Source of the DNA: Aurantimonas marina | GTDB lineage: Bacteria; Pseudomonadota; Alphaproteobacteria; Rhizobiales; Rhizobiaceae | Direction: 5' to 3' | Length of the DNA stretch: 64,000 bases | Assembly (NCBI RefSeq): GCF_017183135.1 | Contig: NZ_JADDXW010000006.1 | Coordinates: 1-64,000, forward strand | Shown: one piece after another, positions 1 through 64,000 of the stretch | Numbering within the stretch: the first letter of the stretch is position 1 | Layout of the letters: every line of letters starts with the position of its first letter | Made by a program: the position numbers and the translations under genes | Notes under the pieces: generated by a model | Told to the model about the DNA's origin: nothing | Database searches by the model: none | The model's input: the letters and a program-made list of their open reading frames with translations, nothing else

Positions 1-7
1 GATTTAT

Positions 8-83
8 TGGTGACCCCGGCAGGATTCGAACCTGCGACCATCGGCTTAGAAGGCCGGTGCTCTATCCACTGAGCTACGGGGCC
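8..83 (-). tRNA. tRNA-Arg (anticodon TCT)
   Basis: Read on the minus strand this folds as a standard cloverleaf. The acceptor stem GGCCCCG pairs with CGGGGTC, the T loop is GTTCGAATC, and the anticodon loop TTCTAAG gives anticodon TCT (Arg, AGA codons). The 3' CCA is encoded (TGG at 8-10 on the plus strand). Confidence 0.96.
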
Positions 84-139
84 GGCGTGACCGAAAAATC
101 ATGCTAACCGACACATGCCCCGATCACGAACGCGAAGCG

Positions 140-445
140 TCAATGGGTCCAGGGCTGGTTTCGGTCGTATCGGAAATTGTCCGCATAAGCCACTTTGGAC
201 CGTTTTGCGAGGTGGGGCTCCTCGACCCGGAACGGAATATCGTTGCGCTCCGCGTATTCGATCGCCAGCTCTTTCGTAGCGAAGGAAAGCTGGAGCTGGG
301 AAGTCATGTCGCCCGACGACGTATAGCCCATCAGCGGCTCGATGCGCTTGGGCTCTTCCGGCTCGTAGACGAGCACCCAGTCGCGGGTCTTGGCCTTGCC
401 GGACTGCATGGCGGTTCGGGACGGACGGTAGATTCTCGCAACCAT
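140..445 (-). CDS. NADH dehydrogenase accessory subunit, NDUFS4 / 'ETC complex I subunit conserved region' family
   Basis: This 101-residue protein matches the alphaproteobacterial homologue of the mitochondrial 18 kDa complex I subunit NDUFS4. That subunit stabilises the join between the N and Q modules of NADH:ubiquinone oxidoreductase on the cytoplasmic side. The family pattern is visible: RIYRPSRTAMQSGKAKT at the N terminus, the RDWVLVYEPE strand, then GYTSSGDMTSQLQLSF and a C-terminal YADNFRYDR. The reading frame stays open upstream into the tRNA-Pro gene, so I chose the ATG at 445; an adjacent ATG at 448 is also possible. It lies between tRNA-Arg and tRNA-Pro, far from any nuo operon here. 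Confidence 0.9.
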   Translation of the reverse strand: MVARIYRPSRTAMQSGKAKTRDWVLVYEPEEPKRIEPLMGYTSSGDMTSQLQLSFATKELAIEYAERNDIPFRVEEPHLAKRSKVAYADNFRYDRNQPWTH

Positions 446-497
446 CATGGCCTCGTCGGGAGCGCGGGATTCGCGTCGAAATACGGACGGATTGTGA

Positions 498-574
<77 letters not shown>

Positions 575-766
575 GATGCCATGATCCGCCTGTGGACGGG
601 GGTTTGCAGGGCTTGCCCGCCGAAGTCAAGGCCAACGCGTGACCGGCCTCGCTGCGGGCGCCGCCTGCCGCAACCGGCATCCGTAAAAATCCTCATGTTC
701 AGCGGGGTCCGGCGCCCTCCCGCGCGTGAAATCATCCGATCAAGACGCCGCGAGACCGCAGCCCGG

Positions 767-1231
767 TCACGATGCCGGTATGATCTCGTGCTTGAGCCGG
801 TCCCCGACTCGCGCGCCGTAGCGCGCCGCCGCCCCACCGTTCAATTCCAACACGTACTTGACCGGACCGCCGGAAGGAATCAGATCGAGCGACAGAGGCT
901 GCGCGTTCGTCTTGATATGGGTGACCGTGCCAGCCTCGTCGAGGAACAGCATATCCAGGGGAATGAGCGTGTTCTTCATCCACATGGTCACCGGCCGAAC
1001 CGGATCGAAGGAGAACAGCATGCCTTGCCCCGCCGGCATGGACTCGCGATTCATCAGGCCGATTTCGCGGTCCTTCGGCGTCAGCGCAAGCTCGACATCA
1101 ATCTGGTGCTCACCCGATCCGGTGATCAGCGTCGCTGACGACAGGTCGTCGCCCGCCATGGCAAAATAGGCCGCGGCCAGGAAAGCGAAGACCGCGAATC
1201 CAGCCACGATGATTGGCTTGCGAAAAATCAT
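767..1231 (-). CDS. DUF192 family secreted protein
   Basis: The 154-residue product begins with a hydrophobic stretch (about residues 6-26) ending in AMAGDD, a signal peptide or N-terminal anchor, so the rest should be periplasmic. The remaining roughly 120 residues are a DUF192 domain, with GLMNRESMPAGQGMLFSF, a WMKNTLIPLDMLF core and a C-terminal YVLELNGG. DUF192 proteins form a small beta fold whose biochemical role is not established. The gene is 16 bp downstream of the double cold-shock gene on the same strand, so the two may be cotranscribed; this pairing is frequent in Rhizobiales. Family assignment is firm, function unknown. Confidence 0.88.
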   Translation of the reverse strand: MIFRKPIIVAGFAVFAFLAAAYFAMAGDDLSSATLITGSGEHQIDVELALTPKDREIGLMNRESMPAGQGMLFSFDPVRPVTMWMKNTLIPLDMLFLDEAGTVTHIKTNAQPLSLDLIPSGGPVKYVLELNGGAAARYGARVGDRLKHEIIPAS

Positions 1232-1247
1232 GGCCGAGAACCCGCGG

Positions 1248-1826
1248 TCAGTGGGATGATGGCTGGACAGGTCCGGTCCCGGGATGGATTTCGGCGGCCA
1301 TCAGACCCTTCGCACCGTCGCCGAACCGCACCAGCACCTCCTGTCCTGGGCGCAGCTCCATCATACCGTATCGCCGCAGGGTTTCCATGTGGATGAAAAT
1401 GTCCTCCGTCCCCTCGCCCTGGGTCAGGAACCCATAGCCCTTGGTGCGATTGAACCATTTCACCACCGCACGGACAAGATCGCTGCTCGGCACCACGGTG
1501 ACGTGGGTGCGCGACGGCGGCAATTGCGAAGGGTGGACTGCCGTCGATTGATCCATGGAAAGGATACGGAACGCCTGAAGGCCGCGCTCGCCTTTTTGCA
1601 CCTCGCAGACGAGACGTGCTCCTTCGATGGCGGTCGTATAGCCGTCGCGGCGCAGACAGGTCACATGCAACAGGATGTCGGCGCCCTGATTGTCGGGAAC
1701 GATGAATCCGAACCCCTTGGCGACGTCGAACCATTTGATATGGCCGGACACGACCGTAAGTTGGACGTCGCCGCCGCCCAATGATTCACCCTCGCTATGC
1801 ACGTCTGCAGAGGTTCTCTCCGACAT
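1248..1826 (-). CDS. Double cold-shock-domain protein
   Basis: This 192-residue protein has two cold-shock domains in tandem, about residues 22-92 and 114-185. Each carries the RNP1-like nucleic-acid-binding motif: [15 protein letters not shown] in the first and [17 protein letters not shown] in the second, followed by RNP2-like DILLHVT and DIFIHME. Cold-shock domains bind single-stranded nucleic acid and act as RNA chaperones or transcription antiterminators in the cytoplasm. Two-domain versions of about 190-200 residues are typical of Alphaproteobacteria, unlike the single-domain 70-residue E. coli CspA. The first 20 residues are a polar linker. The DUF192 gene follows after 16 bp. Confidence 0.93.
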
Positions 1827-2182
1827 TCGGGGGTCCCGCCTCTTACGCCAACCGAATCGGCACAGTTGAGCATAGCATTAACCCTCCGGTTTCGAGCAAG
1901 GGCAACTAAGGCATTTGTGCAAAAATGCGTCTTCTTGCACACAGGTTTCGGCGATCCAGGTGGTTTTGCAAGTTCTGGTGAAAGTGACGTCTCCTCCAGT
2001 CTTTGCGCGGCCCTACCCGATCGACACCAGCGTCCGCCGAGCGGCATGGCGCCGGGCTCGCGCCACGAGTTGCCGATCTGGAAACGAGATTTGCCGCCAC
2101 GATCGCTTTGTCGGCGTCGGGGGGTTGGCCGTTGGGAACCGCGCCCTAACGTCTCTCCTACCTCATCAATGGAGACATCCCC
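1827..2182. other. Intergenic region between the cold-shock gene and gloA
   Basis: The 356 bp between these divergent genes hold no convincing gene; the open frames crossing it lack homology or a ribosome site. It is AT-richer around 1860-1930 and should hold promoters for both flanking genes. An imperfect inverted repeat, GCATTT/AAATGC, lies near 1911-1928. I could not identify a promoter with confidence. Confidence 0.5.
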
Positions 2183-2623
2183 ATGCGCTATCTGCACACG
2201 ATGGTCCGCGTCAGCGACGTCGACCGGTCGCTCGATTTCTACTGCAACAAGCTGGGGCTGGTGGAAACCCGTCGCGTCGAGAACGAAAAGGGACGGTTCA
2301 CGCTGATATTCCTCGCGGCTCCCGACGACCTTCCCGGCGCCAAGGAGACCAAGGCTCCCCTGATGGAGTTGACCTATAATTGGGACCCGGAAACCTACGA
2401 CGGCGGGCGCAATTTCGGCCATCTCGCCTTCGAGGTCGACGACATTTACGCGACCTGCCAGGATCTGATGGACAAGGGTGTGACGATCAACCGGCCGCCA
2501 CGCGACGGCTACATGGCGTTCATCAAATCCCCCGACAATATTTCGTTCGAACTTCTGCAGAAAGGCGAAGCCAAGGCAGCGGCCGAGCCGTGGGCCTCGA
2601 TGCAGAACACCGGCAGCTGGTAA
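2183..2623 (+). CDS. gloA: Lactoylglutathione lyase (glyoxalase I)
   Basis: Glyoxalase I converts the hemithioacetal of methylglyoxal and glutathione into S-lactoylglutathione, the first step of methylglyoxal detoxification in the cytoplasm. The 146-residue protein shows the paired vicinal-oxygen-chelate modules. Candidate metal ligands sit where expected: His5 (MRYLHTMVRV), Glu in LMELTYNWD, His in NFGHLAFEVDD and Glu in ISFELLQKG. This matches the H/E/H/E set of the E. coli enzyme. The C-terminal 14 residues (AAAEPWASMQNTGSW) extend slightly beyond the domain. The start is supported by GGAGA just upstream. It stands alone as a single transcription unit. Confidence 0.95.
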   Translation: MRYLHTMVRVSDVDRSLDFYCNKLGLVETRRVENEKGRFTLIFLAAPDDLPGAKETKAPLMELTYNWDPETYDGGRNFGHLAFEVDDIYATCQDLMDKGVTINRPPRDGYMAFIKSPDNISFELLQKGEAKAAAEPWASMQNTGSW

Positions 2624-2848
2624 CATGACCCGGACCTGACGGCGGCGGCCAGGGTTTGCCGACGATCATGGTGCTGCCGTATTCTGGCCATATGCGCCGA
2701 AATAGGTTTTACTGTGCAGGCTTCGATGCTGACCGTCCTGATGCAGGCAGTCGGCGGGGGACATCACGACGAAGCTTGCGACGTCTGCCGCGTCGGCGGT
2801 GGCTCGAAAAGGCGGACCAACGGCCCGCCATTGAGAGGGTGGATAATT

Positions 2849-3877
2849 TTGACGACGAATATCCGGACCGTGCGCCGCTGGCCGCTGCGGCGGCATATTC
2901 TGGCTGCGGCGGTGCTCTCGACCCTTCCGCTGATGGGCGCATGCGTTTCGGCGCTTGACGATACGACGGCGTTTGGCTTTGCCGGCGCGGCGCCATCCGA
3001 AGACATCCTGGCTGCCGATCAGCAGTCCGCCACAGACCCTGTCGTCGCCGACGGCGAGGTTCCGGCGAGCGCCGCGGCAGACCCATCAACGGTCGCGGCA
3101 GACCCATCAACGGCTAGCGAGGAACCGCGGACCGCAAGCCTGGCAGAAGCCCCTCCCCGCGCTTCGGCCAGCATGCTCGAAGCTGGCGACAAAGCGGTTG
3201 CCGCTTACGCGGGCGGCAGCGTCAGCGAAGGCGACAGGACGACCTCAGCCCAGGGCGGCCGCGAGGCCGACCGCTCGCTTTTCGCCTCGCTTTTTGCTCG
3301 CTCCGCCGCGCGGACACCCATCGTCAACGCCGAAAAAGGCAAGAGCCGCCGGGTCGTTCTGCAGCGCGAGGGCGCCCCGCGCTCGGGCGGAAACGATGCG
3401 CTGCCCGGGGTCGATCCGTCCTCGCTGTTCGAGATCGGCCAGCGCGCTTCGGCGGATGACGAGGAGATCCTCGAAGAGGCCAGCGGCAGCTATCAGGTCG
3501 CCTCGCTTACCGGCCTCGCCCGGCTTGCGCCCAATGGGCTTCTCGTTCGGCGCGAGAGCGTGCAGACGAACTGCTTTCCCGCAAAATTGGTCGGAACCCT
3601 GCGGGCGGTCGAGCGTCGCTTCGGCAAGAAGATCGTCGTCACCTCCGGCTACCGTAGCCCAAAACATAACCGTCGCGTTAACGGCGCCCGCCGCTCGCAG
3701 CATATGGGCTGCAAGGCGGCTGACATCATCGTGCCGGATGTCGATCGGTTCGCTGTCGCGGCGTATGTGCGGTCGCTGCCGGGCCGTGGCGGCGTGGGAA
3801 CCTACTGCCACACCGCGGCGATCCACGTCGATGTCGGACCCAAGCGTGACTGGAATTGGCGCTGCAGGCGCAAGTGA
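2849..3877 (+). CDS. Peptidase M15-family (YcbK-like) lipoprotein
   Basis: The last 110 or so residues form a peptidase M15_3 domain, related to zinc D,D-carboxypeptidases that act on peptidoglycan. The zinc-site elements are SGYRSPKHNRRV, SQHMGCKAADI and the final AIHVDVGPKRDW. I chose the TTG at 2849 because GAGAGGG precedes it and because it places a lipoprotein-like signal (ILAAAVLSTLPLMGAC) at the N terminus, giving 342 residues. An ATG at 2714 would add 45 unlikely residues. The middle is a low-complexity Ala/Ser/Asp linker with a tandem ADPSTVA/ADPSTAS duplication. Such proteins probably trim cell-wall peptides from the outer envelope; activity is inferred. Confidence 0.85.
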   Translation: MTTNIRTVRRWPLRRHILAAAVLSTLPLMGACVSALDDTTAFGFAGAAPSEDILAADQQSATDPVVADGEVPASAAADPSTVAADPSTASEEPRTASLAEAPPRASASMLEAGDKAVAAYAGGSVSEGDRTTSAQGGREADRSLFASLFARSAARTPIVNAEKGKSRRVVLQREGAPRSGGNDALPGVDPSSLFEIGQRASADDEEILEEASGSYQVASLTGLARLAPNGLLVRRESVQTNCFPAKLVGTLRAVERRFGKKIVVTSGYRSPKHNRRVNGARRSQHMGCKAADIIVPDVDRFAVAAYVRSLPGRGGVGTYCHTAAIHVDVGPKRDWNWRCRRK

Positions 3878-4017
3878 GGCAAGACCTGTCATCCTTGCCC
3901 GGACGCTTCGGCCTCGTTCAACCTGTTGGCGGAGCCAGATGACTTCCCTGGAAGAGCGAAAAACCCCGTTCCGACGTCTTGCGATCCCAAACGAACACCC
4001 GTATACACCCCGTCGCC

Positions 4018-4093
4018 GCGCCCATCGTCTAGCGGTCTAGGACGCCGCCCTTTCACGGCGGAAACACGGGTTCGATTCCCGTTGGGCGTACCA
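4018..4093 (+). tRNA. tRNA-Glu (anticodon TTC), integration target
   Basis: The acceptor stem GCGCCCA pairs with TGGGCGT. The anticodon arm CCGCCCTTTCACGGCGG gives anticodon TTC (Glu), the T arm is ACGGG-TTCGATT-CCCGT, and CCA is encoded at 4091-4093. The last 17 bases reappear at 15653-15669, marking this gene as the attachment site of the island that follows. Confidence 0.96.
4077..4093 (+). repeat. attL: 17-bp direct repeat at the 3' end of tRNA-Glu
   Basis: TCCCGTTGGGCGTACCA covers the end of the T stem, the acceptor 3' strand and CCA of tRNA-Glu. It is identical to 15653-15669. Homology stops on both sides: GAT versus GCG before it, GCA versus TTT after it. Confidence 0.8.
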
Positions 4094-4191
4094 GCACCCC
4101 TCTATCGAGCGCTGGTTTTCTGGAAAAACAATCACTTACCACCCGCTAATGTGGCTTGCTTGTCAGGCTGCTGCATAACATCATGTGCAAC

Positions 4192-6090
4192 ATGGCGGTT
4201 GAAGTGGCGATCTCGAATCATCTCACCAGACGCAATGGCGTCTGGCAGTATGTCCGGCGCGTGCCCGAGGATTTGCGGGACGTCTTTCCTTTCACGCGGG
4301 TTCAAAAGTCCCTGCGAACCGAAGTCGAACGGCGCGCTCGGGAGGTTGCCCTCGACCTCGACCGGCTGTGGGATGGGCGCTTTGCCGAAGCGCGCGAGCG
4401 CAAAGGTCTCGTCAGCAATACTGGCGAACTGCCCTCGATCCGCACGGAGGAATGGGCATGGCCGGATTGGGAGGCGCTCGCGGGCTGGTTCGAGGCGAGC
4501 CTTGCCGAGGAGGGCTGGCAGGCCCGTCTCCTGACCATGACCGGCCCGGTGCTGTCGAAGGACGCCGATTTCTCCCGCATCCCCTGGCGCGATGATGTCG
4601 CTGCACGCGAGCACATCGACCGCGCGAAGCTGCTGCGGTCGATGTCGGTTTCGGAGTATGGCGAGACGCGCGCCTCTTTCGTGCGGAGCTACCTCCGGCG
4701 GCTTGGCGTGGCCCTGACGCGATCCGATCCGAACTTTCTTCGCTTCATGGCTGCATGCCATGCGGCGGAGCTTTCTTATCTTGACCTGTTCAGGTTGCGG
4801 GAGTCTCGACAGGGCGGCATCGGCAATACGCATCCCGATGCGATCGAAGGACCTTGGCGGCAGCGGCGAGCGTCGTATCCGCATGAGGCAGCACCCTTTC
4901 AGGGTGGCGCTTCTACCGACGCTTAGAGCGGGGTGGTTCTGTCGACAACGGCGCCGGCATCCGCGGCGGGATGGGCCGGCAAGACGCTTACGCACTGCAT
5001 CGACAAGTGGGTGAGCAACCGGCGATCGGCGAAGCAGGCCGTTCGGGACCATCACCTCAGCGACATGCGCAAGACCGTCGCGGCATTCGAGGCCCATACC
5101 GGCCTTCGCGACATCGGCCTGATCACCCGCAGGCATGTTCTTTCCTTCCGCGATCAATTGAATTCGCGGCCGGACTACAAGACGGCGACCGTGAACAAGA
5201 AGGTCAGCTACATCACCAGCCTCTTATCGACGGCACTGAATGCCGGTTGGATCGATCGCGAGATCGGCAGCAAGGTCTTTTTGCGGGTCCCTGGCGACGA
5301 AGGCACGCGTGAGGCGTTCACCGACCAGCAGCTTACGGCGATCTTCTCGCACCGGATTTTCACGAGCGGTTACCGCTCTTCGTCCGTGAAGGCGTGCGGG
5401 GAGCTGCAGTTCTGGCTGCCGCTGATCGCCTGCATGCACGGCATGATCTCCTCGGAAATCCTGCAACTCGGGCCGGACACCATCCTGCCGCACGACGAAT
5501 ATCCAGATGTCCTGTGCTTTTCGGTGACCAACGCCGGCGGCCGAACCACCAAGACGCTGGCCCGGCGCCGCTGGGTTCCCATCCGCCACGAGCTGCTGGA
5601 TCTTGGTCTTCGCGATCTGGTGGAGCGGGCGCGCGCTGAGGATCGGCCGTGGCTCTGGCGGGAGATGGACAAGGACGGCAAGACGCTGGCGCGTGTCTCG
5701 AACTACGCGTCCACCTTCTTCGGCAATATTCTGAGGAAGGACCTGACGATCACGGAGCCGGGCCTGAGCCTTTATTCGTTCCGACACGGCTTCCAGGACC
5801 GGATCGGACGAGCCGGCTACGGCGAGGAGGTCAAGAAGGCGTTGATGGGGCATGCCGACACGGGCATGACGGGCCGCTACGGGACCAAAAAGGCCCCCAA
5901 GCCGGTTGACATCATCAAGCTGAACGAAGCCATCCAGACACTGTCCTGGCCGTTTCTGAAGGACATTCGTGCAGCCGCTATCGCTACCGGGGTCGACTCG
6001 CAGGCGCCGCGGAGGAGCAAGCCCTCAATAGCGCGCGAACGAGCGGTGCCGACGCACGAAACCATGCAGGCCGCAGGTGCACAGGTGTGA
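4192..6090 (+). pseudogene. Tyrosine-type site-specific integrase, interrupted by an amber codon
   Basis: Two open halves in the same frame (to 4926, and from 4933) together resemble one phage/island integrase. The first half starts with the NGVWQYVRRVPEDLRDVF type of N terminus. The second holds a SAM-like core-binding domain from about 4980 and a catalytic domain ending in SLYSFRHGF, LMGHAD and TGRYG, where the tyrosine nucleophile is codon 5878-5880. A TAG at 4924-4926 separates them. The box I position, usually G-x-R-x-x-E, reads HGMISSE, so the first catalytic arginine is replaced by isoleucine (codon 5446-5448). Its place beside tRNA-Glu fits island integration. It is most likely inactive; suppression of the stop is a less likely alternative. 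Confidence 0.85.
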
Positions 6091-6748
6091 AAGGAGCAAA
6101 TTGAAGCACTTCGAAGCGTCTCGAAGCAAATTTGAAGGGTCCTGCCGGTCCGCATCAGATGACCGCGCCAAAAGCCGGAAATCGGCCGTTGTAAGCCGTC
6201 GAGCAGCTTCAGTGCGTCGGGTGTGAAGCTCAAAATGTGTGGCATAAGATGAGGCACGTCTGTGGCATACCTGCAGCATGTGAGGCAAAGGTGAGGCATC
6301 GCCGTCACAGCGGAGCCTCCAGCGGTTAACGCCGACGGATTTGAAAGACAGGGTTGACGACTGCGAATCACATCGATCGCTGTGGAAAAGCGCAAGCGCG
6401 ATGCGCGTCACAGTGATTGGGCATCAACGGCATGACTCGCCTCGCTGCCGGCTACCCGGCGGGACAAGCCAACCATCAGTGACAGGGACTATTCTATGGC
6501 GCTGAAAAGCGCTTGTCCGGCCAGGAGCGATGCGGCAAGCGGTGCGACGCCGTCCGGCAAGCCCGTCGGCCCACCGCAAGCTGGGCGCTCGCCGCGCCTT
6601 GCTTCGTCGCCGGGCCTCGGCCATGCATCGGCGTCAAGGTGCAGGGAAGCGCCGGTCCAATGGGTTCCTATCACCGCAGGTCGGTATCAATGGCGATTAG
6701 GCCATGCCTCCAACCCCTCTCAAACGGTCTCTTCGCCCGAGATCAGGC
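6091..6748. other. Non-coding stretch between integrase and the curli operon end
   Basis: These 658 bp separate two converging transcription units. I find no supported gene; several frames are open only because the DNA is GC-rich. It contains near-identical AGCAAATTGAAG and AGCAAATTTGAAG copies at 6095-6106 and 6125-6137, and the phased TGWGGCA array listed separately. No clear terminator is visible behind the curli operon. Confidence 0.5.
6238..6298 (+). repeat. Five direct TGWGGCA repeats spaced by about one or two helical turns
   Basis: Copies begin at 6238 (TGTGGCA), 6250 (TGAGGCA), 6261 (TGTGGCA), 6281 (TGAGGCA) and 6292 (TGAGGCA). The steps are 12, 11, 20 and 11 bp, so all copies would face the same side of the helix. 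Such arrays usually bind a protein cooperatively. The position 150 bp behind the integrase suggests integrase arm-type or excisionase sites; this is an inference. Confidence 0.6.
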
Positions 6749-7483
6749 TTAGCCGCATTTTCCGGTGTAGGTGACGATTGGCCAACGGTTCTGTCGCACG
6801 GTTTGTTGGCGAATCCACCCCGACACATCCGAAATGCGCGCCTTGCACCAGTTGCCATCGGAGGCGGTCGTGCATTCGTCGATGACGACGCAGGTGTTCG
6901 GCGGGATGGTCGCCACCACCGATGCGTCCGGACGCGCCTCCGAACGGGCGTTGAGGCGTACCAGAACCTCCGCCATCGGCTTGACGTCCTCGCTCGCGGC
7001 TGTCGGCCTGGCGAGATCCTCCGGCGTCGCGCAGGTCGCAGTATAGCCATAGAACACACAGCCGGTCGCCTGAGAGGCGTCCACCGGCGCCGGGGCGGCG
7101 GCCGCTTCCTCGGTAATACGCTCGAAGACCACCGTGGAGCCCGACGCCGTCTGTCCACTCATCCGGTTCTGGTTGCCGCCAAGCCTAGCGATTACGGCCC
7201 GCTCCGGGCCGAGGAGGCCGAGCTGGTTGTCGACGATCGCCCACCCTTGGAGCGAGGCCATCGGCCCGGCGCAGTTCGAGGATTCCAACGCGTACTGTTC
7301 ATTGTTTCGAGCGCCGGACAACACAATCCTGCAGGCGCCGTCGCCCGAAAAGGCTGGGTCCAGCGTCTGCCAAGTTCCGCTGAAGGCGGCTACGAATGCA
7401 GTTTCGCTCTGCGCCAGGGCCGACCCGCTCCATCCGACGAAGCCAGAGAGTGCTACGCACAAGACAATTGCCGCTCGGCGCAT
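6749..7483 (-). CDS. Secreted AprI/Inh-type protease-inhibitor domain fused to an SH3 domain
   Basis: The 244-residue product has a Sec signal peptide (MRRAAIVLCVALSGF...ALAQ), so it should be periplasmic or exported. Residues about 27-125 match the AprI/Inh (Omp19-like) beta-barrel inhibitor fold: SGTWQTL, a cysteine pair in GACRIVL and SSNCAGP, LQGWAIVDNQLGLLG, and a terminal STVVFERI strand. Known members inhibit proteases in the periplasm. Residues about 175-240 resemble a bacterial SH3 domain, with LNARSEARPDASVV and SGWIRQQTV. The ATG at 7483 has AAAGGA upstream and puts the signal peptide first. It lies 68 bp behind csgH as the last gene of the curli locus; partner protease unknown. 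Confidence 0.78.
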   Translation of the reverse strand: MRRAAIVLCVALSGFVGWSGSALAQSETAFVAAFSGTWQTLDPAFSGDGACRIVLSGARNNEQYALESSNCAGPMASLQGWAIVDNQLGLLGPERAVIARLGGNQNRMSGQTASGSTVVFERITEEAAAAPAPVDASQATGCVFYGYTATCATPEDLARPTAASEDVKPMAEVLVRLNARSEARPDASVVATIPPNTCVVIDECTTASDGNWCKARISDVSGWIRQQTVRQNRWPIVTYTGKCG

Positions 7484-7551
7484 CCTGTAATCCTTTAAAT
7501 TGCCATTAGTCCGCCGGAGATCACCCTCCGCGCCCCGATGTTCCATGATTC

Positions 7552-7953
7552 TCATTGGCCGACCGACAAGGTGCTCGAGGAGAGTTCTCTGTCGTTGGAT
7601 TTCAGCGTCAGTTCCACCGACAGCTTGTCGCCCGGCGTCAGCGAGATGCCGACCGTCGCGACGTCGGCGCTCTCGCCGGCCTTCAGTGAGAACGAGCCGC
7701 CCTGGCTGGTCGACATGCGTCCGGAGGCGCCGCTTTTCTCGATAGACATCAGGGCGTCGACTTCGACGTCGCTCAGCGCGGCAGCGCGACCTGTGAGTTT
7801 CACGCCTGTTTCACTCGTCGTGACCACGATCGAGCCGAGCGCGGCGGCCTTGGCGATCCCCTGCGCCATTGCGGCATTGGTCATGGTGAGTCCCAGCAGG
7901 AGCGAGATAAAGCCAGCAATCGCTGCCCAACGCTTCTTCTTCGGAGAGGTCAT
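7552..7953 (-). CDS. csgH: CsgH-like curli assembly chaperone
   Basis: CsgH is the alphaproteobacterial counterpart of CsgC, a periplasmic chaperone that stops curlin subunits forming amyloid before secretion. The 133-residue protein has a signal peptide ending AAMAQ. The family core follows: a first strand block GSIVVTTSETGVKLTGRAAA, then SIEKSGASGRMSTSQGGSF, SLKAGESADVATVGISLTPG and LSVELTLK. Its start codon overlaps the stop of the preceding curlin gene by 4 bp (ATGA), so the two are probably translationally coupled. The context of four curlin-repeat genes, csgG and csgF supports the call. Assignment rests on motif pattern and neighbourhood. Confidence 0.85.
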   Translation of the reverse strand: MTSPKKKRWAAIAGFISLLLGLTMTNAAMAQGIAKAAALGSIVVTTSETGVKLTGRAAALSDVEVDALMSIEKSGASGRMSTSQGGSFSLKAGESADVATVGISLTPGDKLSVELTLKSNDRELSSSTLSVGQ

Positions 7954-8735
7954 GGTGGTCCGGGTGTTGTCTGGTTGATGGTGACGGCGCCGCGTGTCGT
8001 CACGCCGGCGGAGTTCGTCTGTGTCACCGTCACCGGGCCGAGAGCGTTGGTGATCACCTGCAAATCCGTGAGCGACTGAAGGTTGCTACCGTTCTGGCTG
8101 TAGATGACGGATGAGCCAGGGTTTGAAAGGGTGAGGTCAAGGCTGGCATTGCTGCCGCTTCCGTTCTGCACGATGGCGCCACTCGTTTGAAGGCCGGTCG
8201 CTAGGCTCGCACTATTGTCGTCACCATTCTGGATAACGGCTCCATTGATCGCTCCGGTCTCCGTCGTCCCGCCGAGCAGAGGGCGCGTGAACGGTAGCGA
8301 CAAGGGTGAAGGTTGGTTGCCGTCGACCTGGAGCTCGGCGAAGTTGCCGGTTCCGTTCTGCGCCACGACGCCGACACCCCCATTGCTCGAGGTCACATTC
8401 GCCTCGTTGACGCCGGCGCCATTGTTGCGCTGGTCGAGAAACACGCCGCCGCCGTCGTTCCGGATGGTAATCGTCGCGCGATTGTTGCCGCCCGACTGGA
8501 CCGCCGTATCGGTCAGCGAAATCGGCACCCCGGCATCCAAGTTCGGCAGTTCGCCGGAGCCGTCGACCTTCAGACCTCCGACACGGCTATTGGACGCCAA
8601 CGACTGGTCGACGAAGAGCGAATTGCCGTCGCCGGATTGCTCGATCGTCAGCGTGTTCTGCTGGGCCGAGGCTTGCGCTGCCAAGAGAGCAAACGTCAAG
8701 CCCGTCGTCGTCGAGAGAAGAAAGGCTTTGAACAT
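7950..8735 (-). CDS. Curlin-repeat protein (261 residues)
   Basis: After a signal peptide (MFKAFLLSTTTGLTF...ASAQ) the protein consists of Asn/Gln/Gly-rich strands of the curlin type, such as NTLTIEQSGDGNSLFVDQS, GVVAQNGTGNFAELQVDG, AVIQNGDDNSASLATG and AIVQNGSGSNASLDL. Curlin repeats stack as a beta-solenoid in extracellular functional amyloid. Repeats here are more degenerate and more widely spaced than in the two large curlins, which might suit a nucleator or cap role; that is a guess. I placed the start at the second ATG (8735), directly before the signal peptide; an ATG at 8759 is also in frame. csgH overlaps its stop codon. Confidence 0.85.
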   Translation of the reverse strand: MFKAFLLSTTTGLTFALLAAQASAQQNTLTIEQSGDGNSLFVDQSLASNSRVGGLKVDGSGELPNLDAGVPISLTDTAVQSGGNNRATITIRNDGGGVFLDQRNNGAGVNEANVTSSNGGVGVVAQNGTGNFAELQVDGNQPSPLSLPFTRPLLGGTTETGAINGAVIQNGDDNSASLATGLQTSGAIVQNGSGSNASLDLTLSNPGSSVIYSQNGSNLQSLTDLQVITNALGPVTVTQTNSAGVTTRGAVTINQTTPGPP

Positions 8736-8785
8736 GTCGATCGCTTTCCACAGAACCATCCCGTCGTTGGACGAGAATCGCGTTG

Positions 8786-9352
8786 CTAATACGAACGTTG
8801 CGTGATGCTCACACTATTCGCATTTCCCGCCTGTGAAAAGACCGCCGTATTGTTATTGCCGAACTGTTGAACTGCGGCCTGATTGCCGGCCCCCCGGATC
8901 GACGCGGTGACGGCGTTGCCGTCGCCGTTCTGGGCCAGCGCGAAAAGATTGGAGCGGCCGGTCACGGCGACAGTCATGTCGTTGCCGTCGCCGAGTTGGG
9001 CCATGCCGAAGATGTTGGAGCTGCCGGTGATGGAGACATCCATGGCGTTGCCCTCGCCGTGCTGGGTAAGCCGGCCGGGCAACAGGCCGGTGGCGAGTGG
9101 CGCCCCACTGAAGGCGCCGCCGGATGGTCCGCCATTGCCGTCGCCTTCGATTTTCAGGTTGATCGCGTTGGTCAGCGATCCGCCCGCGCTCGCCGTCTGC
9201 AGCACCTCAAGGCGATTGCCGTCGCCGTCAATCTGGTAGGATACGGCGTTTCTGGCGTCCGAGCCGTCCGAAATGACCAGCAGATTGTCGGCCGTCGCAG
9301 GCGATGCGGCGAGAAGGGCTGCGGCGAAAAGGGCGTGGCGTGCGAGGGACAT
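8786..9352 (-). CDS. Curlin-repeat protein (188 residues)
   Basis: This secreted protein has a short signal peptide (MSLARHALFAAALLAASPATA) and is the closest in size to E. coli CsgA or CsgB (about 151 residues). Clear repeats occur in the second half: LTQHGEGNAMDVSITG, AQLGDGNDMTVAVTG, AQNGDGNAVTASIRG, VQQFGNNNTAVFSQAG and NSVSITQRSY. Their spacing of about 22-24 residues matches the one-turn curlin repeat. It lies between the large curlin gene at 9480-11024 and the 261-residue curlin. A stem-loop just before the start codon includes part of the ribosome site. It could be a nucleator (CsgB-like) or a minor subunit. Confidence 0.87.
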   Translation of the reverse strand: MSLARHALFAAALLAASPATADNLLVISDGSDARNAVSYQIDGDGNRLEVLQTASAGGSLTNAINLKIEGDGNGGPSGGAFSGAPLATGLLPGRLTQHGEGNAMDVSITGSSNIFGMAQLGDGNDMTVAVTGRSNLFALAQNGDGNAVTASIRGAGNQAAVQQFGNNNTAVFSQAGNANSVSITQRSY

Positions 9353-9360
9353 GCGATGTC

Positions 9361-9384
9361 TCCGGAACCGTTGCGGTTTCCGGA
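9361..9384 (-). promoter_or_regulatory. Stem-loop overlapping the ribosome site of the 188-residue curlin
   Basis: On the minus strand TCCGGAAACCG pairs with CGGTTCCGGA around a CAA loop, with one bulged base. The 3' arm runs into CGGAGACATCGC-ATG, so the likely Shine-Dalgarno GGAG is partly inside the stem. It could limit translation of this subunit relative to its neighbours. Confidence 0.45.
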
Positions 9385-9479
9385 CGATCGCAGAAGCACC
9401 TTAAATCCTCGTTTCGAAATCGGTCGAATTGCTGTCTTAATCTGCGAGCCGGATCCGAACCCCGAACATCGCCTGAAGA

Positions 9480-11024
9480 CTATTGTCGGACCAGCAACCG
9501 GTTGCCGTCGCCGGTCTGGCTGAACCCGGCGATGTTGCCGTTGCCATCCTGAACGACCACCGACCGGTTGGCGCTGCCGGCGACGACCGCCGTCACCAGA
9601 TTGCGGGCGCCCGACTGCGACGCCGCAAAGGCGTTGCGGTTGCCGGAGACGATGAAGTCGACCTCGTTGAACGCGCCCTCCTGCCGGATCTTTCCGGGAG
9701 CCAGTCCGGCGACGGCGCTCGCGGCGGCGAGGACGCCGTCGCCGAAGCCGCCCGAGCGGCGTGTGTTGTTGTCGTCGCCGTCGATCTCAAGCCGGACGCG
9801 GTTGTCGGAGCCTTGCTGGCGGAGGGATGCCGCATTGCGCCGACCGTCAAACCGTGCGGCGAGCGCGTTGCGCTCGCCCGACTGCTCGAACACCAACGCG
9901 TTGTCTTCGCCCTCCTGGCGCGCGACCGCCTCGTTGGCGGCTCCCTCGACGACGCCGGTGATGGCGTTGCCGGCGCCATCCTGCAAGAAGCCGAAGAGGT
10001 TGCCGTCGCTGTTGGCGCCGGTGACGTAGGAGATCATGTTGCCGTCGCCGAACTGCGAGATCGACGCCTGCAGGACGCCAAGGTCGCCCGGCACCAGCGC
10101 GAGCCGCCCGGCCCCGTTCCGCCCGTCGCCGCCATTGCCGTCGCCGGCGAGCGTCAGGGTGATCAGATTGCCGGTGCTGGCGACACCGATCTTGCCCTGG
10201 ACGACGTTCTCGATGAAATTCTCCGTGCCGGCCTGCGTCAGATCGGCCCGGTTGCGGTTGCCAGCCTGATCGACGGCACGCACGATGTTGCGGTCGCCCA
10301 GCGACTGCCCGATGGTGACGACGTTGGACGTGCCGTTCTGCCGCGACGTCTCGATCCGGTTGCCGCCCCCCAACTGCGTGGTCGTCAGGCTGTTGCCGGA
10401 GCCCTCCTGAAAAGCGGTGACGAGAACGTTGCCAGCACGAGAACCATCGCCCCGCTGGGAGATCGACACCGAGTTGGTCACGCCGGCGAAAGCCGTGGTG
10501 GAATCGTTGATCTGGATCACCTGGCCGATCGCCTGGGTGGCGTCGTCGGGCCCAGCAGCAACAGCCTGACGCAGCGTGAGGCTGTTGGAGAAAAACGGCG
10601 AGGCGCGACCCAAGGCGCGACTCGCCACTTGTCGGACCGCCTCCAGCACATTGCGGGCGGCCCCCGTGAAGCTCGAAATCTGCTCGATACTGATCCGGTT
10701 GCGGTTGCCGCTCTGGCCGGTGCCAGTCATCACCAGGCCAAGGCTGGGGCGGGCCCCGTCACGGTTGTTGGTGGCGACCTTGTTGCCAAAGCCGGTCTGG
10801 TCGATGGCGATGACATTGCCGAGCCCGTCCTGGGTCAAGCGCAGCGTATCGGCATCGCCGCCGACGACATTGCCGTTGCCGTTTTGATCGATGCGAATCC
10901 GGTTTGTGTCGCCGGTCTGGCCGACGAAGACCTCGTTGTCTCCGGCGGATTGCGCGGAGGCCGAAGCCGATGCGGCGATGCCGGCCAGCAACGCGGCGGT
11001 CGTGCGGATTAGGAGGCGGCCCAT
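9480..11024 (-). CDS. Large curlin-repeat protein (514 residues)
   Basis: The product begins with a signal peptide (MGRLLIRTTAALLAGIAAS...ASAQ) and is built almost wholly of curlin-type strands: NEVFVGQTGDTNRIRIDQNG, NVIAIDQTGFGNKVA, NSVSISQRGDGS, NRADLTQAGTENFI, ALVFEQSGERNALAAR and a terminal GFSQTGDGNRLLVRQ. The regular N-x5-Q-x-G-x2-N spacing is that of amyloid curlins that leave the cell through CsgG. It is over three times as long as E. coli CsgA. A second large curlin precedes it on the same strand after a 114-bp spacer, and a 188-residue curlin follows. Probably a major fibre subunit; subunit role is inferred. Confidence 0.9.
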   Translation of the reverse strand: MGRLLIRTTAALLAGIAASASASAQSAGDNEVFVGQTGDTNRIRIDQNGNGNVVGGDADTLRLTQDGLGNVIAIDQTGFGNKVATNNRDGARPSLGLVMTGTGQSGNRNRISIEQISSFTGAARNVLEAVRQVASRALGRASPFFSNSLTLRQAVAAGPDDATQAIGQVIQINDSTTAFAGVTNSVSISQRGDGSRAGNVLVTAFQEGSGNSLTTTQLGGGNRIETSRQNGTSNVVTIGQSLGDRNIVRAVDQAGNRNRADLTQAGTENFIENVVQGKIGVASTGNLITLTLAGDGNGGDGRNGAGRLALVPGDLGVLQASISQFGDGNMISYVTGANSDGNLFGFLQDGAGNAITGVVEGAANEAVARQEGEDNALVFEQSGERNALAARFDGRRNAASLRQQGSDNRVRLEIDGDDNNTRRSGGFGDGVLAAASAVAGLAPGKIRQEGAFNEVDFIVSGNRNAFAASQSGARNLVTAVVAGSANRSVVVQDGNGNIAGFSQTGDGNRLLVRQ

Positions 11025-11101
11025 CGCGACGATGCCCTTCTAAATGAAAGGTGGCGGCCGTTCGCATGCCGTCGAACGTGCCGCCGCTCTTTATCGGTGC
11101 A

Positions 11102-11119
11102 CCGGGCCTCGCGGCCCGG
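11102..11119 (-). terminator. GC-rich hairpin between the two large curlin genes
   Basis: A perfect 7-bp stem CCGGGCC/GGCCCGG with a 4-base loop lies 20 bp past the stop of the first large curlin. No run of T follows on the minus strand, so it is more likely a partial attenuator or mRNA-stabilising hairpin than a full terminator. Confidence 0.4.
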
Positions 11120-11138
11120 CGCTTCTCAAGCCTTTTGC

Positions 11139-12710
11139 CTACTGGCTAATGCCGAGGCTGTTGCCGCTGCCGGACTGGGTGAAGGCGGCGACGTTGTTGT
11201 TCCCGATCTGCGCCACGACGGCCTGGTTCATGCTGCCGCTGATAGACCCGTCGATAGCGTTGCCGTCACCGCGCTGGTACGTTGCGAAGGCGCTCCGGTT
11301 GCCGGTGACCGTCAGCGACAGTTCGTTTCCGGCCCCCTCCTGGAAGAGGTCGCCCTGCGAGAACGAGGACACGCCCGTCAGCCCAGTGTTGCCGGAGTCG
11401 GCCCGCGCGTCGTCACGTGCGCTGCCGGCCGCCGTCCCGTTGAAGCTGTTGCCCGTGACGGCGAAGTTGTTGTTCAGGCTTCCGGTGATGGTGACGCCGG
11501 CCGTGTTGGTACCGTCCTGCTGCACGTTGAGGATGTTGTCGTCACCCCGGACGATCTCGACGGTGGCCGTGTTGGCATCTGTCTGGTCGATATCGACGAC
11601 GTTACCATCCGCGTTGTTGGAGATCGTGACGCTCGCGTCGTTGGCGCCAGCTCCACCGTCCTGAAGGACGTTCACCATGTTGTCGTCGGAGTTGTTGATG
11701 TCGATCATCGCCAAGTCACCGATGCCCGACTGCGTGACGTCCGTCACGTTGCGGTTGCCGCGAACGTCGATGTTAATGTCGTTGGTCGTGCCGGTCTGGG
11801 TCGTCGTCGCGGCGTTGTCACGGCCCCGCTGGGACAGCAGCGTCAGCGTGTTATCAATGCCGGTCTGGCTCACATCGGCGTCGTTGCCTCCGCCGATCTG
11901 CGTCAGCTCGGTGATTCGGTTGCCCGTCGTGTTGTTAGCGTTGCTCTGGAACGTGGTGGCGGTGTTGTCACCACCTCCGGTGTTCACCTGATTGAGGAGG
12001 CGGATGCCGGTACCCTCTGTACCATTCCCACCACCGTCTTGCGTGATGTTCGCGATGTTGGTGCTGCCGGAGCCGCGATTGTCCTGCCGGGCTTCGTAGA
12101 CGCTAGAATATCCCCGCTGATCCACAGTGAGCTGGTTGCCGTTGCCGGTTTGCGTCAGGCCGGAGCCATCGCTACGCGGACCGCTGACCGTATTGCCGAT
12201 CTTGTTGCGGGTGGATGTCTGATCGATCTCAATCATGTTGGCAGACGCACTGCCGCCACCCACGAAAGTCTGCTTGACATTCGAGACGACATTGATTCCG
12301 CCGCTCTGGTCGATGTCGGCCGTATTGCGGGTGGCGGAACCGCTCGACCGGCCGCGCTGCTGCACCTCGAATATAGTGCCGGTGCCGGTGCTGCCCTGCG
12401 TGATGGTCAGTTCGTTACCATTGTTGATCTGGTCGATCCCGCGCCCGGCCTGATCGCCAGCGACGCCGGCACGCTGGTCGGTGCCCGTCTGCTCGATGTC
12501 GATGCTGTTGAAGCTGCCGTTCTGCGTGACGGCGCCGGGCGGGTTCGTCGGAGCGCCCGCCTCCGAGCTGGTCGCGCCGCTCTGGTCGATGACAAGATCG
12601 TTGTTGTTTCCGGACTGCGCCGTATAGGCCTCGTTGCTCTGCGCATACGCCACGCCCGACATAAACGTCAGCGCGGTCGCGGCCATTAGGACTTTCTTAA
12701 CGGATGCCAT
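11139..12710 (-). CDS. Large curlin-repeat protein (523 residues), first curlin of the cluster
   Basis: Translation most likely starts at the ATG at 12710: AGGGAG lies about 9 bases upstream and a signal peptide follows at once (MASVKKVLMAATALTFMSGV...YAQ). The rest is a long array of curlin strands such as NDLVIDQSG, NSIDIEQTGTDQ, NELTITQGSTGTG, NTADIDQSGG, NQLTVDQRG, NTLTLLSQRGRDN and NVVDIDQTDAN, ending in AFTQSGSGNSLGISQ. Asp and Asn are very frequent, Cys absent. It should be secreted through CsgG and polymerise as surface amyloid. It is first after a 670-bp leader that contains a plausible promoter, so it is the best candidate for the main subunit. Confidence 0.9.
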   Translation of the reverse strand: MASVKKVLMAATALTFMSGVAYAQSNEAYTAQSGNNNDLVIDQSGATSSEAGAPTNPPGAVTQNGSFNSIDIEQTGTDQRAGVAGDQAGRGIDQINNGNELTITQGSTGTGTIFEVQQRGRSSGSATRNTADIDQSGGINVVSNVKQTFVGGGSASANMIEIDQTSTRNKIGNTVSGPRSDGSGLTQTGNGNQLTVDQRGYSSVYEARQDNRGSGSTNIANITQDGGGNGTEGTGIRLLNQVNTGGGDNTATTFQSNANNTTGNRITELTQIGGGNDADVSQTGIDNTLTLLSQRGRDNAATTTQTGTTNDINIDVRGNRNVTDVTQSGIGDLAMIDINNSDDNMVNVLQDGGAGANDASVTISNNADGNVVDIDQTDANTATVEIVRGDDNILNVQQDGTNTAGVTITGSLNNNFAVTGNSFNGTAAGSARDDARADSGNTGLTGVSSFSQGDLFQEGAGNELSLTVTGNRSAFATYQRGDGNAIDGSISGSMNQAVVAQIGNNNVAAFTQSGSGNSLGISQ

Positions 12711-13380
12711 TGTAAATTCTCCCTGTTGATCGCTTGCCTCTGTGGTTGCTGCCTCGGGCAAGATCGCGATTGCATAGTCGCTTCTCATCCCCGGAGGGGA
12801 AGAAGCCCGTTGACCCGCTTTACGGGCGCAATTTTCCGCGCCCGGCACAGCCCGTGCCGGACCCGCTTTTCGAGGCGGTGCCCCACCGCGCAACCCTGGC
12901 AGCCCGGACTTAACGGCCGGCACTGGCGGGCATAACGTTCCTGTCGATACGGACGCCGCATCCGGTCGCCCGTGTTCGGACAGTTTCTCGGAAGTGGTTG
13001 AGATTCCCCCACCCACGCACGCTCCGGTTTCGTCACCGTGGTCAACGAACCGTTAACGAGACGTGCGAACTATACCTCAGTCTTACACAGCGTCAATCGC
13101 CCCGACGCTTATTGTCTTACCTAACGCATTGATAATTAATGCTCGGATTTGTCTCAAATTGACACGATCAGGGGTTCGGCCTCTGCGCCGCGCCTCCGCT
13201 CTTGGGGCGTGCGGCCAAAGACGCTACTCTCGCGAGGGATGGACGTCGGTTTTTGAAAGGAAGGACGGGCGACGCGCACGTCGCGTCCACAGGGGCGGGG
13301 CAGACACGTGCAGGCGGAGAGGCGGCGGACGCAGCCGCACAAGCGCGGCGCGACGAGATTGCGTCGGGCCGCGGGCGCTC
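12711..13380 (-). other. Long leader region upstream of the first large curlin
   Basis: No supported gene lies in these 670 bp between csgG and the first curlin. The frame of the curlin stays open back to 13016 but has neither signal peptide nor ribosome site there. The stretch from about 13050 to 13165 is distinctly AT-rich and holds the promoter candidate given separately and a GCATT/AATGC inverted repeat at about 13128-13144. A hairpin GGGCGC/GCGCCC with an AT loop sits at 12824-12843 in the would-be leader RNA. Confidence 0.55.
13069..13096 (-). promoter_or_regulatory. Candidate sigma-70-type promoter for the curlin genes
   Basis: On the minus strand TTGACG (13096-13091) and TATAGT (13074-13069) are separated by 16 bp. 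This would start transcription near 13062 and leave an untranslated leader of about 350 nt before the first large curlin. Confidence 0.45.
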
Positions 13381-14625
13381 CTAGCGGAACAGCATGCCGA
13401 TCAGGGTGCGTGGCGCGTCCTCCGCGCCACTGTCGTTCGAGCCGACCGCGGGCTCGTCGGGCGCCGGCGCCGGGGGCAGATCGCGCGGCGCCTCTTGGGC
13501 CGGCTGACCACGAACCTGCCCTGGTGCCGGTTTCGCGTCGCTCCCATTAGCGTTCACACCCGGAACTCTTCGGACGATCGGCTGTGCGGGCGGCGGCGTG
13601 ACCACGCGAGGCGTCACCGGTGCGGCTGAGCTTTTGGGTTGCACCACGCGGCGCTGCGTCACCCGCACCGGCCGCGCCGGCACCGTATCGACAACATCGC
13701 CGGCATTCGCGGTTTGTGGTCGCGACGGAGAGACCGCGCCGGCGGTCAGCCTGAAACCGTATTTTTCGTCACGGTAGGCGGCGATATAGGCCTGGCCCGC
13801 TGCCCGGTCGGCGAAGGACCAGACACCCAGCTCGGCGCCCTCGACGATCATCGCCTCGACCGCCTTTTCCACCGCCGATTGCACGGCGATCTGCTTGGGC
13901 TCGTTGTAGGTGGTGCCGGCCTCGGCCTGCAACAGTTCATCGAGCTTCACATAACGGAACGCGCCGCCCTGCAGCGAATAGGACGCCACGGCCTTACGCG
14001 TCGTCACGCTGGTCAGCACCTCGCCGGTCTTGGTCGAGACCGCGCGTAGGGTGACCGTCACGACGTCTTGGATGTATTTGGCATCGCCGCCGATGCCGAG
14101 GAAATTGGCACCGGCGCCCCCGGTCACGGTGTTGGTATCGTAACCGATGATGCCGCCCTGGACGATGATGCCGGCATGCAGCAGCGGTGGCAGGACGTTC
14201 GCGTTGATCTTCTCCTCGCCGCGATACAGACGGCGCATCTCAGTGATGATCTGGCGCTCCTTGAGGAGATCGTCGAGCTCCTTGCGCTCGAGGACCATAA
14301 ACCAGCGTCGCTCGCCGGCGTCCTGCAGCGCCTTGATCAGGATCGCGGCACCGCCCTGGGTGACCGCCCTCGACAGCGTCTGGACGTTTTCGCGCTCCTT
14401 GAACTGACCGGTCAGGTCTTCAAGATCATAAACGGCGACCGCAGTCTTCTTGGCGGGGGGCGGCAGGCGGCGCAACGCGTCGTTGGGGTAGCTGACGGGG
14501 GCCACGACAGGCAACGTGTCGATGTAGGACTCCGTCGTCACGCAACCCGCGAGCGGCGCGATGCACAGCGTCAGAGCGAATCTCCGCGCGAGGCGGGCGC
14601 GCCCCGGATACTCTGAAATCATCAA
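13381..14625 (-). CDS. csgG: CsgG-type curli secretion channel with a proline-rich C-terminal extension
   Basis: CsgG is the outer-membrane lipoprotein that forms the ring-shaped pore for unfolded curlins. The lipobox is clear (CIAPLAGC) and the core matches the family: KKTAVAVYDLEDLTGQF, LSRAVTQGGAAILIKALQ, WFMVLERKELDDLLKERQII, AGIIVQGGIIGYDTNTVTGG and VTVTLRAVSTKTGEVL. The core ends near residue 296 (E. coli CsgG is 277 as precursor). A further 118 residues follow, rich in Pro, Arg and Ala and ending RTLIGMLFR; this tail should be on the periplasmic side or plug-like, but its role is unknown. csgF precedes it by 32 bp, so the two form one operon. Confidence 0.94.
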   Translation of the reverse strand: MMISEYPGRARLARRFALTLCIAPLAGCVTTESYIDTLPVVAPVSYPNDALRRLPPPAKKTAVAVYDLEDLTGQFKERENVQTLSRAVTQGGAAILIKALQDAGERRWFMVLERKELDDLLKERQIITEMRRLYRGEEKINANVLPPLLHAGIIVQGGIIGYDTNTVTGGAGANFLGIGGDAKYIQDVVTVTLRAVSTKTGEVLTSVTTRKAVASYSLQGGAFRYVKLDELLQAEAGTTYNEPKQIAVQSAVEKAVEAMIVEGAELGVWSFADRAAGQAYIAAYRDEKYGFRLTAGAVSPSRPQTANAGDVVDTVPARPVRVTQRRVVQPKSSAAPVTPRVVTPPPAQPIVRRVPGVNANGSDAKPAPGQVRGQPAQEAPRDLPPAPAPDEPAVGSNDSGAEDAPRTLIGMLFR

Positions 14626-14657
14626 ATCCCCCTCGAAAACTGATCTGCCCCCGTAGA

Positions 14658-15125
14658 TCAGTTCGAACTTGTCACAAGCTGTGGAACGACGATCTCCGTC
14701 GTGGTTCCGTCGATCGCATCGAAAATCGTCAGTCGGATGGAGTCCAGCGAGCGCGAGAATGTTACGGTGGTGCTGCCGAACTGTACTGTTCCCTGATCCT
14801 GCGGGTTGTCGCCGAAGATCGCGTCGGTCACCTGTCCGGCAAGAGCGGACAGCAAACGGCCCTGGAGCTGTCGCACGAAGAGGTCGGCGTCGTCGTTGCG
14901 CGCGGTCCCCGGATCCGTCAGTCCGCCACCCCCGGTGAGATCATCATCGGCGTCGCTGGCGGTCGCCTCCCGCTGGGCGTTCGCCACTGCGAAGAGATGC
15001 GAGGAGTTCAACGGGCTGCCGCCGAAGGATGGATTGATCGGCGTGTAGACAAGATCCCCGGCGAAGGCCGGCGACACGGAGACCATGGCAAGCGAAAGCA
15101 ACAGGCAGGTCGAGAAGCGCACCAT
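14658..15125 (-). CDS. csgF: CsgF-type curli assembly protein
   Basis: CsgF is exported and caps the extracellular side of the CsgG pore, where it couples secretion to fibre nucleation. The 155-residue product has a signal peptide (LLLSLAMVSVSPAFA) followed by DLVYTPINPSFGGSPLNSSHLF, the highly conserved N terminus that inserts into the CsgG barrel. The C-terminal half (TVTFSRSLDSIRLTIFDAID) also fits the family. The start has AGAAGGAG upstream. It is the first gene of the leftward csgF-csgG unit. csgE, which usually accompanies these genes, is not found nearby. Confidence 0.93.
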   Translation of the reverse strand: MVRFSTCLLLSLAMVSVSPAFAGDLVYTPINPSFGGSPLNSSHLFAVANAQREATASDADDDLTGGGGLTDPGTARNDDADLFVRQLQGRLLSALAGQVTDAIFGDNPQDQGTVQFGSTTVTFSRSLDSIRLTIFDAIDGTTTEIVVPQLVTSSN

Positions 15126-15752
15126 CGGAATCTCCTTCTAATTGCACCTTACCAACCGGAAATCGCTCTAATATGCAAGGCATTGGGTCAGTGAACGAGT
15201 TCGCGGCCCGATTTCTGTTGCCTGATAGGCACAGGAATCGAGCCGAACGAGTCACTATCGGGCTGGAATGGACGGGCCTGTGCGAGCGGTCTGCTCTGGA
15301 TCGATAAGCGATGTGCTTGCCGGGTGCACTGGCGCGGCGGGAGCTTCGCTCGAATGTCTCTATTTGGAAGGGCAATTGCGTCGATAGGTTCTTTCCTGAA
15401 AGGAAGAAGTTTCGGCTTTCCGAATCGCCCTACCTTGGCTCCGGACGCCCCACTTCGCGAAACAGAAGCTTTGCAGGGCCGTATGCGCGGCCGGCACCCC
15501 CCGATCGATTCTGCGTCGAATGGAGCAGAAACCTGCGGCAGCCGGAATTGCCTTTTCACGACCTTGCATGTGCATAACATCGTGTATAACAATGCGCGAC
15601 AGGAGCGGGGTAAGTTACTGTTTTTTAAGCTGCATTTATATCCAGCGCGGCGTCCCGTTGGGCGTACCATTTTTCTTCATCGCGAACCACTGCCGGGAGC
15701 TGGACGGATCAGCTGAGGCCCGCCCCGGTTTGAACTGCAACGGCGGTAGCGG
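15126..15752. other. Right end of the island, no supported gene
   Basis: This 627-bp stretch holds the csgF promoter region and the right attachment repeat. Frames of 130 and 160 codons are open on opposite strands at 15324-15716 and 15188-15670, but neither shows a recognisable domain or good ribosome site. The DNA becomes AT-rich at about 15560-15650, as often seen next to recombination sites. Confidence 0.5.
15653..15669 (+). repeat. attR: second copy of the tRNA-Glu 3' end
   Basis: TCCCGTTGGGCGTACCA is identical to the 3' end of tRNA-Glu at 4077-4093 and in the same orientation. There is no tRNA body upstream of it, so it is a displaced fragment, as expected at the far end of an element integrated into a tRNA gene. 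Confidence 0.8.
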
Positions 15753-17720
15753 CTATCGGGCGGCTTGTCTGTCGCCCCGCACGCCGGAGTGCATCGCAAC
15801 GATGCGGTCGGCATCGCGACCGTAAACCTCCTCATAGTGGTCAAACGTGCTTTCGAACCATCCGATGCCCTGCGTCGCCGACCGGAGCGCCTGCCCCAGT
15901 TCTTCGAGGGCGCCCGCGGGAACACGTGCACGGAGCAGGTCCCAGCCGCGCGCGTCCGGATTCGGTTCGAAGCCCAGTACGCGGCCCTTCAGCGACGAGA
16001 TCATCGCGACGAGCGCACCGGTATACAGAGACGGCGCGTGGATCGCCGCTTCGTGGATCGGCTGCAGCAGCATCGGTGCCCCCTCCGCCAGCGCCTCCAC
16101 GACCGCCGCCCGGCCTGCCGCCCGAAAGGCGAAGTCCGAGCTGTCGACAGCGTGGTATTGTCCATCGGTCAGAGTCACTCCGATGTCGACCACCGAAAAC
16201 CCGAGCGGCCCCGACACCAAAGCGTCCCGCGCTCCGGCTTCGACCGACGGGATATAGTTTCGCGGCACGGCGCCGCCCTTCACGGTCTCGTCAAAGCTGA
16301 AGCCGCTACCTCGTGGGTTTGGCCGTACGGTCAATTTCACGTCGGCGAATTGCCCCGCCCCGCCGGTCTGTTTGCGGTGACGATGGTGGATGCCGGCCGG
16401 TCGGCTGATCGTTTCGCGCCAGACACCGTCGGGCGCGTGGTCCGAAGCCTTCACGCCAAATTCCTCCGCCAGCATGCCGAGAACGCGACGAAGGTGCATC
16501 GGTCCCTGGAGATGCACGACAAGCGCACCCGTCGCCCCCTCCTGGCTGACCGTCAGGCCCGGATCATCCTCGGCGATGCGGGCAAGGGCCAGGGAAAGCT
16601 TGGCCTGGTCGCGATCGTTCTCTGGCGCCAGGCGGCGGACGAACATCGGCTTGGGCGAACGGGCCCAGGCGGGCGGATCGTCGCTCCGGTCGGCAAAGAG
16701 CAGCCGGCTGACGGCAAGGTGATCCGACTTGAGCGCCAGGGCGATGCCGCCGGTCGGCAGCGGCGACGCCGGCTTGCCCGTGCCCGCCTCCACGAGCGCG
16801 CCCAGATTTCCGCCGGCGAGCGAGGACCCGACGCTTACTCCTTCGACGAGCGCCCGAAGAATTTTCTCCTTGCCGAGATGCTTCCGGTATTGAGCATGAA
16901 ACGTGACGGCCATCGGCCCCGCCTCGCCCACTCCCGATCCGCCGGCCAGCCGCTGACGCAGTCCATCGACGGCCGGGGCCTCATGGCGCAGTAGCTTCAT
17001 CAGCCGGACGACGCCGGCACCATGCAGGGCGGAGCCTATCAGCGCCGGGTTCGCCCGGTTCTCGGTAAGCGCTCGGCAGCAGACCGCATAGAGAGCGCCT
17101 GTCGCCGGTTCGCGGTCCTCCACGATCTCCTCGAGCAACCAATCGTCGAACTCTGATAGGTTTTCCAGCAGCTCCGCCCGCGCCTCATGCTCACGCGCCA
17201 CGACGCTCTTGGGAACCTCGACCAGGGCGGATGGTCCTCCCTCCTGATAGCGCCAGGCGCGCTCGGAGACGAGATCGACCGCGCCGACGACCTGCTCGTC
17301 GTCGCGAATCGGGATCTGGCGAAGCACGATCGGATGGCCGCAATAGTCCTGCAGCCTGGCAACGACGTCGCGGAGTCGGGCCCGGGCATCATCGATACGG
17401 TTGACGAAGACGAGACAGGGCGTGCCCGATGCCTCCACTGCCCGGAAGAACGGCGCCGTGAGCACGGCGGTCTCGGGATCGGGCGAAACGACGATCACCG
17501 CCGCATCGCTGGCCAGCAAGGCCGCGCGCGCTTGCGGCAGTGTCTCGATATCCCCCGGGCAGTCGATGGCGCACCACGGCTCGTCCATAAAGGCGAAGGA
17601 AACGATGCCGAGACCGTCACGAGTCTCGAAGCGCTCGCCCACAGCTTGGAAACCGGCGAGCCGATTGACGAGTGTGGTTTTCCCGGCACCTGCCGGACCG
17701 AGAACCGTGAAGCAGCGCAT
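15753..17720 (-). CDS. EF-G-like translational GTPase paralogue with altered G motifs
   Basis: The 655-residue protein has the EF-G domain order: an N-terminal GTPase, a domain II region around SPLPTGGIALALKSDHL, and EF-G domains III-V with RKQTGGAGQFADVKL and PIHEAAIHAP. The P loop GPAGAGKT is intact. However the usual DxPGH is DCPGDIE, so the catalytic histidine is aspartate, and NKxD reads NRID. The ATG at 17720 is supported by AAAGGAG and places the P loop at once. Canonical EF-G is about 700 residues and usually lies in the str operon, so this is a paralogue with an unknown, possibly non-translocase role. It sits immediately outside the island's right end. Confidence 0.85.
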   Translation of the reverse strand: MRCFTVLGPAGAGKTTLVNRLAGFQAVGERFETRDGLGIVSFAFMDEPWCAIDCPGDIETLPQARAALLASDAAVIVVSPDPETAVLTAPFFRAVEASGTPCLVFVNRIDDARARLRDVVARLQDYCGHPIVLRQIPIRDDEQVVGAVDLVSERAWRYQEGGPSALVEVPKSVVAREHEARAELLENLSEFDDWLLEEIVEDREPATGALYAVCCRALTENRANPALIGSALHGAGVVRLMKLLRHEAPAVDGLRQRLAGGSGVGEAGPMAVTFHAQYRKHLGKEKILRALVEGVSVGSSLAGGNLGALVEAGTGKPASPLPTGGIALALKSDHLAVSRLLFADRSDDPPAWARSPKPMFVRRLAPENDRDQAKLSLALARIAEDDPGLTVSQEGATGALVVHLQGPMHLRRVLGMLAEEFGVKASDHAPDGVWRETISRPAGIHHRHRKQTGGAGQFADVKLTVRPNPRGSGFSFDETVKGGAVPRNYIPSVEAGARDALVSGPLGFSVVDIGVTLTDGQYHAVDSSDFAFRAAGRAAVVEALAEGAPMLLQPIHEAAIHAPSLYTGALVAMISSLKGRVLGFEPNPDARGWDLLRARVPAGALEELGQALRSATQGIGWFESTFDHYEEVYGRDADRIVAMHSGVRGDRQAAR

Positions 17721-17938
17721 GATCGGCTCCTTTACGCGTCGCACTCGCGGCGTTTCGGGTGCCCCGCGCATTGGGGCAATCGCGACGAGTTGTTGGCAGA
17801 ATGTAGCAAAACGGAGCCGCCGTCGATCTCATCTGCGAAACAGCCACCCAGGGACGCTTCTTTCCCAAACTTCGCATCGATGAGACATTGCCGCCGGCCG
17901 AGCCGAGGGAACCTCGGCACCGAACCAGGGAGCAACCC

Positions 17939-18385
17939 GTGGAAACAACCGACCCCTTCGATCTCGGGCGCTTCGTAAGGGCTCAGGCACCGGTCTTCGA
18001 CCAAGCCGTTCACGAACTGGAAGCCGGGCAAAAGCGCAGCCACTGGATGTGGTTCGTTTTCCCGCAGCTGCGCGGCCTGGGGCGTTCCGCCCTGGCCCAT
18101 CTCTACGGCATCGGCTCGCTCGACGAGGCGCGAGCCTATCTGGTCCATCCAGTCCTCGGATCGCGGCTGGTTCTTTGCACGCGGACGGTGCTTGCGGTGC
18201 GGGACCGCCCCCTCCGAGCCATCTTCGGCTCGCCGGACGACATGAAATTCTGCTCCTCCATGACCCTGTTCACGCAGGCGGCAGAATCGGAGGAAAATCC
18301 GTTCGCTCAGGCGATCGAACGCCAGTGCGACGGCCGGATGGATGTCAGGACGCTGACGCGGTTGGCGGCGGCCGCGGAAACATAG
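17939..18385 (+). CDS. DUF1810 family protein
   Basis: This 148-residue cytoplasmic protein matches DUF1810 over its whole length. Typical segments are DPFDLGRFVRAQ near the start, GQKRSHWMWFVFPQLRGLG, HPVLGSRL and PDDMKFCSSMTLF. The family has no settled biochemical role. The GTG at 17939 follows AGGGAG and gives the usual family length; an in-frame ATG at 17888 would add 17 residues with no ribosome site. It is transcribed away from the EF-G-like gene and towards the desaturase gene. Confidence 0.88.
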   Translation: METTDPFDLGRFVRAQAPVFDQAVHELEAGQKRSHWMWFVFPQLRGLGRSALAHLYGIGSLDEARAYLVHPVLGSRLVLCTRTVLAVRDRPLRAIFGSPDDMKFCSSMTLFTQAAESEENPFAQAIERQCDGRMDVRTLTRLAAAAET

Positions 18386-18455
18386 CGCGGTATGGAAACA
18401 CGACGCGGCTTCGGACATGCCGCGAACAAATGTCCAGTGTCACGCTCGGCCGGCA

Positions 18456-19481
18456 TCAAGCCAGCGCTTTTGCCTTGCGAAAGGAGATCAGCCTGCGGCT
18501 GTTTTCGTCCCACAGAACGAGCGGCACGCTGCGAAGGCTGTCCCTCAGAGTGATCCGGCCGACATCCCCCAACTCCGGGTGATCCCTCAGGATTTCCGGA
18601 AGCCGGTAATAGGGTACGCGGCTGGCGAGATGATGCACATGATGGATGCCGATATTGCCGGTGAACCACCGCAGCACGCCCGGCAAATCATAATGCGACG
18701 ATCCGTGCAGGGCAGCCTCCTGGAACTCCCAGTCGGAACCCTGCGACCAGTGCGTCTCCTCGAATTGATGCTGCACGTAGAACAGCCACACGCCGATCGA
18801 GGCCGCCAATATGACGATCGGCAGATGGACGAAGAAAAACGGTCCGACACCGCCGAGCCAGATCAAGCCCGTCGCCAATAAGACGACGCTCAGATTCGTC
18901 GCCATCGTCGAGATCCAAGGCTCTGCGCCCGCGCGCATCATCCCGACCGGTAGGCGTTGCTCGAACAAGAAGAGCCAGATCGGGCCGATGCCGAACATCA
19001 CGATCGGGTGGCGGTAAAGCCGATAACGCAGCCGGCCCCAACCCGACAGAGCCTTATATTCCGCGACCGTCAGCGTCATGATGTCACCAACGCCGCGTTC
19101 GTCGAGATTGCCGGTCGAGGCGTGGTGCTTGGCGTGCATGCGTCGCCAATAGTCGTAGGGCGTCAGGGTCAGGACGCCCAGCGCACGGCCGGTCCAATTG
19201 TCGAAATGGCGGTTCGCGAAGAACGATCCGTGGCCGCAATCGTGCTGGATGATGAACAGCCGGAGCAGGAAACCAGCCGCCGGGATGATCAGGATCAGTC
19301 CCCACCAGATCCCGTAGGATACGGCGGCCCACGCCAGCGCCCACAGCGCGGCAAACGGAATCAGCGTGATCGCAAGCTCGATCGCACTACGGGTTCTTCG
19401 CGGCTTGCGATAGTTGGACAGGACTTTCGGCCAGACGGGCGCGCGAGCACCCGTCGTGGACGCGGGGTTATTGGTTTTCAT
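18456..19481 (-). CDS. Fatty-acid desaturase (membrane di-iron type)
   Basis: The 341-residue protein has the three histidine boxes of membrane fatty-acid desaturases: HDCGH near residue 80, HAKHH near residue 116, and HHVHH near residue 279. Together these bind a di-iron centre that inserts double bonds into acyl chains. Hydrophobic segments before, between and after the boxes (for example ITLIPFAALWALAWAAVSY and GLILIIPAAGFLLRLF) give about four membrane passes. It resembles the omega-6/DesA group, but the regioselectivity cannot be read from sequence. Two short palindromes lie upstream and could be operators. Confidence 0.9.
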   Translation of the reverse strand: MKTNNPASTTGARAPVWPKVLSNYRKPRRTRSAIELAITLIPFAALWALAWAAVSYGIWWGLILIIPAAGFLLRLFIIQHDCGHGSFFANRHFDNWTGRALGVLTLTPYDYWRRMHAKHHASTGNLDERGVGDIMTLTVAEYKALSGWGRLRYRLYRHPIVMFGIGPIWLFLFEQRLPVGMMRAGAEPWISTMATNLSVVLLATGLIWLGGVGPFFFVHLPIVILAASIGVWLFYVQHQFEETHWSQGSDWEFQEAALHGSSHYDLPGVLRWFTGNIGIHHVHHLASRVPYYRLPEILRDHPELGDVGRITLRDSLRSVPLVLWDENSRRLISFRKAKALA

Positions 19482-19849
19482 CGACGGCTAGGTTCCCGGT
19501 TCTCGGCGCGCATAGACGACGGCGCACCGGAGATGGTGCTCTAAATGATGGAGTAAAATCTCGACCATGATTCATGGCCTATATATGCTGTAGCATTGAA
19601 AAATTCTCTTTGCAGTCGTTTTCGGCGCGCCGGCCCCGCCACGTCGTCGATCGTGTAGGATCGTGCCGAGCCGCTGCCGCCCTTGGCAGTCAATGGTTTC
19701 AGTCGCCTTCGGCGCTCGCGTGTTTGCGGGCGCTCCCGGTAATTTGCTCGAAACGATCACAATTGTTGATCCTATCGAGGCGCATTGTGGCCATCGATGA
19801 GCACCGCGAGGCGCTCCGCCGTCCATACCCCCTTCGCCATAGCCCCCGA
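19482..19849 (-). promoter_or_regulatory. Upstream region of the desaturase gene with two palindromes
   Basis: This 368-bp gap follows the end of recJ and precedes the desaturase. It contains the perfect palindromes CCATGATTCATGG (19565-19577) and ATGCTGTAGCAT (19585-19596) in an AT-rich stretch. They are likely regulator-binding sites or part of the promoter. I see no gene in the gap. Confidence 0.5.
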
Positions 19850-21640
19850 TCAGTCGAACACGTCGGCGAGGTCAATCAGGCGAAAGCGCACATCCTCGCG
19901 ACCACGGAAGCGATCGAGCGACAAGGTACCGGCCGCATGGATCGGCCGATCCCGTGCCGCCAGAAGCCGCTGTCCCACGTCGGTTTCAGCAGCCTTGAAG
20001 GCGATCGCCTGGACGTTGGCCCCATCCGCGCCACGCAGTGTCGCCCGGACATGGCCCTTGCCGACGATCGAGGATGACGCGATTCGGTGCCGGGCGAGCG
20101 CGAAAATCGGCGCTGCATGTCCCGATCCATATGGCCCGGCCCGTTCGATGGTGGCGTAGAGATCCGGGGTCAATCCCGCGGCGCTGACGGCGCCGTCGAT
20201 CTTGAGGAAATCGCGCTCGCGCAGCGCCGCGACCGCCCCTGCCGCGCCGGCTTCGAGGAAAGCGCGGAAATCGCCGAGTCGATCCTTGCCGATAGTCACG
20301 CCGGCAGCCATGGCGTGACCGCCACCCTTTTCCAGCAAGCCGGCGGAGACCGCCTCGCGCACCAGCCGGCCCAGATCGAAACCGCCGATCGAGCGACCGG
20401 ACCCGGTTCCCCGCCCGGGACGGTCGAAGGCGATGGCGAAGGCCGGCCGGCGATAACGTTCCTTGAGCCGCGCCGCCAGCAACCCGACGATCCCTGGGTG
20501 CCAGTCGTTCGAGCCGGCGACCAGCACAGCCGGTCCCTCCCCGCCCCCGATTTCAGCCATGACCTCGGCTTCGGCCTGTTCGAGCATGACCTGCTCCATC
20601 GCCTGCCGCTCTTCGTTCAGCACGCTCAGATGGGCAGCGAGATCGTCCGCCTCGCCGGCATCGTCGAGGCAAAGCAGGCGGCTGCCGAGCGACGCATCGC
20701 CAATCCGCCCACCGGCATTGATCCGGGGACCAAGAAGAAAGCCGAGATGGTGGCATTCGACCGGCCCCGAGAGGCGAGCGGCCCGCGCCAGCGCGGCGAG
20801 ACCGGGATTGCGCTGGCCGTGCATGACCCGCAGTCCCTGCACGACGAAAGCACGGTTGAGGCCGACCAGCGGCACGACGTCGCAGACGGTGGCGAGCGCC
20901 ACGAGGTCGAGCAGGCCGAAGACGTCCGGCAGACTCGCCTGCGAGCGCCTGCGATGGCGCAGTTCCCGTGAAACGGCAACCAGCGTCATGAAAACCACGC
21001 CAGCGGCGGCGAGATGACCGAGCCCGGACAAATCGTCCTGACGGTTCGGGTTGACGAGCACGGCGTCGGGAAGTTCGGGGCCGGTCTGGTGGTGATCGAG
21101 GACGACCACGTCGACGCCAGCTTGCCGGGCAGCTTCGATCGCCTCGAAACTGCCGGTGCCACAATCGACGGTGACGATCAGCGTCGCACCGGCTGCCGCC
21201 AGTTCCCGCATCGCGGCTGGGTTCGGTCCGTAGCCCTCGGTAATGCGATCGGGAATGCGGATCGCCGCGTCGATCCCGAAATGGCTCAGATACCGCCACA
21301 ACAGCGCCGAGGACGCCGCGCCGTCGACGTCGTAATCACCGAAGACTGCAACCGTCTCCTTTCGCTCCACGGCATCGGCGAGGCGCGATGCGGCGGCCTC
21401 CATGTCGGTCATCGTCGAGGGATCGGGCATGAGGTCGCGGATGCGCGGATCGAGAAAGGCCGTGGCGTCGGCCTCGGCCACTCCGCGTGCGGCAAGGGCG
21501 CGGCAGACGATATCTGGCAGCGCCAGCGTCTGGGCCATCTTCAGCGCCGAAGCCTCGGCGCGCTCGTCGAGGGCATTCAACCAACGGCGACCACCGATCG
21601 AGCGGTCCACGGCAAGAAAGGTGCGGGCGGGTGTGGCCAT
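19850..21640 (-). CDS. recJ: Single-stranded-DNA-specific 5'-3' exonuclease RecJ
   Basis: RecJ degrades single-stranded DNA 5' to 3' in recombinational and mismatch repair. The 596-residue protein shows the DHH phosphoesterase motifs: VFGDYDVDGAASSALLW, IVTVDCGTGS and VVLDHHQTG, and a DHHA1-type domain around EKGGGHAMAAGVT, followed by the OB-fold region. The start is placed at the ATG at 21640, which gives MATPARTFLAVDRS as the N terminus; the frame is open a little further upstream. glpX precedes it by about 57 bp on the same strand, the usual hom-glpX-recJ order in Rhizobiales. Confidence 0.95.
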   Translation of the reverse strand: MATPARTFLAVDRSIGGRRWLNALDERAEASALKMAQTLALPDIVCRALAARGVAEADATAFLDPRIRDLMPDPSTMTDMEAAASRLADAVERKETVAVFGDYDVDGAASSALLWRYLSHFGIDAAIRIPDRITEGYGPNPAAMRELAAAGATLIVTVDCGTGSFEAIEAARQAGVDVVVLDHHQTGPELPDAVLVNPNRQDDLSGLGHLAAAGVVFMTLVAVSRELRHRRRSQASLPDVFGLLDLVALATVCDVVPLVGLNRAFVVQGLRVMHGQRNPGLAALARAARLSGPVECHHLGFLLGPRINAGGRIGDASLGSRLLCLDDAGEADDLAAHLSVLNEERQAMEQVMLEQAEAEVMAEIGGGEGPAVLVAGSNDWHPGIVGLLAARLKERYRRPAFAIAFDRPGRGTGSGRSIGGFDLGRLVREAVSAGLLEKGGGHAMAAGVTIGKDRLGDFRAFLEAGAAGAVAALRERDFLKIDGAVSAAGLTPDLYATIERAGPYGSGHAAPIFALARHRIASSSIVGKGHVRATLRGADGANVQAIAFKAAETDVGQRLLAARDRPIHAAGTLSLDRFRGREDVRFRLIDLADVFD

Positions 21641-21697
21641 GGAGCTTGTTCTGGCGAAGCGGGGCCGGACGTGCAACCCGCCTGCGGCGCTGTTGGC

Positions 21698-22687
21698 TTA
21701 GAGGCCGAACTTCGATCGGCCGTGATGCTCGGCCCGCACCTCGCGAATGGTACGCGAGTGCGACCGCATCACGAGCGTGTGCGTGGTGATGCGGTCGCTG
21801 TAGAAGCGAACGCCGTCAAGAAGGTTGCCGTCGGTCACCCCGGTCGCCGCGAAGATAACGTCGCCGGCGGCCATCTCCTCGGCGCTGTAGACCCGGTACG
21901 GATCGGCGATGCCCATTTTCTCGGCCCGCGCGCGCTTCTCGTTGGTGTTGAGCTGCAGCCGCCCCTGCATCTGGCCCCCAGTGCAACGCAAGGCCGCCGC
22001 CGCCAGCACGCCCTCCGGCGCGCCGCCGATGCCCATATAGATGTCGATGCCGGTCTCCTCCGGATCCGTCGTATGGATCACGCCGGCCACGTCGCCGTCG
22101 CCGATCAACCGGATCGCGGCGCCCACCTCGCGCACCGCTTCAATCAACGCCGCATGCCGCGGCCGGTCGAGAATGCAGGCGGTAATTTCCGAGACCGCCA
22201 CACCCTTGGCCTTCGCCAAGGCTCGCAGGTTTTCCTCCGGCGAGTTGGACAGGTCGACGATTCCATCGGCGTAACCCGGGCCGACGGCGATCTTCTCCAT
22301 ATAGACGTCGGGCGCGTTCAGGAGGCTGCCGCGAACTGCCATCGCGATCACCGCGAGCGAGTTCGGCAGGTTTTTGGCACACACCGTCGTGCCCTCGAGC
22401 GGATCGAGGGCGATGTCGACCTTCGGCCCGTTCCTGGTGCCGACCTCCTCGCCGATGAACAGCATCGGCGCCTCGTCGCGTTCGCCTTCCCCGATAACGA
22501 TGAGCCCGTCGATGGCAAGCCCGTTCAGCTCGCTGCGCATGGCGTCGACCGCCGCCTGATCCGCAGCCTTTTCGTCGCCGCGTCCGCGCAGATTCGCCGC
22601 GGCGACGGCCGCCATTTCAGTCACGCGGGCGATTTCCAGAGTGAGAACCCGGTCCAGCCTTTCGCCGCCGCTGCTGCTGTCGGTCAT
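21698..22687 (-). CDS. glpX: Fructose-1,6-bisphosphatase class II
   Basis: The GlpX-type enzyme removes the 1-phosphate of fructose 1,6-bisphosphate in gluconeogenesis (and often sedoheptulose 1,7-bisphosphate in the Calvin cycle). The 329-residue protein shows the metal and substrate motifs GLIVIGEGERDEAPMLFIGEE, DPLEGTT and the later GIGGAPEGVLAAAALRC. I start it at the ATG at 22687 (MTDSSSGGERLDRVLTLE), preceded by GGGAG; earlier in-frame ATGs would add nine residues. hom lies upstream and recJ downstream on the same strand. Confidence 0.95.
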   Translation of the reverse strand: MTDSSSGGERLDRVLTLEIARVTEMAAVAAANLRGRGDEKAADQAAVDAMRSELNGLAIDGLIVIGEGERDEAPMLFIGEEVGTRNGPKVDIALDPLEGTTVCAKNLPNSLAVIAMAVRGSLLNAPDVYMEKIAVGPGYADGIVDLSNSPEENLRALAKAKGVAVSEITACILDRPRHAALIEAVREVGAAIRLIGDGDVAGVIHTTDPEETGIDIYMGIGGAPEGVLAAAALRCTGGQMQGRLQLNTNEKRARAEKMGIADPYRVYSAEEMAAGDVIFAATGVTDGNLLDGVRFYSDRITTHTLVMRSHSRTIREVRAEHHGRSKFGL

Positions 22688-22824
22688 GTCCGCTCCCTTC
22701 ATGGCCAACCCCACCCGATTCGATCCCGCATTGGATTACAAGCGAGATATGCCGCGCGACTGTAAAAACGCAATGTCAGTCGCCGACCGATGGCCATGGC
22801 AGAGTTTCGGCAGGCGGCCGACGA

Positions 22825-24129
22825 TCAGTCCAAAGCCTCGATCCGAATCATCTTCGGTTCATCCTTGAGATGCCCATCCCTGGAGACAAGCTCCAGCGCC
22901 TTGCGCACGGCCGCTTCCGTGGTTTCGTGAGTGACAAGAATGACCGGCGCTGTCGTCGCGTCGGCGGAGTGCTCGCGCCGCCGCTGGACGATCGATTCCA
23001 GCGAGATTTCGTTTTCGGCCATGCGCCGGGCGATCGAGGCGAAGGCGCCGACACGGTCATAGACCGACAGCCGAATGTAATAGCCACCCTCGTGAGCGCG
23101 CATCCGCGCCCGCTTGTAAGGGACAAGCTTTGCCGGCGGCAGCCCGAGGGTCGGCGGCAGAACGCCGCCGGCGACATCCATGATGTCGGAGAGCACCGCC
23201 GAGGCCGTCGCGTCGCCGCCGGCGCCAGGGCCGGCGAGCAGGATCGAACCAAGGAGGTCGCTGTCGACAGCGACGGCATTGGTCACGCCGTCCACCTGCG
23301 CCAGCGCCGAATGCGCCGGGATCATCGTCGGATGCACCCGCTGCTCGATCCCCGTCTCGGTCAGTTGCGCCACCGCCAGAAGCTTGATGCGATAGCCAAG
23401 TTCCGCCGCCGCTTCGATGTCGTCATTGGTGACCGACGAAATACCCTCGATGAAGACGCTGTCGAGATCGATCTCGCAACCGAAGGCGAGCGAGGTGAGG
23501 ATCGCCAGCTTGTGGGCGGCGTCGAATCCGCCGATGTCGAAGGTCGGGTCGGCCTCCGCGTAGCCGAGCCGCTGGGCGTCCTTCAGGCAATCGTCGAACG
23601 CGATGCCCTCGTTCTCCATACGGGTCAGCATATAGTTGCAGGTTCCGTTGAGAATGCCGTAGACGCGGCTGACGTCGTTGCCCGACAGCGCCTCGCGCAT
23701 CGTCTTGATGATCGGGATCCCGCCAGCGACGGCTGCCTCAAACAAGATCTCGGTCTCGTTTTTCGCCGCCAGCGTGGCGAGCGCCACGCCATGATGGGCG
23801 AGCAAGGCCTTGTTGGCGGTGACCACCGGCAAGCCTCGCCCGAGCGCCGCCTTCACCGCGTCCAGGGCGGGGCCCGTCTCGCCGCCGATCAACTCGACGA
23901 AAACGTCGATGTCGCCGTTTTTCGCCAGCGCGACAGGATCATCGAACCAGGCGAGTTGCGATGTGTCGAAACCGCGATCCTTGGATCGCTCGCGCGCCGA
24001 AACGCCGGCCAGCTTGATCGGCCGGCCGACCCGGTTGGCCAAGGTTTCCGACTTGGTCTCGATGAGCCGCGCGAGGCTCGCGCCGACCGTTCCTAGCCCG
24101 GCAAGGCCGAGCCGCAATGGGCTTTTCAT
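22825..24129 (-). CDS. hom: Homoserine dehydrogenase
   Basis: The enzyme reduces aspartate semialdehyde to homoserine with NAD(P)H, the branch point to threonine, methionine and isoleucine. The 434-residue protein has a Rossmann nucleotide-binding start (LRLGLAGLGTVGASLARLI), a catalytic domain with TANKALLAHHG, GILNGTCNYMLTRM and DAAHKLAILTSLAFG, and a C-terminal ACT domain (YDRVGAFASIARRMAENEI) that usually mediates threonine feedback inhibition. The start is the ATG at 24129. The aminotransferase gene ends about 40 bp upstream, so the two are probably cotranscribed, joined by pathway logic. Confidence 0.96.
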   Translation of the reverse strand: MKSPLRLGLAGLGTVGASLARLIETKSETLANRVGRPIKLAGVSARERSKDRGFDTSQLAWFDDPVALAKNGDIDVFVELIGGETGPALDAVKAALGRGLPVVTANKALLAHHGVALATLAAKNETEILFEAAVAGGIPIIKTMREALSGNDVSRVYGILNGTCNYMLTRMENEGIAFDDCLKDAQRLGYAEADPTFDIGGFDAAHKLAILTSLAFGCEIDLDSVFIEGISSVTNDDIEAAAELGYRIKLLAVAQLTETGIEQRVHPTMIPAHSALAQVDGVTNAVAVDSDLLGSILLAGPGAGGDATASAVLSDIMDVAGGVLPPTLGLPPAKLVPYKRARMRAHEGGYYIRLSVYDRVGAFASIARRMAENEISLESIVQRRREHSADATTAPVILVTHETTEAAVRKALELVSRDGHLKDEPKMIRIEALD

Positions 24130-24169
24130 GAGCACCTTGTGACTGTTCGCGTCGTTCCGGCGCCAGCCG

Positions 24170-25387
24170 TCAGGACTTGGCGTCGAGGGAGACGACCTTC
24201 TGCCCGGCTTCGTCGCCGCTGGCAAGGAAGCGGCGTATGTTGCGCGCCGCCTGACGGATGCGGTGCTCGTTTTCCACCAATGCGATCCGCACATGCTCGT
24301 CGCCGTGCTCGCCGAAGCCGATGCCGGGCGCGACCGCGACATCGGCCTTTTCGATCAAAAGCTTGGAGAATTCGAGCGAGCCGAGGTCGCGATAGGCCGC
24401 CGGTAAAGGCGCCCAGGCAAACATGGTCGAAGACGGCGCGGGAACCGGCCAGCCGGCCCTGGTAAACGATTCGACGAGCACATCGCGGCGCCGGTGATAG
24501 ATCTCGCGCACCTCCCGGGTGGCTTCCTCGCCTGCGTTCAATGCCGCGGTCGCGGCCACCTGGATCGGAGTAAAGGCGCCGTAGTCGAGATAGGATTTGA
24601 CCCGGGCCAGTGCAGCCAGCAAGCGCTCGTTGCCAACGGCAAAGCCCATGCGCCATCCCGGCATCGAAAAGGTCTTCGACATCGAGGTGAATTCGACCGC
24701 GACGTCGATGGCCCCTTCAACCTGGAGAACGGACGGCGGCGGCGGGCCATCGAAATAGATTTCCGCATAGGCGAGATCGGACAGGACGATGATCTCGTGC
24801 TTGCGGGCGAAGGCGACGACCTCGCGGTAGAAGTCGAGATTCGCCTGGAAGGCGGTCGGATTGGCCGGATAATTGAGGATGATCGCGATCGGCTTTGGGA
24901 TCGAATGACGGACCGCGCGGTCGATGGCGACCATGAAGTCCACGTCGGGCTTGGCTGGAATCGCTCGAATCGTCCCGCCGGACATGATGAAGCCGAAGGC
25001 GTGGATCGGATAGGTCGGATTGGGACACAAGACCACGTCGCCCGGCGCGGTGATGGCCTGCGCCATGTTGGCGAAGCCTTCCTTCGAGCCGAGCGTGGCG
25101 ACCACCTGGGTGTTCGGGTCGAGGGTTACACCGAAACGGCGGGCGTAGTAATTCGCCTGCGCTTTGCGCAGACCGACGATCCCCTTGGACGCCGAATAGC
25201 GATGCGTGCGCGGATCGCGAATGACCTCGCACAGCTTGTCGACGATAAATTTCGGCGTCGCCAGGTCGGGATTGCCCATGCCGAGATCGACGATGTCGGC
25301 GCCCTTGGCGCGCGCCGCCGCCTTGAGCCGGTTGACCTCCTCGAACACGTAGGGCGGCAATCGGCGAACTTTGTGAAATTCTTCCAT
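24170..25387 (-). CDS. Class I/II PLP-dependent aminotransferase (LL-diaminopimelate/alanine aminotransferase type)
   Basis: This 405-residue fold-type I aminotransferase transfers an amino group with pyridoxal phosphate in the cytoplasm. The PLP lysine lies in SMSKTFSMPGWRMGFAVG; other landmarks are DLGMGNPDLATP near the start, LNYPANPTAFQA and the substrate-binding arginine region EHVRIALVENEHR. In Rhizobiales the orthologue directly upstream of hom is usually annotated as LL-diaminopimelate or alanine aminotransferase. Sequence alone does not settle the substrate. The start is the ATG at 25387, before MEEFHKVRRLPPYVF; the frame remains open upstream but without homology. Confidence 0.9.
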   Translation of the reverse strand: MEEFHKVRRLPPYVFEEVNRLKAAARAKGADIVDLGMGNPDLATPKFIVDKLCEVIRDPRTHRYSASKGIVGLRKAQANYYARRFGVTLDPNTQVVATLGSKEGFANMAQAITAPGDVVLCPNPTYPIHAFGFIMSGGTIRAIPAKPDVDFMVAIDRAVRHSIPKPIAIILNYPANPTAFQANLDFYREVVAFARKHEIIVLSDLAYAEIYFDGPPPPSVLQVEGAIDVAVEFTSMSKTFSMPGWRMGFAVGNERLLAALARVKSYLDYGAFTPIQVAATAALNAGEEATREVREIYHRRRDVLVESFTRAGWPVPAPSSTMFAWAPLPAAYRDLGSLEFSKLLIEKADVAVAPGIGFGEHGDEHVRIALVENEHRIRQAARNIRRFLASGDEAGQKVVSLDAKS

Positions 25388-25445
25388 GATTCTCGTTCCG
25401 CGGCGTGGCGCTGGTTGCGGGAAGGGCGCGGCAGTCGGCGCGGGA

Positions 25446-25883
25446 CTACTGCCCTGCCTCGATCTGCCGCAGTACTTCTTCGGGGCTCGGTGGCGCCGGA
25501 GCGTTGGGCGTCGGTTTGGCGGCCAGCGCCGCATCGACGTCTACCGCCTGCTTCTGCCGAACACCTTCCAGCCGGGCAATTTCGGAGGAATAACTGCTCG
25601 AAGTCGCGGCCGATGTGCGCTGGCTGGCTTGCGCATTGAGACGCGCCTGCTGCGCACGGACCTCCGCGTCGGTCAGTTGCTGTGCCGCCGTGCCGGGATA
25701 AGCGCCGAGCAGCGGAAAGCCGTCCTTGTCGACCTGCTGCGAGGAGGCAACCGACGCCGCCGCCGCGGACCGCAGGGCGGCCAGCGATGGGTCCTCCTCA
25801 TCCGGGAAGATCGACTGGCATGCGGCGGCTGGCAAAAGCACCGCAATGACCGCAAGCGGCCGAAGAACTGAGAGCGTCATCAT
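25446..25883 (-). CDS. Putative small lipoprotein
   Basis: The 145-residue product has a lipoprotein signal (VIAVLLPAAAC, about residues 12-22), so it should be anchored to a membrane facing the periplasm. The mature part is low complexity: Ala, Ser and Gln-rich segments, a stretch predicted to be helical (LTDAEVRAQQARLNAQ), and a Pro-rich tail. I do not recognise a domain. It lies 58 bp upstream of the aminotransferase gene on the same strand and diverges from phaC. The composition suggests a structural envelope protein rather than an enzyme. Confidence 0.75.
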   Translation of the reverse strand: MMTLSVLRPLAVIAVLLPAAACQSIFPDEEDPSLAALRSAAAASVASSQQVDKDGFPLLGAYPGTAAQQLTDAEVRAQQARLNAQASQRTSAATSSSYSSEIARLEGVRQKQAVDVDAALAAKPTPNAPAPPSPEEVLRQIEAGQ

Positions 25884-26067
25884 TGCAGGTCGGTAGCAGG
25901 CCTTCTGGAAACGGCACGATGTGTCATATCCTACAGGAACGGCATTTACAAAACGACAGCAAGCGATTGTCGATGATCGAAGCCGCGGTCACAATGTACC
26001 GGTGAGACGCAATGCAAGGCGGCTCAGACTGGACGCCACCGGTCGCATTGATAGGGAGGAGCGTACG

Positions 26068-27903
26068 ATGACAAGCAAGCGAGCGAACGAACTCGGCGGC
26101 ATCGATAAGGCCGGCACCGGTGAGGAATATGTGGTGAAGGACCCACAGGCCTTCGCCCTCAACATGGCGCGGGTGCTGGAGCAATTGGGCAAGGCCGCAG
26201 CGGCCTGGGTGGAGCCCCGAGAAAAGGGCGAACTCGACACCGGCCCGGTTTCTATGGGCGAGATGGTCCAGACGCTTTCGAAAGTCTCGGAATATTGGCT
26301 GACCGATCCCAGCCGTGCGATCGAGGCGCAGACAAGCCTGTTCACCGGCTACATGAACGTCTGGAACAATTCCATTCGCCGCATGTCCGGTGAGACGTCG
26401 CTAGGCTCCGTTGAGCCGCAGGCCGGCGACAAGCGCTTTGCCGATAAGGAATGGAACAGCCATCTGTTCTTCGACTTCGTCAAGCAGGCCTATCTCCTGA
26501 CCGCGCAATGGGCCGACGATCTGGTGGAAAAGACCGAGGGGCTCGATCCGCATACGCGCCACAAGGCCGCGTTCTACATGAAGCAGGTGTCAAACGCGCT
26601 GTCGCCGACCAATTTCATCGCCACCAATCCCGAGCTCTACAGGGAAACAATCGCCTCCAACGGGGAAAACCTGGTGCGCGGCATGAGGATGTTCGCCGAG
26701 GACATGGCGGCCGGTGGCGGTAATCTGCGTCTACGGCAGTCGGACTATTCCACCTTCGAGGTTGGCCGCGACATGGCGCTGACGCCGGGCAAGGTCGTGG
26801 CTCAGAATGACGTCTGTCAGATCATCCAATATGGGCCGCAGACCGAGACGGTCTTCAAGCGTCCGATTCTGATCGTGCCGCCATGGATCAACAAGTTCTA
26901 CATTCTCGATCTCAATCCGGAAAAATCCTTCATCAAATGGCTGGTCGAGCAAGGCCATACCGTCTTCGTCATTTCCTGGGTCAACCCGAACGACAAGCAG
27001 GCGGAGAAAGGCTGGAAGGATTACATCCAGGAGGGCATCGTCTTCGGCCTCGACACAGCCGAAACCGCCACCGGCGTCGGTGAGGTCAACACGATCGGCT
27101 ATTGCGTCGGTGGTACGCTTCTGGCGGCGGCGCTGGCCTATCTGAAAGCCAGCGGTGATGAGCGCATCACCAGTGCAACGTTCCTGACGACGCAGGTTGA
27201 CTTCACCCACGCCGGCGACCTGAAAGTGTTCGTCGACGACGCCCAGCTACAGACGCTGGAACGCACGATGGGCAAGAAGGGCTATCTCGAAGGCTCGCAG
27301 ATGGCCACGGCGTTCAATCTGCTGCGGTCCGGCGATCTGATCTGGCCGTATTTCGTCAACAACTACCTCCGCGGCAAGGAGCCGATGCCGTTTGACCTGC
27401 TCTACTGGAATGCCGACTCGACCCGGATGCCGAAAGCGAACCACCTGTTCTACCTACGCAATTGCTATCTGGAGAACCGGCTGTCGCGCGGCACGATGGA
27501 GATCGACGGCAAACGGCTCGATCTGTCGACGGTCGATATCCCGATCTACAATCTGGCGACCAAGGAGGATCACATCGCGCCGGCCCGCAGCGTCTTCGTC
27601 GGCAGCCGCGCCTTTGGTTCGGATGTCACCTACGTCCTGTCCGGATCCGGCCATATCGCCGGCGTCGTCAACCCGCCCGTCAAGAAGAAATATCAGTATT
27701 GGACCGGGCCGACGCCGAAAGAGGCGACCAGCTACGAGGACTGGCTCCTGGCCGCGGCGGAAACGCCTGGTTCCTGGTGGCCGCACTGGCAGGAATGGAT
27801 CGCCGACAAGGCTGGCAATCGCGTCAAGGCCCGCAAGCCAGGGGGGCGCAAGCTGAAACCGATCGAGGACGCGCCGGGCAGCTATGTGAAGGCGACGGCG
27901 TAG
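26068..27903 (+). CDS. phaC: Class I poly(3-hydroxyalkanoate) synthase
   Basis: PhaC polymerises (R)-3-hydroxyacyl-CoA into polyhydroxyalkanoate on the surface of storage granules. The 611-residue protein has the class I layout: an N-terminal domain to about residue 200 and an alpha/beta-hydrolase catalytic domain. The lipase-like box is GYCVGGTLLAAAL with the nucleophile cysteine; the catalytic aspartate lies in IYNLATKEDHIAP and the histidine in GSGHIAGVVNPP. The ATG at 26068 is preceded by AGGGAGGAG, so the 49 open codons upstream are not translated. No phaA, phaB or phasin gene lies adjacent. Confidence 0.97.
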   Translation: MTSKRANELGGIDKAGTGEEYVVKDPQAFALNMARVLEQLGKAAAAWVEPREKGELDTGPVSMGEMVQTLSKVSEYWLTDPSRAIEAQTSLFTGYMNVWNNSIRRMSGETSLGSVEPQAGDKRFADKEWNSHLFFDFVKQAYLLTAQWADDLVEKTEGLDPHTRHKAAFYMKQVSNALSPTNFIATNPELYRETIASNGENLVRGMRMFAEDMAAGGGNLRLRQSDYSTFEVGRDMALTPGKVVAQNDVCQIIQYGPQTETVFKRPILIVPPWINKFYILDLNPEKSFIKWLVEQGHTVFVISWVNPNDKQAEKGWKDYIQEGIVFGLDTAETATGVGEVNTIGYCVGGTLLAAALAYLKASGDERITSATFLTTQVDFTHAGDLKVFVDDAQLQTLERTMGKKGYLEGSQMATAFNLLRSGDLIWPYFVNNYLRGKEPMPFDLLYWNADSTRMPKANHLFYLRNCYLENRLSRGTMEIDGKRLDLSTVDIPIYNLATKEDHIAPARSVFVGSRAFGSDVTYVLSGSGHIAGVVNPPVKKKYQYWTGPTPKEATSYEDWLLAAAETPGSWWPHWQEWIADKAGNRVKARKPGGRKLKPIEDAPGSYVKATA

Positions 27904-27961
27904 CAGCCAGACGGGGACAGACGCCTTGACGCGGTCCTCCGACCGCCGCTATCGGCCCCGG

Positions 27962-28684
27962 ATGGTCGCCTTCCCCTCTCCGCTCATGCCGGCGCGGCTT
28001 TTGCGCCGCTACAAGCGCTTCCTCGCCGACGTCATCATCGACGGCGAGAGTGATCCCGTCACCGTCCACTGCCCGAACCCCGGCGCAATGCTGGGGCTGA
28101 AGGCGGAAGGATCGCGGGTCTGGCTGTCGCGCTCGGCCAATCCGGCCCGCAAACTTCCCCTGACGCTGGAGATCATCGAGGCGGACGGAGCCCTCGTCGG
28201 TATCAACACAGCCTTGCCGAACCGTCTCGCCGAAGAGGCGATCGCGTCGGGTCTCGTGCCGCGGCTTGAAGCATTTGGAGCGGCGCGGCGCGAGGTGAAA
28301 TACGGTCGCAATTCCCGCGTCGACCTGCTCTATACCGACCCGGTCGGACAGCCGGTTTATGTCGAGGTCAAGAACGTCCATCTGATGCGCCAGCCGGGTC
28401 TCGCCGAATTTCCCGATTGCGTGACGACGCGCGGCGCCAAGCATCTGGTCGAACTCGGCGACCGCGTCGCGGCCGGCGAGCGGGCGATCGTGCTTTACGT
28501 GGTGCAACGGGCGGACTGCGACCGCGTAGCCTTCGCCGCCGATCTTGATCCGGGCTACGCCGCCGCATTCGCCGTGGCCCGCGCGCGAGGGGTTGAAGCC
28601 CATGCCGTTCGATGCGACATCAGCATAACAGCCATCCGTCCCGTGACCGCCATTCCGATCGTCGACACCGCGCCCCGACCATGA
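27962..28684 (+). CDS. sfsA: DNA/RNA nuclease SfsA
   Basis: SfsA-family proteins pair an N-terminal OB-like domain with a PD-(D/E)XK nuclease domain; the E. coli protein was first linked to sugar fermentation. The 240-residue product shows LLRRYKRFLADVII, VTVHCPNPGAMLGL, EVKYGRNSRVDLLYTD and VYVEVKNVHLM, the nuclease core. I chose the ATG at 27962, which aligns with the usual N terminus; a TTG at 27926 with GGGGAC upstream would add 12 residues. Its stop overlaps the start of map by 4 bp, so the two genes are translationally coupled. Confidence 0.93.
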   Translation: MVAFPSPLMPARLLRRYKRFLADVIIDGESDPVTVHCPNPGAMLGLKAEGSRVWLSRSANPARKLPLTLEIIEADGALVGINTALPNRLAEEAIASGLVPRLEAFGAARREVKYGRNSRVDLLYTDPVGQPVYVEVKNVHLMRQPGLAEFPDCVTTRGAKHLVELGDRVAAGERAIVLYVVQRADCDRVAFAADLDPGYAAAFAVARARGVEAHAVRCDISITAIRPVTAIPIVDTAPRP

Positions 28685-29532
28685 CCACTTATCTCGAAGC
28701 CGAACCGAGCCCGACCCGCAATACCGGCGCCATCCGCCTCTACGACGCCGCGGCGTTCGAGGGGATGCGGCGGGCCTGCCAGCTCACCGCACGCTGTCTC
28801 GACGGCCTTGCGGCCATCGTTGAGCCGGGCGTGACCACCGAGACGATCGACCGCTATGTCGTGGACTTCGCGCTGGCCAACGACGCCTTTCCCGCGACGC
28901 TGAACTATCGCGGTTACGGCAAGAGCGTCTGCACCTCGATCAACCATGTGGTCTGCCACGGCATTCCCAACGACAAGCCGCTGAAGGAAGGCGACATCGT
29001 CAATATCGACGTGACGTTCATTCACGACGGGTACCACGGCGATTCCTCGCGCATGTACCCGGTCGGCCGCGTCAAGCGCGCCGCCGAGCGGTTGTGCGGC
29101 ATCACCTATCGTTCGCTGCTGCTCGGCATCGAGGCCGTACGTCCGGGCGGTCATACCGGCGATATCGGCGAGGCGATCCAGGCCTATGCCGAATCCGAGC
29201 GTTGCTCGGTCGTGCGCGATTTCTGCGGTCACGGCGTCGGCAAGCTGTTCCACGACGCGCCGAACATCCTGCACTATGGCCGGCGGGGCGAAGGACCGGA
29301 AATGCGCCCCGGCATGGTTTTCACCATCGAGCCGATGATCAATATCGGCCGGCCGCATGTGAAGATCCTCTCCGATGGCTGGACGGCGGTCACCCGCGAC
29401 CGCTCGCTGTCGGCCCAGTACGAACATACGGTCGGCGTGACCGAGACCGGTTGCGAGGTCTTCACCCTGTCGCCCGCCGGGCTCGACACGCCGGGACTGA
29501 CGGTCGAGCCCCTCGCCGGCGCGGCGGAATAA
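28681..29532 (+). CDS. map: Type I methionine aminopeptidase
   Basis: The enzyme removes the initiator methionine from nascent proteins in the cytoplasm using two metal ions. The 283-residue protein contains the metal-binding set in order: NHVVCHGIPN, DIVNIDVTFIHDGYHGDSSRMY, DFCGHGVGKLFHDAP, MVFTIEPMI and a final YEHTVGVTE. The N-terminal 25 residues precede the catalytic fold. Its ATG overlaps the stop of sfsA. radC follows after 9 bp, so sfsA-map-radC is probably one operon, an order seen often in Rhizobiales. Confidence 0.96.
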   Translation: MTTYLEAEPSPTRNTGAIRLYDAAAFEGMRRACQLTARCLDGLAAIVEPGVTTETIDRYVVDFALANDAFPATLNYRGYGKSVCTSINHVVCHGIPNDKPLKEGDIVNIDVTFIHDGYHGDSSRMYPVGRVKRAAERLCGITYRSLLLGIEAVRPGGHTGDIGEAIQAYAESERCSVVRDFCGHGVGKLFHDAPNILHYGRRGEGPEMRPGMVFTIEPMINIGRPHVKILSDGWTAVTRDRSLSAQYEHTVGVTETGCEVFTLSPAGLDTPGLTVEPLAGAAE

Positions 29533-29541
29533 CCGCCGGCG

Positions 29542-30312
29542 ATGACGCATTCCGGCTCCGACGACGAACCGGATTTTCCCGGCCTTGGCGAGGCTCCTTC
29601 ACCGCAAACGCCGGCTGGCGCCGGCCACGCAAGACCTGCAGCCAAACACCATGACGGCCACCGTGATCGCCTGCGCGAGCGCTTCGGCGACGCCGGCCCC
29701 ACCGCGCTGGCCGATTACGAACTGCTGGAACTGATCCTCTTCCGCACCATCCCCCGGCGTGACGTCAAGCCGATCGCCAAGGCGCTGATCGCCCGGTTCG
29801 GTTCGCTGGCGGAGGTGCTCAACGCACCGCCGCGCCGGCTGATGGAGGTACCGGGGGTCAAGGACGCCGTGGCGCTCGACATCGCCATCGTCGCGGCGGT
29901 CAACCAGCGGGCGATGCGCTCGGCGGTGAAAAGCCGCGAGGTGCTGTCGTCCTGGGCGGCGGTTCTCGACTATTGCAAGGCGGCGATGGCCTACGAAACG
30001 CGGGAACAATTCCGCATCCTGTTCCTCGACCGGAAGAACGCCCTGATCGCCGACGAAGTGCAGGGCACGGGCACCGTCGACCATACGCCGGTCTATCCGC
30101 GCGAGGTGGTCAAGCGGGCGCTCGAATTGTCGGCGACCGCGATCATCCTCGTCCACAACCATCCGTCCGGCGATCCGACGCCGTCACGCGCCGACATCGA
30201 CATGACCCGCACCATCGTCGAGACGGCGAAACCCTTGGGTATTTCCGTGCATGACCACATCATCATCGGCAAGGCCGGGCATGCCAGCCTCAAGGGCCTG
30301 CGGCTGATCTAA
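29542..30312 (+). CDS. radC: RadC/DUF2466 family JAB-domain protein
   Basis: The 256-residue protein has an N-terminal helix-hairpin-helix region ([15 protein letters not shown]) and a C-terminal JAB/MPN domain. The JAMM metal motif is intact: [18 protein letters not shown], with an upstream glutamate in [20 protein letters not shown]. Despite its name the role of RadC in DNA repair is doubtful, and the biochemical activity is unknown. The first 40 residues are a polar, Pro-rich linker. It is the third gene of the sfsA-map-radC run, and a RIME-like repeat begins 12 bp after its stop. Confidence 0.94.
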
Positions 30313-30323
30313 ACGCGGCCTTG

Positions 30324-30427
30324 GAGCATCGGACCGAAAAGTGGAACCCGGTTTTCGGATTGTTCCGATGCTCAATCAAAGTGTTAGAGCGTCCTTTGTG
30401 CGTCCGAACAGACGCACGGCGCTCTAA
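30324..30427. repeat. RIME-like intergenic palindromic repeat (two nested hairpins)
   Basis: Two adjacent dyads fill the gap between radC and usg. The first pairs GAGCATCGGA (30324-30333) with TCCGATGCTC (30364-30373), with an inner CCGAAAA/TTTTCGG. The second pairs TTAGAGCG (30384-30391) with CGCTCTAA (30420-30427), with an inner GTGCGTC/GACGCAC. The sequence resembles the RIME mosaic elements dispersed in Rhizobiales genomes. It may also end transcription from both sides. Confidence 0.7.
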
Positions 30428-30705
30428 TGCAGATAGCCGCCATCCTTCACCAACCGCAGTTCGCGCGGCTTGATCAGGCCCGCATGCATGATCCGCACCG
30501 AGTGGATCGCCGCCTCGATCTCGCGTTCCCAATGGTCGAGGAATCGCCGCAGCCGGGGATATTCCGGTGCCAGATCCTCGAACTGCCAGGCGAAGCTCTG
30601 CAGGAAGCTCGGGTGGTCCGGCATCCGGTACAGAACCTCCGCCGTGGTCAGACCATAACCCCGCAGCATCCGTGCGAATTGCGGATCGACGGTCTTGATG
30701 GTCAT
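30424..30705 (-). CDS. usg: Usg family protein
   Basis: This 93-residue protein matches the Usg family, small alphaproteobacterial proteins first noticed beside the trp operon and of unknown function. The typical pattern is visible: a short N terminus, LRGYGLTTAEVLYRMPDHPSFLQSF, WQFEDLAPEYPRLRRFLDHW, and a C terminus ending in RELRLVKDGGYLH. No signal peptide or membrane segment is present, so it is cytoplasmic. Its 3' end touches the RIME-like repeat. No trp gene is next to it here. Confidence 0.9.
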   Translation of the reverse strand: MTIKTVDPQFARMLRGYGLTTAEVLYRMPDHPSFLQSFAWQFEDLAPEYPRLRRFLDHWEREIEAAIHSVRIMHAGLIKPRELRLVKDGGYLH

Positions 30706-30897
30706 CGGCGCACCTCTTGGCTGCGCCGGCCGGGCATCGGCCGGCAGGAGAAATGCTGCGACCTAAGAGTTAACGATGTGTTACCGGGCGCCGAAGTTCA
30801 AGCGCGTACAGTGCCTTCCGCGTCACAGGACTCGTCACTTTCCCGGGATTGTTCACCTCGGCCGCGGGGCACCGACGCCAATCAGAGCGTACGAGCC

Positions 30898-31677
30898 TCA
30901 GAACACACCGGGAAACGCGCCGCCGTCGATCAGGAGGCTCTGGCCGGTGATGTAGCCCGAATGCGCGGAGCACAGGAACGCGCAGGCCTTTCCGAACTCG
31001 TCCGGTTCGCCGAAGCGCCCTGCCGGAATGCCGGCGGCCCGGTCGATGCGTATATCGTCGAGACTGCGGTTCTCGCGCTTTTGCGCCGCCGCGAAGTTGG
31101 AGCGCAGGCGGTCGGTGTCGAAGGCGCCTGGCAGCAGACAATTGATCGTGACGTTCTGGCCGGCGACGGTGCGGGCGACACCGGCCAGAAAGCCGGTCAG
31201 CCCGGCGCGCGCACCGCTGGACAGGTCGAGGCCCGGGATCGGCCCCTTGACCGAACTGGAGGTGATGTTGACGATTCGGCCGAAGCGGCGCTCGACCATG
31301 CCGTCGATGACACCCTGCACCATCTCGATGGGCGTGATCATGTTGCCGGTGAGACCCGCCACGAGATCGTCGCGCTCAAGCGCGCGAAAATCGCGGAGCG
31401 GCGGGCCGCCATTGTTGTTGACCAGGATGTCGACCTGCGGCACCGCGCCGACGAGCCGAGCCTGGCCTTCCGGTGTCGCCACATCCGCGACGACGGGAAT
31501 GATTTTGGCGCCGGTCTCCCGTGAGATAGCCTCGGCCGTCGCATTCAGCACCGCCTCGTCACGGCCGTTGAGCACAACCGTGCAGCCGGCCCGCGCAAGC
31601 TCGGTGGCGCAGCCCCGGCCAAGTCCCCGGCTCGACGCGCAGACGACCGCGTATTTCCCTGTCAGTCCCAGATCCAT
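30898..31677 (-). CDS. Short-chain dehydrogenase/reductase family protein with a non-canonical active site
   Basis: The 259-residue protein is a Rossmann-fold SDR: the cofactor motif is AVVCASSRGLGRGCA (TGxxxGxG variant), followed by VNNNGGP (NNAG variant) and the catalytic serine strand IVNITSSSVKG. The usual YxxxK is absent. The aligned segment reads LDLSSGARAGLTGF, so Tyr and Lys are replaced by Ser and Arg. This variant occurs in a subgroup of SDRs, and the reaction is unknown. The C terminus (YITGQSLLIDGGAF) is typical. It is transcribed leftward after the molybdenum-accessory operon, with a 61-bp gap, and may not share its function. Confidence 0.88.
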   Translation of the reverse strand: MDLGLTGKYAVVCASSRGLGRGCATELARAGCTVVLNGRDEAVLNATAEAISRETGAKIIPVVADVATPEGQARLVGAVPQVDILVNNNGGPPLRDFRALERDDLVAGLTGNMITPIEMVQGVIDGMVERRFGRIVNITSSSVKGPIPGLDLSSGARAGLTGFLAGVARTVAGQNVTINCLLPGAFDTDRLRSNFAAAQKRENRSLDDIRIDRAAGIPAGRFGEPDEFGKACAFLCSAHSGYITGQSLLIDGGAFPGVF

Positions 31678-31738
31678 GTCGTACTCCCTCCAGCCCTCAG
31701 CCGTCTACCGGCATGAGCCATTCTCGATTCTTGGCCAA

Positions 31739-33394
31739 TCACTTAGCCGGCTTTGATGATTCACTTTGCCAGCCATCTACGTGATCGTTTTGCGAAATGG
31801 TCCCGCCGGCGGCGCGCACCGCTTCCTGGGTATCGACGTCGACACTCGCGGCAGCGCCGATCTCCACCTCGACCACGGCGTCGGGATGGTCGGCGATCAC
31901 ACCTTGCGCCCCGACATCTCCTGAAAGCGCCATGATTTCGGGGCGATATACCGTCGACACCACGACCGGGTTGCGCCGCCGACCGCGATCGAAAGCGGCC
32001 GCGATCGACCCGGCGCCGGACGGCACGAAGGCCGCGATGAGCCGGTCGAGATCCACCGAGGTCAGGAACGGCTGGTCGGCCAGCATGACAAGGACGCCGT
32101 CGGCTCCGGGCGAGGCCGCGAACCCGGCCTTGAGCGAGGTCGAGAGCCCGTCGGCGAAGGCGGGGTTCTCGACGATGCCGATATCGAGGCCGTCCAAAGC
32201 GGCGACGATCTCGCCCCGCATATGCCCGACGACCACACGCACATGCCCGGCGCTTTTCGTCGCCAGCGCGGTCTCGGCCGAGCGCCGGATCAGCGGGACA
32301 CCCTCGAAGGTCGACAGCAACTTGTTCGGCCCGCCCATGCGGCTCGATCGGCCGGCGGCGAGAATGACGATATCGACGACCGGCTCCTCTGCAGCGCTGT
32401 CCGCCTCTCGCGGCTGCGGTCGCGAGGCGATCTCCATCAAGAGCCCGCCGACGCCCATCTTCCGAATGTCGTCACCGGTCACCGGGAGATCGGCCAGCAA
32501 TCGGTCGAGCACCCAGTCGAAGCCGTTTTCCTTGGGACTGCGCGCGCAGCCGGGCGCCCCGAGCGCCGGCCGTCCGTCCAAAGTGCCGAGTAGCAAGAGA
32601 TTGCCGGGGTCCACCGGCATGCCGAGATGGTCAATCCGGCCGCCCGCCGTGGCGATTGCAGCCGGGATAACGTCGCCACCGTCGATTACAGCCGAGGCAC
32701 CGAAAATCAGCGTCAGATCCGCCGTCTCGCGCCGCCGCAGGGCATCGGTCAGGGCACTTACCTCATGGGCGCAGCGGATCTCACCGACGATGGTCGAGTG
32801 GGAGGCCGACAGCCGTGTTTCGGTGACGGCTCGGGTCTTGTCGAGAACGCTCGGCTTGACGCCAGGAAGTTCCGTCTGGATCAGCACGACGCGCTTCGGC
32901 GAAAACGGCGCGAGCCGAAGCACGGCATTGCGCGAACAGAGCCGCACGGCCGCCTCTACCGCCGCGCCGGAAACGGCAAGCGGGATGATCTTCACCGTCG
33001 CCACCATCCGCCCGGCCTCGACGGGGGCGTATTCGCCGAGCGTCGCGAGGGTCACGCCGGGGTCGATGGCGTTGAGCGCGTCGATGGCGGCGCGATCCGG
33101 CAGGAACACTCCCGCTGTTTCCGCAAAGAGATTGACCCGGCCAGTTCCGGCCTCGCCCGCTCGAATTCCCGCCCCACCAAGCGCGGCGCCGATCGCCGCA
33201 GCCGCCTGGTCCTCGGTCAGGTCGCCTGGTTCGAGACGCGCGGCCGTGACAACGCCGACACCTGCGTTGCGAAGCGCGGCAATGTCCGCCTCCGAGAGCC
33301 GTGCGCCCTTCTTCAGCCGGCGTTTGCCGAGCTTTTGGGCGTGCGCCAGAATCGTCCCCTCCGCCTCCGCGATCGGTATCTCCCCGAAAATCAT
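31739..33394 (-). CDS. Molybdopterin-binding domain fused to a MocA-type nucleotidyltransferase
   Basis: This 551-residue protein joins two Moco-maturation modules. Residues about 1-340 match the molybdopterin-binding fold, with TGRVNLFAETAGVF and PGCARSPKENGFDWVLDRLL. Residues about 345-551 are an NTP-transferase domain with the signature VILAAGRSSRMGGPNKLL and VMLADQPFL, like MocA, which makes molybdopterin cytosine dinucleotide for xanthine- and CO-dehydrogenase-type enzymes. The ATG at 33394 overlaps the stop of the preceding XdhC gene, so translation is coupled. The fusion occurs in other Alphaproteobacteria. It ends the leftward accessory operon. Confidence 0.9.
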   Translation of the reverse strand: MIFGEIPIAEAEGTILAHAQKLGKRRLKKGARLSEADIAALRNAGVGVVTAARLEPGDLTEDQAAAAIGAALGGAGIRAGEAGTGRVNLFAETAGVFLPDRAAIDALNAIDPGVTLATLGEYAPVEAGRMVATVKIIPLAVSGAAVEAAVRLCSRNAVLRLAPFSPKRVVLIQTELPGVKPSVLDKTRAVTETRLSASHSTIVGEIRCAHEVSALTDALRRRETADLTLIFGASAVIDGGDVIPAAIATAGGRIDHLGMPVDPGNLLLLGTLDGRPALGAPGCARSPKENGFDWVLDRLLADLPVTGDDIRKMGVGGLLMEIASRPQPREADSAAEEPVVDIVILAAGRSSRMGGPNKLLSTFEGVPLIRRSAETALATKSAGHVRVVVGHMRGEIVAALDGLDIGIVENPAFADGLSTSLKAGFAASPGADGVLVMLADQPFLTSVDLDRLIAAFVPSGAGSIAAAFDRGRRRNPVVVSTVYRPEIMALSGDVGAQGVIADHPDAVVEVEIGAAASVDVDTQEAVRAAGGTISQNDHVDGWQSESSKPAK

Positions 33395-34107
33395 GCCGCC
33401 TCGGTCTCGCCCCGACGCTCGGCAAACATCTTGCGCTTGCGGAACGCTTCGATGACCGACGCAAGAACCGCAACGGCGATCTCGCCGGGCGTCGCCGCGC
33501 CGATATCGGCGCCGATCGGCGCTTCGATACGGTTCATCGTCTGGGCGGAAATCCCGGCTTCGGTCAGTCGCTCGACCCGCCGCGCATGGGTCTTCCGGCT
33601 GCCCAGCGCGCCGATATAGAAGCACCCGGCCTCGAGCGCCTCGATCAGCGGATAGTCGTCGATCTTCGGATCGTGGGTGATGACGCAAAGCGCCGTATAG
33701 GCGTCCAGCGGCCGGGCCTTCAGCACCGCCTCGGGCCATTCGGCGACAAGCGCGACATCCGGAAAGCGCTCCTTCGTGGCAAAGGCCGTTCGCGGATCGA
33801 CGACCTCGACATCATATCCGGCGAGCTTCGCCATCGGCCCCAGCGCCTGGCTGATATGAACCGCGCCGACGACCACCAAGCGGGGCGGCGGCAGATGAGC
33901 GTTGAGGAAGACCTCGCCGTGATCGGCCTGGACGATCCCGGATTTGCCGGAGCGGATCACCCGCCCGATCGGCTCGGCCAGCGGATCGCCCGCAACCTCG
34001 GCCTCACGCACGAGCCGCTGGACCCCATTCGCCAGATCGGTGACGACGACCGCCGCCCGGCGCGCGGCGCGCTCGACGTTCAAGTCGGCCAGAAGCGCGC
34101 GGTTCAT
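33391..34107 (-). CDS. XdhC-family protein, Rossmann-like half
   Basis: XdhC proteins bind Moco, promote its sulfuration and insert it into xanthine-dehydrogenase-family enzymes. This 238-residue protein covers the C-terminal Rossmann-like domain: PRLVVVGAVHISQALGPMAKLAG, DVEVVDPRTAFATKERFP, ALCVITHDPKIDDYPLIEAL and YIGALGSRKTHARRVERL. The usual GxGH of the family reads GAVH. Its start overlaps the stop of the smaller XdhC-like gene upstream (TGATG), so the function normally found in one chain is split over two coupled genes, as in CoxF/CoxI-type arrangements. Confidence 0.9.
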   Translation of the reverse strand: MNRALLADLNVERAARRAAVVVTDLANGVQRLVREAEVAGDPLAEPIGRVIRSGKSGIVQADHGEVFLNAHLPPPRLVVVGAVHISQALGPMAKLAGYDVEVVDPRTAFATKERFPDVALVAEWPEAVLKARPLDAYTALCVITHDPKIDDYPLIEALEAGCFYIGALGSRKTHARRVERLTEAGISAQTMNRIEAPIGADIGAATPGEIAVAVLASVIEAFRKRKMFAERRGETEAA

Positions 34108-34436
34108 CAGTTCACCCGTTCGACATAGACGCGGATACGCCCGCCGCAGGACAGGCCGACCCGCCACGCGGTTTCGTCGGCCACCCCGAATTCCAGCATG
34201 CGCGGCGCGCCGGCCTCGATCACGTCGACCGCCTCGGTGACCACCGCGCCTTCGACGCAACCGCCGGAGACCGAGCCCTCGAAATTGCCGTCGGCATCGA
34301 TGACCAGCTGGCTGCCGGTCGGCCGGGGCGCCGAGCCCCAGGTTTCAACGACGGTGGCGAGCGCGAGGCTCCGCCCCTCGCCGGCCCACGCCTCGGCGGT
34401 CTTCAAGACATCGAACTCATGCATCGTCTGGGACAT
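34107..34436 (-). CDS. XdhC/CoxI-family protein, N-terminal half
   Basis: The 109-residue product corresponds to the XdhC_CoxI domain. The signature is VETWGSAPRPTGSQLVIDADG followed by SVSGGCVEGAVV and a final SCGGRIRVYVE; the two cysteines are family-conserved and are thought to handle sulfur or Moco. The ATG at 34436 follows GGAGGGTCAG, a strong ribosome site, so the longer open frame to 34580 is not used. It lies 76 bp behind the CoxE-type gene and is coupled to the Rossmann-like half, and the two probably act together. Confidence 0.9.
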   Translation of the reverse strand: MSQTMHEFDVLKTAEAWAGEGRSLALATVVETWGSAPRPTGSQLVIDADGNFEGSVSGGCVEGAVVTEAVDVIEAGAPRMLEFGVADETAWRVGLSCGGRIRVYVERVN

Positions 34437-34512
34437 GATCTGACCCTCCTCAAAGGCGCGGCACACGATATCGCCGCAGCCGACCCGGCACCAGCGTCGG
34501 CAGAGCCTGCCC

Positions 34513-35772
34513 TTACGCCGCCATCGCACGATCGGCGGCGTCCATCCACCAGCGCGGATCGGTCTCCCGGCCCCCGCCACCTGACAACGCCTCGCAGAGC
34601 GCGCTCATCGCCTCCAGCGAATGCACCGAGCGGAACTCGTCCACATGCGGCAGCATGGCGCGGACTCCCTTGGCGCGGGCGGAAAATCCGTCGAAGCGCA
34701 ACAGCGGGTTCAGCCAGATCAGCCGCCTGCAGGATTTATGCAGCCGCTCCATCTGTTTCGAGAGCTCGTCGACCGAATCGCGCTCCAGCCCGTCGGTGAT
34801 CAGGATCACTACCGCGCCCTGGGTCAGCACCCGGCGCGACCAGGTCAGGTTGAAGCTCGACAACGCCTCGCCGATGCGGGTTCCGCCGGACCAGTCCTTC
34901 ACCGCGCCGGCACAGCCGGCGAGCGCCTCGTCGGGATCCTTGTGGCGCATCTGCCGGGTGACGTTGGTCAGCCGCGTGCCGAACAAAAACGTATGCACCC
35001 GGCGCCGTCTCTCGGTCAGGGCATGGATGAAATGGAGAAAGACGCGCGTGTACTGGCTCATCGAGCCGGAAATGTCGGCGAGCACCACCAGCGGCGGGTG
35101 AATCTCGCGGCGCGAACGGAATTTCGGCAAGACGAGATCGCCGCCGGTCCGCATCGAGGCCCGCATCATCGCCCTCGGGTCGATTCGATCGCCGCGCGGA
35201 TCGGGGCGAAACCGACGGGTCGCGATCCAGTCCGCTGGCAGGCGCAGCGCGGCGATGGCCTGCTTGGCCTCCTCGATCTCGCGCGCCGACATCTGGGCGA
35301 AATCCTTCTGGCGAAGCACCTCGTTGCCGGACACCGTAAGACTGGCGTCGATCTCGATCTCCGGCCGTTCCTGCTTGGTGATCCGGTCCCGGGCGCCTTC
35401 GAACATCGCTTCGGCGGCGCGGTCCTCGCCGGCCCGCTTCTTTTCCCGCTCCGATTGGCGTGGCGGCGCCTTCGGCGAGAACATGGCGATCATCTTCTCG
35501 ATCAGTTCGCGCGAGCGCCAGAACAGCCGGAACGCTTCCGCGAACACCGCGTCGTCCTCATGGCGGGTGATCAGCACCGCGTGCAGTGTCCAGTAGAAAT
35601 CGTCGCGGCTGGTCAGCCCCGCCGCCTTGACCGCCGCGATCGCATCGAGTGTCGCCGCTGGACCGACCTTCACGCCAGCCTTGCGCAGCGCCCGGGCGAA
35701 ATAGGCGATGTTGTCCGCGAGCTTGCCGTCTGGATCGGCCGCCACTTTCGGCGGATCGGCGACGGCGCTCAT
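34513..35772 (-). CDS. CoxE-type von Willebrand factor A protein
   Basis: The 419-residue cytoplasmic protein has a C-terminal VWA domain with an intact metal site DISGSMSQYTR near residue 235, a later TRIGEALSSF and ITDGLERD. The N-terminal half contains a CoxE-typical helical region (AYFARALRKAGVKVGP). CoxE works with the AAA+ ATPase CoxD in maturing the Mo-Cu site of CO dehydrogenase; homologues also occur without that enzyme. Its start overlaps the stop of the MoxR gene by 4 bp. The target enzyme in this organism is not in the window. Confidence 0.9.
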   Translation of the reverse strand: MSAVADPPKVAADPDGKLADNIAYFARALRKAGVKVGPAATLDAIAAVKAAGLTSRDDFYWTLHAVLITRHEDDAVFAEAFRLFWRSRELIEKMIAMFSPKAPPRQSEREKKRAGEDRAAEAMFEGARDRITKQERPEIEIDASLTVSGNEVLRQKDFAQMSAREIEEAKQAIAALRLPADWIATRRFRPDPRGDRIDPRAMMRASMRTGGDLVLPKFRSRREIHPPLVVLADISGSMSQYTRVFLHFIHALTERRRRVHTFLFGTRLTNVTRQMRHKDPDEALAGCAGAVKDWSGGTRIGEALSSFNLTWSRRVLTQGAVVILITDGLERDSVDELSKQMERLHKSCRRLIWLNPLLRFDGFSARAKGVRAMLPHVDEFRSVHSLEAMSALCEALSGGGGRETDPRWWMDAADRAMAA

Positions 35773-36686
35773 GGGGCCCTGGCCAGTTCGCGCTTCACCT
35801 CAGCGAGAATCTCCCGGCTCTCGCCCCGCTCCATGCGCTGGATATCGTCATGATACTTCAAGAGCACCCCCAGCGTATCGGAGACATGCGCGGGGTCCAG
35901 CGCCACGGCGTTGAGTTCGGTCAAGGCGTTCGCCCAGTCGATGGTTTCGGCGACACCCGGCGCCTTGAACAAATCGATCTTTCTGAGCCTTTGCACAAAG
36001 GCAACGAGTTCGGCCGCGAGCTCGGCATTGGCCTTTGGTGCCTTACGGAGCACGATCTGAAGTTCGCGGTCCGAGGCGGGATAATCGACCCAATGATAGA
36101 GACAGCGCCGCTTCAGCGCGTCATGGATCTCGCGCGTGCGATTGGTGGTGATGATCACGATCGGCGGCTCGGCGGCGCGGACGGTGCCGAGTTCCGGGAT
36201 GGTGACCTGATTGTCGGAGAGGATTTCCAAAAGAAACGCCTCGAACGCCTCGTCGGTGCGATCGAGCTCGTCGATCAGCAGCACCGGCGCGTATCCTGGC
36301 TCGCCTTCGAGCGCCTGCAGGATCGGCCGGCGGATCAGGAAGCGCTCCGAAAAGATGTCGGACCGCATCGCGTCCTTGGACGTATCGCCCGAGGCCTCAC
36401 GCAGCCGGATTTCGATCATCTGCGCGGCGTAGTTCCATTCGTAGAGCGCCGAGGAGACGTCGAGCCCCTCATAGCACTGCAAGCGAATCAGCGGCCGGCC
36501 CAGCGCCGCGGCCAGCACCTTGGCGATCTCGGTCTTGCCGACGCCGGCCTCGCCTTCCAGAAACAGCGGCCGCCCCATCTTGAGCGACAGAAACAGGACG
36601 GTCGCCAGCGCCCGGTCGGCGACGTAGTTCTGACCGTCGAGCAATTCTTCGGTCTCGTCGATCGACGCCGGCAGTTTCGATGTCAC
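35769..36686 (-). CDS. MoxR/CoxD-type AAA+ ATPase
   Basis: The 305-residue protein is a MoxR-family AAA+ chaperone. Walker A is GEAGVGKTE near residue 46, Walker B is VLLIDELDRTDEAFEAFLLE, and sensor 1 lies in IVIITTNRTREIHDALKRRC. In cox clusters the CoxD member of this family partners the VWA protein CoxE to mature the molybdenum hydroxylase active site. Here it directly precedes the CoxE-type gene with a 4-bp overlap and follows the flavin reductase gene after 37 bp, all on one strand. Assignment to the family is firm; the client enzyme is inferred. Confidence 0.93.
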   Translation of the reverse strand: MTSKLPASIDETEELLDGQNYVADRALATVLFLSLKMGRPLFLEGEAGVGKTEIAKVLAAALGRPLIRLQCYEGLDVSSALYEWNYAAQMIEIRLREASGDTSKDAMRSDIFSERFLIRRPILQALEGEPGYAPVLLIDELDRTDEAFEAFLLEILSDNQVTIPELGTVRAAEPPIVIITTNRTREIHDALKRRCLYHWVDYPASDRELQIVLRKAPKANAELAAELVAFVQRLRKIDLFKAPGVAETIDWANALTELNAVALDPAHVSDTLGVLLKYHDDIQRMERGESREILAEVKRELARAP

Positions 36687-36723
36687 GGATGCCCTTCCCC
36701 TGAAACGCTGCGAGGCCTGTAGC

Positions 36724-37230
36724 CTAGAGGCTGCGATAGGTCCGGTCGAGATAGACCAACGACGGCGATTTCGATCCGGTCCGGATCGCCACGACCTCGC
36801 CGATCAGCACGCGGTGCGTGGCGACGATCTTGGCTTCCAAAATCCGGCAGTCGAACCCTGCAAGCGAACCCACCAGCAAAGGCGCGCCGGTTTGCAGCAC
36901 TTCCCATTCGCCCTTGGCGAAGCGCGCGTCCGACTCGAGCTGCCCTTCCCCGGCGAAGGCGCGGGCGATCGCCTCGCTATCTTGCGCCAGCAGATTGACG
37001 GCGAAATTGCCGTTGTTTTCAAACCGATCGTTGGCAGGGCTCGATGTATTGAGACAGACGAGCAGCGTCGCCGGCTCGTCGGATACCGAGCACGCGGACG
37101 AGACCGTCACGCCCCTGCGCCCGGCCGGTCCGTCCGTCGTCACCAGGTGGACCGCCGAAGCGAACCGGCTCATCGCGTCGCGAAAGCTGTCGCGGTCGAT
37201 CGTCGATGTCGTCAGCAAACCATATTCCAT
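36724..37230 (-). CDS. Flavin reductase family protein
   Basis: The 168-residue protein is a flavin-reductase-like, FMN-binding split barrel. Typical segments are FRDAMSRFASAVHLVTTDG at the N terminus, GVTVSSACSVSDEPATLLVCLN, FAVNLLAQDSEAIARAFAG and the closing THRVLIGEVVAI. Such proteins reduce flavin with NAD(P)H for a separate monooxygenase, whose gene is not visible nearby. It is the first gene of the leftward run that continues into the MoxR and CoxE genes. A functional link to molybdenum enzyme maturation is possible but not shown by the sequence. Confidence 0.9.
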   Translation of the reverse strand: MEYGLLTTSTIDRDSFRDAMSRFASAVHLVTTDGPAGRRGVTVSSACSVSDEPATLLVCLNTSSPANDRFENNGNFAVNLLAQDSEAIARAFAGEGQLESDARFAKGEWEVLQTGAPLLVGSLAGFDCRILEAKIVATHRVLIGEVVAIRTGSKSPSLVYLDRTYRSL

Positions 37231-37439
37231 TCATTGCGCCCGGGTCCCGAGCCGTTCGCGTCAAACATAGGGCGGGGATGGCGGATTCGCACGGGGTCTC
37301 GTCGCAATCCATCGCAGGCCCTGTCGAAATAGGCTTTCCCGATTATGGCCGTACCGCGTGAACCGACATCGCGATACCGTCGTCATGACGGCCCGGTTCT
37401 ATCTCGCCAACGTCCGGGCGCTCGACTAGACTCGCGGGC

Positions 37440-38549
37440 ATGATGCGTCCCTATCTTACCCACCTCCGGTTTTTCGCCGCCTTCGGCCTGATGGTGTTCT
37501 CACTCCTGCCGGCACAGGCCCAGGGCACCGGCGAGCCGATCACGCTCGGGGTCGCAGCCCCGCTGTCCGACAGCGTCGGGATACTTGGCCGGCAGCTCGC
37601 GGCCGGTGCGCGTGTCGCGGTTACGAAACTCGGCGATGGCCAGAGGGTCGCGGTCGTGGAGGCCGACACCAAATGTTCCGCCGATGGCGGCAAGCAGGCG
37701 GCCGAAAGCTTCGTCGCCATGAATGTCACCATCGTCGTCGGCTTCCTGTGCGCCGACGCCATCGAGGCGGCGCTTCCAATCCTTGCGGAGGCAGGCATCC
37801 CGACCCTCGACGTGGGTGTGCGGGCCAATCGTCTCACCGACCGGCGCGAGCGGACCGGCTTTCTCGTCTGGCGCGTTGCACCGCGTTCCGACAAGGAGGC
37901 CGCCGCCGCCGCGAACTATCTGGCGGGGCGCTGGAAAGCACAGCCTTTCGGCCTCCTGGAGGACGGCTCGATCGCCGCGCGGGCGCTAACCGATTCGGTC
38001 CGCCGACTGCTCGCCGACCAGGGCATGAAGCCACAGACGATCGACAATTACCGGCCGGCGGAAGAAAAGCAGTTCGGCCTGATAAGGCGCCTGGAGCGCA
38101 CCGGGGTCAGCCGATTCTTCATCGCGGGAGACCGGCCGGACATCGCGACCATCGCCCGCGACGCGACCGAAATCGGGCTTGCCCTCGACATTGTCGGCGG
38201 CGAAGCGCTGTTCGACGAGGCCAGCAAGGACGTTCCGCTGCCGGATGGCATCGTCGCGGTCGCGCCGCGGTCCCACTTCCCGGAACTTCAAGATGGTGCT
38301 CCGGACAAAGGCCCGATGGACGGACCACAAGGCTATTTTGGCCCCGCTTTCGCGGCAACGCAGATCGCCGTCGCCGCCGCCGGCCAGAATCGGGAAACCG
38401 GTTGGCCGATCGCCGACATTCTGGGCAGCGAGACCTTCTCGACGGCGCTCGGCGCAATCCGTTTCGATGCCAAGGGCGATTCCGACCTCGACCTCTATCG
38501 TGTTTTCGAATGGCGCGGTAACGGCTTCGTCGACGAGACCGGGGGCTAA
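37440..38549 (+). CDS. Periplasmic ligand-binding protein (branched-chain amino acid type)
   Basis: The 369-residue product has a signal peptide (FFAAFGLMVFSLLPAQAQ) and a type I periplasmic-binding fold. The N-terminal lobe starts ITLGVAAPLSDSVGILGRQLAAGARVAV, as in LivJ/LivK-type proteins; TKCSADGGKQAAESFV and VVGFLCADAIEAALPIL follow. Such proteins capture amino acids or other small molecules for an ABC importer or a sensor, but no permease or ATPase gene is adjacent. The P1 peptidase gene follows after only 4 bp, which suggests a link with peptide or amino-acid-amide use. Ligand unknown. Confidence 0.85.
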   Translation: MMRPYLTHLRFFAAFGLMVFSLLPAQAQGTGEPITLGVAAPLSDSVGILGRQLAAGARVAVTKLGDGQRVAVVEADTKCSADGGKQAAESFVAMNVTIVVGFLCADAIEAALPILAEAGIPTLDVGVRANRLTDRRERTGFLVWRVAPRSDKEAAAAANYLAGRWKAQPFGLLEDGSIAARALTDSVRRLLADQGMKPQTIDNYRPAEEKQFGLIRRLERTGVSRFFIAGDRPDIATIARDATEIGLALDIVGGEALFDEASKDVPLPDGIVAVAPRSHFPELQDGAPDKGPMDGPQGYFGPAFAATQIAVAAAGQNRETGWPIADILGSETFSTALGAIRFDAKGDSDLDLYRVFEWRGNGFVDETGG

Positions 38550-38553
38550 GGAC

Positions 38554-39561
38554 ATGAGCGCATGGCGGCCTGGCACTCGCAATCTCCTCAGCGACGTCGC
38601 CGGGGTCAGGGTCGGGCACGCCGGCGACGAACGGCTGAAAAGCGGCACGACCGTCGTCGTGCTCGACGCACCATCAATCGCTTCCGTGGCTATTACGGGC
38701 GGCGCGCCGGGAACGCGGGAAACTGATCTGTTGGCGCCGGAGAACACCGTTACGGCGGTCGACGCGCTGGTGCTATCGGGCGGGTCCGCCTTCGGGCTCG
38801 ACGCTGCATCCGGCGCCCAGGCATGGCTCGCCGAGCATGGACGCGGTTTTGCCGTCGGCGAGGTGCGCGTGCCGATTGTACCGGCGGCGATCCTGTTCGA
38901 TCTCGCCAATGGCGGGACCAAGGATTGGGGCCGCTATCCCCCCTATCGCGAGTTCGGCTACGACGCGGCGTGCTCGGCGGCGGCCGATTTTCCGATCGGC
39001 ACAGTCGGCGCCGGCATCGGCTGCACCACGGCGACGGTGAAGGGCGGCCTCGGCTCGGCGTCGACGTTGCTCTCGAACGGCATGACGGTCGCGGCGCTGG
39101 TCGCGGTCAATGCCGCCGGCTCGGCGACGATCGGCGCGGGTCGCTGGTTCTGGGCCGCGCCCTTCGATCTGGGCGGAGAGTTCGGCGGCCTCGGCCTGCC
39201 GCATCCGTTTCCGCTGGATGCGACAGATCCACGAACCAAACTCGACGCACGGGTGGGCGCCAACACGACGATCGGAATCATCGCCACCGACGCCGTGCTC
39301 GACAAGCCCGCTGCCAAGCGACTCGCCATCGCCGGTCAGGACGGGTTCGCCAAGGCGATCTGGCCATCGCACACCGATTTTGACGGCGATCTTGTCTTCG
39401 CGCTGGCGACGGGCAGCAGCGGGACCGTGCCGGAGGCGAGCGACCGTGTGGAACTCGCCGCAGCGGCTGCGGCGACCGTGGCCCGCGCCGTCGCCCGCGG
39501 TATTTACGCGGCAGTGGCGACGCCGACCGATCGGCTACCAACTTGGAAGGATAAGGCGTGA
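38554..39561 (+). CDS. P1 (DmpA/L-aminopeptidase) family peptidase
   Basis: P1 peptidases are N-terminal nucleophile hydrolases that cleave themselves into two chains and release N-terminal residues. The 335-residue protein starts TRNLLSDVAGVRVGHAGD, the family hallmark, and has VLSGGSAFGLDAASG, GTVGAGIGCTTATVKGGLGSAS and VAALVAVNAAGSAT, the region around the processing site and active-site network. The catalytic nucleophile cannot be fixed by eye. No signal peptide is seen. The ATG at 38554 is 4 bp after the binding-protein gene, and the next gene overlaps its stop, so the three form an operon. Confidence 0.9.
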   Translation: MSAWRPGTRNLLSDVAGVRVGHAGDERLKSGTTVVVLDAPSIASVAITGGAPGTRETDLLAPENTVTAVDALVLSGGSAFGLDAASGAQAWLAEHGRGFAVGEVRVPIVPAAILFDLANGGTKDWGRYPPYREFGYDAACSAAADFPIGTVGAGIGCTTATVKGGLGSASTLLSNGMTVAALVAVNAAGSATIGAGRWFWAAPFDLGGEFGGLGLPHPFPLDATDPRTKLDARVGANTTIGIIATDAVLDKPAAKRLAIAGQDGFAKAIWPSHTDFDGDLVFALATGSSGTVPEASDRVELAAAAAATVARAVARGIYAAVATPTDRLPTWKDKA

Positions 39562-40289
39562 TGTTTCGATCTCTCACCCGCTCTGCCGCGCTTTCGGCTG
39601 CGCTTCTCGCCGTCCCGGCGACCGCCGGGAATTTCGCGACACTCGAACCGCTCGGGTTCTCCGAGGACGGCAACGTCTTTGCCTTCGAGCAATCCGGCCT
39701 CCAGGACGGCTCCGGCTTTCCCTATGCGGAGATCTTCTTTCTCGATCTCGCCGAGGACCGCTTTCTGCCCCCCTCCCCCGTCCGCATCCGGATCGAGGAT
39801 GACGGCGCCGACATCGCGGATGCCAGAGAGCGCGCTCGCGAGGCAGCGCAGGCTCTGTTCGCGGCCCATGATCCCGAGGCGCAACCTGGCTTGCTCGTCG
39901 TCGCCAATCCGCCAACCGAATTGTCGGCCGACCCGTACCGCGCCCGCTTCCTGCCCCGTCCCATCGAGCCGACGCCCCACAGGCCGGTGGAACTTCGGCT
40001 GGAGCCGATCCCGCTCAGCGGCGGCAAAGCCTGCGAAGTCTTCGGCACGTCCTACGGCTATCGGCTCGTTCATATCGCCACCGAGCCGGGCGACTCGGCC
40101 TCGCTGATTCACGAGGACACAGCGATTCCGGAAAGCCGGGGCTGCCCGCTCGACTATCGTCTGACCGAAATCCGCGTCTACAAGCGGCCGACCGGCGGCT
40201 TTTCGGCGGTGGCAATCATCGGGGTCAAATCCGTCGGCTTCGAGGGACCGGACCTGCGCTACATCGCCAATCCCGTTCCCATGGACTGA
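39561..40289 (+). CDS. DUF2259 family secreted protein
   Basis: The 242-residue product has a signal peptide (SLTRSAALSAALLAVPATAG) and matches DUF2259, predicted secreted proteins of unknown function. Recognisable parts are LEPLGFSEDGNVFAFEQSGLQDGSGFP cut by the beta-rich FFLDLAEDRF, then GGKACEVFGTSYGYRLVHI and a C-terminal VAIIGVKSVGFEGPDLR. The ATG at 39561 overlaps the stop of the P1 peptidase gene; a GTG at 39558 in the same frame would add one residue. It ends the small operon with the periplasmic binding protein, so all three may serve one envelope process. Confidence 0.82.
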   Translation: MFRSLTRSAALSAALLAVPATAGNFATLEPLGFSEDGNVFAFEQSGLQDGSGFPYAEIFFLDLAEDRFLPPSPVRIRIEDDGADIADARERAREAAQALFAAHDPEAQPGLLVVANPPTELSADPYRARFLPRPIEPTPHRPVELRLEPIPLSGGKACEVFGTSYGYRLVHIATEPGDSASLIHEDTAIPESRGCPLDYRLTEIRVYKRPTGGFSAVAIIGVKSVGFEGPDLRYIANPVPMD

Positions 40290-40382
40290 CGAGCGATCGC
40301 TTCGGCAAACGTTGAGGCGCGGCAAAGGCTCTGTTAGACGGCAGCCGTCCTTCCCAATCGTCTAGCTGAAAGAATCCGCACC

Positions 40383-41693
40383 ATGATCCCCCGCTATTCC
40401 CGCCCCGAGATGGTCGACGTCTGGTCGCAGGAGACGAAATACCGGATCTGGTTCGAGATCGAGGCCCATGCCTGCGACGCCCTCGCCGAGCTCGGCGTCA
40501 TTCCCGAAAGCGCGGCGAAGACGATCTGGGAAAAGGGCAATGCCGCGACGTTCGACGTCGAGCGGATCGACGCGATCGAGCGTGAGACGAAGCACGACGT
40601 CATCGCCTTCCTGACGCATCTTGCGGAAATTGTCGGCCCGGACGCCCGCTTCGTCCACCAGGGCATGACCTCCTCGGACGTCCTCGACACCTGCTTCAAC
40701 GTGCAGCTGACCAAGGCCTCCGACCTGCTCGTGGCCGATCTCGACGGGCTGCTCGCCGCGCTCGAACGCCGCGCCTTCGAGCACCGTGACACGGTCACGA
40801 TCGGGCGCTCCCACGGCATCCACGCCGAGCCGACGACCTTCGGCGTCAAGCTCGCCCTCGCCTATGCCGAGTTCCAGCGTTGCCGGGAGCGCCTTGTCGC
40901 GGCCCGTGCCGAAATCGCCACATGCGCGATCTCCGGCGCTGTCGGCACGTTCGCCAACATCGATCCGCGCGTCGAGGAGCACGTCGCCAAGGCGATGGGG
41001 TTGAGTGCGGAGCCCGTGTCGACGCAAGTCATCCCCCGCGACCGGCACGCGATGTTCTTCGCCACGCTCGGCGTCATCGCCTCATCGGTCGAGCGCCTCG
41101 CCACCGAAGTCCGCCATCTGCAACGCACCGAGGTGCTGGAAGCGGAAGAATATTTCTCGCCGGGCCAGAAGGGCTCGTCGGCGATGCCCCACAAGCGCAA
41201 TCCGGTGCTGACGGAAAACCTCACAGGCCTCGCCCGCATGGTGCGCTCCTACGCGCTGCCGGCGATGGAGAACGTCGCGCTCTGGCACGAGCGCGACATT
41301 TCCCATTCCTCGGTCGAGCGGATGATTGGGCCGGATGCGACTGTGACGCTCGACTTCGCGCTGGTGCGCCTCACCGGCGTCATCGACAAGCTGCTCGTCT
41401 ACCCTGAACGGATGCTGGCCAATCTCAACAAGTTCAAAGGCCTCGTCCATTCGCAGCGGGTGCTGCTGGCGCTGACCCAAGCCGGCGTTTCCCGCGAGGA
41501 TTCCTACCGGCTGGTGCAGCGCAACGCGATGCGCGTGTGGGAAGAGGACAAGGACTTCCTGACGGAACTCCTCGCCGACAAGGAAGTGACGGCCGCACTG
41601 CCGGAAGCCGAGATTCGCGAAAAGTTCGACCTCGGCTATCATACCAAGCATGTCGGCACGATCTTCGAGCGGGTTTTCGGCCACGCCGGTTGA
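40383..41693 (+). CDS. purB: Adenylosuccinate lyase
   Basis: PurB acts twice in purine synthesis: it removes fumarate from SAICAR to give AICAR, and from adenylosuccinate to give AMP. The 436-residue protein belongs to the fumarase/aspartase superfamily, with the signature GSSAMPHKRNP near residue 263 and the active-site histidine regions GMTSSDVLDTC and GRSHGIHAEPTTFG. The N terminus MIPRYSRPEMVDVWSQETKY is typical of the short bacterial form. It stands apart from the purC-purL cluster, 2.3 kb downstream, as in other Rhizobiales. A gap of 93 bp separates it from the DUF2259 gene. Confidence 0.97.
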   Translation: MIPRYSRPEMVDVWSQETKYRIWFEIEAHACDALAELGVIPESAAKTIWEKGNAATFDVERIDAIERETKHDVIAFLTHLAEIVGPDARFVHQGMTSSDVLDTCFNVQLTKASDLLVADLDGLLAALERRAFEHRDTVTIGRSHGIHAEPTTFGVKLALAYAEFQRCRERLVAARAEIATCAISGAVGTFANIDPRVEEHVAKAMGLSAEPVSTQVIPRDRHAMFFATLGVIASSVERLATEVRHLQRTEVLEAEEYFSPGQKGSSAMPHKRNPVLTENLTGLARMVRSYALPAMENVALWHERDISHSSVERMIGPDATVTLDFALVRLTGVIDKLLVYPERMLANLNKFKGLVHSQRVLLALTQAGVSREDSYRLVQRNAMRVWEEDKDFLTELLADKEVTAALPEAEIREKFDLGYHTKHVGTIFERVFGHAG

Positions 41694-41784
41694 ATTCCGC
41701 GCCTGCGATCGTCGCTGCACCGATGCGCCCGGCCTGATCGAGACGAGCTCGGATCGGACGGGCGCTGGAATGGAGGACATCGAT

Positions 41785-41967
41785 ATGCCTCAGACGTCGG
41801 ATCGATCCGCAACCAATAGCCGCCGGCACATGATCTGGATCGCGATCGCCGTGGTGGCGCTGGCGTTTCTGGTTTATTTCTTCTTCTTCACCACGACGCC
41901 GGATCGGGCGATCTTGACGGAGGACGAATTGTCGCCTGCGACGGTCGCCGAGGAGCCGGCCACGTAG
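41785..41967 (+). CDS. Small single-pass membrane protein
   Basis: The 60-residue product has one hydrophobic segment, about residues 16-36 (MIWIAIAVVALAFLVYFFFF), flanked by a polar N terminus with three arginines and an acidic C terminus (ILTEDELSPATVAEEPAT). By the positive-inside rule the C terminus should face the periplasm. I chose the ATG at 41785 because GGAGGAC sits about 6 bases upstream; the same frame is open back to 41650 within the end of purB. No family is recognised. It follows purB by 91 bp and may be cotranscribed with it. Confidence 0.65.
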   Translation: MPQTSDRSATNSRRHMIWIAIAVVALAFLVYFFFFTTTPDRAILTEDELSPATVAEEPAT

Positions 41968-42080
41968 CGGTGAGACGTCGGCGCGACTATCATCTGTTCT
42001 TCCAGATCACAGGGTGCGAGGATCGAAAACCGGTGCCCTGACGGCTTGACTTGCGCGGCTCGCATTCGCATGTCCCGCCG

Positions 42081-42641
42081 ATGCGCATTGCCGAAGCCGA
42101 TATCCTCATCCTGCCCGGTTACAAGGGCTCTCCCGACGACCACTGGCAGACCCGTTGGGAGCGACGGCTTTCGACGGCGCGGCGTGTACCGCAGGCCGAA
42201 TGGTCGAAGCCGGTCCGCGACGACTGGATGGCGGCAGTGGCGGATGCTGTAAACAGCTCCGCCCGGCCGGTCGTCCTGGTCGCCCATTCGCTCGGCGTCG
42301 CCGCCGCCGTGCAGGCGATCCCGCGTTTTGAGCGGCCGGTGTCCGGCGCGTTCTTCGTCGCGCCGCCCGACGTAGAGAATGATGGAATCCGGCCGAAGCA
42401 TCTGCGGACCTTCGGTCCCTACCCGCGCGATCCGCTGCCGTTTCCCAGCGTCGTCGTCGCCAGCCGCAACGACATGTTCTCGTCCTTCGAGGCCGCCGAG
42501 GACATCGCCGGTGCCTGGGGATCGCTATTCATCGATGCCGGCGAGGCTGGCCATCTGAACGCCGAGAGCGGCCATGGCCCTTGGCCCGAAGGCCTGCTCA
42601 CCTTCGGCAAGTTCATGACCGGACTACGCGTGCCGGCCTGA
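42081..42641 (+). CDS. RBBP9/YdeN-type alpha/beta hydrolase
   Basis: The 186-residue protein has the short RBBP9/YdeN hydrolase fold. It begins with ILILPGYKGSPDDHWQTRWERRL, where the oxyanion and family GYxGS...HWQ signature is clear. The nucleophile elbow is LVAHSLGVAAAVQAI. The acid lies in VVASRNDMF and the histidine in DAGEAGHLNAESGHGPWPEG. These cytoplasmic serine hydrolases have no known natural substrate. The ATG at 42081 matches the usual start; the frame is open ten codons further. It converges on the aldolase gene, with stops 10 bp apart. Confidence 0.9.
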   Translation: MRIAEADILILPGYKGSPDDHWQTRWERRLSTARRVPQAEWSKPVRDDWMAAVADAVNSSARPVVLVAHSLGVAAAVQAIPRFERPVSGAFFVAPPDVENDGIRPKHLRTFGPYPRDPLPFPSVVVASRNDMFSSFEAAEDIAGAWGSLFIDAGEAGHLNAESGHGPWPEGLLTFGKFMTGLRVPA

Positions 42642-42651
42642 CCGGCCGCAT

Positions 42652-43422
42652 TCAGCCGCGTACGGCATCGGCGAGCGCCCGCGCTCCCGCGGTGATCACG
42701 GCCTGGTCGGAGCCGACACACACCATCCGATAGCCGTACTCCCGGTAACGCCTGGCGTCATCAGGCGTTGCGGCATAGATCGTGGCGATCTTGCCGGCTG
42801 CCGAACTCGCCTCCGCGATCCGTTTGATGGCCGCCTCGGCTTGCGCGCCGCGCGGATGGAGCGTCCCGTCGCGGGACAATGCTATCGACAGATCGGAGGG
42901 GCCGACGAAGACGCCGTCGAGTCCCTCGACCGCCAGGATCGCGTCGAGATTGTCGACCGACGCACCGGTCTCGATCATGGCGAAGGCCAGCGTCTCGTTG
43001 CGGGCGTCAGAGACGTAGTCGGCGCGATCGACGTAGCCATGCAGTTCGCCGGCACGCGTCGGACCATAAGACCGCTGACCGAGCGGGGGATATTTCGCCA
43101 CCGCCACGAAGGCGGCGGCGTCATCGGCGGTTTCGATCATCGGCATCATCACGGCCGAGGCACCGAAATCGAGAACCCGCGCCGCAAGCGCCCGGTCCTC
43201 GATCGGCAAGCGCACCAGCGCGGGCTTGCCAAGCAGAACCGCGCGTTCGATACCGGCACGCAGGCTGGCCGTATCATGTAAACCGTGCTGGACGTCGAAG
43301 GTCACGGCATCGAAATCGGCGCGCAGAAACGCTTCATGGACGACAGGATCGGTCAGTCCGAGCCAGGCGGAGACGACGAAGCCGCCTTCGCCCAGTTGAT
43401 CACGCAGTCTGGGGAGCGCCAT
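42652..43422 (-). CDS. HpcH/HpaI-family class II aldolase
   Basis: The 256-residue protein is a metal-dependent class II aldolase of the HpcH/HpaI family, which cleaves 2-keto-3-deoxy acids to pyruvate and an aldehyde. Visible family elements are GLTDPVVHEAFLRADFDAVTFDVQHG with the base histidine, PALVRLP with the pyruvate-binding arginine, the metal-binding glutamate in FAMIETGASVDNLDAIL and aspartate in VDGVFVGPSDLSIAL. Specificity cannot be assigned. Its start overlaps the stop of the DUF1476 gene (TGATG), so the two are coupled in translation, though no functional link is known. Confidence 0.92.
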   Translation of the reverse strand: MALPRLRDQLGEGGFVVSAWLGLTDPVVHEAFLRADFDAVTFDVQHGLHDTASLRAGIERAVLLGKPALVRLPIEDRALAARVLDFGASAVMMPMIETADDAAAFVAVAKYPPLGQRSYGPTRAGELHGYVDRADYVSDARNETLAFAMIETGASVDNLDAILAVEGLDGVFVGPSDLSIALSRDGTLHPRGAQAEAAIKRIAEASSAAGKIATIYAATPDDARRYREYGYRMVCVGSDQAVITAGARALADAVRG

Positions 43423-43739
43423 CAGGCGCTACGGATCTGGGTTTCGGCTTCCGCCAGAAACTCCGCCATGTGCTTGCGAATCTGATGTTCGGACTGTTCG
43501 ACGCCGGCGGCGACAAAGTCGTCACGAATCTTGTGGACCACATCGTCGTCGCCGGGCAACAGGAAGTCGACCTTGATAACCTCTTGCGCATAGGCGTTCG
43601 CATCGTCGCCGCTCTTGCCAAGCTTTTCGGCGGCCCAAAGGCCGATCAACTTGTTGCGGCGCGCTTCGATCCGGAACCGCAATTCCTGGTCGTGGGCATA
43701 GCGGGACTCGAAATCGCGCTCGCGATCGTTCAGGGACAT
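43422..43739 (-). CDS. F1-ATPase inhibitor zeta (DUF1476)
   Basis: This 105-residue protein matches DUF1476, shown in Paracoccus denitrificans to be the zeta subunit that blocks rotation of the F1F0-ATPase in the hydrolysis direction. The inhibitory N terminus is present (MSLNDRERDFESRYAHDQEL), followed by EARRNKLIGLWAAEKLGKSG and a four-helix-type remainder ending FLAEAETQIRSA. The family occurs in Alphaproteobacteria, supporting the taxonomic call. It is cytoplasmic and monocistronic apart from the overlapping aldolase gene. It diverges from purC across a 260-bp gap. Confidence 0.93.
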   Translation of the reverse strand: MSLNDRERDFESRYAHDQELRFRIEARRNKLIGLWAAEKLGKSGDDANAYAQEVIKVDFLLPGDDDVVHKIRDDFVAAGVEQSEHQIRKHMAEFLAEAETQIRSA

Positions 43740-43999
43740 AATGTTCCTCCTTGATTAGAATCGGCCGTCCGATCGATTGGCCTTTCCACTGACATACGGT
43801 CCGGCGCGGCGATTTTGAAGCGCCATTTCGCTTCCAGCTTTGTCATCGGGCCTTGATTTGCGACGCTTGCGGCACGACTTGCGCCAAAGCAATTGCCGAA
43901 ACGATTGTTAAGGCGGGCCGTTTGGTCTATTCAGCCGCACCATCGTCAGCCGTCTTCGCACCGTGGCCAGGGCCGGTGCCCCCATCACGATAGAGTTCC

Positions 44000-44767
44000 A
44001 TGATGACACGTCGCCGCCGTATCTACGAAGGCAAGGGCAAAATCCTCTATGAGGGCCCCGAGCCGGGCACCCTGGTGCAATTCTTCAAGGACGACGCCAC
44101 CGCGTTCAACAAGAAGAAGCATGAGATCGTCGACGGCAAGGGCGTTCTCAACAACCGCATCTCGGAATACATTTTCTCGCATCTGAACAAGATGGGAATT
44201 CCGACCCACTTCATCCGCCGACTCAACATGCGCGAGCAGCTGATCAAGGAGGTCGAGATCATTCCGCTCGAGGTGGTGGTGCGCAACATCGCCGCCGGCT
44301 CGCTGGCCAAGCGCCTCGGCATCGAGGAGGGGACCGTGCTACCCCGCTCGATCATCGAATTCTATTACAAGGCCGACGCGCTCGACGATCCGATCGTTTC
44401 CGAAGAGCACATCACCGCCTTCGGCTGGGCGAGCCCCCAGGAGATCGACGACATCATGGCCCTGGCGATCCGGGTCAATGATTTCCTCTCCGGCCTGTTC
44501 CTCGGTGTCGGCATCCAGCTCGTCGACTTCAAGATCGAGACGGGCCGGCTGTTCGAGGGCGACATGATGCGGATCATCGTCGCCGACGAGATTTCTCCCG
44601 ATTCCTGCCGGCTGTGGGACGTCCAGACGCAGGACAAGCTCGACAAGGATCGCTTCCGCCAGGATATGGGCGGTCTCGTCGAGGCATATCAGGAGGTCGC
44701 GCGCCGGCTCGGGATCATGAACGAAAACGAGCCGCCCCGCCCCTCCGGGCCGGTGTTGGTCAAGTAA
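44000..44767 (+). CDS. purC: Phosphoribosylaminoimidazole-succinocarboxamide synthase
   Basis: PurC joins aspartate to CAIR with ATP to give SAICAR, step 8 of purine synthesis. The 255-residue protein shows the family landmarks: [17 protein letters not shown] at the N terminus, FINRLNMREQ-like [31 protein letters not shown], and [33 protein letters not shown], where the last part binds substrate. Two ATGs lie in tandem at 44000 and 44003; either could be the start. It heads a rightward purine cluster, with purS 70 bp downstream and purQ, purL beyond. Confidence 0.97.
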
Positions 44768-44837
44768 GGCGGCGCAGAGCCTCCAAGCAGCCGGCACCGG
44801 CACTCAAACTCGTTTATTCCAGGGACAGGCGCATATC

Positions 44838-45080
44838 GTGATCAAGGCTCGCATCGTCGTCACTCTCAAGACCGGCGTTCTCGACCCGCAGGGCAAGGCC
44901 ATCGAGGGCGCGCTCGGGCATCTCGGCTTTGCCGGCGTCGGCGCCGTCCGGCAGGGCAAGGTCTTCGACATCGAAGTCGATGCCGAGGACGAGGCAACGG
45001 CGCGGTCAGAGCTTTCCCAGATGTGCGACAAGCTCCTCGCCAACACGGTCATCGAGAACTACACTGTCGAGATCGCGTAA
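44838..45080 (+). CDS. purS: Phosphoribosylformylglycinamidine synthase subunit PurS
   Basis: PurS is the small subunit that joins PurQ and small PurL into the active FGAM synthase, step 4 of purine synthesis. The 80-residue protein has the full family fold: IKARIVVTLKTGVLDPQGKAIEGALGHLG is its start, followed by VGAVRQGKVFDIEVDAED and LLANTVIENYTVEIA at the end. Codon 1 is GTG at 44838, which is the family's usual N terminus. A short coiled-coil gene lies between purS and purQ. Confidence 0.95.
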   Translation: MIKARIVVTLKTGVLDPQGKAIEGALGHLGFAGVGAVRQGKVFDIEVDAEDEATARSELSQMCDKLLANTVIENYTVEIA

Positions 45081-45101
45081 AGGTTGCTCCGGAGCGGGAC
45101 G

Positions 45102-45359
45102 ATGGCAGAGGTCACGAACGAACTGATGTACGAGCTCATGAAGCGGATGCATCAACAGATGGGCGAAATGAAGCAGGGCATTCGAGAAGTGAAGTCCGAG
45201 CTGGTCTCGATCCGCGGACACATGCTCTCGATGCAACACGACATTCACAACATGTATGGCGTGCTCGGCCGCCACGACGAGCGTTTCGAACGGATCGAGC
45301 GGCGTTTGGAGTTGCGCGAGATGGCCGAACCTCAGCGCCCATTCGATCATAATTCATGA
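45102..45359 (+). CDS. Small coiled-coil protein between purS and purQ
   Basis: The 85-residue product is almost wholly helical by composition: [38 protein letters not shown] and [19 protein letters not shown] give heptad-like spacing of hydrophobic residues and many charged ones. No family name is certain. Translation could also begin at 45084, six residues earlier, but the ATG at 45102 has GGGACG upstream. Its stop overlaps the start of purQ by 4 bp, so it is translated in step with the purine enzymes. A second coiled-coil gene of similar type lies at 49639. Confidence 0.72.
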
Positions 45360-46036
45360 ACACAGCCGTCCTCCTCCTCCCCGGTCTCAATCGCGACCGC
45401 GACATGATCGCGGCGCTGACCGCGATCACCGGCAAGGCACCGCTCACGGTCTGGCAGACCGAGACGGCGCTCCCCGACGTCGACCTGATTGTCGTCCCCG
45501 GCGGGTTCTCCTTCGGCGATTATCTGCGCTGCGGCGCGATCGCCGCCCGCTCGCCGGTGATGCGCGCCGTCGCCGACGCCGCGGCCAAAGGCGTTCCGGT
45601 CCTCGGCGTCTGCAACGGCTTCCAGATCCTTTGCGAAGCAGGGCTGTTGCCCGGCGCCTTGATGCGCAACAATTCGCTGCGCTTCGTCTGCCGGGACGTG
45701 AAACTGGAAGTCGTCAACGCCGCTACGCTCTTCACCGCCAATTATCGCCAGGGCCAGGTGATCCGCTGCCCGGTCGCCCATCATGACGGCAATTATTTCG
45801 CCGATGCGGACACGCTTGCGCATCTCGAGGGTGAGAACCGGGTCGTATTCCGCTATGCCGAAGGCACCAACCCCAACGGCGCGATCCGCGACATTGCGGG
45901 GATCGTCAACGACGCGGGCAACGTCCTCGGCATGATGCCGCATCCGGAAAACCTCGTCGAGCCGGAGCATGGCGGCACCGACGGGCGTGCTCTCTTCGAA
46001 AGCGCGCTCGGCATGACCACGAGTGCCGCCGCGTGA
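45356..46036 (+). CDS. purQ: Phosphoribosylformylglycinamidine synthase subunit PurQ (glutaminase)
   Basis: PurQ hydrolyses glutamine and passes ammonia to PurL for FGAM synthesis. The 226-residue protein is a class I glutamine amidotransferase. Its nucleophile cysteine is in [20 protein letters not shown], and the catalytic His-Glu pair lies in [16 protein letters not shown]. The N terminus [15 protein letters not shown] is the family start. It overlaps the coiled-coil gene upstream and the lipoprotein gene downstream by 4 bp each, so this stretch is translated as a tight unit. Confidence 0.97.
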
Positions 46037-46449
46037 GGTCGCTCCCTTTCGGTCGCTTGTCGGCTCTTGCCGCTTTGGTCGTCACGCTCGGTCTCGGCGC
46101 CTGTGCCGCGGGTCCTGCGAACCAGAACAAATCAGGCGCTAAGGCCGATTCCGGCCTCGACCGGGTGGAGCGGCTGGCGCTGACGGCCAGTCGCTGTTGG
46201 TTCAAGTCGGGCGATCCGGCCTTTGCCCGCTACAGCCTCGCGCCGGAACTCTCCTCCTTCTCCGGCCGGCCGCGCTTCCTGCTCGTGCCGCGCGGTCAGC
46301 TGGAAGCACGGCCATTGTTGGTCGTGGAAGCGCAGCCCGGCTCGGCGGAGGTCGCCGTCTACGGGCCGCTGATGAATGAGGCTCTCGCAAGCCGCATCGA
46401 CACCGACATCACCCGCTGGCGCGCCGGCGCCAAGACCTGTTCGGCCTGA
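46033..46449 (+). CDS. Putative lipoprotein in the purine cluster
   Basis: The 138-residue product has a lipoprotein signal ([13 protein letters not shown], about residues 11-24) and so should be membrane-anchored in the periplasm. The mature protein has [28 protein letters not shown], a segment with a single cysteine, and [10 protein letters not shown], but no domain I can name. Translation begins with a GTG overlapping the purQ stop. A second lipoprotein gene follows after 1 bp. Small envelope proteins at this place between purQ and purL seem conserved in relatives, but no role in purine synthesis is known. Confidence 0.75.
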
Positions 46450-46450
46450 T

Positions 46451-46957
46451 ATGAGCACGCTCCGCCGTCCAGGTACCTTGGGCGTCCTGCTTCTTTTCGC
46501 CGGCAGCCTCCCCGCCTGCGCCGCGGCCAACGGAACCGCGTCCAGTCCGGCATCACCGCCCGCGACGATCGCGGCGGCGTTCCCGACCACTGCGGATGCA
46601 GAACCGGACAGGATGGGCCACCGGGTCGATCCGTCGGCCGCGCCCGTTGCGAGCGGCCAGCTGACTCCGGCCGAGATCGCCTATGTGAACGGCACCGCAG
46701 CCGCGATCTATCGGCGCCGCGCCGTCGAACGCGCGACGACCTTCGTGCCGACGGGCGAAGTCGGCGGCTACGGGATTTGCGTGCGCTCGTCCGCGGCCAA
46801 GGGCGGTTACGACGTGGCGCTGGTGATAATTGCCCGGCGCCTTTACGGCGAGCCGATCTCGCAGGTGGATGACGATACGATCGTGCTGCGGCGGGCTGCG
46901 GACACCGGTGTCTGCCGCGCCACCTCGATGACCTATGTCGCTGCCCGCTCCGGTTGA
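46451..46957 (+). CDS. Second putative lipoprotein in the purine cluster
   Basis: This 168-residue product starts [23 protein letters not shown], a lipoprotein signal whose lipobox ends at Cys23. After a low-complexity Ala/Ser/Pro stretch the C-terminal half has [54 protein letters not shown] and [15 protein letters not shown], with two cysteines that may form a disulfide. I recognise no named domain. It follows the preceding lipoprotein by 1 bp and precedes purL by about 110 bp, so it is likely part of the same transcript. Confidence 0.75.
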
Positions 46958-47070
46958 GATGTACAGACCTGGCTCGCTACCTCCATCCGACTAGCTCGGG
47001 CTTTTTCGACACCGCCGCAGATGATAACAGGCCGATCACCCAAAGCGCAGACCAACGCCCAGGAAACGCC

Positions 47071-49296
<2,226 letters not shown>

Positions 49297-49392
49297 GCGA
49301 GAGGCGGCGCCCGCTGGATTGATCGCGCCCGGCGCAATCCCTATCATCCAGCAGGGTTCGCGATTCCAGACGCCGAACCAAGGAGACCCGAC

Positions 49393-49626
49393 ATGCCCAT
49401 GAACGCCAGCGACATCGAGAGGATGATCAAGAGCAAGATTCCCGATGCCGAGGTGACGATCCGTGATCTGGCCGGCGACGGCGACCATTACGCCGCCGAG
49501 ATCGTCTCGGAGAGCTTTCGCGGCAAGTCCCGGGTGCAGCAGCATCAGATGGTCTACAAGGCCTTGCAGGGCAATATGGGCGGGGAACTCCACGCCCTGG
49601 CTCTACAAACCAGCGCGCCGAAGTAG
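49393..49626 (+). CDS. BolA family protein
   Basis: The 77-residue protein is a BolA-type (BolA/YrbA) partner of monothiol glutaredoxins. It has the compact class II fold: ASDIERMIKSKIPDAEVTIRDLAGDGDHYAAEIVS, then FRGKSRVQQHQMVYKALQGN and GELHALALQT, including the histidine of HQMVY and ELHAL that can bind a [2Fe-2S] cluster shared with the glutaredoxin. AAGGAGACC lies upstream of the ATG. It precedes grxD, separated only by a coiled-coil gene, so this is a BolA-Grx module for iron-sulfur handling. Confidence 0.94.
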   Translation: MPMNASDIERMIKSKIPDAEVTIRDLAGDGDHYAAEIVSESFRGKSRVQQHQMVYKALQGNMGGELHALALQTSAPK

Positions 49627-49638
49627 TATGTTGGCGAA

Positions 49639-49968
49639 ATGAGCGAGATCGGCGACACCGTTCCAGATAATTTGGCGAGCCATACGCTCGCCCATCTGCG
49701 TCGGATGGACGGCGTCGAAAAGACGATGATTCCAATGATCGATCTCTTGAGCCGACATGCGATGAAGGCAGAGCGCAGTGATCGGGACAATCGCGAGAGC
49801 TTCGCCCGGATCGAGCGCGATCTGGGCGAGATAAAAAGCGACGCGATCATTTCCGAGAACAAGAGCTTGGATCGACTCAACGAGGCGCTCGCTCTATCGC
49901 GGCGTATCGACAAGCACGAGGAACGGTTGGATAATATCGAAAAGCCGCTCTCCTCTCCACATTCATAA
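49639..49968 (+). CDS. Small coiled-coil protein between bolA and grxD
   Basis: The 109-residue product is strongly charged and helical: [51 protein letters not shown] and [26 protein letters not shown] show heptad-like hydrophobic spacing. No membrane segment or enzyme motif is present. It lies 12 bp after bolA and 13 bp before grxD, so it is transcribed with them. It resembles in kind, not by obvious sequence identity, the coiled-coil protein at 45102. Function unknown; a scaffold or adaptor is conceivable. Confidence 0.72.
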
Positions 49969-49981
49969 GTCAGGACATGCC

Positions 49982-50329
<348 letters not shown>

Positions 50330-50366
50330 CCGCGAAGGACGCGTTTTTTGTCGGGAGCTCGTGGCA

Positions 50367-50393
50367 GCCCCCGCGTTCCGACGCGGGGGCTTT
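50367..50393 (+). terminator. Rho-independent-type terminator after grxD
   Basis: A perfect 9-bp stem GCCCCCGCG/CGCGGGGGC with a six-base loop is followed by TTTG. It closes the rightward purine-bolA-grxD cluster. Confidence 0.7.
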
Positions 50394-50496
50394 GCCGTTG
50401 ACGGACTGTCTCTGCTTCGGATCGACGATTTTATAAGTGCCACTTGCATTTTCTTCGATCGAGGGTAGGTCTCCCCTACCCTTCGTGAGGCCAACC

Positions 50497-51774
50497 ATGT
50501 CGAACGCGTCCAACCACGGCGAAACGCGCGGGCTCCCCTATTGGGAGCTGGTGACGATGATCGCCTGCCTGATGGCGATGAACGCGGCGGCGATCGACAT
50601 CTTCATCCCGGCGATGCAGGAGATGGGGTCGGCGCTCGGCGTGGCTGACGCGAACCAGCGCCAGTTGGTGATTACCGCCTACATCCTGGGGTTTGGTAGC
50701 GCTCAGATCGTCTATGGCACGCTCTCCGACCGGTTCGGGCGGCGGCCGATCCTGTTTTTCGGCCTCGGCGTATATGTCGTTGCTTCGGTGGCGGCCATCT
50801 TTGCGCCAGACTTCGAGACAGTTCTCGCGCTACGGGCGATCCAGGGCGTCGGCGCAGCGGCGACGCGCGTGATCGCAGTCTCGGTCGTTCGCGATTGTTT
50901 TAACGGCCGGCGTATGGCCAGCGTCATGTCGCTGGTGATGATGGTGTTCATGGCCGTGCCGGTGATCGCCCCGAACATCGGCCAGTTGATCATGCTGTTC
51001 GGAGACTGGCGCGAGATCTTCCTGGCGATCGGCGTCTTCGGCGTGGTCGTCGCAGTCTGGACGGCCCTTCGCCTGCCCGAGACGCTGCACCCCGAGAACC
51101 GACGGGAACTGACCGCCAAGCGCATCCTCGAGGCGTTTCGGATCGTCCTGACCAACCGGGTCGCCTTCGGCTACACGGTCGCGACGGCGCTGATCTTCGG
51201 CGTGCTGTTCGGTTTTCTCAACCAGGCCGAACAGCTTTACACGGAGGTCTATGGCCTCGGCCCGACCTTCACCCTCGTCTTCGCCGCAACGGCGGTGTTC
51301 ATGGCCCTCGCATCTTTTCTCAACGCGCGACTGGTCGAGAAGCTTGGAATGCGCCGCCTCTCCCACGGAGCCCTGATCAGCTTCCTGCTGCTTGCGGTCA
51401 TCCATCTCGTCGTTGCCTACGCCATGGGGGGCGCTGCCCCGCTGTGGTTCTTCGTCCCCATGCTGACCGTCAATTTCTGTCTGTTCGGCTTCATCGGAAC
51501 GAATTTCAACGCCCTTGCCATGGATCCGCTCGGCCATGTAGCGGGAACGGCCTCGTCGGTTCTCGGCTTCATGCAGACCTTCGGCGGCGGTCTTTTCGGC
51601 GCGCTGATCGGCTATGTCTACGATGGCACGGTGGTCCCGATCCTGGTCGGCTTCACGGTTTTGTCGATCGCCGCACTCGGTTCGGTCTGGCTGGCCGAGG
51701 GCCGGCTGTTCGAGGCCAAGAACGCACCGGCGCCTCACGCAAGCCAAGCGCTTCGCCAGAACCCCGCCGAATAG
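50497..51774 (+). CDS. Bcr/CflA-type MFS multidrug efflux transporter
   Basis: The 425-residue protein is a 12-helix major facilitator of the Bcr/CflA drug:H+ antiporter group. The first helix, LVTMIACLMAMNAAAIDIFIPAMQEM, carries the acidic residue usual there. Between helices 2 and 3 is GSAQIVYGTLSDRFGRRPILFFGL, the MFS motif A, and AIQGVGAAATRVIAVSVVRD matches motif C-like features of the group. The N terminus in the cytoplasm is short; GTGAGG precedes the ATG at 50497. The frame is open to 50437 but runs into the grxD terminator region. Substrate unknown; no regulator gene is adjacent. Confidence 0.9.
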   Translation: MSNASNHGETRGLPYWELVTMIACLMAMNAAAIDIFIPAMQEMGSALGVADANQRQLVITAYILGFGSAQIVYGTLSDRFGRRPILFFGLGVYVVASVAAIFAPDFETVLALRAIQGVGAAATRVIAVSVVRDCFNGRRMASVMSLVMMVFMAVPVIAPNIGQLIMLFGDWREIFLAIGVFGVVVAVWTALRLPETLHPENRRELTAKRILEAFRIVLTNRVAFGYTVATALIFGVLFGFLNQAEQLYTEVYGLGPTFTLVFAATAVFMALASFLNARLVEKLGMRRLSHGALISFLLLAVIHLVVAYAMGGAAPLWFFVPMLTVNFCLFGFIGTNFNALAMDPLGHVAGTASSVLGFMQTFGGGLFGALIGYVYDGTVVPILVGFTVLSIAALGSVWLAEGRLFEAKNAPAPHASQALRQNPAE

Positions 51775-51807
51775 ACCTGTCGGAGGCAGACAGGCAGGTC
51801 GGGGAGC

Positions 51808-52632
51808 CTAAACGGGTAGCAGCCCGTCCCTGACATCCCGCCAGAGGCCCGGATCGCACGCCGCGATCAGCGAGCCGCCGCGATCCCTCGGCGTATAGGA
51901 TGAGCCGTCGGCCTTGGCGACATGCCCGCCCGCCTCGGCGACCAGCAGGCAACCGGCCAGATGGTCCCACGGCATCAGCTTGGCATAGAGCGAGAAATGC
52001 GTGCCGCCCGAAGCGAGTAGGCGATACTCGTGGCCGGCACAGCGGTAGTTGCCGAAGATCTTCACCGTTCCGAGACGCGGCAACAGGGCTGCCTTCTCGT
52101 CGGCGGGGAAATGGGTCGCGCTGACGCAGCCGACAGCATCGGACAGCGCGACAGGCTTCGCCGTCGTCAGCTTTTGCGTATCGCCCGAAGGCGTTCTGCG
52201 GACAGCCCCCGCGCCCTTCTCCGCCAGCATGAAGTCATCGCCCAATGGATCGTAGATGACGCCGCCGACGGCATCTCCCTTCGCAACGACAGCCGCCATG
52301 ACCGCAAACAGCGGAACGCCCGCAGCGAAGTTCGCCGTCCCGTCGACGGGGTCGACGACGATCGCCAGATCGGCACAGTCAAGTTGATCGAGGAGGTGCG
52401 GCTCGGCCGCGACCGACTCCTCCCCGACGAACAATGCGCCGGGTGCGAGTGCGCGGCATTCGCGCGCGATGAAGCGTTCGGCCGCCTCGTCTGCTTCCGT
52501 CACAAGATCGGTCGCCGATGCCTTTTCGCGGATGTCGGCGTCGGACAAATTGCGAAAGCGCGGCATGATTTCGGCCTTGGCCGCCTCGCGCAGGATCTCG
52601 GCCAGGCGCTCCATATCGACGGAACGGGTCAA
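51808..52632 (-). CDS. Inositol-monophosphatase family phosphatase
   Basis: The 274-residue protein is a Mg2+-dependent, Li+-sensitive-type sugar phosphatase (IMPase/FBPase/CysQ superfamily). The metal sites are intact: [34 protein letters not shown] and [16 protein letters not shown]. Rhizobiales carry several such proteins, whose substrates may be inositol phosphate, histidinol phosphate or PAP, and none can be chosen from sequence here. Its start overlaps the stop of ttcA by 4 bp on the same strand, so it is translationally coupled to that gene. Confidence 0.9.
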
Positions 52633-53525
52633 GAATCCTGACTTTCGGATGAAGGGGACAGAGTAGCGAAATCGAACAGCGCCGGATCGAGCAGATGCCC
52701 AGCCCGCACGTTCGACAGCGCGCGCATCATCACCTGCTTGCGGCCGGGAAACCGCCGCTCCAGGTCGGCCAGCATCTGTTTGGTCACATTGCGCTGCAGC
52801 CCGTCCTGGCTGCCGCAGAGATCACAGGGAATGATCGGAAACGCCATGGCGGCGGAAAACTTCGTGATGTCCTCCTCGGCCGACCGAATGAGCGGGCGCA
52901 GGACGAGAAGGTCGCCCTCGTCGTTGAGCAGCTTGCCGGGCATCGCCGAGAGCCGGCCGCCGTGAAACAGGTTCATGAAGAAGGTTTCCAGGCAGTCATC
53001 CCGGTGATGGCCGAGTACCAGTGCCCCGCAGCCTTCCTCGCGCGCAATGCGATAAAGATTGCCGCGCCGCAGACGCGAACACAGCGCGCAATAGGTGGCG
53101 CCCTCGGGCACCTTTTCAGTCACGACCGAATAGGTGTCGCGATATTCGATCCGGTGCGCGATGCCGAAACGGGTCAGGAAATCCGGCAGGACGTGCTTGG
53201 GAAAGTTCGGCTGGCCCTGGTCGAGATTGCAGGCCAGAAGGTCGACCGGCAGCAGCCCGCGCCATTTGAGGTCGTGCAGCAGCGCCAGCAGCGCGTAGGA
53301 ATCCTTGCCGCCCGAGATGCCGACGAGCCAGCGGGCACCAGGCCGCGCCATGGCGCACTGCGTGATCGTTTCGCGCATTTCGCGGAGCAGGCGCTTGCGC
53401 AATTTCTTGAAGCCGACCGACGACGGCACGTCGCGAAACAGCGGATGGGCGCCCTCGGCCTCGCTCTCCGGCTCGCCGGCGTCGTCAGCCCGATTCGCCG
53501 GGTCGAGGCGATCTTCCTCCAGCAT
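52629..53525 (-). CDS. ttcA: tRNA-cytidine(32) 2-sulfurtransferase
   Basis: TtcA makes 2-thiocytidine at position 32 of certain tRNAs, using ATP and an iron-sulfur cluster. The 298-residue protein has the PP-loop [21 protein letters not shown] near residue 73, and the two CxxC pairs that bind the cluster: [14 protein letters not shown] and [12 protein letters not shown] conserved [19 protein letters not shown] lies between. The start is at 53525, and the first 30 residues are polar. The phosphatase gene downstream overlaps its stop. rpsD lies upstream behind its own terminator, so ttcA has its own promoter. Confidence 0.96.
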
Positions 53526-53571
53526 TGTCGTCCCTTCCCCGTTTCACCTCCGTCTAAACGGCGAAGTCCCA

Positions 53572-53602
53572 AAACAAAAGGCCGCCTCGAGGGGACGGCC
53601 TT
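53572..53602 (-). terminator. Rho-independent terminator of rpsD
   Basis: On the minus strand AAGGCCG pairs with CGGCCTT around an 11-base loop, followed by TTGTTTT. It lies 27 bp past the rpsD stop codon. Confidence 0.75.
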
Positions 53603-53628
53603 CGCATTCGTAAGGGATCGAACCGATA

Positions 53629-54246
53629 TCAGCGCGAGTAGAACTCGACGACTAGGTTCGGTTCCATCTGCACCGGATAAGGCACATCGTGGAGACCCGG
53701 CACGCGCTGATAGGTCGCGACCATCTTCTGATGATCGACCTCGATATATTCCGGCACGTCGCGCTCGGCGAGCTGGATCGACTCGAGCACGATGGTCAGC
53801 TGCTTCGACTTCGGTCGCACCTCGATCACATCACCCGGCTTGCAGACGTATGACTGGATGTTCGTGCGCCGGCCATTGACGTTGACATGGCCGTGATTGA
53901 CGAACTGGCGCGCCGCGAAGATCGTCGCAACGAACTTCGAGCGGTAGACGACGGCGTCGAGCCGGCTCTCCAGGAGGCCGATCAGGTTCTCGGAGGTGTC
54001 GCCACGACGGCGCGCGGCCTCTTCGTAGATCTTACGGAACTGCTTTTCCGATACGTCGCCGTAATAACCCTTGAGCTTCTGCTTGGCGCGCAGCTGCACG
54101 CCGAAATCGGAGACCTTGCCCTTGCGGCGCTGGCCGTGCTGGCCCGGTCCGTACTGACGGCGATTGACCGGGGACTTGGGACGACCCCAGATGTTCTCGC
54201 CCATGCGGCGATCGATTTTGTACTTCGCTGATGCGCGCTTGCTCAT
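53629..54246 (-). CDS. rpsD: 30S ribosomal protein S4
   Basis: S4 binds 16S rRNA early in 30S assembly and acts at the mRNA entry site. The 205-residue protein shows the family layout: [26 protein letters not shown] cut by the following [22 protein letters not shown], then the S4 RNA-binding domain [14 protein letters not shown]...[19 protein letters not shown] and the C terminus [10 protein letters not shown]. The cysteine knuckle of some S4 proteins is absent, as in most Alphaproteobacteria. It is monocistronic here, outside the ribosomal-protein operons, as is usual for Rhizobiales. Confidence 0.98.
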
Positions 54247-54467
54247 CGCATTTCCTTCAATAACAACGAAGCCCGACGGACCGTCCGCGGACTTTCAAGG
54301 AAACGCGCCCTCCTCTGCCCGCATTTCGCGGACTGACAGGACGGCATGGGCACGAAGCGATGCCGTCCACGGGACACGTCAAAAACCGGCTGGAACGGAT
54401 CCCAACCGGATGAGTGCTTCCTAACGACCGGCCGCATGGGTGTCAACGACCCATTCGGATACGGGCC

Positions 54468-54626
54468 TCAGTACTTCGCGATGACCCAGATAGCGTGGAT
54501 GATGCCCGGGATGTAGCCAAACAGCGTCAGGAGGACGTTGATCCAGAAATGCTTGCCCAGGCCGACCTGCAGAAAGACGCCGAGCGGTGGCAGCAGGATG
54601 GCGACGATGATGCGGATGATGTCCAT
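54468..54626 (-). CDS. YqaE/Pmp3 (UPF0057) family membrane peptide
   Basis: This 52-codon gene encodes MDIIRIIVAILLPPLGVFL, QVGLGKHFWINVLLTLFGY and IPGIIHAIWVIAKY. That is the complete Pmp3/YqaE signature: two hydrophobic helices with LPPLGVFLQ and the closing GYIPGIIHAIW. Members are inner-membrane proteolipids linked to salt or stress tolerance in bacteria, yeast and plants. The length is the family's usual 52-55 residues. It lies between rpsD and a secreted protein gene on the opposite strand and appears monocistronic. Short length hides it from simple gene finding. Confidence 0.9.
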   Translation of the reverse strand: MDIIRIIVAILLPPLGVFLQVGLGKHFWINVLLTLFGYIPGIIHAIWVIAKY

Positions 54627-54777
54627 GTGTGGTCAAGCCTTCGTGATTGTGTTGACGGACCAACGTTCGCGGCGCGAGGTCGTTCCCGCGGGCCACGGTC
54701 CCGCGACGCAACTCGTCATCAATTGGCCGCAACGGCTCGCCAAGGCTGCGGCGATAACCAGACAAAACGGATATGCC

Positions 54778-55287
54778 ATGAAGCCTTTGCTTTTCCCGTC
54801 GATCGCCGCGTTTCTGGCCGTTTCCTCTCTGGTGGCCGCGGCCCAGACCGCCGACTATTTCGACCGTTACGATGGTGGCTGGGTCGGTGGCGGCTCGGTG
54901 AAGGTGGAGCAGCTTCCCGGACCGAACAATGTGAGCTGCAAGGTCGCGGGCAGCCGCGGCAGCAAGACCTCGTTCTCGCTGGCCGGAACCTGTCGGGCCA
55001 TGCTGGTCGTGAGCCGGAAGATCGGCGCGGACCTTAGACTCGATCCGGAGACAGGCACCTACTCGGGAACCTATACCGGGTCGTCAAGCGGCCCGGCCCA
55101 CCTCGTCGGCAGACTGAAAGGTGATACGCTCGATCTCACAGTCACCTGGGGCCGCGTCATCTACGACGACAACACGGCGCGGATGCTGATCGAGAACCCC
55201 GGCGGACAATCATTCCGGATGCAGGTCGTGGAAAAGATCGACGGCAAGGCGGTCACGGTCTCGGACCTCAGCTTCCAGCGCGGTTGA
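54778..55287 (+). CDS. Secreted protein of unknown function
   Basis: The 169-residue product has a signal peptide (LLFPSIAAFLAVSSLVAAAQ), so it is periplasmic or exported. The mature part is beta-rich, with DYFDRYDGGWVGGGSVKVEQLPG, CKVAGSRGSKTSFSLAGTCR containing a cysteine pair, TGTYSGTYTGSSSGPAHLVG and WGRVIYDDNTARMLIENPGG. The pattern suggests a small calycin-like barrel, but I cannot name a family. The ATG at 54778 is directly before the signal peptide; the frame is open upstream without other support. It converges on murI. Confidence 0.72.
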   Translation: MKPLLFPSIAAFLAVSSLVAAAQTADYFDRYDGGWVGGGSVKVEQLPGPNNVSCKVAGSRGSKTSFSLAGTCRAMLVVSRKIGADLRLDPETGTYSGTYTGSSSGPAHLVGRLKGDTLDLTVTWGRVIYDDNTARMLIENPGGQSFRMQVVEKIDGKAVTVSDLSFQRG

Positions 55288-55306
55288 TTGCAGCCACCGG
55301 GCCGTC

Positions 55307-56086
55307 TTACGGCGCCAGGCCAAAGCCGTGAATCAGTCGCCGGGTCGCGTAGTCCGGCGCGCCGGAGGTGAACACCGCATGGTCGAAACCCTCCGGCAAC
55401 TCGGCGGCGACGGCAGCGCCGGTCACCTTGAAGGCCTGCCGGGCGATCGCCTCGGCGGGGTCGAGCCAATCGACCGGCCACGGCGCCAGCTTGCGGAACA
55501 TGTTGGCGAGAAACGGATAGTGCGTGCAGGCGAGGACGACGATGTCGGTACGCCGGCCGTCCCGCTCGACAAAGCATTCGGCGATCTCCCCCCACAGGGC
55601 TTTCCCGTCGACCGGCCGTCCCCTGATGTGGCTCTCCGCCATGCCGGCCAGCTTCTGCGAGCCGACCAGGGTCACGTCGCATTGGCGCGCGAAATTGTCG
55701 ATCAAACCCCGCGTATAGTCGCGCCGCACGGTTCCTGGCGTGGCGAGCACGCTGACGAGGCCCGAACGGGTGCGCTCGGCCGCCGGCTTGATGGCGGGCA
55801 CCGTGCCGACGAAGGGGATGGAGAAGCGCTCCCGCAGCTCCGGCAGCAGCAGCGTGGAAGCGGTGTTGCAGGCGATGACGGCGGCCTCCGGCCGGTGGGT
55901 CGCGATCATTTCCCCGAAAAGGTCGGAAACACGCTGGACCAGTGGCGCCTCCTCCCAGTCGCCATAGGGAAAGCCGGCGTCATCGACGACGTAGACGAAG
56001 CGACGATCCGGCATGACGGTTCTGAGCTCCCGCAAGACCGTCAGACCGCCGATACCGGAATCGAACACCAGAATCGGGTCGCTCAT
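55307..56086 (-). CDS. murI: Glutamate racemase
   Basis: MurI makes D-glutamate for peptidoglycan in the cytoplasm, with two cysteines as acid and base. The 259-residue protein has the first catalytic site [19 protein letters not shown] and the second [17 protein letters not shown]. It starts [18 protein letters not shown], the family N terminus with its substrate-binding DSG, and has PYGDW. The ATG at 56086 overlaps the end of the TrmJ-type gene by 4 bp (ATGA), so the genes are coupled in translation. Confidence 0.96.
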
Positions 56087-56862
56087 TTTTCGCCCTCTCC
56101 CCTTGCGATGGCGAAATCGAACGCCTTGATCACGCCGCGCAGGGTCCGCACTTCGGGCTCGGAAAAGCCGGCCTTGGTCAGCATGGTGCGAAGGTTCTGG
56201 ACAAACACCTCGCGCTTCTCGGGCGGGTGGAAATAACCGGCCTTGGCCAGCGAGGATTCCAGATGCTCGAACAGGCGGTAAAGGTCGGCTTTTTGTGCCG
56301 CCGGCGCCTCGGGCGCGGCAAAACGCGGCTTGGTCGCGTCTTCCGTGCCCGCCATGCGCCATGCATAGCTCATCAGCAGCACGGCCTGGGCGATATTGAG
56401 CGAGGCAAACGCCGGATCGACCGGAAATGTCACGATCTCGTCGGCGAGCCCGACCTCTTCGTTCGACAGTCCGAAACGCTCCCGGCCGAACAGGATGCCG
56501 GCGGACTGGCCGGCGCCGATTCGCGCCCGCAATTCTCCTGCCGCCGTCTCCGGCCCACGCACCGGCTTGAAGCTGTCGCGCGCCCGCGCGGTCGTGGCGA
56601 GGACGAAGGTCAGATCGGCCACAGCCGCCTCGACCGAATCGAACAAACGGACGGCGTCGATGACGTGGTCGGCACGGGACGCCGCGGCCCTTGCCTTGTC
56701 GCTCGGCCAGCCATCGCGCGGTTTGACGAGCCGCAGATCGACGAGACCGAAATTCGCCATCGCCCGCGCCACCATGCCGATATTCTCACCGAGTTGCGGC
56801 TCGACGAGGACGATCGCCGGTCCGGGCGCCGACGTGGGGGATGTAGAGGCAGGCGTCAACAT
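56083..56862 (-). CDS. TrmJ/TrmH-type SPOUT RNA methyltransferase
   Basis: The 259-residue protein belongs to the SPOUT class of 2'-O-ribose methyltransferases, and its length and C-terminal extension match TrmJ, which methylates position 32 of tRNA. The knotted AdoMet site is visible: [23 protein letters not shown] at the N terminus, [19 protein letters not shown] and [21 protein letters not shown] at the knot. The C-terminal 90 residues are helical. The ATG at 56862 has GAAGGA upstream. It precedes murI with an overlapping stop. ttcA in the same window also modifies tRNA position 32. Confidence 0.92.
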
Positions 56863-56943
56863 CGCGATCCTTCTTGCCGGACGGCTGATAGCGCGCCCGT
56901 TTCGCCGCGCCAAGTCGTCAGACCCGTTCGCGCGCCGCACCGT

Positions 56944-58419
56944 TCACAACGCGCAACCGTCGACCCCCTGCCAGGCGACCCGCCGCACGCCTTCCGGATC
57001 GGCCATCACCTGGTCGCGGATGGCAAATATCTTGGTCTGACGATCGGGACCATAGGCTGGCCAATCGTCCCCGGGTCGGCCCCGATTGACGAAGCACATC
57101 CAGTGATCGCGCATCCGCTCGGCGAGCGCCTGGCGCCGGATGTCGGGTAGAACGCCGAGATAGACGCTCCGAAGCGGCTTGAGGAAATCCTCGAAGAGAA
57201 GCGGCAGATCGACCGAATGGGTGGCGCCGAGCCGCGACAGCAGCCCCTTCGCCTCCCAATCGAGACGGTACATGTAGGTTTGGGCGCGCTCCGAATGGGC
57301 ATCTGCCTGGTGGATCGCCGCCATTCGAAACAGAAGATCCGTGCCGAAGGCGACCCGCCCGGCACGGCGGTCGGAATAGAGGCTGGAAATTTTCTCCGCC
57401 GCGTCCGGACCCGCGGCCGCCCTCACCCAGGCGGTCAGCGCGGTCTTGTCGCTGTCGATGCGGAAGATCGGCAACTCGCTGAAGAACGAGAACTCGTCGC
57501 GGTTCGTGCCGATGAGTAACGGGACAGACTTGATCGTACCGTAGTGCTCCGAAAGGCTCGCCTGCGGTATCTCTCGTCCGTCGAAATAGGGCCGTGAGAG
57601 GATCCCGGGATAGTCTCCCCTCAGCGACCGCATGGCCGATGCGAATGCACGCGGACTGAAACGAAACAGCCGTTCGGGATCGCCGTTTTCCGACAGTCGT
57701 CCAAGGAGCGCGCGGCTGACCTCGACCGCGCGCGTGCGCGGGTAGAACAGGTTTAAGCCGCCGGACTGGACAATGGCCTGTGCGTAGAGCGGCTGCGAAC
57801 GCGGCGCTGCAAGATGGAATGCCACCGAGGCCGCGCCCGCTGATTCGCCGGCGATGGTTACCCGCGTCGGGTCGCCGCCAAAGGCCGCGATGTTGTCGCG
57901 CACCCATTGAAGCGCCAGGCGCTGGTCAAGCAGCCCGGCATTGGCGGCGAAACGATCATCGCCCGGAAAGATCTCGGCGAAGGCGTTGAAGCCGATCAGT
58001 CCGAGGCGGTAATTGATCGTTACGACGACGGCGTCGCCACGCCGGGCAAGATCGTCGCCTGGATATTGCGACCCGGACCCGATGATAAACGCGCCCCCAT
58101 GGATGAACACGAGGACTGGGCGCGAGCCGGCCATACTCGGCGTCCAGACATTGAGATTCAGGCAATCCTCGCTGAAACGGGCATTCATCCCGGCGATCTT
58201 GGCAAGCGGCTCGGGCAGCGATCCGCGTTGCGGCGCGGCCGGCCCGTACCTGTCCGCATGAAAAGTCACCTCGAAGCGCCGGACCGGTTTGGGGATAGCG
58301 AAGCGAGCCCGGCCAATCGGCGGCTCGCCATAGGGAATGCCGCGGAATTCGGCGATGCCGCTCTTTTCGATACCGCGCACCGGCCCGCAGGGCGCCTCGA
58401 CGAGAACCGACTTCGGCAT
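56944..58419 (-). CDS. Type-B carboxylesterase
   Basis: The 491-residue protein is a type-B carboxylesterase/lipase. It has the oxyanion motif [18 protein letters not shown], the nucleophile elbow [20 protein letters not shown] with catalytic serine, and the acid and histidine in [13 protein letters not shown] and [12 protein letters not shown]. The early [11 protein letters not shown] is the second family signature. No signal peptide precedes APCGPVRG, so it is probably cytoplasmic. The start is the ATG at 58419 with AGGAG upstream. Substrates are unknown; some relatives hydrolyse carbamates or aryl esters. It diverges from icd. Confidence 0.92.
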
Positions 58420-58594
58420 ATGGACTCCTGGCTTTTCAAGCTCCGCCTGTCCGGTAGCGTCGCCGAAGCGGCGCTGCTTTGCGCTGACGGATGCCGGTGC
58501 TATAGGGCGCACTGAGCTTCGGGAAGCGGCTTCGCTCCCTGTCGTCACCTGTGCGGTCCATCAAGCCGCCGATTTATTTTCAAGGAAGGCGCCG

Positions 58595-59806
58595 ATGGCA
58601 AAAATCAAGGTCGACAATCCGGTCGTGGAACTCGACGGCGACGAAATGACCCGGATTATCTGGCATTTCATCAAGGAGAAGCTGATCCATCCCTATCTCG
58701 ACATCGACCTGAAATACTACGATCTCGGTGTGGAGCATCGCGACGCGACGGACGATCAGGTGACGGTCGACGCGGCCAACGCGATCAAGCAGTACGGCGT
58801 CGGCGTGAAATGCGCCACGATCACCCCGGACCAGGGGCGGGTGAGCGAATTCAATCTGAAGAAGATGTGGCGCTCGCCGAATGGCACCATCCGCAACATC
58901 CTCGGCGGCGTCATCTTCCGCGAGCCGATCATCGCCAAGAACGTGCCGCGCCTGGTACCGGGCTGGACCAAGCCGATCATTATCGGTCGTCACGCCTATG
59001 GCGACCAGTATCGCGCGACGGACTTCAAGTTTCCGGGCAAGGGCAAGCTGACGATCAAATTCGTCGGGGAAGACGGAGAAACGATCGAGCACGAGGTGTT
59101 CGACGCGCCAGGCTCCGGCGTCGCCATGGCGATGTACAATCTCGACGATTCGATCCGCGATTTCGCCCGCGCCTCCCTCAATTATGGCCTGATGCGCGGC
59201 TACCCGGTCTATCTGTCCACCAAGGACACGATCCTCAAGCAGTATGACGGCCGCTTCAAGGATATCTTCCAGGAGATCTTCGACGCCGAGTTCAAGACGG
59301 AATTCGACGCCAAAGGCATCGTCTACGAGCATCGCCTGATCGACGACATGGTGGCCTCGGCGATGAAGTGGTCCGGCGGCTATGTCTGGGCCTGCAAGAA
59401 CTACGACGGCGACGTGCAGTCGGACACGGTGGCGCAGGGCTTCGGCTCGCTCGGCCTGATGACCTCCGTGCTGATGACCCCCGACGGCAAGACCGTCGAA
59501 GCCGAGGCCGCGCACGGCACGGTGACGCGCCACTATCGCCAGCATCAAAAGGGCCAGGAGACCTCGACGAACTCGATCGCCTCGATCTTCGCCTGGACGC
59601 GCGGCCTCGCCCACCGGGCCAAGCTCGACGACAACGCCGAGCTCAAGCGCTTCGCCGACACGCTGGAAAAGGTCTGCATCTCCACCGTCGAAAGCGGCTT
59701 CATGACCAAGGATCTGGCGTTGCTCATCGGCCCGGACCAGCCTTGGCTGTCGACCACGGGGTTCCTCGACAAGATCGACGAGAACCTGCAGAAGGCGATG
59801 GCCTGA
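58595..59806 (+). CDS. icd: Isocitrate dehydrogenase (NADP+)
   Basis: The enzyme oxidises isocitrate to 2-oxoglutarate with NADP+ in the citric-acid cycle. The 403-residue protein is of the eukaryote-like homodimeric type found in Alphaproteobacteria, with [21 protein letters not shown] at the N terminus, the substrate site [19 protein letters not shown] and [20 protein letters not shown], and the metal-binding [17 protein letters not shown]. The ATG at 58595 follows AAGGAAGG; the frame is open upstream across the divergent promoter region. A strong terminator lies 30 bp behind the stop. Confidence 0.97.
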
Positions 59807-59836
59807 TCGTCGGTCTCATTTCGAAATGAAAAACAA

Positions 59837-59865
59837 AAGGGGAGCGACCGGGTCGCCCCCTTTTT
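59837..59865 (+). terminator. Rho-independent terminator of icd
   Basis: The stem GGGG-A-GCGAC pairs with GTCGC-CCCC around CGG, preceded by AAAA and followed by TTTTT. It lies about 30 bp after the icd stop. Confidence 0.8.
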
Positions 59866-59990
59866 CATATCGTCCGCTCGTTGGCGCCATCGCTGAGGCA
59901 ATGCCGACGCAACCAGGATCCCCGAATCAGGCAGCGCGCGGAAGACGCCTGCTTCGAGACTTGCCAAGCCTATCCCGCTGACCGCGGCGG

Positions 59991-62654
<2,664 letters not shown>

Positions 62655-62705
62655 GAATGCGACCTTCGGAAAACTGACGGAAAAACACGGTCGGAACACG
62701 CAAAG

Positions 62706-62735
62706 AAGCGCCTCCGATCCCTATCGAAGGCGCTT
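62706..62735 (-). terminator. Hairpin terminator between recA and alaS
   Basis: On the minus strand AAGCGCC pairs with GGCGCTT around a 16-base loop, followed by CTTTG. It probably ends or attenuates recA transcription before alaS; the weak T run suggests partial read-through. Confidence 0.55.
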
Positions 62736-62819
62736 TGTACAGAGGCCCGGAAGCACTGTCCATCAAGCTCCGCTTTGCCGCGGCACATCCGGCAACAGCC
62801 AGCGTCGGCCAGGAGCAGT

Positions 62820-63893
62820 TCAGTCCTCGCCAGCACTATCGCCGCCCGGATCGACGAGCAGCTGCTCGGCGATCAGACCGGCGTTCTGGCGGATCAGGGC
62901 CTCAATCTCATTGGCGACACTGGGATTGTCGCGCAGGAAGTTCTTCGAATTCTCACGTCCCTGCCCCAGTCTTTGACTGTTGTAGGAGAACCAGGCGCCG
63001 GATTTTTCGACGATCCCTGATTTGACGCCGAGATCGATCAACTCTCCGGTCTTCGAGACGCCTTCGCCATACATGATATCGAATTCGACCTGCTTGAACG
63101 GCGGCGCCAGCTTGTTCTTGACCACCTTCACCTTGGTCTGGTTGCCGGTCACTTCGTCTCGATCCTTGATCGCGCCGATCCGGCGGATGTCGAGACGAAC
63201 CGAGGCATAGAACTTCAAGGCGTTGCCGCCGGTCGTCGTCTCCGGTGAGCCGAACATCACGCCGATCTTCATGCGGATCTGGTTGATGAAGACGACCATG
63301 CATTTCGAGCGGGAAATCGAGCCAGTCAGCTTGCGCAGCGCCTGACTCATCAGTCGCGCCTGCATACCCGGCAGCGAATCGCCCATCTCGCCCTCGATTT
63401 CTGCCCGCGGCGTCAACGCCGCGACCGAATCGACAACCAAAACGTCGATCGCGCCCGAGCGAACCAGTGTGTCGGTGATCTCCAGCGCCTGCTCGCCGGT
63501 ATCGGGCTGCGAGATCAGGAGGTTTTCCAGGTCGACGCCGAGCTTCCTGGCATAGACCGGGTCCAGCGCGTGTTCGGCATCGACGAAGGCGCAGATCCCG
63601 CCCTTCTTCTGGGCCTCGGCGATCGTGTGTAGGGCGAGCGTCGTCTTGCCCGAGCTTTCTGGCCCATAGATCTCGACGACCCGGCCTTTCGGCAGCCCGC
63701 CGATACCGAGCGCAATGTCGAGTCCGAGCGAGCCTGTCGACACGGTTTCGATCTCGACGATCTGCTCGTTCGCGCCGAGCCGCATGATCGAGCCCTTGCC
63801 GAACGCCCGCTCTATCTGCGAAAGCGCGGCATCGAGAGCCTTGTTCTTGTCCAACGAATTTTCCTCGACGAGACGGAGTGTGTTCTGTGCCAT
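62820..63893 (-). CDS. recA: Recombinase RecA
   Basis: RecA forms filaments on single-stranded DNA, drives homologous strand exchange and triggers LexA self-cleavage in the SOS response. The 357-residue protein has the full family pattern: Walker [20 protein letters not shown], the region [24 protein letters not shown]-binding loop segments [19 protein letters not shown] and [22 protein letters not shown] cut by normal spacing, and an acidic C terminus (GGDSAGED). The start at 63893 is preceded by GTCTCC-type spacing and a possible LexA box 63 bp upstream. Confidence 0.98.
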
Positions 63894-63955
63894 GGAGACG
63901 GGACCTTATTCCACGCGTTGGACGGGGGTGCAATGATGCGGCCTGAACCGAACAT

Positions 63956-63970
63956 GTACACTTTTTGTTC
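63956..63970 (-). promoter_or_regulatory. Possible LexA (SOS) box upstream of recA
   Basis: GTAC-ACTTTTT-GTTC differs by one base from the alphaproteobacterial LexA operator GTTC-N7-GTTC. It lies 63 bp before the recA start, where regulation is expected. Confidence 0.5.
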
Positions 63971-64000
63971 CAAACGGGCAAGCCCGTATTCATGGTTTGT

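What the first reader, a model, noticed from the sequence alone, without database searches (positions are those of the whole stretch)
4077..15669. Curli amyloid locus carried on a tRNA-Glu-integrated island
The 17-bp 3' end of tRNA-Glu, including CCA, is repeated exactly and in the same orientation 11.6 kb downstream, and a tyrosine integrase relic sits just inside the tRNA copy. Everything between is the curli-type locus plus non-coding DNA. That implies a whole functional-amyloid export system moved as one unit and was then fixed when the integrase died. Curli loci are usually described as resident chromosomal operons; an att-bounded curli island is unusual and lets the boundaries be defined to the base.
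Basis: partly seen in the sequence, partly recalled or inferred. Interest (0 to 1): 0.85.

Follow-up and report, generated by a model that had tools for sequence, protein, structure and literature searches.

The report
Curli island in a tRNA-Glu gene
A full set of genes for extracellular amyloid (curli) fibres sits on a small mobile DNA element inserted at a tRNA gene of an Aurantimonas bacterium, which suggests that such a fibre system can be passed between species as a package.

Summary
Observation confirmed: the last 17 bp of tRNA-Glu (4077-4093) recur exactly at 15653-15669; within 2 mismatches the genome's only other copy is a second tRNA-Glu. Between them lie a tyrosine-integrase frame with one in-frame stop and an eight-gene csg locus.

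The right repeat is an element end. A 24-bp site that sits beside the tRNA in related integrase loci also lies 58 bp inside it, and two csg-less elements of this integrase family (G003, G755) show the same layout with 56-57 bp.

The unit has moved. In A. marianensis it fills the same tRNA-Glu and ends at the same base, yet synonymous divergence is 0.00-0.17 over its outer genes, 0.33-0.34 in its middle, and 0.39-0.47 in five flanking genes. In two more species the int-csg unit has different flanks. CsgG contradicts the backbone gene recJ (AU p=0.004).

Not shown: a clean empty site, excision, or fixation by integrase loss (the A. marianensis frame is open). tRNA islands are a known kind; curli as att-bounded cargo was not found in my ten paper searches. 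A sister island carries a MopA-like peroxidase.

The parts
4018..4093 (+). tRNA-Glu (TTC), complete; integration target
   Evidence: ARAGORN
4077..4093 (+). left 17-bp core (3' end of the tRNA)
4129..4140 (+). left copy of a short inverted repeat (CAATCACTTACC), 35 bp inside the core
   Evidence: read from the sequence; counterparts in G003 and G007 by eye
4172..4195 (+). 24-bp motif of two 12-bp direct repeats, overlapping the integrase start; candidate arm-type site
   Evidence: 19 of 22 positions
4183..6090 (+). tyrosine integrase frame with N-terminal DUF6538, interrupted by an in-frame stop at 4924-4926
   Evidence: uninterrupted homologue in G004
6749..7483 (-). Inh/SH3-domain secreted protein, accessory gene of the csg locus
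   Evidence: PF06347; homologue found in 13 of 13 csg loci examined; Inh (PF02974) in the G090 homologue
7552..7953 (-). csgH, curli chaperone
   Evidence: NF041112
7950..8735 (-). curlin-type gene 4 (weak repeat match)
   Evidence: 0.018, below cut-off; position and homologues
8786..9352 (-). curlin-type gene 3
   Evidence: PF07012
9480..11024 (-). curlin-type gene 2
   Evidence: PF07012
11139..12710 (-). curlin-type gene 1
   Evidence: CsgB/CsgA models below cut-off, (given as the longer ORF 11139-13016); start chosen by eye at the signal peptide
13381..14625 (-). csgG, outer-membrane export pore
   Evidence: PF03783
14658..15125 (-). csgF
   Evidence: PF10614
15571..15594 (+). right copy of the 24-bp motif, 58 bp before the right core
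   Evidence: 19 of 22 positions
15609..15620 (+). right copy of the short inverted repeat (GGTAAGTTACTG)
   Evidence: read from the sequence
15653..15669 (+). right 17-bp core; right end of the island
   Evidence: homology to G004 stops at 15669
15753..17771 (-). EF-G-like gene, first gene of the right flank (not part of the island)
   Evidence: Pfam; shared by G004, G006 and 3-561

Best explanation
4077-15669 is an integrative element (11,576 bp from core to core) inserted by site-specific recombination at the 3' end of tRNA-Glu. A DUF6538-type tyrosine integrase encoded next to the tRNA recombined a 17-bp core carried by the element with the identical tRNA end; the tRNA stays whole on the left and a bare 17-bp copy marks the right end. 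Paired 12-bp repeats just inside each end are its likely arm-type binding sites. The cargo is a curli system: CsgF, the CsgG pore, four curlin-type subunits, CsgH and an Inh/SH3 accessory protein, all on one strand. Shown here: the boundaries, the end motifs, the same layout in sister elements, and a history that differs from the flanks. Inferred: a circular intermediate, arm-site function, fibre production. I recognised no transfer genes in it, so passage between cells needs another vehicle, or uptake followed by homologous recombination. Here the integrase frame has a stop, so this copy is probably not mobile by itself.
For: Exact repeat unique to tRNA-Glu ends. Motif 19 of 22 at both ends, next best 15 in the window and 16 in 240 kb of the same genome. 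G003 and G755: tRNA-Glu, integrase, motif (17 and 20 of 22), 56-57 bp, exact 17-bp repeat of their own tRNA, delimiting 35 and 37 kb. Same right end in G004. An integrase hit directly after a tRNA in 8 of the 11 genomes with hits. Lower dS than flanks in two species pairs, different flanks in G005 and G007, CsgG versus recJ conflict.
Against: No clean empty site. G005 and G007 have the csg-integrase unit away from an intact tRNA-Glu: G007 has a core with 1 mismatch and no tRNA body, G005 has no core. The integrase lacks the arginine expected at the first catalytic position in the six copies aligned, so activity is unproven. The middle genes (dS 0.33-0.34) are closer to the flanks than to the ends. 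G027 and G355 showed no right-end tRNA repeat in the stretches fetched. Composition is only mildly atypical: 2 of 43 background windows deviate more.
Confidence: 0.9

Rival explanations
1. Composite: csg was resident beside tRNA-Glu and an integrase element inserted next to it, so csg is a bystander.
For: Integrase and csg occur apart: integrase remnants without csgG in G001, G003 and 3-561, csg without detected integrase at the csg locus in the 9 non-Aurantimonas loci examined.
Against: The right motif and core lie beyond csgF, on the far side from the integrase. The integrase-Inh/SH3 junction recurs in G000, G004, G005, G007 and, decayed, G003. 5 of 7 non-Aurantimonas csp/tRNA-Glu regions examined keep recJ nearby, and none of the 7 gave a csg match.
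Confidence: 0.05
2. The island is old in the genus and now spreads mainly by ordinary homologous recombination in its shared ends, not by its integrase.
For: Mosaic divergence inside the island, a stop in this integrase and breaks in the G003 copy, a decayed Inh/SH3 gene behind the G003 integrase at the orthologous tRNA-Glu, and flank windows that also vary from 76 to 96% identity.
Against: Different genomic flanks in G005 and G007; open integrase frames in G004, G027, G355 and G755; tandem elements in G004 and G755.
Confidence: 0.3
3. Remnant of a prophage or phage satellite with csg as a passenger gene set.
For: A tyrosine integrase at a tRNA gene; csgG is mentioned in papers on marine phages (search listing only, PMC9004378 and PMC7029224).
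Against: No phage gene recognised among the ORFs of the block; viral-contig scan for the integrase gave 52 pattern matches, none confirmed.
Confidence: 0.04
4. Chance repeat beside a resident csg operon.
For: None beyond the short length of the repeat.
Against: 8e-6 exact hits expected, one genome-wide besides tRNA ends, plus the motif geometry shared with G003 and G755.
Confidence: 0.01

Closest known systems
tRNA-integrated genomic islands with a tyrosine integrase (class recalled; example KpGI-5, a fimbrial-operon island in a tRNA-Met gene of Klebsiella, PMC3419637, title and abstract start)
   Same: Insertion at a tRNA 3' end, direct repeat of that end, integrase next to the tRNA, adhesive-surface cargo
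   Different: Cargo here is a curli (type VIII secretion) system; 17-bp tRNA-Glu core; DUF6538 integrase
Curli systems of Alphaproteobacteria (PMC3521004, passages; Pseudovibrio cluster, PMC3806328, passages)
   Same: csgF, csgG, several curlin genes and csgH; no csgC, csgD or csgE recognised in the locus
   Different: Bounded by integration ends; an Inh/SH3 gene in the locus that is not mentioned in the passages I read
Acinetobacter baumannii islands G19ST25/G19ST78 (PMC3224125, passages)
   Same: A CsgG-like gene on a genomic island
   Different: Three lipoproteins, one CsgG-like; the passage names no curlin or CsgF
Sister elements in G003 and G755 (found here)
   Same: tRNA-Glu, same integrase family, 17-bp core, end motifs and spacing
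   Different: 35-37 kb, other cargo, no csg match apart from a decayed Inh/SH3 gene in G003

Membership tests
tRNA-integrated genomic island | Left end at a tRNA 3' end, exact direct repeat of it at the far end | tested here: met
tRNA-integrated genomic island | Integrase gene next to the tRNA | tested here: met
   open frame only in the relative G004, one in-frame stop here. Pfam integrase domain scores are below cut-off; DUF6538 is above it
tRNA-integrated genomic island | Absent from the site in relatives, with an empty site | tested here: inconclusive
   csg absent at the tRNA-Glu of G006, 3-561 and others, but no clean empty site found
tRNA-integrated genomic island | History differs from the chromosome | tested here: met
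   composition only weakly
tRNA-integrated genomic island | Excision or transfer | not testable with these tools
   needs an experiment
Integrative and conjugative element | Own conjugation genes | tested here: not met
   ORFs of the block are the integrase, Inh/SH3 and csg genes; no conjugation gene recognised
Curli (type VIII secretion) system | CsgG pore and CsgF | tested here: met
   above Pfam cut-offs
Curli (type VIII secretion) system | Curlin-repeat subunits | tested here: met
   two genes above cut-off, two weaker
Curli (type VIII secretion) system | CsgH chaperone, as in Alphaproteobacteria | tested here: met
Curli (type VIII secretion) system | Amyloid fibres produced | not testable with these tools
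   needs an experiment
Tyrosine recombinase | Catalytic residues R, H/K, R, H, Y (recalled) | tested here: inconclusive
   SFRH box, GH and RYG present; isoleucine where the first arginine is expected in six of six copies aligned; no structure obtained

The most novel reading that the evidence does not exclude
An unrecognised family of tRNA-seeking elements, run by a DUF6538 integrase without the canonical first catalytic arginine, carries whole extracellular modules among Aurantimonas and relatives: curli here, and at the orthologous tRNA-Glu of G003 a 35-kb island with a MopA-like peroxidase, a type I exporter and a multicopper oxidase, laid behind the relic of an earlier curli island. In the curli version the subunit genes are swapped while the mobile ends stay nearly identical.
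Probability: 0.45. Interest if true: 0.78.

Novelty: new member of a known kind. Interest (0 to 1): 0.62.

Why it matters
The survey of curli systems concluded that horizontal transfer is a minor player in their spread (PMC3521004, passages). Here a candidate vehicle, its ends to the base, its likely recombination sites and several stages (occupied, tandem, eroded, relocated) are visible in one genus, so gain of an amyloid-fibre system in one step becomes directly testable. The 17-bp core plus end motif also gives a handle to find further islands of this family.

Tried and rejected
Clean empty site: none among the relatives fetched; the nearest is the scar in 3-561. tRNA-Lys next to the csg loci of G162 and G230, and tRNA-Met near that of G005: no repeat of the tRNA 3' end found, so not claimed as att sites. 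Gene order in G090 (csgG-csgF placed before Inh/SH3) looks circularly permuted, but with two blocks any swap does; not used. Structures of the integrase and of the Inh/SH3 protein: the machine was busy in 11 of 11 attempts, so no fold evidence. Solved-structure search with the integrase: 8 hits, best E 0.52, none meaningful. Viral contigs: no relative of the integrase confirmed. Papers: ten searches in an open-access library; I saw no description of an att-bounded curli island, of Aurantimonas curli, or of DUF6538 (0 papers). Passages only were read, in four papers. Fetched but not analysed: L204 (G011 csg region) and L316 (G034). Of 29 family genomes with a CsgG match, csg neighbourhoods were examined in the 13 with the closest CsgG; the other 16 were not.

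Caveats: I wrote the 24-bp consensus after seeing left ends of the integrase loci and both ends of the window, so its score there is not blind; the right ends of G003 and G755 were scanned afterwards. Scores of 16 to 17 also occur elsewhere (G003 50098: 16; G355 46689: 17 without a tRNA repeat). Many gene names in relatives' cargo outside csg are by eye.
Full report
WHERE. The window is the start of contig C56 (207,572 bp) of a 4.03-Mb genome. Its nearest relatives with names are Aurantimonas: A. coralicida MAG HyVt-316, an uncultured Aurantimonas (isolate 3-561, L086) and A. marianensis LRZ36.

THE REPEAT. tRNA-Glu(TTC) is complete at 4018-4093. Its last 17 bases recur at 15653-15669, same strand. 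With up to two mismatches the genome has three copies: these and the end of a second tRNA-Glu on C1 (1 mismatch); the reversed control has none. Base composition predicts 8e-6 exact hits in 64 kb. The C1 tRNA is itself followed by a stretch homologous to 4094-4237, the left end of a related element.

CONTENTS. An integrase frame (about 4183-6090) with one in-frame stop; a non-coding stretch; then, all on the minus strand, an Inh/SH3 gene, csgH, four curlin-type genes, csgG and csgF; then about 530 bp without a recognised gene. CsgG, CsgF, CsgH and two curlins score above curated cut-offs; the other two curlins are weaker. The Inh/SH3 gene occurs in 13 of 13 csg loci examined, csgH in 12 of 13 (none at the threshold in G257). 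The N-terminal half of the G090 homologue matches the Inh protease-inhibitor family above its cut-off. No csgC, csgD or csgE was recognised, as stated for Alphaproteobacteria in PMC3521004 (passages).

ARE THE ENDS REAL? Near the start of related integrases lies a 24-bp site of two 12-bp direct repeats (TGCATAACATNN TGCATAACATGG). The window has it at 4172-4195 and at 15571-15594, 58 bp before the right core, each 19 of 22; the third best in the window scores 15 and the best in 240 kb of this genome 16. G004 has 19 of 22 at both ends; G007 19 at the left and 16 at the right of its csg unit. The stronger test came from elements without csg, scanned afterwards. In G003 tRNA-Glu, a broken integrase, a motif of 17 of 22, 56 bp and an exact 17-bp repeat of its own tRNA end delimit 35 kb. 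In G755, of another family, tRNA-Glu, an open integrase frame, a motif of 20 of 22, 57 bp and an exact 17-bp repeat of its own tRNA end delimit 37 kb; another motif, of left-end type, starts 76 bp after that core. Against this: no second tRNA repeat was found in the 46 and 80 kb searched for G027 and G355. G005 shows a 54.6-kb interval between a tRNA-Glu and a 47-bp copy of its 3' part with a 16-of-22 site, but no integrase match. A short inverted repeat also lies inside both cores of the window (4129-4140, 15609-15620).

INTEGRASE AND tRNA. Integrase hits were found in 8 of 80 relatives, 8 of 394 family genomes and 3 of 397 order genomes, 11 genomes in all. In 8 of 11 a hit directly follows a tRNA: tRNA-Glu in G000, G001, G003, G004 and G755, tRNA-Met in G027, G034 and G355. 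In three it does not: G005 and G007, where it adjoins csg, and a remnant in G230. G007 has a core with one mismatch before the integrase but no tRNA body.

SAME SITE IN RELATIVES. Outside the genus, 7 csp/M15/tRNA-Glu regions were examined; 5 (G010, G016, G017, G019, G020) have recJ within about 5 kb of the tRNA, 2 (G008, G040) do not in the stretch fetched, and none of the 7 matched a csg query. In G004 the csg island fills the same tRNA-Glu; homology to the window ends at exactly 15669, and the core there is followed by 50 bp resembling the left end again, then other genes, i.e. a tandem insertion. Its EF-G-like flank is on another contig. In G006 about 42 bp of left end and then 13.2 kb of other genes separate tRNA-Glu from the EF-G-like gene. 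In 3-561 about 105 bp of left end and an 80-bp integrase piece lie between them. G003 has a decayed Inh/SH3 gene directly behind its integrase, which I read as a relic of a csg island; no other csg gene was found there (E up to 0.5 gave only weak curlin matches). No clean empty site was found, and 15670-15736 has no counterpart in the flanks of G004, G006 or 3-561.

HAS IT MOVED? (1) Between G000 and G004, dS is 0.39-0.47 in five flanking genes; in the island it is 0.000 in csgH (133 codons), 0.034 in csgF, 0.056 in Inh/SH3, 0.11-0.12 in the two parts of the integrase and 0.17 in curlin 4, but 0.33-0.34 in curlins 2 and 3 and csgG. DNA identity rises from 87% to 97% at the tRNA, is 68-84% in a non-coding part (6251-6750), reaches 100% near csgH, and curlin 1 does not align; flank windows range from 76 to 96%. 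So the outer parts were exchanged after the species split, and the middle has another history. (2) G005 and G007 share 13 kb of csg plus integrase remnant at 97%; outside it only a 94-bp inverted match was found at E<=1e-20. G007 offers only about 1 kb on the left, before its contig end. dS in 6 of 7 csg-locus genes is 0.00-0.04 against 0.05-0.16 in csp, glyoxalase, M15 and recJ; csgF (0.11) is the exception. (3) In 13-row trees recJ groups the four csg-bearing Aurantimonas (100/99); CsgG puts G005/G007 with G080/G090 of other genera (100/99), and holding Aurantimonas together is rejected (AU p=0.0044). One backbone gene was used. Composition is weak support: tetranucleotide distance 0.171 against 0.095 (sd 0.023), 2 of 43 background windows higher; GC 63.3 against 64.5%.

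HOW IT MOST LIKELY WORKS. The integrase would join a circular form to the tRNA through the 17-bp core with the 12-bp repeats as arm sites (inferred); the tRNA is kept because the element supplies the same bases. The csg genes would export curlins through CsgG with CsgF and assemble them outside, CsgH restraining early assembly (established for curli in general, recalled). The Inh/SH3 protein may shield subunits from proteases (guess). The stop in this integrase makes self-excision unlikely here, but it does not explain fixation, since the G004 frame is open and the island is still there.

THE INTEGRASE. Where the first catalytic arginine is expected (recalled motif) the six copies aligned (G000, G003, G004, G027, G355, G755) have isoleucine. 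The SFRH box, GH and RYG are kept. Pfam integrase domains score below cut-off, DUF6538 above it. G004, G027, G355 and G755 are open over the matched length (a longer match of G027 counts a TAG, and the translation of G027 ends there). No structure could be computed.

NOVELTY. tRNA-integrated islands are well known, so I file this as a new member of that kind. In ten searches of an open-access library I saw no att-bounded curli island; the nearest was an A. baumannii island with a CsgG-like lipoprotein (PMC3224125, passages). Subscription papers are not covered.

A SISTER ISLAND. The G003 island encodes a 2,375-aa protein whose searched part (2,313 aa) has animal haem peroxidase and RTX repeats, an RTX/cadherin protein, an ABC transporter, an HlyD-type protein, a multicopper-oxidase domain protein and a T2SS F protein. 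The architecture resembles MopA, the Mn(II)-oxidising peroxidase reported from A. manganoxydans (PMC6247904, passages). Whether the published mopA locus has such ends I did not test.

Noticed in passing
L187, L310, L311 (G003:C1, about 2056190-2091272): 35-kb island at the orthologous tRNA-Glu with a MopA-like haem peroxidase/RTX protein, type I exporter genes and a multicopper oxidase.
   Followed up: partly
window 6749-7483: Inh/SH3-domain gene next to csgH in 13 of 13 csg loci examined; looks like an unnamed curli accessory gene.
   Followed up: partly
window 4183-6090; P0001-P0004: Integrase family with DUF6538 and no arginine at the expected first catalytic position in six copies aligned.
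   Followed up: partly
L313-L315 and L190 (G005:C1:1062691-1117350): 54.6-kb interval between a tRNA-Glu and a 47-bp copy of its 3' part, with a motif-like site but no integrase match.
   Followed up: no
L273, L275 (G162, G230): In two species of one other genus the csg locus lies beside a tRNA-Lys(CTT), without a detected repeat of its 3' end.
   Followed up: partly
window 11139-12710: Curlin gene 1 does not align at DNA level between the window and A. marianensis although both sides do: possible cassette exchange of the subunit gene.
   Followed up: no
window 15753-17771: Divergent EF-G-like protein, about 40% identical to EF-G over part of its length in the same genome; neighbour shared by G004, G006 and 3-561.
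   Followed up: no
L074/L075 (G004:C66): About 1.16 kb insert, transposase-like by eye, at the 3' end of the Inh/SH3 gene in A. marianensis.
   Followed up: no
L186 (G002): Sequence after tRNA-Glu looks like the start of a related integrase by eye; below the threshold of the protein search.
   Followed up: no
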